DNA of 37,667 nucleotides, taken from the NCBI RefSeq assembly GCF_016900095.1, contig NZ_JACJJP010000032.1, positions 1 to 37,667 of the forward strand, written 5' to 3'. The DNA is from Gemmiger formicilis (lineage in GTDB: Bacteria > Bacillota > Clostridia > Oscillospirales > Ruminococcaceae). The position numbers and the translations under genes are program-made. Position 1 is the stretch's first letter. Every line of letters begins with the position of its first letter. Under the pieces are notes generated by a model that was not told the DNA's origin, did not search any database, and saw nothing but the letters and a program-made list of their open reading frames with translations. Shown here one piece after another: positions 1 to 37,667 of this stretch.

Positions 1-128
1 CCCCCAAGACGGTCACCGGGCTGGTGCTCAAGGAACTGATCCAGGCGGAAGGGCCTTCCCCCTTCCCCGCCCTGACCCAGATTGAAGCATGGGGCCGTGA
101 TCTGGTCCCGGAACAGGAGGGCGTATGA
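1..128 (+). CDS. C-terminal end of an unidentified upstream gene (5' end outside window)
   Basis: An open frame runs from the window edge (codons in phase with position 3) to a TGA at 126-128. Only about 41 residues are visible. Its stop overlaps the ATG of the beta-galactosidase in an ATGA arrangement, so the two genes are probably translationally coupled and in one operon. The tail contains the string ALTQIEAWG, which resembles the last strand of discoidin-like or other beta-sandwich domains found at the end of many carbohydrate-active proteins. That resemblance is weak and is my inference. I cannot name the product; a glycoside hydrolase or sugar-utilisation protein would fit the neighbour. 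Confidence 0.6.
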   Translation, partial: PKTVTGLVLKELIQAEGPSPFPALTQIEAWGRDLVPEQEGV

Positions 129-2938
129 AACCCGAACTTTCCTGGCTGACCGATCCCCGGGTGTTCGCGGTCAACCGTCTGCCCGCCCACTCCGACCATC
201 ACTGGACCATCGGCGGCACCGAACCTCGCCAGTCCCTGGACGGGGAATGGCAGTTTGCCTACAGCCTCTGCCCCGCCGCCCGCCCCGCGGATTTCTGGGC
301 CGAAGACGCCGACCTGTCCGGCTTCGGTGCCATCCGGGTGCCCGGGCATATGGAACTGCAGGGCTACGGCCAGCTGCAGTACATCAACACCATGTATCCC
401 TGGGACGGCAAGAAGTTCCTGCGTCCGCCCCAGATCGACTGGGACAACGCCCCCGTGGGCAGCTATGTGCGCACCTTCGACCTGGACCCCGCGTTGCAGG
501 GCAAGCGGGTGTGCGTCAGCTTCCAGGGGGTGGAACAGGCCTTCTACTGCTGGTGCAACGGCCAGTTCGTGGGCTACAGCGAGGATACCTTCACCCCCGC
601 CGACTTTGACCTGACCCCCTATCTGCGCCCCGAAAACAACCGCCTGTGCGTGGAAGTGCACAAGCGGTGCAGCGCTTCCTGGATCGAGGACCAGGACTTT
701 TTCCGGTTTTCCGGCATCTTCCGCCCGGTGTACCTCTACGCCAAGGCGGACCTGCACCTGGAAGACCTGTGGCTGCGGGCCGGGCTGGAGGAGGACAACA
801 CCACCGGCACCCTGGCCCCCCGGCTGAAGATTTCCGCCGCCGAAGGGCTGTCTGCCGACGGTGCCTCGGTGGGCTGCCGCATCGCCGCCCCGGGCGGGGC
901 CGTTCTCTACGACGCCCCCCTGGACCTGTACCCCGAGGGCGAGTATCTCTGCGCCCATACCATCCGTCTGGCGGGCGTCCGCGCCTGGAACCACAACGAC
1001 CCGGCGCTGTACACCGTCACCCTGACCCTGCTGGATGCCGCCGGGCGGGAACAGGAGGTTATAAGCTACCAAACCGGTTTCCGCCGTTTTGAGATGAAGG
1101 ACGGCATCATGTGCCTGAACGGGGAACGCATCTACTTCAACGGCGTCAACCGCCACGAGTGGAACCCCGAGACCGGCCGGGCCATCGGCCCCGAGGACAT
1201 GTACCGGGCCATGGAGACCTTCCGCCGCAACAACATCAATGCGGTGCGCACCTGCCATTACCCCGACCAGAGTCTGTGGTACGACCTGTGCGACGAAAAC
1301 GGCATCTACATGATCGACGAGACCAACCTGGAAAGCCACGGTTCCTGGCAGAAGATGGGGGCGGTGGAGCCCAGCTGGAACGTGCCCGGCAGTCTGCCCG
1401 AATGGAAGGACTGTGTGGTGGACCGGGCCCGCAGCATGTTTGAGCGGGACAAGAACCACACCGCCGTGCTCATCTGGTCCTGCGGCAACGAGAGTTACGC
1501 CGGGGAGGACATCCTGGCCATGAGCCGGTTCTTCCACGAAAACGACCCCGGGCGGCTGGTGCATTATGAAGGGGTCTTCCACTGCCGCCAGTTCGACGAG
1601 ATCAGCGACATGGAATCCCGCATGTACGCCAAGCCCGACGAGATCCAGGCCTACCTGGAGGGCCCCCACACCAAGCCGTTCATTTTGTGCGAGTACATGC
1701 ACGACATGGGCAACAGCCTGGGCGGCATGGAAAGCTATGTGCGCCTGGGCGAGGAATATCCCCAGTACCAGGGCGGGTTCATCTGGGACTATATGGACCA
1801 GGCCCTGTGGCACACCGACGCCGCCGGGCGCCGGGTGCTGGGCTACGGCGGCGACTTTGAGGAGCGCCCCACCGACTACAACTTCTGTGCCAACGGCATC
1901 GTCTTTGCGGACGGCACCGAAAAGCCTGCCATGCAGGAGGTGCGGTACTGGCACATGACCCCCGCCGCCCGGGCCGCCTTTGACGCCGCCAACGCCCGCA
2001 CCGAGGCCCAGAGCGCCCGCAATCTGGCCCGGCAGGCCCAGGCCTTTGCCGACGCCGGCGCCGAACTCGGGGACCTGGTGATCTCCCACGGGGATGTGAA
2101 CATCGGGGTGCGGGGCGACGGGTTCGAACTGCTCTTCTCCTTCACCGAGCAGGGCCCGGTGAGCCTGCGGGCCCACGGCGCCGAATGGCTGTACCGTGCG
2201 CCCCGCCCGGTGTTCTGGCGGGCCGCCACCGAAAACGACAAGGGCTGCGGCTTCCCCGGGCGCAGCGCTGCCTGGCAGGCCGCCGACGCCCAACCCCAGT
2301 GCACCGGCCACCAGGTGGAGGAGGAATCCTCCCGCCGGTTTGTGATCCGCTATACCTTTGTCAGCCCCGCCGTGCCCGGCGCCGAAGCCGAACTGCGGTA
2401 CACCGTCACCGCCGAGGGCGCCCTGACGGTGCAGGCCGTCTACCACGGGGCCACGGGACTGCCCGAGCTGCCCTGCTTCGGCTTCCGGCTGGCCACGCCC
2501 CGCCCGGTGGCCCGGTACAGCTGGACCGGCCTTTCGGGCGAGACCTACCCCGACCGGTACAAGGGCGGGGCCTTCGGCCGCCACACCGACGAGCCCCATC
2601 TTCCCGACTATCTGGTTCCCCAGGACTGTGGCTGCCACATCCACACCCACAGCCTGCGCCTGGACCGCCAGGGTCCCACCGGCGCCGCCGACGCTGCCCT
2701 GGAACTGGTGATGGAGGACAAGCCCTTTGCCTTCTCGGTGCTGCCCCACTCCGCCCAGGAGCTGGAGGCCGCCGACCACCGGGAGGACCTGGGCCGCAGC
2801 TGCCACACCCATCTGTGCGTCTACGCCGCCATGCGGGGCGTGGGCGGCATTGACAGCTGGGGCACCGATGTGGAAGCCCCCTACCACGTGAGCGCCCAGG
2901 AGGACCATCAGGTCGAGGTGACCTTCCGGCTGGTGTGA
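125..2938 (+). CDS. lacZ: Glycoside hydrolase family 2 beta-galactosidase (LacZ-like)
   Basis: Predicted cytoplasmic beta-galactosidase of 937 residues, hydrolysing terminal beta-galactosides such as lactose. No signal peptide is seen. The order is the normal GH2 one: N-terminal sugar-binding jelly roll (about 40-210, including the string VPGHMELQGYG), immunoglobulin-like domain, TIM barrel beginning near NGVNRHEWNP, and C-terminal beta-sandwich domains. The acid/base Glu is E456 in WSCGNES and the nucleophile is E523 in CEYMHDMGNS, close to E461 and E537 of E. coli LacZ. The length is slightly shorter than the E. coli enzyme (about 1024), within the range of clostridial members. The start overlaps the stop of the upstream frame (ATGA). 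The family is certain; lactose as the true substrate is inference, since other beta-galactosides are possible. Confidence 0.93.
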   Translation: MKPELSWLTDPRVFAVNRLPAHSDHHWTIGGTEPRQSLDGEWQFAYSLCPAARPADFWAEDADLSGFGAIRVPGHMELQGYGQLQYINTMYPWDGKKFLRPPQIDWDNAPVGSYVRTFDLDPALQGKRVCVSFQGVEQAFYCWCNGQFVGYSEDTFTPADFDLTPYLRPENNRLCVEVHKRCSASWIEDQDFFRFSGIFRPVYLYAKADLHLEDLWLRAGLEEDNTTGTLAPRLKISAAEGLSADGASVGCRIAAPGGAVLYDAPLDLYPEGEYLCAHTIRLAGVRAWNHNDPALYTVTLTLLDAAGREQEVISYQTGFRRFEMKDGIMCLNGERIYFNGVNRHEWNPETGRAIGPEDMYRAMETFRRNNINAVRTCHYPDQSLWYDLCDENGIYMIDETNLESHGSWQKMGAVEPSWNVPGSLPEWKDCVVDRARSMFERDKNHTAVLIWSCGNESYAGEDILAMSRFFHENDPGRLVHYEGVFHCRQFDEISDMESRMYAKPDEIQAYLEGPHTKPFILCEYMHDMGNSLGGMESYVRLGEEYPQYQGGFIWDYMDQALWHTDAAGRRVLGYGGDFEERPTDYNFCANGIVFADGTEKPAMQEVRYWHMTPAARAAFDAANARTEAQSARNLARQAQAFADAGAELGDLVISHGDVNIGVRGDGFELLFSFTEQGPVSLRAHGAEWLYRAPRPVFWRAATENDKGCGFPGRSAAWQAADAQPQCTGHQVEEESSRRFVIRYTFVSPAVPGAEAELRYTVTAEGALTVQAVYHGATGLPELPCFGFRLATPRPVARYSWTGLSGETYPDRYKGGAFGRHTDEPHLPDYLVPQDCGCHIHTHSLRLDRQGPTGAADAALELVMEDKPFAFSVLPHSAQELEAADHREDLGRSCHTHLCVYAAMRGVGGIDSWGTDVEAPYHVSAQEDHQVEVTFRLV

Positions 2939-2991
2939 GCCCCGGCCCGGAAAGTTTTCCACAAAATCCGGCCAAACGGTTGAAAAAATGG

Positions 2992-3037
2992 AAAATCCCG
3001 CCCACCGTCTTGCTGCGGTGAGCGGGATTTTCGTGGT
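2992..3037. terminator. Bidirectional intrinsic terminator between lacZ and the hydroxylase operon
   Basis: Two 16-base arms (2992-3007 and 3016-3031) pair with a single mismatch around an 8-base loop. Each arm carries an A run or T run at its outer end. It lies between two convergent genes and can serve both. Confidence 0.85.
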
Positions 3038-3060
3038 TTTGGGGCGATATTCAGAAAAAA

Positions 3061-5355
3061 TCAGTCCTCGTCGGCCTTGCCCATGGCAATCACTTCGGGG
3101 GTGATGGGCAGTTCCCGGTGCCACACGCCGGTGGCCCGCATGATGGCGTGGGCGATGGCGGGGGCGGGGGTGTTGATGACGATCTCTCCGATGGACTTGG
3201 CGCCGAAGGGGCCGGTGGGCTCGTAGCTGCTCTCGAACTCCACATGCAGGTGGCCCACATCCAACCGGGTGGGAATCTTGTACTGCATGAAGCTGGATTC
3301 GATGGGTTTTCCGGCGGCGTCGTAGGTCACGTTCTCGGTCAGGGTCATGCCGATGCCCTGGGCGATGCCGCCCTCGGTCTGGACCCGGGCCAGGGCCGGG
3401 TTCACGGGGGTGCCGCAGTCCACCACGGCGTCGTATTCCAGCACCTGCACTTCGCCGGTGAGCTTGTCCAGCTCGATTTCGGCCATGCCCACCATGAAGG
3501 GCGGCGGGGAGACCGGGGACGAATGGGTGGCGGTGACCTCGGCGGCGCAGTTGTTGGACACCTGGGACTTGTAGGCGATGTCGGTGAGGCTGACGGTGCG
3601 GCCGTCGGCGGCCCGCACGCAGCTGCCCTCAAAGGTCACGTCGGCGGCGTCGCAGCCCAGCAGCTCGGCGCCGATGGTGCAGATGCGGCCGGTGAGCTCG
3701 GCACAGGCCTTTTCCACCGCCTTGCCGGTGACGTAGGTGGTGGAGGAGGCGTAGGAGCCGGAATCGTAGGGGGACACGTCGGTGTCGGCGCCGAAGACGG
3801 CCACATCCTCCACCGGGCAGTCCATGCAATCGGCCGCCATCTGGGCCAGGATGGTATCGCACCCGGTGCCCATGTCGGCGGCGCCGATGATCAGGTTGTA
3901 GGTGCCGTCCTCGCTGAGTTTCAGGGTCACGGACCCCACGTCCACCCCGGAAATGCCGGAGCCCTGCATGGCCATGGCCACACCGGCGGCCCGGACCTTG
4001 CCGTTGCCCATATCCCGCACGGGATACCGGTGCTCCCAGTCAAAGATTTCCCGGCAGCGGGCCATGCACCGGTCCAGGGCGCAGGCGTTGGCGGGTTCGT
4101 TGTAATAGGCGGGCATGGTCATGCCCTGGCGCACCATGTTGCGGTCCCGCAGCTCGGTGGGGTCGATGTGCAGCTTTTCGGCCAGCTCATTGACGATGGA
4201 TTCCACCGCAAAGATGCCCTGGGTGGCGCCGTAGCCGCGGTAGGCGCCGGCGGCCTGGAGGTTGGTGTACACCACGTCATACCGGAAGCGGAAGGCTTCC
4301 AGGCTGCCGGTGTACAGGGGGATGGACTTGTGGCCCGAAAGGCCCACGGTGGTGGGGCCGTGTTCGCCGTAGGCGCCGGAGTTGGACAGGGTGTACAGGT
4401 CCAGCGCCCGGATGCGTCCGTCCTTGTCGGCGCCCAGCCGCACCCGCACTTCCATCTCGTGGCGGGGGGAACCGGCGATCTGGCTTTCCTGCCGGGTGTA
4501 AGTGATCATGGCGGGGCGGCCGGTCTTCATGGTGACAAAGGCGGGGTAGACCTCGCTCACCGAGGTCTGCTTGGCGCCGAAACCGCCGCCGATGCGGGGC
4601 TTTTCCACCCGGATGCGGCTTTTGGGAATGCCCAGTGCCCGGGACAGGATGCGGCGGCAGTGGAAGACGATCTGGGTGGAAGAAAGCACATGCAGACGCC
4701 CGTACCGGTCCAGGTCGGTGTAGGTGCGGAAGGTCTCCATCATGGCCTGGTTGGCGGCCCGGGTGTGGTAGGTGTGGTCCAGCACGATGTCGCACCCGGC
4801 CAGCACCGCCTCCACGTCGCCGTCCTTTTCCTCGCCGCTGGCCACCAGGTTGCGGTGGTTGTCCCCGCCCACATCACACAGGGGGAGCCAGTCCTCCTCC
4901 GGGTGGACCAGGGTGGGGTTGTCCTTGGCGGTGCGGAAATCCAGCACCGCGTCCAGCACCTCGTATTCCACCTTGATGAGCTTCATGGCCTTGTGGGCGG
5001 CCTTCTCGGTCTCGGCGGCAATGATGGCCACCGGGTCCCCCACAAACCGCAGATGTCTGTCCAGAATCAGCCGGTCGTAGGGAGAGGGTTCGGGGTAGGT
5101 CTGGCCCGCGTTGGTGTAGCGGTTGTGGGGCACATCCTGCCAGGTGTAGATATCCACCACGCCGGGAACCTTTTTGGCGATGGTGGTGTCGATGGTTTTC
5201 ACCATGGCGTTGGCGTGGGGGCTGCGCAGCAGCTTGACCACCAGGGCGCCCTGGGGGGCGATGTCGGCGGTGTACACCGGCTTGCCCAGCAGCAGCTGCA
5301 AAGAATCCTTTTTGCGCACCGCTGTGCCCACATATTTGGTCTTGTTCTCAGGCAT
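3061..5355 (-). CDS. Molybdenum hydroxylase large subunit (xanthine dehydrogenase/aldehyde oxidase family, Mo-pterin-binding)
   Basis: Catalytic Mo-cofactor subunit (764 residues) of a three-subunit xanthine dehydrogenase-type hydroxylase. It would add oxygen from water to a purine, N-heterocycle or aldehyde. Visible family motifs are IGGGFGAKQ (first Mo-pterin contact), AYRGYGATQG (substrate-side Arg loop), GGIAQGIGMTL near the C terminus, and SIGE with E724 in the position of the catalytic Glu. The ATG at 5355 is chosen over an upstream in-frame ATG because AAGGAGGT precedes it at proper spacing and family homology starts there. It overlaps the 2Fe-2S gene by 8 bases. The subunit order FAD, FeS, Mo is typical of the CoxMSL/XdhBCA type. 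The substrate cannot be read from the sequence. Some clostridial relatives need labile selenium, and I cannot tell that here. Confidence 0.93.
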   Translation of the reverse strand: MPENKTKYVGTAVRKKDSLQLLLGKPVYTADIAPQGALVVKLLRSPHANAMVKTIDTTIAKKVPGVVDIYTWQDVPHNRYTNAGQTYPEPSPYDRLILDRHLRFVGDPVAIIAAETEKAAHKAMKLIKVEYEVLDAVLDFRTAKDNPTLVHPEEDWLPLCDVGGDNHRNLVASGEEKDGDVEAVLAGCDIVLDHTYHTRAANQAMMETFRTYTDLDRYGRLHVLSSTQIVFHCRRILSRALGIPKSRIRVEKPRIGGGFGAKQTSVSEVYPAFVTMKTGRPAMITYTRQESQIAGSPRHEMEVRVRLGADKDGRIRALDLYTLSNSGAYGEHGPTTVGLSGHKSIPLYTGSLEAFRFRYDVVYTNLQAAGAYRGYGATQGIFAVESIVNELAEKLHIDPTELRDRNMVRQGMTMPAYYNEPANACALDRCMARCREIFDWEHRYPVRDMGNGKVRAAGVAMAMQGSGISGVDVGSVTLKLSEDGTYNLIIGAADMGTGCDTILAQMAADCMDCPVEDVAVFGADTDVSPYDSGSYASSTTYVTGKAVEKACAELTGRICTIGAELLGCDAADVTFEGSCVRAADGRTVSLTDIAYKSQVSNNCAAEVTATHSSPVSPPPFMVGMAEIELDKLTGEVQVLEYDAVVDCGTPVNPALARVQTEGGIAQGIGMTLTENVTYDAAGKPIESSFMQYKIPTRLDVGHLHVEFESSYEPTGPFGAKSIGEIVINTPAPAIAHAIMRATGVWHRELPITPEVIAMGKADED

Positions 5356-5818
5356 GGGGCACCTCCTTGCGGGAATCCAGGAAACGGCGGATGCCCCGCA
5401 GCTGCCCCTCATAGCCGGAGCAGCGACAGAGGTTGCCGGACAAGTACGCCTTGATCTCCTCGTCGGTGGGGTCGGGGTTTTCCCGCAGCAGGGCGATGGT
5501 GTTCATCACAAAGCCGGGGTTGCAGAAGCCGCACTGGTCGGCGCCCTGGTCTGCAATGAAGCCCACGAACTCTGCCGCTTCGGCCTGCAGGCCTTCCAGG
5601 GTGGTGACCTTGTGCCCCGCCGCCCGGGCTGCCAGCACCGAGCAGGACAGCACCGGCACATCGTCCAGAAAGACGGTGCACAGCCCGCAGTTGGAGGTTT
5701 CGCACCCACATTTCACGCTGGCACAGCCCTGGGCGCGCAGAAAATCATACAAAGTGGTATCGGGGGCCACGTCGGGCACGCACACCGCCCGGCCGTTGAG
5801 CTGCAGTTTGATTTCCAT
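5348..5818 (-). CDS. Molybdenum hydroxylase small subunit, two [2Fe-2S] clusters
   Basis: Electron-transfer subunit of 156 residues. The N-terminal plant-ferredoxin-like domain has ligands C39, C44, C47 and C59 (GCETSNCGLC, then a later Cys). The C-terminal helical domain has C96/C99 (QCGFCNPG) and C131/C133 (NLCRCSGY). This is the normal eight-cysteine set and length of XdhC/CoxS-type subunits. It would pass electrons from the Mo centre to the FAD subunit. It lies 4 bases after the FAD gene and overlaps the Mo gene by 8 bases, so the three are co-transcribed and coupled. Confidence 0.94.
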   Translation of the reverse strand: MEIKLQLNGRAVCVPDVAPDTTLYDFLRAQGCASVKCGCETSNCGLCTVFLDDVPVLSCSVLAARAAGHKVTTLEGLQAEAAEFVGFIADQGADQCGFCNPGFVMNTIALLRENPDPTDEEIKAYLSGNLCRCSGYEGQLRGIRRFLDSRKEVPHA

Positions 5819-5822
5819 AAAT

Positions 5823-6617
5823 TCAGCCCTCCTTGTCTGCCAGCTGGCACAGCATCCGCTGGGTGAGTACCCGCACCAGGTGGGTGCGGTATTCGGCCCC
5901 CGCCCGGGAATTGGACCCGGTGGGCACCGTTTCGGCGGCGTAATCGGCGAAGGCCCTGGCGCTTTCGGGGGTGATTCCCTCCTTCAGCAGGCCCTGCTCG
6001 TCGTGCACCACCACCGCCTTGCCGGGGCGGGCACCGATGACCACCTTGTACTGCCCGTCCAGGCAGGAGGCGGCGCAGGTCAGCACCGGGAAGTCGGTGC
6101 GGGCGTTGCGCACCGCATGGTAGGCCATGGGGCCGGGGGTCTTCTTGAGCACCACATGGGTGAGGATGTCCCGGTCGTAGGGCATGGCGGCAAATCTTTC
6201 CAGGGAAATACGCCCGGCCTTGTACAGTTCCACCTCACAGTCGGCGGCCAGCAGCACGGTGAGCACGTCGGAAAAGCCGAACCGCCCCCAGATGCTGCCC
6301 CCCACCGTAGCCATGTTGCGGAACTGCACCCCTACAATGTCCTTGAGGGCCGCTTCCACCGCACCGCCGGTGAGGGCGGCGATGCCCTGGTGGTGTTCCA
6401 GCCTGCGCAGGGGCACCGTGGCCCCGATGCGGTACTCTTCCGGGGTTTCCTCGATGGTATCCAGGCCCAGGTCACACAGATCGATGGCGGTGCCCACCGT
6501 GATGTCGGACTGGCGCAGCCACAGCATGCCGGCCAGCAGATGACTGCGCCGGTTCTGGTTGAGCTGATACGCCTGGTCCAGACTTTCGGCGCGCAGATAG
6601 TTTTGGATGCTCAGCAT
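5823..6617 (-). CDS. Molybdenum hydroxylase FAD-binding subunit
   Basis: FAD subunit (264 residues) of the same hydroxylase, first gene of the operon. It shows the PCMH-type FAD fold: an N-terminal loop (HLLAGMLWLRQSD, where family members usually have AGGTDL-like residues) and the flavin-binding string FRNMATVGGSIWGRF, equivalent to IRN-ATVGGN of CoxM/XdhB. The chosen ATG at 6617 has AAAGGAG about ten bases upstream. A longer in-frame extension (to 6695) looks like non-coding leader. The C-terminal CoxM-like domain is short but present. The transcript must start within 6618-6760, next to the divergent importer promoter, so shared regulation is plausible. I do not see an unambiguous promoter for this direction. 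Confidence 0.92.
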   Translation of the reverse strand: MLSIQNYLRAESLDQAYQLNQNRRSHLLAGMLWLRQSDITVGTAIDLCDLGLDTIEETPEEYRIGATVPLRRLEHHQGIAALTGGAVEAALKDIVGVQFRNMATVGGSIWGRFGFSDVLTVLLAADCEVELYKAGRISLERFAAMPYDRDILTHVVLKKTPGPMAYHAVRNARTDFPVLTCAASCLDGQYKVVIGARPGKAVVVHDEQGLLKEGITPESARAFADYAAETVPTGSNSRAGAEYRTHLVRVLTQRMLCQLADKEG

Positions 6618-6693
6618 CGGAACATTTCTCCTTTGCGGCCCGCTGCCGGGGCCGTATTTTGGGCAAAAATCCGCAGAAGTCCGCATTTTTACC

Positions 6694-6711
6694 ACTATAT
6701 AGCCTTATAGT
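6694..6711. repeat. Inverted repeat ACTATA-N6-TATAGT upstream of the hydroxylase operon
   Basis: Perfect 6-base arms at 6694-6699 and 6706-6711 in AT-rich DNA, within the only region that can hold the promoter of the leftward hydroxylase operon. It could be an operator or simply part of the -10 region. Function is not shown. Confidence 0.4.
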
Positions 6712-6723
6712 ATCACATTTTGA

Positions 6724-6752
6724 TTGAAACCGAAAGCCATCTGTGCTACAAT
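6724..6752 (+). promoter_or_regulatory. Promoter of the metal-oxyanion importer operon
   Basis: TTGAAA (6724-6729), 17-base spacer, TACAAT (6747-6752) preceded by TG one base away (extended -10). The start point falls near 6758, inside the palindrome at 6755-6778. Confidence 0.8.
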
Positions 6753-6754
6753 CT

Positions 6755-6778
6755 CGTTGTAGTTTTTGAACTACAACG
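6755..6778. promoter_or_regulatory. Perfect 24-base palindrome, candidate ModE-type operator
   Basis: The arms CGTTGTAGTT (6755-6764) and AACTACAACG (6769-6778) are perfect reverse complements around four bases. The palindrome begins three bases after the -10 box, where a bound dimer would block transcription. The fourth gene of the operon it controls encodes a ModE-like winged helix. Its overall layout (CGTT arms, TA steps, 24 bases) recalls the E. coli ModE site of modA as I remember it. It could alternatively act as an RNA hairpin at the 5' end of the message. Confidence 0.65.
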
Positions 6779-6812
6779 ATGTACAGAACACAGAAAGAGG
6801 AGAAAAATCAAC

Positions 6813-7889
6813 ATGAAACGCCTTTTGTCCTTTGTGCTGGCCGCCGCCCTGGCCCTGAGTGCCGCCGGCTGCGCTGCCCCTTCCGACAGTCTGGGTGCCA
6901 CCCCGGCCCCGGCCACCAGCGAAGCGGCCGCCGAGACTCCGGCCCCCGAGGCCACCCTGGAAGTCGAAGCTGCCGCCTTCCCGGTCACCGTCACCGACCA
7001 GGCCGGCCGGGAAGTGACCATCGAGTCCGAGCCCCAGCGCATTGTCAGCGGCTACTACATCTCCACCAGCCTGCTCATCGCCCTGGGCCAGACCGACAAG
7101 CTGGTGGGCATTGAGGCCAAGGCCGACACCCGGCCCATCTATTTCCTGAGCGCTCCCCAGCTGCTGGAACTGCCCAACGTGGGTTCCGCCAAGGAGTTTG
7201 ACCTGGAAGGCTGCGCCGCCCTGGAGCCCGACCTGGTCATTCTGCCCCTGAAGCTGTCCGACGCTGCCGAGACCCTGTCCGGCATGGGCATTCCGGTCAT
7301 CCTCATCAACCCCGAGGACCAGGACCTGCTGAAGGAGACCATCTCCCTGGTGGGCACCGCCACCGGCAGCACCGAGGCCGCCGACCAGCTGCTGGCCTTC
7401 TCCGCCGACGAGCAGTCCGCCCTGGAAACCATGATGGCCGACGTGGAGCGCCCCACCGTCTATCTGGCGGGCAACTCCGACCTGCTGTCCACCGCCGGTG
7501 ACGCCATGTACCAGAGCGACATGATCCGCCTGGCAGGCGGGCAGAATGTGGCCGCCGAAATCACCGACACCTACTGGGCCGAGGTGAGCTACGAGCAGAT
7601 CCTGGCCTGGGACCCCCAGTACATCATCCTGGCGTCCGACGCTTCCTACACCTGCGAGGACGTGCTGAACGATGAAGCCCTGGCCTCCTGCACCGCCGTG
7701 GTCAACGGCAACGTCTACCAGATTCCCGGCGACGCCGAAGCCTGGGACAGCCCGGTGCCCAGCGGCATTCTGGGTTCGGTCTGGCTGGCTTCCGTGCTGC
7801 ACCCCGAAGTCATGAGCACCGAGGATGCCAACGCCGTGATGGGCAACTACTATGACACCTTCTACCACTTCACCTACCCGGCGGCCTGA
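6813..7889 (+). CDS. ABC importer substrate-binding lipoprotein (FecB/BtuF/MolA fold), probable molybdate or tungstate binder
   Basis: Lipoprotein of 358 residues. The signal peptide is MKRLLSFVLAAALALSAAG with lipobox Cys C20, followed by an Ala/Pro/Thr/Glu-rich tether (about 21-55). The binding domain begins at FPVTVTDQAGREVTIESEPQ, the classic start of type III periplasmic-binding proteins for iron chelates, cobalamin or oxyanions. The ATG at 6813 follows AAAGAGGAG. It is the first gene of a four-gene operon. MolA of Haemophilus is a member of this fold that binds molybdate and tungstate. Here the ModE-like regulator and the neighbouring Mo enzyme genes point to the same ligand, but the sequence alone does not exclude iron or cobalamin. 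Confidence 0.85.
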   Translation: MKRLLSFVLAAALALSAAGCAAPSDSLGATPAPATSEAAAETPAPEATLEVEAAAFPVTVTDQAGREVTIESEPQRIVSGYYISTSLLIALGQTDKLVGIEAKADTRPIYFLSAPQLLELPNVGSAKEFDLEGCAALEPDLVILPLKLSDAAETLSGMGIPVILINPEDQDLLKETISLVGTATGSTEAADQLLAFSADEQSALETMMADVERPTVYLAGNSDLLSTAGDAMYQSDMIRLAGGQNVAAEITDTYWAEVSYEQILAWDPQYIILASDASYTCEDVLNDEALASCTAVVNGNVYQIPGDAEAWDSPVPSGILGSVWLASVLHPEVMSTEDANAVMGNYYDTFYHFTYPAA

Positions 7890-8844
7890 GGCCGCCCTGC
7901 TCTGTGCCGCTGCCCTGCTGGTGGCGGCACTTGGCATAGCCAGCCTGCTGGTGGGCAAGTACCCCCTGACGGTGGCGGGCCTCTTTCATGACGAGATGCA
8001 GCGCCAGGTGTTTCTGACCCTGCGCCTGCCCCGGGCCCTGACCGGGGTGTGCGGGGGCTTTGCCCTGGGGGTGTGCGGCTTTGTGTACCAGACGGTCTTC
8101 CGCAATCCCCTGGCCTCCCCGGACATCATCGGGGTGTCCTCGGGGGCCAGCGCCGGGGCCGCGGCGGGGATTCTGTTCCTGTCCGGCGCGGCGGAAATCA
8201 CCCTGGCCGCCTTCGGGGGTGCCCTGGCGGCGGTGCTGCTGGCGCTGGGGCTTTCGGCTCTCGACCGCCGGGGCCAGAGCGGGACCATCGTGCTGGCGGG
8301 CATTGCGGTGCACGCCCTGGCCCAGACGGTACTCATGTGTCTGAAGCTCACCGCCGACCCCGAGCGGGAACTGGCCTCCATCGAATACTGGATCATGGGC
8401 AGCCTGAACGGGGTGAAGGCATCCGCCCTGCCGGTGAACCTTTGCATCTGCGCGGTGTGTGTGGCGGCTCTGTTCGCCCTGCACCGGCAGGTGCTGCTGC
8501 TCAGCGCCGAGGAGGGCGAAGCCAGGATGCTGGGGGTGAACGTCACCGCCCTGCGGCTGCTGGTGCTGCTGGCGGCCACCCTGGCGGTGGCGGCGGTGGT
8601 CAGCCTGACCGGCCTGGTGAGCTTTGTGGGCCTGCTGGCCCCCCACGCCGCCCGGCTGGTGTGCAAGGGCAGCCGCACCCCCACCCTGGCCCTGAGCGGG
8701 CTGGTGGGGTCGGCCCTGCTGTGCGCCGCCGATATCCTGGCCCGCAGCGTGGCCGCCACCGAACTGCCGGTGAGCATCTTCACCAGCCTGCTGGGGGCGC
8801 CTTTCCTGGTCTTTCTGCTGGTGCGGGAGGGCCGACGGACATGA
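7852..8844 (+). CDS. ABC importer permease, FecCD/BtuC/MolB family
   Basis: Integral membrane permease of 330 residues, the usual length for FecCD proteins, with about ten hydrophobic segments. Typical strings are LRLPRALTGVCGGFALGVCG, the NPLASPDIIGVSSGAS motif of the family, and GLVSFVGLLAPHAARL, the segment near the ATPase-coupling helices. The ATG at 7852 overlaps the lipoprotein gene by 38 bases and gives the full family length, but no clear ribosome binding site precedes it, so the start is uncertain. It ends in an ATGA overlap with the ATPase gene. Confidence 0.88.
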   Translation: MTPSTTSPTRRPEAALLCAAALLVAALGIASLLVGKYPLTVAGLFHDEMQRQVFLTLRLPRALTGVCGGFALGVCGFVYQTVFRNPLASPDIIGVSSGASAGAAAGILFLSGAAEITLAAFGGALAAVLLALGLSALDRRGQSGTIVLAGIAVHALAQTVLMCLKLTADPERELASIEYWIMGSLNGVKASALPVNLCICAVCVAALFALHRQVLLLSAEEGEARMLGVNVTALRLLVLLAATLAVAAVVSLTGLVSFVGLLAPHAARLVCKGSRTPTLALSGLVGSALLCAADILARSVAATELPVSIFTSLLGAPFLVFLLVREGRRT

Positions 8845-9638
8845 AACAACTGCAAGTGAACCACCTCACCGCCGGGTACCACGGCCGGGATGTGGTGCAT
8901 GACCTTTCCTTTACCCTACCCGGCGGCTGCGTGCTGGGGGTGCTGGGGGCCAACGGCAGCGGCAAAACCACCCTGATCAAGGCCATCTGCGGCATTTTGC
9001 CCCACCAGGGACAATGCCTTCTGGACGGCACGGCGCTGGAAAGCCTGCGCCCCAGGGCCCTGGCCCGGCGGTGCGGATACATTCCCCAGCGCAGCGGGCT
9101 GGCCATCGAACTTTCGGTGCTGGACGTGGTGCTCATGGGGTTCAACCCCCATCTGGGCCTGCTGCAGCCCCCCACCCCGGCCATGCGCCGGGCGGCGGCG
9201 GAGATGCTGGACACCGTGGGTCTGCCCGGCCGGGGCGGGGAAAGCTACCTGACCCTGAGCGAGGGGCAAAAGCAGCTGTGTCTGCTGGCCCGGGCGCTGG
9301 TGAGCGGGGCGGACCTGCTGTTGCTGGACGAGCCGGAAAGCGCCCTGGACCTGCGGGCCCGGCACCGCACCCTGCACCTGCTGCGGGAGGTTGCCGCTAA
9401 GGGGGACCGGGCGGTGCTGCTGAGCCTGCACGACCCCAACCTGGCGCTGAATTTCTGCGATGCCCTGCTGCCGGTGGACGGCGGCCGGGCGGCGGGGCTG
9501 GTGTACCCGGGGCGGGACAGGGAGGAGACCCTCACCGCCGCCCTGGCCCGGCTGTATGGCCCGGTCTGTCTGCGCCGCTGCACCGACGACCACGGCCAAT
9601 CCCATCTGGTGATGCTGAAGGAGGCGGATGCCCTGTGA
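8841..9638 (+). CDS. ABC importer ATPase, FecE/BtuD/MolC family
   Basis: ATPase of 265 residues that powers the importer. Walker A GANGSGKT is at 36-43, the Q-loop lies in YIPQRSG, the signature is LSEGQ at 139-143 (Glu replaces the usual first Gly of LSGGQ), Walker B plus catalytic Glu is LLLLDEPESALD at 159-170, and the switch His is H197. The ATG at 8841 overlaps the permease stop (ATGA). An upstream in-frame open stretch is only a shadow of the permease gene. Its own stop overlaps the GTG of the regulator, so all four genes are translationally coupled. Confidence 0.92.
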   Translation: MKQLQVNHLTAGYHGRDVVHDLSFTLPGGCVLGVLGANGSGKTTLIKAICGILPHQGQCLLDGTALESLRPRALARRCGYIPQRSGLAIELSVLDVVLMGFNPHLGLLQPPTPAMRRAAAEMLDTVGLPGRGGESYLTLSEGQKQLCLLARALVSGADLLLLDEPESALDLRARHRTLHLLREVAAKGDRAVLLSLHDPNLALNFCDALLPVDGGRAAGLVYPGRDREETLTAALARLYGPVCLRRCTDDHGQSHLVMLKEADAL

Positions 9639-9979
9639 AACCCGTGACCCGCGTGTACCTCTACGACGACGAGGGCAACAAGTTCTTTGGGGAAGGCCCC
9701 TACCGCCTGCTGCGGGGGGTGGAGCAGACCGGTTCCCTGCGGGCCTCCGCCATGGCCATGGGCATGGCCTACACCAAGGCCCTGCGGCTGCTGCACACGG
9801 CGGAATCCGCCCTGGGCTATCCCCTGACCACCCGCAGCGCCGGGGGCCACGCCGGGGGCGGCAGCAAGCTGACCCCGCAGGGCAAAGCCTTTCTGGAGGC
9901 CTACGCCCGCTACCGGGACCGCTGCGCCGAGGAAAACCGCCTTTTGTGGCAGCGGGAATTTTCCCACCTTACACCATAA
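9635..9979 (+). CDS. ModE-like winged-helix transcriptional regulator
   Basis: Protein of 114 residues consisting of the N-terminal DNA-binding domain of ModE (LysR-type winged helix). The string GPYRLLRGVEQTGSLRASA, then MGMAYTKALRLLHTAE and a glycine-rich wing (TRSAGGHAGGGS) before LTPQGKAFLEAYARYR match this family closely. The two C-terminal Mop/TOBE molybdate-binding domains of E. coli ModE are absent, as in many Firmicute members, so how it senses the metal is open. It starts at GTG 9635, overlapping the ATPase stop (GTGA), and is the last gene before a strong terminator. It is the natural candidate to bind the palindrome at 6755-6778 and control its own operon, and perhaps the divergent hydroxylase genes. 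Confidence 0.88.
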   Translation: MKPVTRVYLYDDEGNKFFGEGPYRLLRGVEQTGSLRASAMAMGMAYTKALRLLHTAESALGYPLTTRSAGGHAGGGSKLTPQGKAFLEAYARYRDRCAEENRLLWQREFSHLTP

Positions 9980-9985
9980 ACAACC

Positions 9986-10019
9986 GGCCCGGACGCAGAT
10001 TGCCGTCCGGGCCTTTTTT
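9986..10019 (+). terminator. Intrinsic terminator of the importer operon
   Basis: Arms GGCCCGGACG (9986-9995) and CGTCCGGGCC (10004-10013) around an 8-base loop, followed by six T. Confidence 0.93.
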
Positions 10020-10029
10020 CGCCCCAAAA

Positions 10030-10107
10030 TGTAAAAACATCTTGACATTTCATCCCGTGTCTTTTACAATGAAAGTGTAAAAAGTATTTTACATTTTGCC
10101 CTGTAAA
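10030..10107. promoter_or_regulatory. Consensus promoter with five TTTTACA/TGTAAAA half-sites
   Basis: TTGACA (10042-10047), 17-base spacer and TACAAT (10065-10070) form a near-perfect promoter for the rightward membrane-protein/XRE pair. The same short motif recurs at 10030-10036 (TGTAAAA), 10062-10068 (TTTTACA), 10076-10082 (TGTAAAA), 10087-10093 (TTTTACA) and 10102-10107 (TGTAAA). Two inverted pairs result, one over the -10 box. This is the layout of an autoregulated operator. Confidence 0.75.
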
Positions 10108-10119
10108 GGAGGTCGCGTG

Positions 10120-10416
10120 ATGAACATCAATGCCCTGCTTCTGATTCCCTTCGCGTTGTTTCTGCTGGCGCTGATCGGCCTGGATGTGGCGATGGTGGTA
10201 TCCCTGCTGAAAACCGGCGACGAACGCCACAAGCTCATTGTCTGGAAGACCAGCACCTTCACCCTGCTGGTGGTGGTTCTAACCCTGATGTATGATGTCA
10301 TTGCCTCCATAGTCCGGATGGAAGCCATGGAGGTGAACCCCTTCCCCAAGCTCAGCGTCATCGCCATGACCTACTTTGTGGTGTTGCTGTACTACAAGAG
10401 AAAGCACGGCGACTGA
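10120..10416 (+). CDS. Small three-helix membrane protein paired with an XRE regulator
   Basis: Hydrophobic protein of 98 residues. Membrane segments are visible at about 3-29, 46-65 and 78-93, with short charged loops between and a basic tail ending KRKHGD. The ATG at 10120 has AAAGGAGG seven bases upstream. It lies one base before the XRE gene. This two-gene arrangement (small multi-pass protein plus short helix-turn-helix protein) is widespread in Firmicutes. The membrane partner is thought to act with the regulator, but its signal is unknown. I do not recognise a named family with certainty. Confidence 0.8.
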   Translation: MNINALLLIPFALFLLALIGLDVAMVVSLLKTGDERHKLIVWKTSTFTLLVVVLTLMYDVIASIVRMEAMEVNPFPKLSVIAMTYFVVLLYYKRKHGD

Positions 10417-10417
10417 T

Positions 10418-10609
10418 ATGCAGAACACCATCAAGACCCGGCGCAAGGAGCTGGGGCTCTCCCAGGAGGAGCTGGCCCGGCGCTGCGGCGTGACCCGCCA
10501 GACCATCAACGCCATTGAAAACAACAAGTACGACCCCACCCTGGCCCTGGCCTTCCATCTGTCCCGGGAGCTGCAAACCCCGCTGGAAGCGCTGTTTTTT
10601 CCGGGTTGA
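10418..10609 (+). CDS. Short XRE-family helix-turn-helix regulator
   Basis: Protein of 63 residues, almost entirely one Cro/C1-type helix-turn-helix: TRRKELGLSQEELARRCGV then TRQTINAIENNKYDPTLALA, ending at a Phe-rich tail. Length and sequence match the YozG-like small regulators that sit beside small membrane proteins. The ATG at 10418 follows the preceding stop by one base, so it is coupled to it. The repeated TTTTACA motifs at the operon promoter are the likely binding sites, by inference from position and symmetry. Confidence 0.9.
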   Translation: MQNTIKTRRKELGLSQEELARRCGVTRQTINAIENNKYDPTLALAFHLSRELQTPLEALFFPG

Positions 10610-10637
10610 ATCTGTTTTTTGAAAGGAGGCCCCTGCC

Positions 10638-11732
10638 ATGTCCCCATCCCTTTTGCATCCCATCCCCGGCGCCGCGGCGCGGGCCTTTCTGGCTTCGGGC
10701 AAGCGGCATTTTCTCCTCACCGGGGGCCGGGGCGCGGGCAAAAGCACCCTGTTGGCCGCCGTTTTACCCCTGCTGGGGGCGGGGGATGGGCCGGACATCC
10801 TGACCTTTGCCCGGAAGGGTCAGGGGGTGTACCTGCGCACCGCCCGCGGGGCCTGCACCCCCATCGGGGTGTTTGATCCTTCCCTGCCCGGCCCGGACAC
10901 CCGCATGTGCCCCCTGCCCGACGGCTTTGCCCCGGGCATTGCCGCCTTGGACGCCGCCCCGGCCGGGGCCTGGGTGACGGTGGACGAGATCGGGTACCTG
11001 GAAACCGGCTGCCCCCCCTACCGCGCCGCCCTGGAGGCTGCCTTCGACCGCTGCCGGGTGGCGGCGGCAGTGCGCAAGGCGGACCTGCCCTTTCTGCGGG
11101 CGCTGCTTGCACGGCCGGATGTGTTTGTGCTGGACCTGGACCGGCCCCACGACCCCGGCTGCGTGGTGATGGCCTCCGGATTGGGGGTGCGGTTCGGGCC
11201 CGGTGGCAAGCTGCTGGCGGATTTTCAGAGTCGGCCGATGCTGGGCCGGGCGCTGGATGCCACCGACCGACTGTTTTCGCCAAACCGGCGGATCGTGGTC
11301 ACCCGCAGCGAGGACGCCGCCGCCTTCTGCCGGAAGGAAGGGGTCCCGGTGCTCCTGCACGCCCTGCCAAACCGCAGCGATACCATCCGCCTGGGGCTGG
11401 AGGCCCTGGGCGACCCGGAAGGCTGCCTCTTCTGCCCCGCCGACCAGCCCCTGCTCACCGCCGAAACGGTGCAGGCGCTGCTCTTCTGCGCCGCCCACGA
11501 CCCCAATGCCGTCTGGCGGCCCGCCCATGACGGCCAGCCGGGGGCGCCGGTGTTTTTTCCCCCATGTTTGCTGCCGCAGTTGAAAACCCTGGCCCCCGGG
11601 CAGGGCGGCCGCAGCGTGCTGAAGGACGCCCCCTGCCCGGTGCGGCTGCTGGACTGCCCCGACGGCCGGGAGCTGGCGGACGTGGACACCCCCGCCGACC
11701 TGGCTGCCCTGGAAGCTGCCGCCCAGACATAA
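10638..11732 (+). CDS. Fusion of a THEP1-like NTPase and a MocA/MobA-like nucleotidyltransferase (molybdenum-cofactor finishing)
   Basis: Protein of 364 residues with two domains. Residues 1 to about 170 look like NTPase_1/THEP1: P-loop GGRGAGKST at 29-37 and Walker B-like VDEIGYLETG near 115-122. Residues from about 175 look like a MocA/MobA-type NTP transferase: SGLGVRFGPGGKLL (nucleotide loop, normally AGxSxRxGxxK), CPADQPLLT (metal and product site), GAPVFFPPCLLPQL, and a closing DVDTPADLAAL. MocA attaches CMP to molybdopterin for xanthine dehydrogenase-family enzymes, which fits the hydroxylase genes nearby. The N-terminal role is unknown; it may couple NTP hydrolysis to cofactor maturation or delivery. 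The ATG at 10638 follows AAAGGAGG. It lies 28 bases after the XRE gene with no terminator between, so it is probably on that transcript. Confidence 0.8.
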   Translation: MSPSLLHPIPGAAARAFLASGKRHFLLTGGRGAGKSTLLAAVLPLLGAGDGPDILTFARKGQGVYLRTARGACTPIGVFDPSLPGPDTRMCPLPDGFAPGIAALDAAPAGAWVTVDEIGYLETGCPPYRAALEAAFDRCRVAAAVRKADLPFLRALLARPDVFVLDLDRPHDPGCVVMASGLGVRFGPGGKLLADFQSRPMLGRALDATDRLFSPNRRIVVTRSEDAAAFCRKEGVPVLLHALPNRSDTIRLGLEALGDPEGCLFCPADQPLLTAETVQALLFCAAHDPNAVWRPAHDGQPGAPVFFPPCLLPQLKTLAPGQGGRSVLKDAPCPVRLLDCPDGRELADVDTPADLAALEAAAQT

Positions 11733-11738
11733 AAAATG

Positions 11739-11767
11739 CCCCCGGCCACGGCAGCCGGGGGTGTTTT
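11739..11767 (+). terminator. Intrinsic terminator after the NTPase-MocA fusion gene
   Basis: CCCCCGGC (11739-11746) pairs with GCCGGGGG (11754-11761) around a 7-base loop, followed by TGTTTT. The A run at 11731-11736 could let it work for the convergent gene as well. Confidence 0.85.
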
Positions 11768-11780
11768 GCGTACATAGGAA

Positions 11781-12197
11781 TCAATAGACAAACTTTTTCT
11801 GGGCCAGGTAGTTGGCAAAGAAGAGGGTGCAGTCCACCGGAATCTTCAAAAACAGTTCCGGCACGGCGGGCAGCACGGCGGCCAGCGCCGCCACCAGCAC
11901 CCCGCTGCACAGCGTCTTGAGGACGGTGACGGTGGTGTACAGGGTGGCCGACCGCCCGTGGGAGGTGTGGCTGTGGAACACGAGGAAATAGTTCAGCAGA
12001 TAGTTGCACAGGGAGGACAGCACCCGGGCCGCGATGGTGGCGGCCAGGATGGCCACGCTTTCGGCCATATGGTCCTGGAGCAGGGCGCACAGCACCGCGA
12101 AGGCCCCCAGGTCCACCACGCTGGAGGACAAAGACGAAGCCAGGAACCGCACAAAAGGCCGTGTTTCGGCCACAGCTTTTGTTTGCGTCAAGGGCAA
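11781..12197 (-). CDS. GtrA-like four-helix membrane protein
   Basis: Small multi-pass membrane protein of the GtrA/DPMS family, about 138 residues. Four hydrophobic segments are visible, and the string RFLASSLSSSVVDLGAF followed by NYLLNYFLVFHS is characteristic. The tail ANYLAQKKFVY is typical. GtrA-like proteins are linked to lipid-linked sugar translocation or cell-wall glycan decoration. I favour a TTG start at 12197, eight bases after AAAGG. A GTG at 12254 would extend the protein by 19 residues but lies almost on the predicted transcription start. It stands alone between aroF and the Mo region, far from the polysaccharide operon. Confidence 0.82.
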   Translation of the reverse strand: MPLTQTKAVAETRPFVRFLASSLSSSVVDLGAFAVLCALLQDHMAESVAILAATIAARVLSSLCNYLLNYFLVFHSHTSHGRSATLYTTVTVLKTLCSGVLVAALAAVLPAVPELFLKIPVDCTLFFANYLAQKKFVY

Positions 12198-12261
12198 AAT
12201 CACAACCTTTCGGGAAAATACAAAAGAGACGCGCCCCGCCGTTTTGCGGAGCACGTCCCTT

Positions 12262-12291
12262 ATTATAACGTACTTTTGTCAAAAATTGCAA
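12262..12291 (-). promoter_or_regulatory. Promoter of the GtrA-like gene
   Basis: On the minus strand: TTGCAA (12286-12291), 18-base spacer, TATAAT (12262-12267). Confidence 0.65.
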
Positions 12292-12301
12292 GTACCGATT
12301 C

Positions 12302-13321
12302 TCAGTTCAGCGTTTTGCCAAAAAATTCCAGTTCCGGACGGATGGTCTGCATCAGGGTGTCGAAAGCGTCGGGGGTCAGGCTCTGGGCGCCGTCGCTCTT
12401 GGCCTTGGCGGGGTCGTTGTGCACCTCGATCATCAGCCCGTCCGCGCCCACGGCCACGGCCGCCGCTGCCAGGGACGGCACCATGAAGGCGATGCCCGCC
12501 GCGTGGCTGGGGTCGATGACCACCGGCAGATGGGTCATCTTTTTCAGCATGGGCACCGCCGAGATGTCCAGGGTGTTGCGCATGCTGGTCTCGAAGGTGC
12601 GGATGCCCCGCTCGCACAATACCACGTTGGGGTTGCCCTCGGCCATGATGTACTCGGCGCTCATGACCAGCTCTTCCAGGGTGGAGGAAAGGCCCCGCTT
12701 GAGCAGCACCGGAATGTTGGTGCGCCCCACCGCCTTGAGCAGCTCAAAGTTCTGCATGTTCCGCGCACCGATCTGGATCATATCCACCTTGGCTTCCTCA
12801 AACAGGGGAATATGCTCGTTGTTCATCAGCTCGGTGACAATGGGCTGCCCGGTCACCGCCCGGGCTTCCTGCAGCAGTTCCAGCCCTTCGGCCCGCAGAC
12901 CCTGGAAGCTGTAGGGGCTGGTGCGGGGCTTGAAGGCGCCGCCCCGCAGGATGGACGCCCCCGCGGCCTGCACCCGCTGGGCCACCTCGATGATCTGCGC
13001 CTTGCTCTCCACGCTGCAGGGACCGGCCATCACCGCAAAATGGCCCCCGCCGATCTTGTGGCCGCCCACGTCCACCACCGTGTCGTCGGGGTGGAATTTG
13101 CGGTTGGCCTTCTTGTAGGGTTCCGACACCCGGCGGCAGGTGTCCACCACCGGGTTGGCCAGCACCCAGCTTTCGCTCAGGGCTTTGGTGTCCCCGATCA
13201 GGCCCAGAATATGGGTGTCGCTGCCCACCGAATCGTTGATTTCATAGCCCATGGACCGCAGTTCGCCGCAGAACTGGTCGATTTTGTCCTGGGGTGCGTT
13301 GTGCTTCAATACGATGATCAT
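12302..13321 (-). CDS. aroF: 3-deoxy-7-phosphoheptulonate (DAHP) synthase, type I-beta
   Basis: First enzyme of the shikimate pathway, condensing phosphoenolpyruvate with erythrose 4-phosphate. It has 339 residues: an N-terminal ferredoxin-like regulatory domain (about 1-75, MIIVLKHNAPQDKIDQF) as in the Thermotoga-type enzyme, then the TIM barrel with MAGPCSVES (98-106), KPRTSP (131-136), LLKRG and VIDPSHAAG. These carry the metal Cys/His and PEP-binding residues. Feedback control by Tyr or Phe through the N-terminal domain is expected from the family. It has its own promoter with a symmetric site in the spacer. No terminator is seen behind it, so some read-through into the GtrA-like gene is possible. 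Confidence 0.95.
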   Translation of the reverse strand: MIIVLKHNAPQDKIDQFCGELRSMGYEINDSVGSDTHILGLIGDTKALSESWVLANPVVDTCRRVSEPYKKANRKFHPDDTVVDVGGHKIGGGHFAVMAGPCSVESKAQIIEVAQRVQAAGASILRGGAFKPRTSPYSFQGLRAEGLELLQEARAVTGQPIVTELMNNEHIPLFEEAKVDMIQIGARNMQNFELLKAVGRTNIPVLLKRGLSSTLEELVMSAEYIMAEGNPNVVLCERGIRTFETSMRNTLDISAVPMLKKMTHLPVVIDPSHAAGIAFMVPSLAAAAVAVGADGLMIEVHNDPAKAKSDGAQSLTPDAFDTLMQTIRPELEFFGKTLN

Positions 13322-13383
13322 GATTCTTTCCCTTTCCTGTCTCTTATTGTTGGCCCGCTGGGCGGTATGTTTTGACAGGCATT

Positions 13384-13412
13384 AGTTTAGCACTTTAATG
13401 CACTAAAGTCAA
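13384..13412 (-). promoter_or_regulatory. aroF promoter with an imperfect palindromic operator in the spacer
   Basis: On the minus strand: TTGACT (13407-13412), 17-base spacer, TAAACT (13384-13389). The stretch 13386-13407 reads TTTAG ... CTAAA and is symmetric at 16 of 22 positions, with TTAA at its centre. A repressor bound there would cover the spacer and -10. The regulator is not in this window. A Trp- or Tyr-responsive repressor is a guess based on the target gene. Confidence 0.7.
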
Positions 13413-13418
13413 GAGTGC

Positions 13419-13447
13419 TTTACAACTTTTTCCTGCCGGGCTATAAT
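13419..13447 (+). promoter_or_regulatory. Promoter of the ybaK-rsuA pair
   Basis: TTTACA (13419-13424), 17-base spacer, TATAAT (13442-13447). Its -35 lies only six bases from the -35 of the divergent aroF promoter, so the two may compete or share control. Confidence 0.8.
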
Positions 13448-13538
13448 TTGGGTGCAAACACGACATTGTTCCTTCGGCTGCGGCCGGATTTTTTGCACCA
13501 TCACGTTTTATTTTGTCAATTGAGAGGGGTTTGTCACC

Positions 13539-14033
13539 ATGTCCAAGGAAGCCAAGACCAACGCCATGCGCATGCTGGAGCGCGCCAAAATCGCCTACAC
13601 CGCCCACGAATATCCCCACGAGGAAGGCACCGCCGTGGACGGCGCCACCGTGGCCGCCCTGACCGGGCAGGACCCGGCCAAGGTGTTCAAGACCCTGGTC
13701 ACCCAGGGGGCGGACCGGAACTTTTATGTGTTCGTCATTCCGGTGCAGGAAGAGCTGGACCTGAAGAAGGCCGCCAAGGCCGCCGGGGTGAAGAGCGTGT
13801 CCATGCTGCATGTGGCCGACCTGCTGAAAACCACCGGTTATGTGCGGGGCGGCTGCAGCCCGGTGGGCATGAAGAAGCAGTTTGCCACCGTCTTTGACGA
13901 AAGCTGCCTGGCCCAGGACACCATTATGGTGTCGGCGGGGCGCATCGGCACCCAGATCGAGGCCGCTCCCGCCGACCTGGTCAAGGTCACCCGGGGCAAG
14001 ACCGCCCCCATCACCGCGGAGGCCCGGGGCTGA
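13539..14033 (+). CDS. ybaK: YbaK-type Cys-tRNA(Pro)/aminoacyl-tRNA deacylase
   Basis: Protein of 164 residues of the YbaK/EbsC family, which hydrolyses Cys-tRNAPro in trans to correct mischarging by prolyl-tRNA synthetase. Family strings present are AYTAHEYPHEE, VFKTLV (with the conserved Lys), RGGCSPVGMKKQFATVFDES and the closing VSAGRIGTQIEAAPADLVK. Length is normal. The ATG follows GAGAGG. It overlaps the downstream pseudouridine synthase by one base (TGATG), so both translation-fidelity genes are coupled. Confidence 0.93.
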   Translation: MSKEAKTNAMRMLERAKIAYTAHEYPHEEGTAVDGATVAALTGQDPAKVFKTLVTQGADRNFYVFVIPVQEELDLKKAAKAAGVKSVSMLHVADLLKTTGYVRGGCSPVGMKKQFATVFDESCLAQDTIMVSAGRIGTQIEAAPADLVKVTRGKTAPITAEARG

Positions 14034-14755
14034 TGCGGCTGGACAAGTACCTGGCCGAACGGCTGGGGGTGCCCCGCAGTGAGAGCCGCAAGCGGATTGC
14101 CGCCGGGGCGGTGACGGTGAACGGGGCGCTGTGCCGCAAGGCGGACACCCAGATCGACGAAACCAACGCCGAAGTGGCGGTGAACGGCACGCCGCTCACC
14201 GGCCGCTATGAGAAATACGTCTACCTGATGCTGAACAAGCCCGAAGGGGTGGTGAGCGCCAGCCGGGACAAGCACGACACCACCGTCACCGACCTGGTGG
14301 CCCAGGCCTATCCCCGGCGGCAGCTGTTTCCCGCCGGGCGGCTGGACAAGACCAGCACCGGGTTTGTGCTGCTCACCGACGACGGGGGCTTTGCCCACGA
14401 CATTCAGGCCCCGGGGCGGCATGTGTCCAAGGAGTACATCGTCACCCTGGACACCCCCCTGACCCCCGCCATGCAGGCTGGCTTTGCCGCCGGGGTGACC
14501 CTGGCGGACGGGCAGACGATGGACCCGGCGGAAGTCGGGCCCTGGGGCACCGACCCCTGCGTGGTGAAGGTCGTTCTGCACCAGGGGGTGTACCACCAGA
14601 TCAAGCGGATGTTCGGGGTGTACGGCGCCGGGGTGAACGGGCTGCACCGCACCGCCATCGGCCCGGTGGCCCTGGACGAGACCCTGGAACCGGGGGCCTG
14701 GCGCCCCCTGACAACCGAAGAAGTGGAGGCTTTGCGCCGGGCATCCCGGGGCTGA
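14033..14755 (+). CDS. 16S/23S rRNA pseudouridine synthase, RsuA/RluB/RluE/RluF family
   Basis: Protein of 240 residues. An N-terminal S4 RNA-binding domain (MRLDKYLAERLGVPRSES, about 1-55) is followed by the catalytic domain with GRLDKTSTG, in which D105 is the nucleophilic Asp. Later family strings are SKEYIV and GVYHQIKRMF. The combination with the S4 domain and the YHQIKRM string points to RsuA (16S U516) or a close relative; the exact target uridine is not decidable. It overlaps ybaK by one base and is followed by a terminator. Confidence 0.92.
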   Translation: MRLDKYLAERLGVPRSESRKRIAAGAVTVNGALCRKADTQIDETNAEVAVNGTPLTGRYEKYVYLMLNKPEGVVSASRDKHDTTVTDLVAQAYPRRQLFPAGRLDKTSTGFVLLTDDGGFAHDIQAPGRHVSKEYIVTLDTPLTPAMQAGFAAGVTLADGQTMDPAEVGPWGTDPCVVKVVLHQGVYHQIKRMFGVYGAGVNGLHRTAIGPVALDETLEPGAWRPLTTEEVEALRRASRG

Positions 14756-14767
14756 AGCCGGACTTTT

Positions 14768-14807
14768 GGCAGATTTTGCTGCAAGATGGCAAAATCTGCC
14801 TTCTTTC
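14768..14807 (+). terminator. Intrinsic terminator after the pseudouridine synthase gene
   Basis: GGCAGATTTTGC (14768-14779) pairs with GCAAAATCTGCC (14789-14800) around a 9-base loop, followed by TTCTTTC. Confidence 0.85.
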
Positions 14808-14876
14808 GTTCAAATCCAGTTCAAAAACGCCTTATATACTAAATAATGGGTTTGTAGGACATACGGCGAACGCCTC

Positions 14877-14905
14877 TTGCAAAAATCGCCGTGTTGCGAT
14901 ACAAT
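14877..14905 (+). promoter_or_regulatory. Promoter of the activase/dehydratase-like operon
   Basis: TTGCAA (14877-14882), 17-base spacer, TACAAT (14900-14905). The leader is about 65 bases long and carries a small CCGCG/CGCGG hairpin near 14929-14944. Confidence 0.75.
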
Positions 14906-14979
14906 AAACTGATTTACCCTCATTTTCGTCCGCGTTTTTCGCGGTGTTTCCACATAATCCCACAGGCGGAGGTCAATTC

Positions 14980-17910
14980 ATGAGAGTCGGTCTCGACATC
15001 GGTTCTACCACCATCAAATGCGTCGTGCTCGATGAGCAGGACAAGATCATTTATTCTACATACGAACGTCATTACAGCCATATTCTGGAAAAAGGCCAGG
15101 AGCTGCTGCAGCGCGTGGCCAAGGACTATGTGCCCGGCGGCCGGGCCATGCTGGCCATCTCGGGTTCGGCGGGCATGGGCCTGGCGGACAGTTGCGGTGT
15201 GCCCTTTGTGCAGGAGGTGTTTGCCACCCGCGTGGCGGCCAACCGTCTGGCCCCCGGCACCGACTGCATCATCGAGCTGGGCGGCGAGGACGCTAAGATC
15301 CTCTTCCTCACCAACGGCACCGAGGTGCGCATGAACGGTTCCTGTGCCGGGGGCACCGGTGCCTTCATCGACCAGATGGCCACCCTGCTGAAGATGAGCG
15401 CCGACGAGATGGACAAGGCGGCGCAGCAGTCTACCCGGACTTACACCATCGCGTCCCGCTGCGGCGTCTTCGCCAAGAGCGACATCCAGCCCCTGATCAA
15501 CCAGGGCGCCCTGGCCGGGGACATTGCGGCCTCCATCTACCAGGCCGTGGTCAACCAGACCATCGCCGGTCTGGCCCAGGGCCGTCCCATCAAGGGCAAT
15601 GTGCTCTATCTGGGCGGACCGCTCACCTTCTCCAGCGTGCTGCGCAAGAGCTTTGACCACACCCTGGGCCTCACCGGCACCTGCCCGGAAAACAGCCTGC
15701 TGTACGTGGCGCTGGGCGCGGCCTTCTACGCCGACCGGGAGTCCGACCTGGGCGAGGTGGTCAAGCGGCTGGCCAACTACAGCGCCACCGCCACCTATGT
15801 GAGCCTGCCTCCCCTGTTTGCCAGCAAGCAGGAGTACGAGGACTTCCATGCCCGCCACATGCGGGCCTGCGTGCCCTGCGTGCCTTTCGGGGCTCAGTGC
15901 GGCCCGGTGCACATCGGCATCGACTCCGGCTCCACCACCATCAAGCTGGTGGTCATTGACGAGAACAGCAACATCCTCTTCACCAGCTACCGTCCCAACC
16001 TGGGCAATCCCATTCCGCTGGTGCGGGAGACCCTGCTCAAGCTGTACAAGGACCACCCCGGCCTGCAGATTGCCAGCGTGACCACCACCGGCTACGGTGA
16101 GGAGCTCATCAAGAACGCCTTCCACTGTGACCGGGGCCTGGTGGAGACGGTGGCCCACTTCACCGCCGCCAAGCATTTCATGCCCAACGTGGATTTCATC
16201 ATCGACATCGGCGGCCAGGACATGAAGTGCTTCAAGATCGAGGACGGCGCCATCAGCAACATCTTCCTGAACGAAGCCTGCTCCTCCGGCTGCGGCAGCT
16301 TTCTGCAGACCTTTGCCCAGGCTCTGGGCTACGACGTGAAGGAGTTTGCGGCCCTGGGGCTGTTTGCCGACCGTCCGGTGGACCTGGGCAGCCGGTGCAC
16401 CGTCTTCATGAACTCCAGCGTCAAGCAGGCCCAGAAGGACGGCGCTTCCATCGAGAACATCAGCGCGGGCCTGTCCATCTCGGTGGTCAAGAACGCCCTG
16501 TACAAGGTCATCCGCGCTTCCAGCCCCGAAGAGCTGGGCCGCAACATCGTGGTCCAGGGCGGCACCTTCTACAACGAAGCGGTGCTGCGCGCCTTTGAGA
16601 AGGAAATGGGGGTGGAGGTCATCCGCCCGGACATCGCCGGTCTGATGGGCGCTTTCGGCGCCGCGCTCCACGGCAAGGCCCACAGCAAGGCCGATTCCCA
16701 CAGCACCGTCCTCACCGAGGCGGAACTGGAAGCCTTCTCCCAGGAGGTGCAGAACGTGACCTGCAACGGCTGCGGCAACCACTGCCAGCTCACCGTGAAC
16801 ATCTTTGCGGACGGCAAGCGGTTCATCTCCGGCAACCGGTGCGACAAGCCGGTGACCGGCAAGGCCGCCGACGACGAGCTGAACCTGTACGCCTACAAGC
16901 TGCAGCTGCTGCTGGATTACCAGAAGATCCAGCCCGAAAGTCCCCGGGGTACCATCGGCCTGCCCCTGTGCCTGAACATGTATGAACTGCTGCCCTTCTG
17001 GCATACCCTGTTTACCAAACTGGGTTTTGCGGTCAAGACCAGTCCGGTGTCCAGCCGGGCGCTGTACCAGGAAGGCCAGGCCACCATTCCCAGCGATACC
17101 GCCTGCTTCCCGGCCAAGCTGTCCCACGGGCACATTGCCGAGCTGGTCAAGATGGGGGTGGATGCCATCTTCTACCCCTGCATGAGCTACAACGTGGACG
17201 AACACCTGGGCGACAACCACTACAACTGCCCGGTGGTGGCCTACTACCCCGAAGTGCTGGAGGGCAACTGCCCCGAGCTGGAAGGCACCACCTTCATCTA
17301 CGATTACGTCAACCTGGCCCGCCGCAAGGACTTTACCAAGCGGTTCCCGGCCATTCTGGACAAATATTTCCCGGGGCTGAACCACCGTGCGGTGGCCGAG
17401 GCCATCGACGCCGCCTATGCCGAGTACGAGCGCCACATGGTGCAGGTGCGGGCCAAGGGGGCCGAGATCATTGCCAAAGCCCGGGAAGAGCACAAGCGCA
17501 TTGTGGTGCTGGCCGGGCGTCCCTACCATGTGGACCCGGAGGTCAACCACGGCATTGACAAGCTGATCATCCGCCAGGGCGCCGCCGTGGTCACCGAAGA
17601 TTCGGTGAGCCACCTGATGGAGAAATTCCCCACCTCGGTGCTGAACCAGTGGACCTATCACAGCCGCCTGTACGCCGCCGCCAAATACTGCACCACCCAG
17701 CCCGACATGGACCTGGTGCAGCTGGTGAGCTTCGGCTGCGGGCTGGACGCCATCACCACCGACGAGACCCGCGAGATCCTGCAGGAGGGCGGCAAGCTGT
17801 ACACCCAGCTGAAGATCGACGAGATCACCAACCTGGGCGCCGTGAACATCCGCCTGCGCAGCCTGTTTGCCGCTTTGGATGAACGCGCCGAAGACAAAGC
17901 AAGGAGCTGA
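14980..17910 (+). CDS. Double 2-hydroxyacyl-CoA dehydratase activase (two BadF/BcrA/HgdC ATPase domains plus DUF2229)
   Basis: Protein of 976 residues. Two ASKHA ATPase domains (about 1-290 and 315-575) each begin with a phosphate loop (GLDIGSTTIK and GIDSGSTTIK) and contain GGED/GGQD. Each keeps a pair of cysteines in the HgdC cluster positions: C122/C161 (GSCAGGTG, SRCGVF) and C434/C473 (EACSSGCGS, SRCTVF), both 39 residues apart as in HgdC. The third part (about 640-970) is DUF2229 with CNGCGNHCQLTV. HgdC-type proteins use ATP to push an electron into 2-hydroxyacyl-CoA dehydratases. This long family is common in clostridia, but its substrate is unknown. The ATG at 14980 follows GGCGGAGGT. 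The next gene starts 4 bases after the stop. Confidence 0.88.
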   Translation: MRVGLDIGSTTIKCVVLDEQDKIIYSTYERHYSHILEKGQELLQRVAKDYVPGGRAMLAISGSAGMGLADSCGVPFVQEVFATRVAANRLAPGTDCIIELGGEDAKILFLTNGTEVRMNGSCAGGTGAFIDQMATLLKMSADEMDKAAQQSTRTYTIASRCGVFAKSDIQPLINQGALAGDIAASIYQAVVNQTIAGLAQGRPIKGNVLYLGGPLTFSSVLRKSFDHTLGLTGTCPENSLLYVALGAAFYADRESDLGEVVKRLANYSATATYVSLPPLFASKQEYEDFHARHMRACVPCVPFGAQCGPVHIGIDSGSTTIKLVVIDENSNILFTSYRPNLGNPIPLVRETLLKLYKDHPGLQIASVTTTGYGEELIKNAFHCDRGLVETVAHFTAAKHFMPNVDFIIDIGGQDMKCFKIEDGAISNIFLNEACSSGCGSFLQTFAQALGYDVKEFAALGLFADRPVDLGSRCTVFMNSSVKQAQKDGASIENISAGLSISVVKNALYKVIRASSPEELGRNIVVQGGTFYNEAVLRAFEKEMGVEVIRPDIAGLMGAFGAALHGKAHSKADSHSTVLTEAELEAFSQEVQNVTCNGCGNHCQLTVNIFADGKRFISGNRCDKPVTGKAADDELNLYAYKLQLLLDYQKIQPESPRGTIGLPLCLNMYELLPFWHTLFTKLGFAVKTSPVSSRALYQEGQATIPSDTACFPAKLSHGHIAELVKMGVDAIFYPCMSYNVDEHLGDNHYNCPVVAYYPEVLEGNCPELEGTTFIYDYVNLARRKDFTKRFPAILDKYFPGLNHRAVAEAIDAAYAEYERHMVQVRAKGAEIIAKAREEHKRIVVLAGRPYHVDPEVNHGIDKLIIRQGAAVVTEDSVSHLMEKFPTSVLNQWTYHSRLYAAAKYCTTQPDMDLVQLVSFGCGLDAITTDETREILQEGGKLYTQLKIDEITNLGAVNIRLRSLFAALDERAEDKARS

Positions 17911-17914
17911 GCGT

Positions 17915-19249
17915 ATGGAGTACACTACCCCCAATTTTACCAAGGATATGATCCACACCCACAAAATCCTGATCCCCAACATGGCCGTGACCCAGTTCCG
18001 GCTGATGGCGGCGGCGCTGGAATGTGAGGGTTACAATGTGGAAGTGCTGGGCAACTGCGGCAGCGAGGTGGCCCAGCTGGGGCTGAAATACGTCCACAAC
18101 GACACCTGCTACCCTGCCCTGCTGGTCATCGGCCAGTTCATCGACGCCCTGAACAGCGGCAAGTACGACCTGAAGCACACCGCCCTGCTGATCACCCAGA
18201 CCGGCGGCGGGTGCCGGGCTTCCAACTACATCAAGCTGCTGCGCAAGGCCCTGGTCAAGTCGGGCTACGGGGATATCCCGGTGGCTTCGCTGAACTTTTC
18301 CGGCCTGGAGAAGGACAGCGGCCTGCCCCTGACCCTGCCTTTGCTGCGCAAGGTCATTGCCTGCATCTTCTACGGCGACATGCTCTGCGCCCTGCGCAGC
18401 CAGGTCAAGCCCTATGAGAACCACCCGGGCGACGCCGACGCCGCCACCGAACGGTGGATCGCCACCATCCAGGGCTGGATGCACGAGAGCCGCAATTTCA
18501 GCGCCCACGACATGAAGAAGCAGTTCCCGCTCATCGCCGCGGACTTTGCGGCCATTCCGGTGACCCGGGTGCCCAAGGTCAAGGTGGGCGTGGTCGGCGA
18601 AATCTACGTCAAATACTCCCCCCTGGGCAACAACGACCTGGAAAAGTTCCTGGAAAGCCAGGACTGTGAGGTCAATCTGCCCGGTCTGATGGGCTTTGTG
18701 GAATACTGCATCGCCAACACCGAACTGGACGTGAAGCTGTACGGCGGCAGCCTGGTGAAAGCCGGCGGTGCCTCCGCCCTGCTGAACTGGCTGGACGGCA
18801 TCGGCAACGCCTGCAACGACGCCATGCGCAAGGCGGGCTTCTATGCCCCGGGTTCCTTCCGGGAACTGATGGAAAAGCCCAAAGGGATCATCTCCCTGGG
18901 CGCCAAGATGGGCGAGGGCTGGCTGCTCACCGCCGAAATGCTGGAGCTGGTGGAGGGCGGTTACGCCAACATCGTCTGCGCCCAGCCCTTCGGCTGCCTG
19001 CCCAACCATATTGTGGGCAAGGGCATGATCAACAAGATCCGCGCCCTGCACCCGGACGCCAACATCACCCCCGTGGACTACGACCCCAGCGCCACCCGCG
19101 TCAACCAGGAAAACCGCATCAAGCTGATGCTGGCGGTGGCCCGGGAGCGGCTGAAGAACCCGGTCCAGTCCACCGCCCCCCTGACGGCGGAAGATCTGGC
19201 CGGCGGCGCTCCGTCCATCCAGAGCGACGCTGTCCCTGCCGGGGTGTGA
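17915..19249 (+). CDS. 2-hydroxyacyl-CoA dehydratase-like partner of the activase
   Basis: Protein of 444 residues beginning MEYTTPNFTKDMIHTHK, with the ATG at 17915 placed 8 bases after AAGGAG. It contains conserved Cys/Gly motifs of the HgdB-like dehydratase fold: NDTCYPALLVIGQF, TGGGCRASNY, and QPFGCLPNHIVGKGM near the C terminus, which could hold an iron-sulfur cluster. In many clostridia this region and the preceding protein form one polypeptide of about 1400 residues, to my knowledge. Here a stop codon and a new ribosome binding site separate them. The two proteins almost certainly form one complex. No CoA ligase, CoA transferase or second dehydratase subunit lies nearby, so a role in ordinary amino-acid fermentation is not supported. 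Confidence 0.85.
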   Translation: MEYTTPNFTKDMIHTHKILIPNMAVTQFRLMAAALECEGYNVEVLGNCGSEVAQLGLKYVHNDTCYPALLVIGQFIDALNSGKYDLKHTALLITQTGGGCRASNYIKLLRKALVKSGYGDIPVASLNFSGLEKDSGLPLTLPLLRKVIACIFYGDMLCALRSQVKPYENHPGDADAATERWIATIQGWMHESRNFSAHDMKKQFPLIAADFAAIPVTRVPKVKVGVVGEIYVKYSPLGNNDLEKFLESQDCEVNLPGLMGFVEYCIANTELDVKLYGGSLVKAGGASALLNWLDGIGNACNDAMRKAGFYAPGSFRELMEKPKGIISLGAKMGEGWLLTAEMLELVEGGYANIVCAQPFGCLPNHIVGKGMINKIRALHPDANITPVDYDPSATRVNQENRIKLMLAVARERLKNPVQSTAPLTAEDLAGGAPSIQSDAVPAGV

Positions 19250-19285
19250 GGTTTCGCACATCCTGATTTTTCGATAACAAGCAAC

Positions 19286-19330
19286 AACCCGGGGCCTTCC
19301 GTATTGGGAAGGCCCCGGGTTTTGTATTTT
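19286..19330 (+). terminator. Strong intrinsic terminator after the activase operon
   Basis: A 15-base perfect stem (19286-19300 with 19307-19321) closes on a 6-base loop and is followed by TTTGTATTTT. Confidence 0.93.
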
Positions 19331-19354
19331 GATGGATGATCCGGCTGCCGGGGA

Positions 19355-19522
19355 AACGGCATCTTGCCGTTGGGTTGTCGCTTTTTGCCGCCAAAAAGCG
19401 ACGGAAAAACCGCCACCGTTTCGAGGCGGTGGACGCCGACCAGGGCTGCGGCCCTGGACCCGGGGAGTGCGGCCACCTACCGACGGCCTACTCAGGCCCT
19501 GGGGGGCCTGAGCAAGGAAAAT
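19355..19522 (+). repeat. Structured dispersed repeat, copy 1
   Basis: Five successive hairpins: P1 19355-19371 (loop 3), P2 19377-19402 (11 pairs, loop CCGC), P3 19413-19432 (6 pairs, loop of 8), P4 19440-19457 (7 pairs, loop TGCG) and P5 19491-19512 (9 pairs, loop TGGG), then CAAGGAA. The linker between P4 and P5 keeps GCGGCCACC and CGACGGCCTA. No protein is supported here; the short open frames are GC artefacts. The same architecture recurs at 19601-19769 (opposite strand) and 36229-36395. Confidence 0.8.
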
Positions 19523-19600
19523 TTTTTAAAAGCCGTACGGGAAGCAGCTGGCAACCCATAGTCTGCCATTAGCAGCATCCTGCGGGCAATGGTATTAAAT

Positions 19601-19769
19601 CCATTCCTTGTTCACCGGCCCCCAGGCCGGTGAATAGGCCGTCGTCAGGTGGCCGCATCTCGGGGTCTGGGGCCGCAGCCCCAGCCGGCGGCCGCCGCAT
19701 CGGAACGGCGGGCCCTTTTCGCTTCCTTTTCGGGCACGAAAAGGAAGGACCAAACGGCTGCCAGCCGTT
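19601..19769 (-). repeat. Structured dispersed repeat, copy 2 (inverted relative to copy 1)
   Basis: Read on the minus strand, the same five hairpins appear: P1 19753-19769, P2 19722-19747 (11 pairs, loop TGCC), P3 19692-19711, P4 19667-19684 (loop TGCG) and P5 19611-19634 (10 pairs, loop TGGG), then CAAGGAATGG. Helix sequences differ from copy 1 but pairing is kept by double changes. The 78 bases between copies 1 and 2 show no gene. Confidence 0.8.
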
Positions 19770-19847
19770 CCCCGGTAAACTCCCGCCTGCCAAAAACAAG
19801 CCAACCAACCCTTCAGTGGGCTTTCTGCCGCCTGCAGCACGGGCTGC

Positions 19848-20015
19848 TCACACCTTCACCGTCCCATTCTGATAACAGTAGACCCCCTGTTCTTCGGAGC
19901 CCCCGCTCCCGCTGCCGCGGGGCAAAACGCCCCGGCCCGCCATCTGCAGCAGCAGCGCCAGGACCAGGGTGCCCGCCGCCAGAAAGGCCAGGGGCCCTAT
20001 CTTGTTTGCCTTCAT
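19848..20015 (-). CDS. Very small single-pass membrane or secreted protein (55 residues)
   Basis: The frame opens at an ATG (20015) eight bases after GAAAGGAG and ends at TGA (19848-19850). The protein starts MKANKIGPLAFLAAG, continues through a hydrophobic segment rich in Leu and Ala (about residues 7-26), and then has a Gly/Ser-rich linker and a tail ending VYCYQNGTVKV. It follows another small membrane-protein gene by 31 bases in the same direction. No family is recognised. The good ribosome binding site and the coherent hydrophobic profile are the support. Confidence 0.6.
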   Translation of the reverse strand: MKANKIGPLAFLAAGTLVLALLLQMAGRGVLPRGSGSGGSEEQGVYCYQNGTVKV

Positions 20016-20046
20016 ACCGCCGCTCCTTTCGGGATTGGCCGCATTC

Positions 20047-20289
20047 TCACTTCATGCTCATCACGTTCTGACCGGACTTCATCCTGGCCTGACCCGCCAG
20101 GATCTCCCCGTCGGTGGTACTGCCATCTCCGGGATGCGGCGTGTTCAGATTCATGTTTTCGCCGGCCTTGCGCTCCGGGATGTCCCCCCGCAGCTGCCGC
20201 TTGGCGTCGATTTTGGCCAGAATGCGGGGCACCAGCGGCGCCACAATCACCACGACCAATACCACAATCAACCATTGCCACGCTTGCAT
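20047..20289 (-). CDS. Small single-pass membrane protein (80 residues)
   Basis: ATG at 20289, eight bases after AAGGAG; a GTG nine bases earlier is too close to that site. An N-terminal membrane helix (WQWLIVVLVVVIVAPLV, about 4-20) is followed by a basic stretch (RILAKIDAKRQLR) and a polar tail containing GDGSTTDGEILAG. The basic residues after the helix suggest a cytoplasmic tail. No known family is recognised. It forms a probable two-gene unit with the 55-residue gene downstream. Confidence 0.65.
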   Translation of the reverse strand: MQAWQWLIVVLVVVIVAPLVPRILAKIDAKRQLRGDIPERKAGENMNLNTPHPGDGSTTDGEILAGQARMKSGQNVMSMK

Positions 20290-20341
20290 CTCATTCACTC
20301 CTTTTTGCGGCCCTGCGTATTTCCGGCCGCTTCTTATTTAT

Positions 20342-20371
20342 ACTATATCATCGCTGTTATTTTTCCCTCAA
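20342..20371 (-). promoter_or_regulatory. Possible promoter of the two small membrane-protein genes
   Basis: On the minus strand: TTGAGG (20366-20371), 18-base spacer, TATAGT (20342-20347). About 50 bases of leader follow before the first ATG. Confidence 0.5.
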
Positions 20372-20476
20372 TGGTACAACTGCACAACAAAAGGATCCTG
20401 GGGATGGCGGTTCTGTCCAAAAAACAGTCCGTCTCCCGTTTGCATATCCTGCATAAAAACACAGGATTGCGCCGAA

Positions 20477-20513
20477 GGCCCGGCCCGGGGCGCGCCCCGG
20501 GCCGCCTTTTTTT
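20477..20513 (+). terminator. Orphan rightward terminator
   Basis: CGGCCCGGGG (20481-20490), loop CGCG and CCCCGGGCCG (20495-20504) are followed by CC and seven T. No coding gene precedes it on this strand for more than 1 kb. A weak hairpin ATCCTG/CAGGAT lies just upstream (near 20446-20467). It may end a small RNA; see the findings. Confidence 0.75.
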
Positions 20514-20619
20514 GTACGGTTTTTGGGACCGTAATCTTTTGTTTATTCACAATTTGTCCAAATTTTCCTGTGGGAATTCGGTGACCCTCCGCTTTTTCGC
20601 CGAAGTTCAGCGGATTGAA

Positions 20620-20648
20620 TTGACATTTCGGGGCAATGGGTATAAATT
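20620..20648 (+). promoter_or_regulatory. Promoter of the T-box leader and cstA
   Basis: TTGACA (20620-20625) is followed by TATAAATT (20641-20648). Spacing is 15 to TATAAA or 17 to TAAATT. Confidence 0.7.
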
Positions 20649-20670
20649 AATAGACAGTTTCATCAGCCAA

Positions 20671-21034
20671 ATGCGACGAACAGGACATGATCCTTTTGCT
20701 CACCGCTTTCAGAAAGCCGTCGGTTGTGCGAGGCGGCAGCAAGGCGCGAAAGGATTCTCACCTGCGAGCAGCCTGCGTGAAGGCGTACCCCCGACCGGAA
20801 GGGCCGGGATCGCTGCGTAATTCAGGTCGGAATCCCACCGTTACCCGGGAGCGCGGGGGCACCGCCATGTGCAAGGCATCCCCTGCGGCAGAGAGGCCGC
20901 TTTTGTGCGAAAGCGGCAAGCAAAGTGGTAACGCGGAAGCCTGCAGGGGACGAGAATCCCCGGAACAAACGGAATGCAAGCCTTCGTCTTTGCAACCAAC
21001 GGGAGACCGTTGGGCAAAGACGGGGGCTTTTTTC
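20671..21034 (+). promoter_or_regulatory. T-box leader controlling the CstA-family transporter gene (probably leucine-specific)
   Basis: A tRNA-sensing leader of about 360 bases. The T-box core reads CAAAGTGGTAACGCGG (20921-20936). Its antiterminator partner CGTCTTTG (20985-20992) pairs with CAAAG, replacing the usual AGGG/CCCT pair by a compensated AAAG/CTTT pair. The competing terminator spans 20978-21033 (GTCTTTGC with GCAAAGAC, then GGCTTTTTT). In stem I, 20690-20699 pairs with 20746-20755, and the distal loop holds GGTTGTGCGAGG. The internal loop TCTCA (20756-20760) is the likely specifier loop, and CTC followed by A would mean leucine. A TTC (Phe) reading one register earlier cannot be excluded. 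The cstA gene starts 65 bases after the terminator. Confidence 0.85.
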
Positions 21035-21098
21035 ATATCCCGACGCCGCATTTGGCTGCTGAGACCCGCAAAACCAAAAGAAGAGGAAGGAATTTTTT

Positions 21099-22793
21099 AT
21101 GAACACACTCGTGATCGTTCTCGTCGCTGCGGTGTGCCTGGTGGCGGCCTACATGCTGTACGGCCGCTGGATCGCCCGCACCTGGGGCATTGACGAAAAC
21201 GCCAAGACCCCGGCCGTGGTCAAAAACGACGGCAAAGACTACGTCCCCACCGATGGCTGGACCGTGTTCAGCCACCAGTTCTCCTCCATCGCGGGCGCAG
21301 GCCCGGTCACCGGTGCCATTCAGGCGGCGGTGTTCGGCTGGGTGCCGGTGCTGCTGTGGATCCTGATCGGCGGCGTGTTCTTCGGTGCTGTCACCGACTT
21401 CGGCGCCCTGTACGCCAGCGTCAAGAACGAAGGCAAATCCATGGGTCTGCTGATTGAGAAGTACATCGGCAAGACCGGCCGCAAGCTGTTCCTGTTGTTC
21501 AGCTGGCTGTTCTGCGGTCTGGTCATTGCGGCTTTTGCCGATATGGTGGCCGGCACCTTCAACGCCTATGACACCGAGGGCGCCCTGGTGGCCGCCGCCA
21601 AGACCAACGGCGCTGCCGGCAGCATCTCCCTGTTCTTCATCGTCTTCGCCATCCTGTTCGGCCTGCTGCAGCGCCGTCTGCACCTGACCGGCTGGAAGGA
21701 AGGCGTGGTGGGCCTGGTCTTCACCATTGCTTCTCTGGCGCTGGGCATGGTCCTGCCCTTCATCGCCAACAAGGACACCTGGATTTACATCACCTTCATC
21801 TACATCTTCTTCACCGCCGTGCTGCCCATGTGGCTGCTGAAGCAGCCCCGTGACGCCATGACCACCTTCATGTTCATCGGCATGATCGCCGGTGCGGTCA
21901 TCGGCCTGGCGGTAGCCCATCCGTCCATGAACCTGCCCGCCTACACCGGCTTCCACAACGAAAGCCTGGGCGATCTGTTCCCCATCCTGTTCGTCACCGT
22001 GGCCTGCGGCGCCGTTTCCGGCTTCCACAGCCTGGTGTCCAGCGGCACCTCCTCCAAGACCGTTGCCAATGAAAAGGATATGCTGAAGGTCGGCTACGGC
22101 GCCATGGTGCTGGAAAGCCTGCTGGCCGTGCTGGCCCTGTGCGTGGCCGGTGCTGCCGCCGCTGCGGACGGCACCCCCGCCGCCGGCACCCCCTTCCAGA
22201 TCTTCAGTTCCGGTGTGGCCGGTTTCTTTGAGATGTTCGGCGTGCCCGTCTACGTGGCCCAGTGCTTCATGACCATGTGCGTGTCCGCCCTGGCTCTGAC
22301 CAGCCTGGACGCCGTGTCCCGTATCGGCCGCATGAGCCTGCAGGAACTGCTGTCGGTGGACGACATGAAGAACGCTGCCCCCTGGCGCAAGTTCTTCTGC
22401 AACACCTACGTGTCCACCATCATCACCCTGGTGTACGGCTTCATCCTGGCCAAGATCGGCTATGCCAACATCTGGCCCCTGTTCGGCGCCGCCAACCAGC
22501 TGCTGTCCGCCCTGGTGCTGGTCACCCTGTGCGTCTTCCTGAAGGTCACCGGCCGCAGCAACAAGATGCTGTTCCCGCCGCTGATCATCATGCTCTGCGT
22601 CACCTTCACCGCGCTGGTGCAGCGCCTGATCGCCATGATCAAGGCTTACCAGGCCGGCAGCGCCACCTTCCTGGTGGAAGGCCTGCAGCTGATCCTGGCT
22701 GTGCTGCTCATCGCCCTGGGCCTGACCATCGTCATCAACTCTCTGCGCGCCTACTTCGCCGCCCGCAAGAACAGCGAAGCCAAGGCTGCCTGA
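21099..22793 (+). CDS. cstA: CstA-family transporter (carbon starvation protein family)
   Basis: Membrane transporter of 564 residues with many hydrophobic segments and the CstA hallmarks HQFSSIAGAGPVTG, LWILIGGVFFGAVTDF and FHSLVSSGTSSK. Family members in enterobacteria move pyruvate or peptides with protons or sodium. This protein is shorter than E. coli CstA (about 700) and lacks part of its C-terminal region, as is common in Firmicutes. The ATG at 21099 follows AGGAAGG. Control by an upstream T-box means that it is induced when one charged tRNA is scarce, so an amino acid or peptide is a more likely substrate than pyruvate. That substrate is inferred from the leader and not from the protein. 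Confidence 0.9.
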   Translation: MNTLVIVLVAAVCLVAAYMLYGRWIARTWGIDENAKTPAVVKNDGKDYVPTDGWTVFSHQFSSIAGAGPVTGAIQAAVFGWVPVLLWILIGGVFFGAVTDFGALYASVKNEGKSMGLLIEKYIGKTGRKLFLLFSWLFCGLVIAAFADMVAGTFNAYDTEGALVAAAKTNGAAGSISLFFIVFAILFGLLQRRLHLTGWKEGVVGLVFTIASLALGMVLPFIANKDTWIYITFIYIFFTAVLPMWLLKQPRDAMTTFMFIGMIAGAVIGLAVAHPSMNLPAYTGFHNESLGDLFPILFVTVACGAVSGFHSLVSSGTSSKTVANEKDMLKVGYGAMVLESLLAVLALCVAGAAAAADGTPAAGTPFQIFSSGVAGFFEMFGVPVYVAQCFMTMCVSALALTSLDAVSRIGRMSLQELLSVDDMKNAAPWRKFFCNTYVSTIITLVYGFILAKIGYANIWPLFGAANQLLSALVLVTLCVFLKVTGRSNKMLFPPLIIMLCVTFTALVQRLIAMIKAYQAGSATFLVEGLQLILAVLLIALGLTIVINSLRAYFAARKNSEAKAA

Positions 22794-22816
22794 TTGCAGA
22801 CCGGTTGCAAAAATCT

Positions 22817-22858
22817 GCGCCGCGGCGTTTTCCCTTCGGGGAGCGCCGCGGCGCTTTT
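22817..22858 (+). terminator. Intrinsic terminator after cstA
   Basis: GCGCCGCGGCG (22817-22827) pairs with CGCCGCGGCGC (22844-22854), with a small inner CCC/GGG hairpin, then TTTT. Confidence 0.9.
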
Positions 22859-22888
22859 GTTGTGCTTTATTCCCATATTATAATAAGG

Positions 22889-22925
22889 AAAGGCCCGTCC
22901 CCTGCCGCAGAGGGAACGGGCCTTT
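22889..22925 (-). terminator. Intrinsic terminator after the ornithine carbamoyltransferase gene
   Basis: On the minus strand AAAGGCCCGT (22916-22925) pairs with ACGGGCCTTT (22889-22898), and a short T-rich stretch follows. It may also stop the convergent cstA transcript. Confidence 0.8.
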
Positions 22926-22942
22926 GTGTTTGTTGTGGTGGC

Positions 22943-23938
22943 TCAGGCGCCCAGAGTGGCCGCCATCACTGCCTTGATGGTGTGCATGCGGTTTTCCGCT
23001 TCCTGGAACACCACCGACTGGGGGCCTTCGAAGACTTCGTCGGTGACTTCCATCTCGGCACGGCCGAACTTTTCGCCCATCTCCTTGCCGATGGCCGTCT
23101 TGTGGTCGTGGTAGGCGGGCAGGCAGTGCATGAACACCGCCTGGGGCCCGGCTTTGGCCATGAGCGCGGCGTTGACCTGGTAGGGGGCCAGGGCCTCGAT
23201 GCGCTCGGCCCACACCTCCACCGGCTCGCCCATGCTCACCCACACATCGGTGTACACCGCGTCGGCGCCCTTGACGCCGTCGGTGTCCTCGGTGAGGGTG
23301 ATGGTGGCACCGGTCTCGGCGGCGATGGCCTGGCACTTTTCCACCAGCTTGACATCCGGCCAGTAGGCCTTGGGGGCGCAGGCCACAAAGTGCAGGCCCA
23401 TCTTGGCGCAGCCGATCATCAGGGAGTTGCCCATGTTGTACCGGGCATCCCCCATATAGGCCAGGGTCAGGCCCTTGAGATGGCCGAAATGTTCTTTCAG
23501 GGTGAGGAAGTCCGCCAGGATCTGGGTGGGATGGAACTCGTTGGTCAGGCCGTTCCACACCGGCACCCCGGCGTACTTGGCCAGCTCTTCCACAATGGCC
23601 TGGCCGTAGCCCCGGTACTCGATGCCCTCAAACATGGAGCCCAGCACCCGGGCGGTGTCGGCGATGGATTCCTTCTTGCCGATCTGGCTGCCGGTGGGGT
23701 CCAGGTAGGTGGTGCCCATGCCCAGATCGTGGGCCGCCACCTCAAAGCTGCAGCGGGTGCGGGTGGAGGTCTTTTCAAAAATCAGGGCCACGTTCTTGCC
23801 GTGGAGGGTGTCGTGGGGGATGCCCGCCTTCTTTTTGGCCTTGAGCTCTGCGGCCAGGTCCAGCAGGCTGCCGATCTCGGCGGGGGTGAAATCCAGCAGG
23901 GTCAGAAAGTTCCGGCCCTTGAGTTCGCAATGCGCCAT
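22943..23938 (-). CDS. argF: Ornithine carbamoyltransferase
   Basis: Converts ornithine and carbamoyl phosphate to citrulline and phosphate. It has 331 residues. Carbamoyl-phosphate motifs are STRTR (58-62), HPTQ (136-139) and HCLP (271-274). The ornithine-side loop DVWVSMGE (231-238) carries the SMG signature. The length is standard. The protein could be anabolic (argF) or catabolic (arcB). No arginine deiminase or carbamate kinase gene is adjacent, and ArgR-box-like sites lie over its promoter, so I prefer the biosynthetic role. It is a single-gene unit with its own promoter and terminator. Confidence 0.95.
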
Positions 23939-23962
23939 TGTGGAACGCTCCTTTGCATATAC

Positions 23963-24018
23963 TGCATAAATTTACAAGATTCGTGTATTATTATACGCTC
24001 ATGTCCGGCGAAATGCAA
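23963..24018 (-). promoter_or_regulatory. argF promoter with two ARG-box-like sites
   Basis: On the minus strand: TTGCAT (24013-24018), 17-base spacer, TATAAT (23990-23995). Plus-strand stretches TGTATTATTATACG (23984-23997, over the -10) and TGCATAAATTTACA (23963-23976, downstream) each match TGNAT-W4-ATNCA at all but one position, the general form of an arginine-repressor half-site pair. An argR gene is not in the window. Confidence 0.6.
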
Positions 24019-24028
24019 GAGCAGTGCA

Positions 24029-24066
24029 TAAAAAAAGCCGCCGGGAAATCCCGGCGGGAAGGCTTT
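24029..24066 (-). terminator. Intrinsic terminator after the 96-residue conserved protein gene
   Basis: On the minus strand CCGCCGGG (24050-24057) pairs with CCCGGCGG (24038-24045) around ATTT, with outer AAGCC/GGCTT pairs and a run of seven T. Confidence 0.92.
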
Positions 24067-24072
24067 GTGGTC

Positions 24073-24363
24073 TTATTTGGTTTCCTTGAGCTGGCTGCGC
24101 AGCATAATATCGCCGAAGGACAGGGCGTTGAACAGGCCCACCTTGTTGGCCTGGCGGGCAATGCGCTCGGGCAGGGGCTTGGAATCGTCGGTGGACAGCA
24201 GCACGATATGGACCTTGTCGGCCACGTCGATGCCGTTTTCCTTCTTGGTGTTCAGGATCTGCAGGTAGATGATATAGGGGTCGGTCATCTTGCCGTAGTA
24301 GATGTCGTTGCCGCAGCGCACCAGCGGGCGGCCTTTATAGGTCAGCTGAGGGGTAAAAGCCAT
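24073..24363 (-). CDS. Small conserved protein of unknown function (96 residues)
   Basis: Soluble-looking protein with mixed alpha/beta composition and no signal peptide or membrane helix. It begins MAFTPQLTYKGRPLVRCGN, has a Tyr-rich segment (DIYYGKMTDPYIIYLQIL) and a charged middle (NTKKENGIDVADKVHIVLL), and ends LKETK. The ATG at 24363 is preceded by GAAGGT. I do not recognise a characterised family; the even composition and good signals suggest a genuine conserved gene. It has its own promoter and terminator, so it is not part of the polysaccharide operon. Confidence 0.75.
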   Translation of the reverse strand: MAFTPQLTYKGRPLVRCGNDIYYGKMTDPYIIYLQILNTKKENGIDVADKVHIVLLSTDDSKPLPERIARQANKVGLFNALSFGDIMLRSQLKETK

Positions 24364-24426
24364 ACGGAATACCTTCTTTCACAGGGGATAGGGTTACAAC
24401 ACGCCATTTTTTGATGATACTAAGTC

Positions 24427-24455
24427 AGTATACCATAAATCACAGGCACTGGCAA
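24427..24455 (-). promoter_or_regulatory. Promoter of the 96-residue protein gene
   Basis: On the minus strand: TTGCCA (24450-24455), 17-base spacer, TATACT (24427-24432). The -10 is half of a small dyad, ATACT-N5-AGTAT (plus strand 24417-24431). Confidence 0.7.
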
Positions 24456-24457
24456 GG

Positions 24458-24817
24458 TTACAGGTCCAATTTCTCCCGCTCCACCTTTTCCCGGTCCAGG
24501 GCCACCTGTTCGGTGAGGATGCGCAGGCGGGAATCCAGCTGGCTGATGCGGATGGACAGGAAGAACTGTTTGGCCAGCAAAAGAAAGATGATGACGATAT
24601 ACACGAAGTTGATGGGGCTCTGGAACCCCAGCAGGTTGGACGCCCAGTAGGCGATGCCGGGGAAGATGGCCAGCACCAGCAGCACCACGCTGAACAGCAG
24701 CCAGAAGATGGTGTCCTCGATCTGGACCTTGGCGCGGCGCACCCGCATGAGCACATAGACGGCGGTGACCAGGCTGCCGATGATCAGGCAGACCCGGATA
24801 ATGGTTTGATCCAACAT
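24458..24817 (-). CDS. DUF2304 membrane protein, glycosyltransferase partner
   Basis: Protein of 119 residues with three hydrophobic segments (about 5-25, 36-58 and 66-87), then a coiled-coil-like tail of charged heptads (SQLDSRLRILTEQVALDREKV). This matches DUF2304 proteins, which almost always follow a dolichyl-phosphate-mannose-synthase-like GT2 gene as here. They are thought to anchor or assist that enzyme at the membrane. The ATG at 24817 lies one base after the GT2 stop, with AAAGGAG inside the GT2 end. It is the last gene of the polysaccharide operon. Confidence 0.88.
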   Translation of the reverse strand: MLDQTIIRVCLIIGSLVTAVYVLMRVRRAKVQIEDTIFWLLFSVVLLVLAIFPGIAYWASNLLGFQSPINFVYIVIIFLLLAKQFFLSIRISQLDSRLRILTEQVALDREKVEREKLDL

Positions 24818-24818
24818 C

Positions 24819-25538
24819 TTACAGGCTCCTTTCGGGATAGGGGGTTTCGGTGTCGCGTTTGCGGAACCACTGGATCAGCAGGATGGAGATGGACATCTTG
24901 ACCATATACTGGATGCTCTTGTAGAAGGTCAGGTAGCTTTGTCCGGCGGTGCGCTCCCCCATCTTCACCTGCACTTCCTTGACCACGGCGCCGTTCTTGA
25001 TCAGATAGCTGATGGTGTCCGGTTCGGGGCCGTAGTTCAGGTTCTGGGCGAATTCCTCCACCATGGCGCGGTTGAACATCCGCATACCGGAGGTGGGGTC
25101 ACAGATGGCCCGGCCGGTGGTGAGCCGGATGGACCAGCTGATGATATAGCTGCCCAGCATGCGCAGGGTCTTGGGCTTTTTCACCGTGAGGAACCGGCTG
25201 CCGATGACGATGTCCGCCCCGTCCTCCAGTTCCGCCAGCATGGGGGCGATGTATTCCGGCTTGTGCTGGCCGTCGGCGTCCAGCTGGATGGCACAGTCGT
25301 ACCCGTTTTCGGCGGCGTAGCGCAGCCCGGTCTGAAAGGCCCCGGCCAGGCCCAGGTTCACCGGCAGGTCAATGAGCCGGAACCCGTTGGCCCGGCAGAT
25401 GGCCGCGGTGTGGTCCCGGCTGCCGTCGTTGACCACCACATAATCGTACTGGGGATAGTTTTTCGCCAGGTTCCCCACAACTTTTTCAATGTTGGCTTCC
25501 TCGTTGTAGGCGGGGATGACAATGAGCAATTTTGACAT
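24819..25538 (-). CDS. GT2 glycosyltransferase, polyprenyl-phosphate sugar synthase-like
   Basis: Protein of 239 residues with a GT-A fold: VIPAYNEEANIEKVVGN at the N terminus, VVNDGSRD (35-42), and the metal-binding DAD at 87-89 in QLDADGQH. It resembles DPM1-type enzymes that transfer a sugar from a nucleotide donor to polyprenyl phosphate at the cytoplasmic face. The C-terminal region has a hydrophobic segment (MSISILLIQWF) that may dip into the membrane. The product could feed a periplasmic-side transferase such as the DUF2142 protein of the same operon; that link is inference. The start has AAAAAGGAG at good spacing. Confidence 0.9.
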   Translation of the reverse strand: MSKLLIVIPAYNEEANIEKVVGNLAKNYPQYDYVVVNDGSRDHTAAICRANGFRLIDLPVNLGLAGAFQTGLRYAAENGYDCAIQLDADGQHKPEYIAPMLAELEDGADIVIGSRFLTVKKPKTLRMLGSYIISWSIRLTTGRAICDPTSGMRMFNRAMVEEFAQNLNYGPEPDTISYLIKNGAVVKEVQVKMGERTAGQSYLTFYKSIQYMVKMSISILLIQWFRKRDTETPYPERSL

Positions 25539-25562
25539 AGCTGCTCCTTTTTCGGGCGGGGT

Positions 25563-26705
25563 TCAGACCCCGGGCCCTTCCTTGGTTTTTTCCCGGGCAA
25601 TTTCCAGTATTGTAGCAAACACACTGTCCCATGTAAAGTGGGCACAGAGGTTGGTCCGGGCGTTCTCCGCCTTTTGGCGGGCAGCCGCCGGGTCGGCCAA
25701 CAGGGCTTGCAGGGCGGTACGGATGGTAGCCGGGTCGGTGTCGGGCAAAAGGGTGCCGTATTCCGGCCCGGGCAGCAGTTCCTCGGTGCCGGCGGTGGGG
25801 GTGCACAGGATGGGGCACCCGCAGGCCGCCGCCTCCAGCAGAGTGGTGGGAAAGCCTTCGGCGTAGCGGGTGGGCAGGCAGTAGGCGTCCGCCTGGTGCA
25901 GCAGCTGCACCACCGCCCGGTGGGCCAGGGCGCCGGGGGCCTTGGCCCCCAGCGCCTCCAGCCGGGCACGGTCGGGGCCGTTCCCCGCCGCCACCAGCAC
26001 GGTGCCGGGCAGGGCCTGCACCGCTTCGGCCAGGGCCACCGCCCCCTTTTCGGGGATGAGGCGCCCCACAAACAGGACCAGCTTCGCATCCGGAGCCAGG
26101 CCCAGCTTGGCCCGCCAGTCGGGGGCCTGGGCAGCTTCCTCCGCCAGGGCGGCGGGGTCCACGGCGTTGGGCAGGCAGCCCTTGGCGGTGATGCCGAAGG
26201 TCTTGAGCCACCGGCAGACGGCGGAGGACACCCCGTAAAAATCCGGCCCGGTGCGGCGGATGAGCCCGCAGGCCAGGTGTTCATACAGCCGGCCCGCCAG
26301 GCCCACCGGGCCGCCTCCCACCGGCATGTAGCCGGTGGAATGGTCGATGACGATGGCGGGGATGCCCGCCCGGCGCACCGCCCGGGCGGCCAGCACGCTC
26401 TGGGTGTACATGCGGGTCTGGATGACGCAGAAATCCGCCTTGGACTGCCGCACCACCCGGTTCAGCAGTGCCAGGCCCGCCGGGCGCACCACCGGGAACC
26501 GGCCGTGCATCACCGGCCACACCGGCAGACGGAGGATCTCGATACCGTCGGGGTCGGTTTCCTGCCGGGGCAGACCGGGCAGGGCGCTGGTCACCACCAC
26601 CGCCCGGTGTCCGGCTTTCACCGTGCGCAGGGCCAGGTTCCAGGTGTAGCGCTCCACCCCGCCCACCGTGGGCAGGTACTGGGCCGAGAAATACAGGATG
26701 GTCAC
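25563..26705 (-). CDS. GT4-family glycosyltransferase
   Basis: GT-B glycosyltransferase of 380 residues. The N-terminal domain begins YFSAQYLPTVGGVERYTWNL, with the glycine-rich GG loop of the family. The C-terminal donor domain has LVLFVGRLIPEKGAVAL and the E-x7-E type site EGFPTTLLEAAACGCPI. I prefer the GTG start at 26705, six bases after AGGAGG; an upstream in-frame GTG adds six residues but lies before that site. It acts in the cytoplasm on the growing glycan. The sugar and linkage are not predictable. Confidence 0.9.
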   Translation of the reverse strand: MTILYFSAQYLPTVGGVERYTWNLALRTVKAGHRAVVVTSALPGLPRQETDPDGIEILRLPVWPVMHGRFPVVRPAGLALLNRVVRQSKADFCVIQTRMYTQSVLAARAVRRAGIPAIVIDHSTGYMPVGGGPVGLAGRLYEHLACGLIRRTGPDFYGVSSAVCRWLKTFGITAKGCLPNAVDPAALAEEAAQAPDWRAKLGLAPDAKLVLFVGRLIPEKGAVALAEAVQALPGTVLVAAGNGPDRARLEALGAKAPGALAHRAVVQLLHQADAYCLPTRYAEGFPTTLLEAAACGCPILCTPTAGTEELLPGPEYGTLLPDTDPATIRTALQALLADPAAARQKAENARTNLCAHFTWDSVFATILEIAREKTKEGPGV

Positions 26706-26726
26706 GGGCAGCCTCCTAAGCACAGG

Positions 26727-29369
26727 TCACCGGGCAAGGATGACCAGCATGATGTTGAGCAGCACCCCGAAGTTGGCCAGGCAGAGCCCGCAGACCAGCT
26801 GGGAGGCGGCGGTGTCGGCGTCGGCGGCCAGCACCCGGCGGGGGGCGCAGACCAGCAGTGCCAACGGCAGCACCGGCAGCAGATACCGCCCCTGCAGCCC
26901 GTAGACGGTCTGGTAGTAGGTGGGGGTCCAGACCACGCACCCGGCCAGAGCCAGGGCGCTGCACAGAAGCACCGCCCCCACACACCACAGGCGGTAGGGG
27001 CCTTCGGGCAGACGGTCGGTTTCGGTGTCCCGGCGGGCGGGCAGGGCCGCAAAGGCCAGCAGGCCGTAGAGCACCAGCACCCAGCCCCCGGCCAGCTTGA
27101 CCGAATTATACCCCAGCAGGCCTCCCACCAGGCCCCGCAGATAGTCGTCGGTGTTGTACACGGCGGTGCGCACCAACAGCAGCAGGGTGGCGGGCAGATG
27201 GGTGAGGATATACCCGGGGGTGAAGGTCACCTGGTCTTCCTCGGCGGCCACGCTCTGGGTGGCGCGCACCGACCGGGCTTCCTCCACCTTGGTGACCAGC
27301 AGGTCGCGGTCCATGGGATAGTGTTCCGCGTCCTCCATGCCGATGGTCACCCCGCAGGCGGTGAGTTCCTCCACGCCGGGGGCCTCGGTGTAGCAGGCCT
27401 TGAACAGGTTCACACGCCCCTGTTCGGCCACCACCCCCCGGGACCAGTCGTTGAGCCACTCGTAACCGTAGTAGGTCAGGGTCACGGCCCGGATGAAATC
27501 ATCGTCGGTGAAGGAGCTGTTTTCCATCTCGGCGGGGCTGAAGAAGAAGCTCTGCCCCAGCTCGGCGGCGCTCACATCCCCCTCGGTGAGGGCCTGAGCC
27601 CAGAATTCCACCTCGGTGTCCGACACATCCTTGGTCAGCCCGCCGCAGTAGTACAGCCGGCGGACAAAGGCTTCGGGGGTCTTTTCCAGATATTCGGCAG
27701 GGATGGCCGCAAACCAGTCCGCCAGGGGGCTGGCGTCGGCATCTTCCCCGGCGGCCGCCTCGGTACCGGGGGCGGCGTGGACCACCGGCGCGGCCGGAAG
27801 GGCGGCGGAGGTGGGTTCGGCTTCGGCAGACTGGGTGGTTTCGGTGGGTTCCGCCGTTTCGGGGGCGTCATTGTGCAGCAGGCCGGTGAGCATGGCACTG
27901 TTCAGCGCCAGGGCCAGCAGGCAGCAGGCCGCCAGATAGACGCCCTTTTTCAGGTTGGCCCGGGGGCCCAGGCGGGACCCCGGAATGAGCAGGAAGAGGG
28001 CGGCCAGGGGCAGGTAGACCACCTTGGCCGGAGCCAGCAGCACCCCGGCGGCTCCCAGCCCCAGCAGATGGGGCAGGGTGACGGGGTGGCCTTCGTCCGC
28101 AAACACCGCCTGCATACACAGGGAGGTGAAGACGAAAGCCAGGCCCAGCAGCAGGGCGTCCCGGCTGAAGGAGGCGGCCAGGTGCAGGGTCATGGGCAGC
28201 AGGGCTGCCGCCGCAAAGACCCGCCGCCCGAAGGGGGCGAACCGCACCGCCAGGGCTGCCAGCGCCGCAAAGGCCAGCAGGTTGGCCAGCCGCCCCAGCA
28301 TGAGCACCGGCACAAAGCCCAGGTGCAAAAGGAATCCCACAAACACCGCCGCCGCGCTGACCACGTACAGGGTGGGGTTGCGGTCGGTCTGGTACTCGGC
28401 CAGCTCCACATGGCTGTCAAAGCTGTCGGGGGTGGTGGTGAAGAGGTTTTCGGACAGTTCCTGCCAGCTGAACACGGTGGTGTTCTCGTCCTGGAGCAGG
28501 GCGTTCACGTCGTGTTCCCGGCGGTAGCTCATCTCGATGGGCACGTTGCCCATCCGCCAGTCCTCATCGCTGAAGAAGTTGGCCCAGCGGCAGGCCAGGG
28601 TGAATGACTGGTTGATGTGGTATTTTTCGTCCGGGGCGGCGTAGGGGGGCAGCACCATGCTGTATACGAGACCGAAGGCCACCGCCAGCACAAACACCAG
28701 ACGGTGCAGAGCCAGGCGGCGGCGCAAAGCCGCCTGCACCCCGAAGAAGACCAGCAGAGCGGCCACGGCGGCCACCCCCAGGAAGAACCGGTCCAGGAAC
28801 CCCCCGATGGTGCGGTAGGTCACGATGAGGGAGAGGGTGGCATCCCCCGCCTGGCCGGCGAAGGTGTAGGTATCCTCCCACAGGGCGGTGCCGTCGGAGG
28901 TGCCCACGCACAGCCGTCCCTCCCCGGTATAGTCCGGGGTCAGAGTCAGGCAGTAGCGCCGCCCGGCCTGGCCGGCCACGGGGGTATCCAGCCCCAGGCC
29001 GGTGTACTGCCCGGGCACAATCAGGCTCATGTCCCCCCAGGAGGTGGCCAGCACCTCGCCGGTGTCGGCGTCGGTGAGGGTCACGTTCAGGGTGCCGGCA
29101 GGCTGTTCCCCGGCGGTGCCGAACACCACCGCCACCGCCAGCAGGTCCTCGTCAAAGGAGAAGGTCTGGCTGACGCTCTGCCCCGGCTGGATGGGCTCGC
29201 TCATAAGGGTGTAGTCGTCGCTGATTTTCTGGGACAGGCTTTTCTGGGTGTTGCCCCGCACCACGGCCAGCCATACCCCGGCGGCCACCGCCAGGCAGAG
29301 CAGCAAGGCCACCAGGGCCAACACCGTGGGGCTGTGTTCCTGATAGAATTTGCTCCATTTGCGGCTCAT
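26727..29369 (-). CDS. Large polytopic membrane protein, DUF2142 family
   Basis: Protein of 880 residues. There is one N-terminal membrane helix, an extracellular beta-rich domain (about 40-210), then roughly a dozen membrane helices. The DUF2142 hallmark PPYAAPDEKYHINQSF lies after the third helix and resembles the acidic first-loop motif of GT-C transferases. A low-complexity linker rich in Pro, Ala, Thr and Glu (from DAPETAEPTETT onwards) precedes a soluble insert. The family is usually found in surface-glycan loci and is a candidate for using polyprenyl-linked sugars outside the cell. The start at ATG 29369 overlaps the kdsC-like stop (ATGA). A longer upstream frame is a shadow of that gene. 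Confidence 0.85.
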   Translation of the reverse strand: MSRKWSKFYQEHSPTVLALVALLLCLAVAAGVWLAVVRGNTQKSLSQKISDDYTLMSEPIQPGQSVSQTFSFDEDLLAVAVVFGTAGEQPAGTLNVTLTDADTGEVLATSWGDMSLIVPGQYTGLGLDTPVAGQAGRRYCLTLTPDYTGEGRLCVGTSDGTALWEDTYTFAGQAGDATLSLIVTYRTIGGFLDRFFLGVAAVAALLVFFGVQAALRRRLALHRLVFVLAVAFGLVYSMVLPPYAAPDEKYHINQSFTLACRWANFFSDEDWRMGNVPIEMSYRREHDVNALLQDENTTVFSWQELSENLFTTTPDSFDSHVELAEYQTDRNPTLYVVSAAAVFVGFLLHLGFVPVLMLGRLANLLAFAALAALAVRFAPFGRRVFAAAALLPMTLHLAASFSRDALLLGLAFVFTSLCMQAVFADEGHPVTLPHLLGLGAAGVLLAPAKVVYLPLAALFLLIPGSRLGPRANLKKGVYLAACCLLALALNSAMLTGLLHNDAPETAEPTETTQSAEAEPTSAALPAAPVVHAAPGTEAAAGEDADASPLADWFAAIPAEYLEKTPEAFVRRLYYCGGLTKDVSDTEVEFWAQALTEGDVSAAELGQSFFFSPAEMENSSFTDDDFIRAVTLTYYGYEWLNDWSRGVVAEQGRVNLFKACYTEAPGVEELTACGVTIGMEDAEHYPMDRDLLVTKVEEARSVRATQSVAAEEDQVTFTPGYILTHLPATLLLLVRTAVYNTDDYLRGLVGGLLGYNSVKLAGGWVLVLYGLLAFAALPARRDTETDRLPEGPYRLWCVGAVLLCSALALAGCVVWTPTYYQTVYGLQGRYLLPVLPLALLVCAPRRVLAADADTAASQLVCGLCLANFGVLLNIMLVILAR

Positions 29370-29890
29370 ACAACAGTCTCCGTTTTCCTTTTCACGCCGA
29401 ACGCCCGGTCCAGGGCGGTTTCCAGGCGGCCTTCCCTGCGCAGAAAGACCTCGATGGCTTCCCGCACGGCCCCTTCCCCGCCCTTTTTGGTGCCCACAAA
29501 GTCCGCCCGGGCGGCCACCAGGTCGGCGGCGTCGGCGGGGCAGGCCACAAAGCCGCACAGGGCCATGGCGGGCAGATCGTTCCAGTCGTCCCCGCAGTAG
29601 GCCACCTGCTCCCGGGAAAGATGGTGTTCGGCCATGAAATCCCGCAGGAAGGCGGCCTTGTCCTTCACGTTCTGGAACACATAGTCGATGTGCAGGTCGG
29701 CGGCCCGGCGGCGCACCGCCTCACACTCCCGCCCGGTGCAGATCATCACCCGCACCCCGGCGGCCCGGGCGGCCACAATGCCCGCCCCGTCCTTGATGGC
29801 AAACTTTTTCAGCTCGTTGCCGGTGGCGTCGTAGTAGACGCCGCCGTCGGTCATGGTTCCGTCCACGTCCAGCACCAGCAGTTCAATCAT
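29366..29890 (-). CDS. KdsC-like HAD phosphatase (2-keto sugar acid phosphate phosphatase)
   Basis: HAD-superfamily phosphatase of 174 residues without a cap domain. D8 and D10 are in LDVDGTMTDGG (nucleophile and acid/base), with CTGRE as the second motif, K77-region VKDKAAFL, and GDDWND (100-105) binding magnesium. This is the signature of KdsC and of N-acylneuraminate 9-phosphate phosphatases, which remove phosphate from the 8- or 9-phosphate of newly made ulosonic acids. It sits between the aldolase and the DUF2142 gene and downstream of a CMP-sugar synthetase, as expected for that pathway. No KdsA or NeuB homologue is in the window. Confidence 0.9.
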   Translation of the reverse strand: MIELLVLDVDGTMTDGGVYYDATGNELKKFAIKDGAGIVAARAAGVRVMICTGRECEAVRRRAADLHIDYVFQNVKDKAAFLRDFMAEHHLSREQVAYCGDDWNDLPAMALCGFVACPADAADLVAARADFVGTKKGGEGAVREAIEVFLRREGRLETALDRAFGVKRKTETVV

Positions 29891-29905
29891 GGTTTTCTCT
29901 CCGCC

Positions 29906-31474
29906 TCAGGCATTCATCAGCGGGGCGTACTCGCTGGGGGTGACGAACTCGATGGGCAGGCCCCCGGCCTGGATGGCCCGCAGGGCGGACGCCACCTGGG
30001 CGTTGTAGGCCGCGCCCCGGTCGGTGTGGGTGTGCAGCCGGCCCTCGGCGTAGGCGTTCTGGCCTTCCCGGTAGCCGTCGGCCCCGGCCAGCATGGCCTG
30101 GGAAGCCCCGCACAGCCGCAGCAGGCGCAGCAGCATGAGCACGCTGTTGGACGCCGGAGCGTCGGCGGCGCACAGACGGTCGTAGTTGACGGTGAGGGGG
30201 TTGTCGGTGCGCAGGTTGCTGGTGAGCACCGCCGGGCAGGGCAGGCTGTCGATCTTGTCGTACCGCTTGCTGGAGGAGAAGAAGGCATAGTCCGGGGTGC
30301 AGAAATCCGGGCAGAAGTTGGCCGAAACCACCACGTCCGCCCCGGCCTTGCCCGCAGCCACCTGGCCTTCGGGGGTGCCCAGGGTAGCGCCGGGGGCCAG
30401 CACCAGCACCTTCTTGCCGCCAAAGGCCGCCCGCAGGGTATCCAGGGCGGCGGCATCGTCAATGCGGCGGCTCTGGTAGTCCTTGTACAGCCCGTCGGCG
30501 TAGGCGGCGTCAAAGACGGTGGCCTTGGACCGGTCCAGCCCCGCCAGAATGTGGTTGATGTCCCGGTTGGTCAGATCCCCTTTTCCCAGGAAATGCTCCG
30601 CATAATTGCGGTGCAGGTTGTACCGGGCCGAGAGGAAGTAGGCGGGTGTGTAGCCCCACTGGGTCTCCCCTTTCAAGGGGGCAATGTGGTCCTGGATGGC
30701 GTCCATGAGCTCGTCGATGTCGTAGCCCATGCCCAGGGTGTCGTTCATATAGTCGGCCACCAGCTCAATGGGCAGGTTGCCGGGGATTCGGCCCATGCCC
30801 AGCAGGCTGGCGTCCACGGTGGTATCCCGCAGCAGGTGCTTGTCCAGGAATTCCTGGGCCAGGCAGAAGCTCAGGGCCATGTTCTCATGCAGGTGCAGCC
30901 CCACCCGGATATCCGGGTCCAGGTTGTGGTCCACCAGGCTGACGATACGTTCCAGGTCCCGGCGGCGCATACTGCCGAAGGTGTCCACGATGGAGAACTG
31001 GTACGGATGGATGGCATTCACCTGGTCCAGAATCCACAGAATGTCCTTGTCCCCATAGCCCATGATGTTGATGGGGTTGATGGACAGCTTGTAGCCCCGG
31101 GCCTTGACCTCCCGGGCGAAGTCCATGCCTTCCCGGATGTCGTAGTCGTGGGCGGTGATGCGGATGAGCTCGATGCCGTGGCCCTCATAGGGGGAGAGCT
31201 GGGAGATATCGTAGTTGGAGCGCATGGCCATGCCGGTGTACATGGTGTGGCCGGTGTGTTCGGGCAGCAGGCGGTTCAGCTCCTCGATGGTGCGGCAGAC
31301 GGTGACGTCGGGGTCGTACTTGTCCACATTGCGCAGAAAGCCCACTTCCACCATATCCACCCCCGCGCGGGTCAGGGTGGCAATGATGTCCCTGGCGGCG
31401 GAGAATCCCCAGCGCCAGTTGTTCACATACCCGCCGTCGCGCAGGGTGCAGTCCAGCAGTTTGGTGTTTGCCAT
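29906..31474 (-). CDS. HMGL-like (DRE-TIM) aldolase with a C-terminal Rossmann-like domain
   Basis: Protein of 522 residues. Residues 1 to about 290 are a DRE-TIM barrel: LLDCTLRDGGYVNNW carries the metal Asp and catalytic Arg, and HLHEN (194-198) provides the two metal His. The family includes 4-hydroxy-2-oxovalerate aldolase, HMG-CoA lyase and isopropylmalate synthase, all forming or breaking bonds to pyruvate- or acetyl-type enolates. The C-terminal 200 residues contain KKVLVLAPGATLGTPEG and may be a Rossmann-like domain of unknown role. It lies between KdsB-like and KdsC-like genes, so it probably makes a 2-keto sugar acid by adding pyruvate to a sugar aldehyde. That reaction is inference. 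Start ATG 31474 follows GAGGT. Confidence 0.82.
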   Translation of the reverse strand: MANTKLLDCTLRDGGYVNNWRWGFSAARDIIATLTRAGVDMVEVGFLRNVDKYDPDVTVCRTIEELNRLLPEHTGHTMYTGMAMRSNYDISQLSPYEGHGIELIRITAHDYDIREGMDFAREVKARGYKLSINPINIMGYGDKDILWILDQVNAIHPYQFSIVDTFGSMRRRDLERIVSLVDHNLDPDIRVGLHLHENMALSFCLAQEFLDKHLLRDTTVDASLLGMGRIPGNLPIELVADYMNDTLGMGYDIDELMDAIQDHIAPLKGETQWGYTPAYFLSARYNLHRNYAEHFLGKGDLTNRDINHILAGLDRSKATVFDAAYADGLYKDYQSRRIDDAAALDTLRAAFGGKKVLVLAPGATLGTPEGQVAAGKAGADVVVSANFCPDFCTPDYAFFSSSKRYDKIDSLPCPAVLTSNLRTDNPLTVNYDRLCAADAPASNSVLMLLRLLRLCGASQAMLAGADGYREGQNAYAEGRLHTHTDRGAAYNAQVASALRAIQAGGLPIEFVTPSEYAPLMNA

Positions 31475-31498
31475 AACAAAAATACCTCGTGTTTGTGT

Positions 31499-32233
31499 TT
31501 ATTCGGGGTTGGTTTCGGACAGAGTGCGGCGGACCAGGTCCAGGTCCTTGGGGGTGTCCACGCTCACCGTCTTGTAGGGGCTCTTGATGGCATGCACCTT
31601 GTGCCCGTGCTCGATGAAGCGCATCATATCGTTTTCCTCCGCCAGTTCCAGGGCGGATTTGGGGGTTTCGTGGTAGAACTGCAGCGCCTTGCGGCTGTAC
31701 AGCTGGATGCCGGTGACCTTCTCGTACTCAAAATCCAGGGTTCCTTTGGGGTACGGAATGGGGCTGCGGGAAATCATCAGGATTTCCCGTTCGGCGTTGG
31801 TGACCACCTTCTGGTTGGAAAAGTCCACCACATCCGCCGGGTGGGTCATGACGTTGGTGAGCACCGCCACATAGTAGGGGTCGGCGGGCAGGCTTTCGGG
31901 CAGAATCAGGTCGAAGGCCTTGACATTGATGAGGGGTTCATCCCCCATGACCTGCAGGTAGAGGTCTGCTTCCAGCTTGGTGGAAACCTCCCAGATGCGG
32001 CCGGTGGGAGTGTCGTGGTCGGGGCTGGTCATCAGGCAGTTCATGCCGTAGGTCCGGCAGGCGGCCTGGATGCGCTCATCGTCGGTGGCAATGACCACAT
32101 CGGCCAGGGCCCGGCACTTTTTGGCTTCGTTGTACACCCACCAGATCATGGGTTTGCCCAGGATATCGGCCAGAGGCTTGCCCGGCATACGGGAGCTCTG
32201 GTAGCGGGCGGGAATGACGGCAACGGTTTTCAT
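31499..32233 (-). CDS. KdsB-like CMP-ulosonate cytidylyltransferase
   Basis: Nucleotidyltransferase of about 244 residues that would activate a 2-keto sugar acid with CTP. The N-terminal signature PARYQSSRMPGKPL and the metal site QVMGDEPLIN match KdsB (CMP-Kdo synthetase); the later string SVDTPKDLDLVR is typical of its C terminus. KdsB is unusual in Gram-positive bacteria, where lipopolysaccharide is absent, so the substrate is probably a Kdo-like or nonulosonic acid of a capsule or wall polymer. I choose ATG 32233, with AAAGG eleven bases before it; an upstream in-frame TTG adds two residues. It stands between the sialyltransferase-like gene and the aldolase gene. Confidence 0.9.
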   Translation of the reverse strand: MKTVAVIPARYQSSRMPGKPLADILGKPMIWWVYNEAKKCRALADVVIATDDERIQAACRTYGMNCLMTSPDHDTPTGRIWEVSTKLEADLYLQVMGDEPLINVKAFDLILPESLPADPYYVAVLTNVMTHPADVVDFSNQKVVTNAEREILMISRSPIPYPKGTLDFEYEKVTGIQLYSRKALQFYHETPKSALELAEENDMMRFIEHGHKVHAIKSPYKTVSVDTPKDLDLVRRTLSETNPE

Positions 32234-32252
32234 AGGCAATGCGACCTTTCGT

Positions 32253-33233
32253 TCATTGGTTTTGGACCAGCGCCCTGGCTTCGTCCAGAGAAAGGAAGAT
32301 GTTTTCCTGGGCGGCGGTAAAGCCCCGCAGCACCCAGCTCTGCACCGTGACGGCCCGGCGGAACTTGCCCGGCAGGCAGAAGTTCAGCACCTCGCTGGGC
32401 ATGGTGCGCTCCAGCACGGTGGCCCCGGGGAAAAGTTTTTCGTAGTCGGTGTCGTCCCGGGGATGGGTCTTGATGAACAGCGGCCCGGTGGTGTATTGTT
32501 CGGCCACCGCCCGGAAGATGGCGTCCTGTTCGGCCTGGTCCATCAGCCCGTCCTGCACAAAACTGCGGGGCAAAAGCAGGGTGGCGGCGGCGTAGGTGGC
32601 GGGGTCTTCGGGCAGGGGCCGGGAGACAAACACCCGGCGCACCGCGGTTTTTTCGGCGTCGGTCAGGTTTGCCAGCATCTCCCGGGCGCCGAATTTGCGC
32701 AGCTTTTCCCGGGGAAAGAGGGTGCACTGGTCCGGGTCCTCGCTCTCCACCGCCTTACAGGCAGGGCTGTCCCCCCAGTAGAGGTAGGGGCGGCGGGCAA
32801 AGTCCGGGGCGGAGCGCTGTTCGGTGAGCAGGTGCTGGTCGGTGTCCAGGGTGCCGCCCACCGTGTCTTCGCACAGGATGTACCCGGCGTTGCAGTCCTG
32901 GAGATACCGCCCGGCCACGCTCCAGTCGTTGCTGATGCGGATATCGCCGTAGGCCTGGCGGTCCAGCGCCGGGCCCACCCCGGCCTTCTCGTAGGCGCGG
33001 CGGTTGCGGGCGTGGCCGAACAGGCCGGTGACGGTGCCCTGCCAGCGGGATTCGTACAGTACCTGCACGTCCCTGAAGGCGGGGGCCAGCTTGCCGGAGG
33101 CCGCCAGGGCCTCGGCGCCGGGAATCTGCTCACTGAGCCAGACGGCCTGGCCGCCCCCGGACCGCAGCGCCCGTACCAGGGCGATCAACAGGTGGTAGGC
33201 GGTGTGGCAGATGTACAGATCGGGTTTTGCCAT
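32253..33233 (-). CDS. Sialyltransferase-like glycosyltransferase (GT52-type or polysialyltransferase-like fold)
   Basis: Protein of 326 residues. The N terminus MAKPDLYICHTAYHLLIAL resembles the start of bacterial sialyltransferases of the GT52 type. Two motifs typical of GT-B sialyltransferases are present: an acidic motif CEDTVGG (121-127, in place of D/E-D-G) and the HP motif FIKTHPRD (253-260, CMP binding). A Ser/Glu site MPSEVLNF (278-285) follows. It would transfer the CMP-activated acid made by the next genes onto the polysaccharide. Family assignment rests on short motifs and context, and the acceptor is unknown. It starts 3 bases after the Wzt-like gene ends. Confidence 0.72.
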   Translation of the reverse strand: MAKPDLYICHTAYHLLIALVRALRSGGGQAVWLSEQIPGAEALAASGKLAPAFRDVQVLYESRWQGTVTGLFGHARNRRAYEKAGVGPALDRQAYGDIRISNDWSVAGRYLQDCNAGYILCEDTVGGTLDTDQHLLTEQRSAPDFARRPYLYWGDSPACKAVESEDPDQCTLFPREKLRKFGAREMLANLTDAEKTAVRRVFVSRPLPEDPATYAAATLLLPRSFVQDGLMDQAEQDAIFRAVAEQYTTGPLFIKTHPRDDTDYEKLFPGATVLERTMPSEVLNFCLPGKFRRAVTVQSWVLRGFTAAQENIFLSLDEARALVQNQ

Positions 33234-33236
33234 GGT

Positions 33237-34529
33237 TTATGCCTCCGCGGCGGTGGTCACCGCCTGCACCGGCGGGAAGTGGATGCGGCCCCAGCCGGCG
33301 GCCCATTCGGGCATGGACAGGTCGGCGTTGGTCACCTCAAAGGCGAACTCGGTCACCGGCTTGTCCAGGCAGACCGCCTGGGCCAGGGACCCGTCGAACA
33401 CGTCGATATAGAAGAAATACTGGCCTTCTCCCAGCAGGGAGGGGTCGAAGGTGAATTCGGTGGTGTAGAGTTTGCCGGGCACGGCGGGGCCCAGGTCCAC
33501 CGGGTGGGTGATGCCCACGGGGGTAGAGTCCCGGAAATGGAGGTTGAGCTTCATGTTCACCCCCGAGAAGGGTTCCGCCACCCGCCAGGTGATGCGCACC
33601 CGGATCTTCTCGTTGTCCGCAAAGACGCTGGATTCCTTGTCCACAAAGTCGAGAGTCTCCAGCCGCAGCCGCTTGCCGGCGCTGCCGGTCATGCGGGACA
33701 CATGGGTCAGGTCGTAGTGGACCACGTTCACGTCGGTGGTCTCCATATACACGGCGATGGCCTGTTCCACATCCCCGTCAAAGATCACCTTGCCCTTGTC
33801 CAGCACGATGCACCGGGTGCACAGCTGCCGGATGGTAGACATGTTGTGGCTGACATACAGCACCGTGCGGCCTTCCTGCCCGGCCACGTCGCTCATCTTG
33901 CCCAGGCATTTCTGCTGGAATTTCATATCGCCCACGGCCAGGACCTCGTCCATAACCATGATTTCGCTGTCCAGATGGGCGGCCACCGCAAAGGCCAGCT
34001 TGACGAACATGCCGCTGGAATACCGCTTCACCGGGGTATCGATGAACTCCCCGCACTCGGAAAATTCGATGATCTGGTCCAGCTTGGCGTCCACCTCGGC
34101 CTTGGTCATGCCCAGGATAGCGCCGTTCATATAGATGTTTTCCCGGCCGGTCATCTCGTTGTTGAAGCCGGTGCCCACCTCCAGCATGCTGGCCACCCGG
34201 CCGCGCAGCCGGATCTCCCCTTCGGTGGGGGCGGTGATGCGGGACAGAATTTTCAGCAGGGTGCTCTTGCCGGCGCCGTTGCGGCCGATGATGCCCAGGG
34301 CTTCCCCCTGGTAGACGGTCAGGTCCACCCCGTTCAGCGCCATGAAGGTCTGGCCGAAGAGGCGGCTGTCGGTGCCGATGACGGTGTTGGGGTCCTCCTT
34401 GCCGCGGACCCGGGCCCACCAGCTCTGCAGGTCATGGGTGAGGGTGCCGCCGCCGATCTGGCCCAGCTTGTACTGTTTTTTTAAGCCCGATACCTGGATG
34501 ACCGGGCGTCTTTCGCTTGCCTGTGCCAT
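33237..34529 (-). CDS. Polysaccharide ABC exporter ATPase with C-terminal carbohydrate-binding domain (Wzt/TagH-like)
   Basis: Protein of 430 residues. The ATPase part (about 10-250) has Walker A GRNGAGKST (82-90), signature YSSGMFVKLAFA and Walker B VMDEVLAVGD. Residues from about 265 form a beta-rich tail (YDLTHVSRMTGSAGKRLRLE onwards) like the Wzt C-terminal domain that recognises the finished end of O-polysaccharide chains. The tail implies that the exported chain carries a specific terminal sugar, and the CMP-activated acid made in this operon is an attractive candidate. The ATG at 34529 has AAGGAGG upstream. It pairs with the permease gene 12 bases upstream. Confidence 0.92.
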   Translation of the reverse strand: MAQASERRPVIQVSGLKKQYKLGQIGGGTLTHDLQSWWARVRGKEDPNTVIGTDSRLFGQTFMALNGVDLTVYQGEALGIIGRNGAGKSTLLKILSRITAPTEGEIRLRGRVASMLEVGTGFNNEMTGRENIYMNGAILGMTKAEVDAKLDQIIEFSECGEFIDTPVKRYSSGMFVKLAFAVAAHLDSEIMVMDEVLAVGDMKFQQKCLGKMSDVAGQEGRTVLYVSHNMSTIRQLCTRCIVLDKGKVIFDGDVEQAIAVYMETTDVNVVHYDLTHVSRMTGSAGKRLRLETLDFVDKESSVFADNEKIRVRITWRVAEPFSGVNMKLNLHFRDSTPVGITHPVDLGPAVPGKLYTTEFTFDPSLLGEGQYFFYIDVFDGSLAQAVCLDKPVTEFAFEVTNADLSMPEWAAGWGRIHFPPVQAVTTAAEA

Positions 34530-34541
34530 GAGGTATCCTCC

Positions 34542-35423
34542 TTACACCGTATCCATAAAGGTTTTTTCAATCCGGCTGAACAGGATGGTACCCAGCGCCA
34601 GCGCCGCCAAAGTGAACACCACGCTGTACACCAGCCCGCCCACACTCACGGTGCCGGTGCCCAGGGTGGCCATGCGGAAGACCTCGATGGGGGCGGTCAT
34701 GGGGTTGAGCATCATCAGCGCCCGCAGACGGGGGCTTTCGCCCAGGCTGGACAGGGGGTACACCACCGGGGAGACGTACATCCACAGCTGGACGCCGAAG
34801 CCCACGGCGATGGCCAGGTCCCGGTACTTGGTGGTCAGGCTGGACACAATGATGCCCACGCCCAGACCCAGCAGCATGACCTCCACAACCACCAGGGGCA
34901 GGGCGATGAGCCAGGGGGTCAGGTGCATGTCGGCCCCGGTAAGGGCAAATCCCACCCAGAACAACGCATACATGACAAACTGGATGAAGAAGTTGATCAG
35001 GCTGGTCAGCGCCTGGCTGATGGGGGTGGTCAGGCGCGGGAAATACACCTTGCCGAACACCTGGCTGTTGGCCACGAAGGTGTTGGCGGTGTTGTTGATG
35101 CAGCTGGAAAAGAAGGTCCACACCGTGTTGCCTGCCATGTAGAAGAGGAAGGAGGGGGAACCGTCGGTGGACAGCCCGGCCAGCCCGCCGAAGACCACGT
35201 TGAAGAGGACAGTGGTGATCAGGGGGTTGAGGATGATCCAGGCCGGGCCCAGCACAGTCTGCTTGTACAGCACGGTGAAGTTGCGCTTGACGAACATGAG
35301 GGTCAAATCGCGGTATCGCCACAGCTCGGCCAGGTCGATGTCGAACCAGCCGGTGCGGGGGCGTATGATGGTGGTCCAGCCTTCTTCCGGCGCGGCCGGG
35401 GACTGGGGATGATATTCAGCCAT
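34542..35423 (-). CDS. Polysaccharide ABC exporter permease (Wzm/TagG-like, ABC-2 type)
   Basis: Membrane protein of 293 residues with six hydrophobic segments. It begins with a cytoplasmic amphipathic region (LAELWRYRDLTLMFVKRNF) that is typical of Wzm/TagG proteins, followed by KQTVLGPAWIILNPLITT. The ATG at 35423 follows AGGAAGG; an upstream in-frame ATG (35483) adds 20 residues that look non-coding. With the ATPase it forms a transporter for an undecaprenyl-linked polysaccharide or teichoic-acid-like chain. It is the first gene of the ten-gene leftward operon. Confidence 0.93.
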   Translation of the reverse strand: MAEYHPQSPAAPEEGWTTIIRPRTGWFDIDLAELWRYRDLTLMFVKRNFTVLYKQTVLGPAWIILNPLITTVLFNVVFGGLAGLSTDGSPSFLFYMAGNTVWTFFSSCINNTANTFVANSQVFGKVYFPRLTTPISQALTSLINFFIQFVMYALFWVGFALTGADMHLTPWLIALPLVVVEVMLLGLGVGIIVSSLTTKYRDLAIAVGFGVQLWMYVSPVVYPLSSLGESPRLRALMMLNPMTAPIEVFRMATLGTGTVSVGGLVYSVVFTLAALALGTILFSRIEKTFMDTV

Positions 35424-35494
35424 AAACTCTGTTTCCTTCCTGTTGGAGGCGGCTCCTTTTTGCAAAAGCGTACAGTCCGCCAATCATAGTGTTT

Positions 35495-35523
35495 ATTCTA
35501 CCATGTTTGGCCATAAAATACAA
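35495..35523 (-). promoter_or_regulatory. Promoter of the polysaccharide operon
   Basis: On the minus strand: TTGTAT (35518-35523), 17-base spacer, TAGAAT (35495-35500). Its -35 lies at the left arm of the inverted repeat 35521-35557. Confidence 0.7.
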
Positions 35524-35557
35524 TCGCCGCCCCGCCGGGCAGCACAAGCGGCGATTG
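35521..35557. repeat. Inverted repeat joining the -35 boxes of two divergent promoters
   Basis: CAATCGCCGC (35521-35530) and GCGGCGATTG (35548-35557) are perfect reverse complements with a 17-base GC-rich centre. The outer ends fall into the -35 boxes of the leftward and rightward promoters. No T run follows, so a terminator is unlikely. A shared operator is possible. Confidence 0.6.
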
Positions 35558-35583
35558 TCAGGGCGCACAAAAGGGGGTATACT
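35555..35583 (+). promoter_or_regulatory. Promoter of the NimA-like gene
   Basis: TTGTCA (35555-35560), 17-base spacer, TATACT (35578-35583). Confidence 0.75.
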
Positions 35584-35632
35584 GGTACCCGGGCCGGCAT
35601 GTGCGTTTCCGGCCGGAAAGGAGCGCTTTGTC

Positions 35633-36103
35633 ATGCGCAGAAAAGACCGAGAAGTGACGGATTTTTCCCGGATGGTGGAAATTCTGCAGGCCTGCGACTG
35701 CTGCCGCATCGGCCTGGTGGAAAACGGTGAAGCCTACATTGTGCCGCTGAATTTCGGCTATGACGTGCAAGGGGATACCCTGACCCTGTATTTTCACAGT
35801 GCAGCGGCGGGGCGCAAGCTGGACCTGGTGCCCTGCCAGAAGCTTGTGGCCTTTGAGTCGGACACCGGCCACAAGCTGGTGGCGGGCCCCGAAGCCTGCG
35901 ACTATACCTGTCTGTACCAGAGCGTGATGGGCAAGGGCGAGCTGACCCTGCTCACCGACGACAACGACCGCCGCCATGCCCTGGAGCGGGTCATGGCCCA
36001 CTACACCGGCCGGGAAGGCTGGGACTACATGCCCCAGTATTATAACCACATGGCCATGCTGCGCCTGACGGTGCGGGAGTGGAGCTGCAAGGTGCATGAC
36101 TGA
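35633..36103 (+). CDS. NimA-like pyridoxamine 5'-phosphate oxidase-fold flavoprotein
   Basis: Protein of 156 residues with the split-barrel FMN-binding fold. It opens MRRKDREVTD, followed by a Cys/Arg segment (CDCCRIGLVENG) and IVPLNFGYD (36-44), the NimA-family signature. LYFHSAAAGRKLDLV carries the catalytic-site His. NimA proteins can reduce 5-nitroimidazoles, but most chromosomal relatives have no proven resistance role, so I would call it a flavin-nucleotide-binding protein. The ATG at 35633 has GGAAAGGAG nine bases upstream; an open extension to 35489 crosses the promoter and is non-coding. Confidence 0.9.
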   Translation: MRRKDREVTDFSRMVEILQACDCCRIGLVENGEAYIVPLNFGYDVQGDTLTLYFHSAAAGRKLDLVPCQKLVAFESDTGHKLVAGPEACDYTCLYQSVMGKGELTLLTDDNDRRHALERVMAHYTGREGWDYMPQYYNHMAMLRLTVREWSCKVHD

Positions 36104-36109
36104 TTTTTT

Positions 36110-36197
36110 GCCTCCCCTGTGTAAGGGGGGTACCGCGCCTTTTTCTCCAAGCCTCCCCTGTGTAAGGGGAGGTGCCGCGCAGCGGCGGAGGGGTTGT
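36110..36197. repeat. Two copies of a short palindromic intergenic repeat
   Basis: GCCTCCCCTGTGTAAGGGG begins at 36110 and again at 36151, each followed by GGT and CCGCGC. In the second copy CCTCCCCT pairs with AGGGGAGG around GTGTA, then GCCGC pairs with GCGGC, then GGAGGGGTTG follows. This REP-like unit is familiar to me from gut Ruminococcaceae genomes. No gene is here. Confidence 0.75.
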
Positions 36198-36228
36198 GCC
36201 TTGTTTGATGCTTCCGGGTTGTCTGGCA

Positions 36229-36395
36229 AACGGCTGCCTGTCGTGATATCCTTCCTTTTGTGACCAAAAGGAAGCGAAAAGTCCCACCGTTTCGATGCGG
36301 TGGACGCCGACCAGGGCTGCGGCCCTGGACCCGGGGATGCGGCCACCTTACGACGGCCTACTCAGGTCCTGGAGGACCTGAGCAAGGAATGGATT
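36229..36395 (+). repeat. Structured dispersed repeat, copy 3
   Basis: Same order of helices as copies 1 and 2: a weak P1 (36230-36244, with one G-T pair), P2 36251-36274 (10 pairs, loop TGAC), P3 36284-36303, P4 36311-36328 (loop TGCG), P5 36361-36382 (9 pairs, loop TGGA), then CAAGGAATGGATT. The P4-P5 linker is nearly identical to copies 1 and 2. No protein-coding potential is supported. Confidence 0.8.
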
Positions 36396-36437
36396 GAAAT
36401 AACGCTACCGGAAGGCCTCCATTACCAGAGGCGCCTT

Positions 36438-37667
36438 TTATCTTCCCCGCAAAGCCTCTGCCTCCTGGGCTGCCAGGGTGGGCCATAAGGTGTTGCTGAA
36501 CAGGGAATCGTACCGGTACAGCCCGATGCCCTGCCCGCCCAGCCCGGCCAGGGCGTCGGCCTGGGCCGCCAGGGCTTTACCGGACTGCCACTCGGTGCCG
36601 GGGCCGGAGCGGTCTGCCCCGTCCCCTTCCCCGATGCGGTAGGCCCCCAGCCCGAAATACAACGCCACCTCCGCCCGCCGGTCCAGGGCCAGCCAGGCCC
36701 CGGCCAGTTCGGTCAGGCTGTGGGAGGCATCCCCGTCCTTTTCATAGTCCAGCCCCCAGTACAGCTGGGGCATGAGATAATCCACAAACCCCGCTTCCCG
36801 CAGCCAGCGGGGGGCGTCGCTGTACTGGTTGCGGTAGTTGCTGTCCGGGTCACCCTGGGGCGCAATGCCGAACCGTACCCCATATTCATGGGCAGTGCGG
36901 TAACACAGGGCCACCAGGTCATCCACGTTCTGCCGCCGCCAGTCCCCCAGCGCGAGGGTGCCGCCCCCGTCACAGTAGGCGGCGTAGGTGTCGGCGCCAA
37001 AATCCGCTGCGGTGGTGGGGTAGAAATAATCGTCAAAGTGCACACCATCGATATCATAATTTTGGCAGAGTTCCCCAACCCCCGCCGCAATGTAGTCCCG
37101 CACCTCCGGGTTGGCCGGGTCCAGATACAGCCCGCTCTCCACCGATCTGACCCAATCGGGGTGGGTGTTGGCCAGGTTTTCGGCGCAAAGGGCCTCCGGG
37201 GTGCCCCCGCTTTGCAGGCGGTAGGGGTTGACCCAGGCTTCCAGCTCCAGGCCCCGGTCATGGGCGGCCTGCACCAGCACAGCCAACGGGTCAAAGCCGG
37301 GGTCCCGCCCCTGGACGCCGGTGCACAGATGGCTGAAGGGGTAAAGATCGCTGGGATACAGGGCATCCCCGAAAGGCCGCACCTGGGCCAGCACCACATT
37401 GGCCCCCAGGTTGGCGATGTTGTCCAGCATGGTCCCCACCTCGGCGGCAAAAGCCTCCTGAGAGGAAAAATCCGTGTGCTGCCATTCCAGATAAGACACC
37501 CACACCGCCCGGTATTCGTCGGTGTGGGCGGCGGGCGCGGCGGTGGTGACCAGGGTGGGCGCCGGAGTGGCGGCGGTTTCCGGCGTGGCAGCGGGCGCAG
37601 GCGCCGGCCACAGCGGCAGGGCGGGCAGCACCAGCATGAGGCAGAACAGCGCCGCCGCCCCCAACAC
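36438..37667 (-). CDS. GHL10-family secreted glycosidase-like protein (5' end at or beyond window edge)
   Basis: At least 409 residues are visible. The beginning is hydrophobic (LGAAALFCLMLVLPALPLW) and looks like a signal peptide or membrane anchor, followed by an Ala/Pro/Thr linker (about 20-48). The domain from EYRAVWVSYLEWQHTDF resembles GHL10 (old DUF187, YngK-like), a TIM barrel related to glycosidases. Typical strings are LAQVRPFGDALYPS, EAWVNPYRL, GVHFDDYFYP (likely catalytic acids) and YLMPQLYWG. Members are thought to act on cell-wall or other glycans, but activity is rarely shown. The last visible codon is a possible GTG start at the window end, but the true start may lie outside. 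Confidence 0.85.
   Translation of the reverse strand: MLGAAALFCLMLVLPALPLWPAPAPAATPETAATPAPTLVTTAAPAAHTDEYRAVWVSYLEWQHTDFSSQEAFAAEVGTMLDNIANLGANVVLAQVRPFGDALYPSDLYPFSHLCTGVQGRDPGFDPLAVLVQAAHDRGLELEAWVNPYRLQSGGTPEALCAENLANTHPDWVRSVESGLYLDPANPEVRDYIAAGVGELCQNYDIDGVHFDDYFYPTTAADFGADTYAAYCDGGGTLALGDWRRQNVDDLVALCYRTAHEYGVRFGIAPQGDPDSNYRNQYSDAPRWLREAGFVDYLMPQLYWGLDYEKDGDASHSLTELAGAWLALDRRAEVALYFGLGAYRIGEGDGADRSGPGTEWQSGKALAAQADALAGLGGQGIGLYRYDSLFSNTLWPTLAAQEAEALRGR

Follow-up and report, generated by a model that had tools for sequence, protein, structure and literature searches.

Paired intergenic repeats with covarying hairpins in Gemmiger and their possible action as folded DNA

Structured repeats in the window

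The window analyzed here is a stretch of 37,667 nucleotides that makes up an entire contig (C25) of a Gemmiger formicilis genome of 3.26 Mb in 98 contigs. It contains three copies of a structured repeat, which were matched by a covariance model at positions 19375-19517 (+), 19606-19749 (-) and 36248-36387 (+); their features are listed in Table 1. The original prediction had described five hairpins in fixed order (P1 to P5), with a conserved linker between P4 and P5. The stems of P2, P3, P4 and P5 were found as quoted in all three copies, and these four hairpins are constant, whereas P1 is a loose flanking palindrome that was not conserved among 28 copies. Conservation of the linker was borne out as well: the motif GCGGCCACC-N1..3-CGACGGCCTA occurs exactly three times in the window and in none of 100 shuffled sequences. 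RNA folding gave z values of -2.85, -3.8 and -5.0 for copies 1, 2 and 3, respectively. A small palindrome (GGCAGACGGCTGCTTGCCG-like) adjoins many units, for example as P1 at 19355-19371, and resembles a separate REP-sized family. A second dispersed palindrome family (CTCCCCTGTGTAAGGGGAGGTGCCGCGCAGCGGCGGAGGGGTTG) lies in the same intergenic spaces (window positions 36106-36195; locus L037, 5105-5345), sometimes within the spacer of a pair.

Table 1. Features of the three repeat copies in the window
Feature	Position	Strand	Basis
Copy 1 P1, variable flanking palindrome	19355..19371	+	sequence; unconserved in 28 copies
Copy 1 P2 hairpin GTCGCTTTTTG/CAAAAAGCGAC, loop CCGC	19377..19402	+	sequence, alignment
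Copy 1 third-strand tract GAAAAA, mirrors top of P2 purine arm; lock imperfect	19404..19409	+	
Copy 1 P3 hairpin CCACCG/CGGTGG	19413..19432	+	sequence, alignment
Copy 1 P4 hairpin CCAGGGC/GCCCTGG, loop TGCG	19440..19457	+	sequence, alignment
Copy 1 conserved linker GCGGCCACC-TAC-CGACGGCCTA	19469..19490	+	motif search
Copy 1 P5 hairpin, type A, CTCAGGCCC/GGGCCTGAG, then CAAGG	19491..19517	+	sequence, pair tally
Spacer between the halves, copies 1 and 2	19518..19605	.	range 72-259 nt in 47 pairs
Copy 2 P5 hairpin, type B, TTCACCGGCC/GGCCGGTGAA, with CAAGG	19606..19634	-	sequence, pair tally
Copy 2 conserved linker	19635..19656	-	motif search
Copy 2 P4 hairpin CTGGGGC/GCCCCAG	19667..19684	-	sequence, alignment
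Copy 2 P3 hairpin CCGCCG/CGGCGG	19692..19711	-	sequence, alignment
Copy 2 third-strand tract GAAAAG and lock GGGC, complementary to P2-loop GCCC	19712..19720	-	
Copy 2 P2 hairpin CTTCCTTTTCG/CGAAAAGGAAG, loop TGCC	19722..19747	-	sequence, alignment
Copy 2 P1-like flanking palindrome	19753..19769	-	sequence
Copy 3 P2 hairpin CTTCCTTTTG/CAAAAGGAAG, loop TGAC	36251..36274	+	sequence, alignment
Copy 3 third-strand tract GAAAA and lock GTC, complementary to P2-loop GAC	36276..36283	+	
Copy 3 P3 hairpin	36284..36303	+	sequence, alignment
Copy 3 P4 hairpin	36311..36328	+	sequence, alignment
Copy 3 conserved linker	36339..36360	+	motif search
Copy 3 P5 hairpin, type A, with CAAGG; partner half absent	36361..36387	+	

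Size and distribution of the family

The repeats of Gemmiger, a genus of gut bacteria, are dispersed and intergenic, number dozens per genome and are about 140-150 nt long, with a fixed row of hairpins and often with convergent, mirror-image halves that do not match. All three copies that had been predicted are real, and copies 1 and 2 are inverted, but the family is far larger than a three-copy element: BLAST gave 44 matches in the same genome and the covariance model at least 43, with 150 of 4,229 candidates scored. The exact linker motif was found 25 times in this genome and the reversed pattern not at all. The 43 model matches fall into 28 sites, none of which overlaps a gene called by a simple gene caller.

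The search of relatives and of Rfam that had been proposed for such a model was carried out. At least one model match was observed in 27 of 35 Gemmiger genomes (the present one included), and the highest counts were 69, 63, 49 and 43. When genomes were drawn evenly from the taxonomic family and stricter filters were applied, 7 of 197 matched, three of them within Gemmiger; the four outside had one match each, and in three of these four the P2-lock-P3 core was visible by eye. Named carriers of the exact linker motif were uncultured Gemmiger, Oscillospiraceae records and Faecalibacterium sp. UBA1360. Two of 59 linker-motif stretches (Pseudofrankia and Streptomyces), which may be chance matches, were excluded from all counts. 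Rfam gave no match to the whole window at the gathering cut-off and no credible match to positions 19250-19850 at a permissive E-value, and a tRNA/tmRNA search found none. In plasmids, one diverged Gemmiger copy had no match and one non-Gemmiger module gave short, weak matches only. The matches in phages were unannotated fecal records of uncertain origin.

Covariation and hairpin types

Two alignments were examined. The first (A2) comprised 28 copies from the same genome (30 loci fetched out of the 44 BLAST matches, minus two contig-end fragments; 27 distinct rows), and all of its 837 counted cells were paired, with 84 double changes and no one-sided change, a result that was not reached in any of 500 shuffles. 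Sliding the structure out of register reduced pairing to 34-51%. The outer helix GCCG/CGGC was invariant in A2 and is uninformative on covariation. The second alignment (A4), which was fitted to the model, contained the best 150 of 167 matches (135 distinct rows); 99.7% of 4,001 cells formed standard pairs, with 384 double changes and 5 one-sided ones, and its covariation score was reached by 0 of 500 shuffles. Thus, the original proposal that the stems differ while pairing is kept, and hence that structure is conserved, held in both alignments, including the large one.

The pair at the tip of P3 was an invariant T-G (133 of 133 cells in A4), which is also among the pairs counted in A2. Without it, 3,849 of 3,868 cells in A4 were Watson-Crick, the rest being G-T (5), A-C (3) and others (11). 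One-arm changes in P3 were seen in at least three halves. The stems fall into a few types, each a whole hairpin, which appear in different combinations from copy to copy. Stems of the same kind can carry a loop in either orientation, as though the loop had been inverted within an intact stem: TGAC in L001 and TCAC in L013, or ACGC in L010 and GCGT in L014, for P2, as well as the P5 loop of L021.

The P2 hairpin, its candidate third strand and the loop-tail lock

P2 consists of a pyrimidine arm, a loop and a purine arm, followed by an A-rich purine tract that mirrors the purine arm, and its loop is complementary to the bases after this tract (referred to here as the lock). This layout has the class II order of intrastrand triplexes (Y-arm, loop, R-arm, loop and R third strand, all on one strand). 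The crossing tract follows the purine arm base by base, with A at A-T and G at G-C pairs. The mirror covers 7 (one of them a C), 6 and 5 positions in the window copies and 8-9 in several relatives; the ITxF minimum is 6. Purine triplexes rich in A are considered less stable than those rich in G. RNA strands are said, by Semerad and Maher, to be excluded from purine-motif triplexes.

The stretch after P2, with its third-strand tract and lock, belongs to the structure. In A2, 96.3% of the lock cells pair, and double changes were observed in two of the three lock pairs. Diverged Gemmiger copies showed the lock pairs CACC/GGTG, CGAC/GTCG, GCAG/CTGC, GACC/GGTC, GCCC/GGGC and others. We also assembled 71 non-redundant hairpins from both strands of the collected loci, picked by the mirror tract only. 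At least four complementary lock bases were present in 29 of them, compared with a mean of 6.6 and a maximum of 16 in 2,000 loop shufflings; at least three bases were present in 50 (25.5 when shuffled), and the other 21, including copy 1 of the window, had no lock of three bases.

The mirror rule was examined in viral contigs by using the arms CTTTTCTTTG/CAAAGAAAAG and a tail pattern open to both mirror and direct repeats. Judged by eye, 7 of the 10 loci were mirror-specific, 2 fitted both, none was direct-specific and 1 fitted neither; since several of these loci are alike or lie on one contig, perhaps six are independent. Among all 356 collected hairpins, counted on both strands with chance ones included, the mirror was longer in 61 and the direct repeat in 23, while 30 were equal and 242 had none. 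Other module scans of the contigs used patterns in which the tail was more tightly specified, and they do not test the mirror rule. One such contig scan returned 74 contigs, mostly chance coding matches, in three of which the module was recognized by eye, and two further viral-contig scans returned nothing. A strict P2 pattern found nothing in 398 genomes of the phylum, which says little, as it also misses the P2 types of its own genome. The lock occurs in unrelated contigs outside Gemmiger. Non-Gemmiger contigs labelled as viral (L339-L342, L345-L354, L280 and L335) show the hairpin with the mirror purine tract, most of them with a lock, of up to seven bases (L339, by eye). In the literature, no paper was found on a loop-tail lock or on repeats of Gemmiger, none matching the sequence strings of the repeat, and none combining triplex, pseudoknot and intergenic palindromic repeats in bacterial genomes.

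Convergent halves and partner avoidance

Pairs were defined as aligned matches whose neighbors lie at most 400 nt apart (locus L186 was dropped as a repeat of L109). All 47 pairs of neighboring halves were convergent, with a spacing of 72-259 nt, and in 45 of them a P5 hairpin of type A faced one of type B (44 of 46 once an identical pair was merged). Within the present genome, 12 of the 28 sites are convergent pairs, the others being single, interrupted or at contig ends.

The 46 distinct pairs come from five related genomes (11, 1, 13, 15 and 6 pairs). Partners carried the same hairpin less often than expected from shuffling within genomes, unreadable modules being excluded: 0 of 34 for P2 (6.0 expected, P 0.0007), 4 of 42 for P3 (15.8 expected; 0 of 3,000 shuffles), 9 of 46 for P4 (14.4 expected, P 0.018) and 2 of 46 for P5 (21.6 expected; 0 of 3,000 shuffles). 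In the 44 A/B pairs, the longest run common to both partners averaged 14.9 nt, compared with 29.2 nt after shuffling. Six P2 types were found on both sides and were never matched within one pair. It should be noted that some sites are common to sister species, which makes the pairs partly dependent on one another, and that descent from one heterotypic founder pair would give part of the avoidance effect. When the window pair was folded as DNA, the halves were joined via the linker, P3 and P4, while P1, P2 and P5 stayed local; thus, partner avoidance may act to preserve the local hairpins rather than to separate the two halves.

Turnover at orthologous sites

Copy 3 has an ortholog in G016 at the same place and in the same orientation, with flanks that are 89% and 83% identical. 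The P2 and P5 hairpins of this ortholog are of another type, and a second structured repeat splits its P4. This second repeat (GCAACGCGCAGCGTTG ... GGCCGCG..CAGCGGCC ... GGTTGCTACCT) is inserted in, or replaces, P2 or P4 of several copies and was seen at about 15,670-15,810 of L251 (G016:C17), at the end of L252 and in P2 of several L180 copies. At the site of copies 1 and 2, rearranged derivatives were found in G016 and G023, and only a terminator-like hairpin before the next gene in seven of the others inspected (G034, G001, G021, G025, G026, G018 and G009). The comparison of strains for empty sites that had been called for was made between related species and revealed presence and absence at three sites: units at sites A and E occur in sister species and are absent from this genome, and the unit at site C is present in this genome and absent from sister species, with a short gap in CASEVW.

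Relation to known repeat systems

The Gemmiger repeats are a real, large and unusual family of paired repeats. They are related in layout to both the intrastrand-triplex repeats and the REP/BIME repeats; new features are the lock, the avoidance between partners and the hairpin cassettes.

Intrastrand-triplex repeats of bacteria (PIT elements or TM-ECO, class II purine motif, 37 nt) were described by Holder et al. (2015; PMC4666352). On the basis of the accessible text of that paper, the two systems have in common a pyrimidine arm, loop, purine arm, short loop and purine third strand, as well as intergenic location, many copies and variable neighborhoods. Inverted A/B pairs are also common to both (those of the E. 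coli MG1655 TM repeats always join a type A with a type B, 5 of 5), as is crowding toward the origin, which for the triplex repeats was reported in K-12, with none seen in further E. coli strains or in bacteria other than E. coli. The same text cites earlier work in which the E. coli TM repeats, with their variable surroundings, had no promoter or terminator activity, describes the single-strand triplex by CD/NMR for TM-ECO only and reports that even a G/C-rich motif gave no stable triplex in living E. coli. Unlike these elements, the Gemmiger half is A-rich, about four times longer (about 140 vs 37 nt), and has three extra hairpins, a conserved linker and a covarying loop-tail lock. The lock was missing from two of three independent E. 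coli loci that we read by eye, and the main text of PMC4666352 contains neither pseudoknot nor Gemmiger, Subdoligranulum or Faecalibacterium.

REP, BIME and REPIN elements are likewise palindromic, intergenic, mosaic and often arranged as inverted dimers, heterodimers among them (PMC3733652, in its accessible part, and general knowledge), and the convergence of all neighboring Gemmiger halves agrees with this arrangement, although single copies occur too. On the same sources, REPs measure 20-40 bp, whereas each Gemmiger half has four ordered hairpins.

Alternative explanations and the folding molecule

A REPIN-type non-autonomous mobile element, moved by a Y1 (RAYT/TnpA-REP) or another HUH transposase that recognizes hairpins, would have the inverted pairs, intergenic sites, tens of copies and presence or absence at orthologous sites observed here. 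REP/BIME palindromes carry a tetranucleotide, GTAG or CGTC, at one foot; here, 69 of 123 readable halves (134 in all) show the REP tag GTAG at the base of P5, and Y1 genes are present in this genome and in the high-copy genomes G016 and G023. However, the tag is partial when compared with REP/BIME/REPIN elements, as the 54 other readable halves carry ATAG (42), GAAG (10) or AGAG (2), and the number of copies does not follow that of Y1 genes: G018 carries 49 copies but lacks a Y1 match, whereas G026, with 8 Y1 matches, lacks the repeat. Nor was a copy present in any of the 14 Y1 loci inspected (1.5 to 8 kb each). A link to Y1 transposases was rejected on these grounds, with no cognate RAYT near the repeats or tracking them, and the kinship to IS200/IS605 that had once been suggested is not supported in the strict sense, no tnpA lying between or beside the halves in 12 pairs and the 14 Y1 loci. 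No target duplication was identified by unsystematic inspection of the sites. We consider the REPIN-type explanation quite improbable. Even less credible, and in our view barely so, is that the repeats are degenerate termini of integron cassettes or of some larger transposon. The inverted arrangement, with the spacers of 72-259 nt, would fit such ends, but the gene caller found nothing between paired halves at any of the 12 paired sites of this genome, and the halves are intact and covarying.

Compensatory changes are usually taken as proof of functional RNA, and the repeats might be structured RNA, carried as P2-P5 on read-through intergenic transcripts, with P2 as an H-type pseudoknot, that protects or processes mRNA 3' ends. 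In H-type RNA pseudoknots, a hairpin loop pairs with downstream bases and the crossing strand is A-rich, as in the lock geometry of P2. The invariant T-G at the tip of P3 would also suit an RNA, and 10 of the 24 sites for which both neighboring genes were called are flanked by convergent genes, where both converging transcripts would meet the same strand of convergent halves. On the other hand, 11 of these sites lie between co-directional and 3 between divergent genes, so that halves are frequently antisense. At each base, G positions included, the crossing tract mirrors the purine arm, which a minor-groove A-rich strand would not need, and Rfam has no match. Selection on one strand at the RNA level should favor G-T over A-C, yet besides the P3 tip there are 5 G-T against 3 A-C in 3,868 cells, which indicates no wobble tolerance; this near-absence of G-U change also sets P2 apart from H-type pseudoknots. 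Structured RNA is therefore an unlikely explanation. The original prediction had left both a non-coding RNA and a folded-DNA element in play, and REP-type folded DNA fits better, because 384 cells changed on both sides and 5 on one, G-T is about as rare as A-C, P2 has the triplex layout and the inverted pairs are heterotypic. Covariation here goes with whole-palindrome types, near-absent wobble and differing facing halves, which points to DNA.

The family most likely acts as DNA, and its probable nature, in our opinion, is that of non-coding, dispersed intergenic repeats that work as folded DNA and are paired in a BIME-like manner. A unit would consist of two convergent halves, some copies being single, and each half would be built of a triplex-type P2 with purine third strand and lock, hairpins P3 and P4, the linker and an identity hairpin P5 (A or B). 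The hairpins would fold when the strand is single, as in the lagging-strand template or in a repair or transposition intermediate. They may be swapped between copies as whole palindromes, so that both arms change together. Pairs of matching halves would be lost, because a long perfect inverted repeat forms or the halves mispair, and the survivors would be a mosaic of non-matching halves. Several observations count against this folded-DNA explanation. The invariant T-G at the P3 tip is what RNA could keep, although it may be part of a loop; the sequence of P2 and its lock can readily be taken for an A-rich RNA pseudoknot; and the scarcity of G-T may stem from recent homogenization. In addition, the A-rich third strand spans no more than 5 to 7 positions in the copies of the window, purine triplexes of this kind are considered the weaker ones, even a G/C-rich motif gave no stable triplex in E. 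coli cells, the three-base lock is missing from 21 of the 71 mirror-type hairpins, the fold of the whole pair joins the halves, and the avoidance, seen in 46 pairs of five related genomes, could reflect a founder pair kept by descent. If the explanation is true, the comparison of G-T with A-C, together with partner avoidance, would be a way to separate DNA hairpin repeats from RNA genes, and a covarying loop-tail lock would be added to the known, unexplained intrastrand-triplex repeats, with a role testable at the replication origin.

Position near the replication origin

The dnaA gene lies on contig C39, which has five model matches, and one copy (L037, 4935-5073) is located between dnaA and rpmH, flanked by motifs resembling the DnaA box (TTTCCACA, judged by eye); this copy lies within the presumed oriC. 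Those parts of C39 that align to the closed genome G034 fall within 16 kb of dnaA, and those of C16 (13.9 of 53.8 kb) 6-84 kb from it. C16 and C39 together make up 2.1% of the genome and hold 13 of the 25 exact motifs and 19 of the 43 model matches. The fetched parts of C17 and C24 did not map near dnaA, and those of C14 hardly did. In G018, 6 of 49 copies lie within the 12 kb examined around dnaA, and in G009, 4 of the 5 copies listed (six counted) are at most 12 kb from rpmH. Motif-bearing blocks of six other assemblies matched inside dnaA ±200 kb of G034 in 26 of 57 cases and inside ±20 kb in 14 of 57, whereas control blocks, a poor control as some of them hold copies, did so in 4 of 16 (±200 kb). 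Since the assemblies are related, these results indicate enrichment near dnaA and are not proof of function.

A more speculative reading, which we offer tentatively and think unlikely as it stands, is that the repeats represent an origin-linked class of bacterial DNA elements: paired units that fold as single strands, with a pseudoknot-locked triplex hairpin and interchangeable hairpin cassettes under partner avoidance, which would help to organize or time the oriC region. The window copies themselves count against a role at the origin, as they are away from dnaA, the gene beside copy 1 mapping 0.88 Mb from it in G034. If this origin-linked reading is true, the locked triplex hairpin would itself be an overlooked module of general occurrence in bacterial genomes. 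Copies close to dnaA were also noticed in several Gemmiger species at loci L179, L184, L180 and L263/L264.
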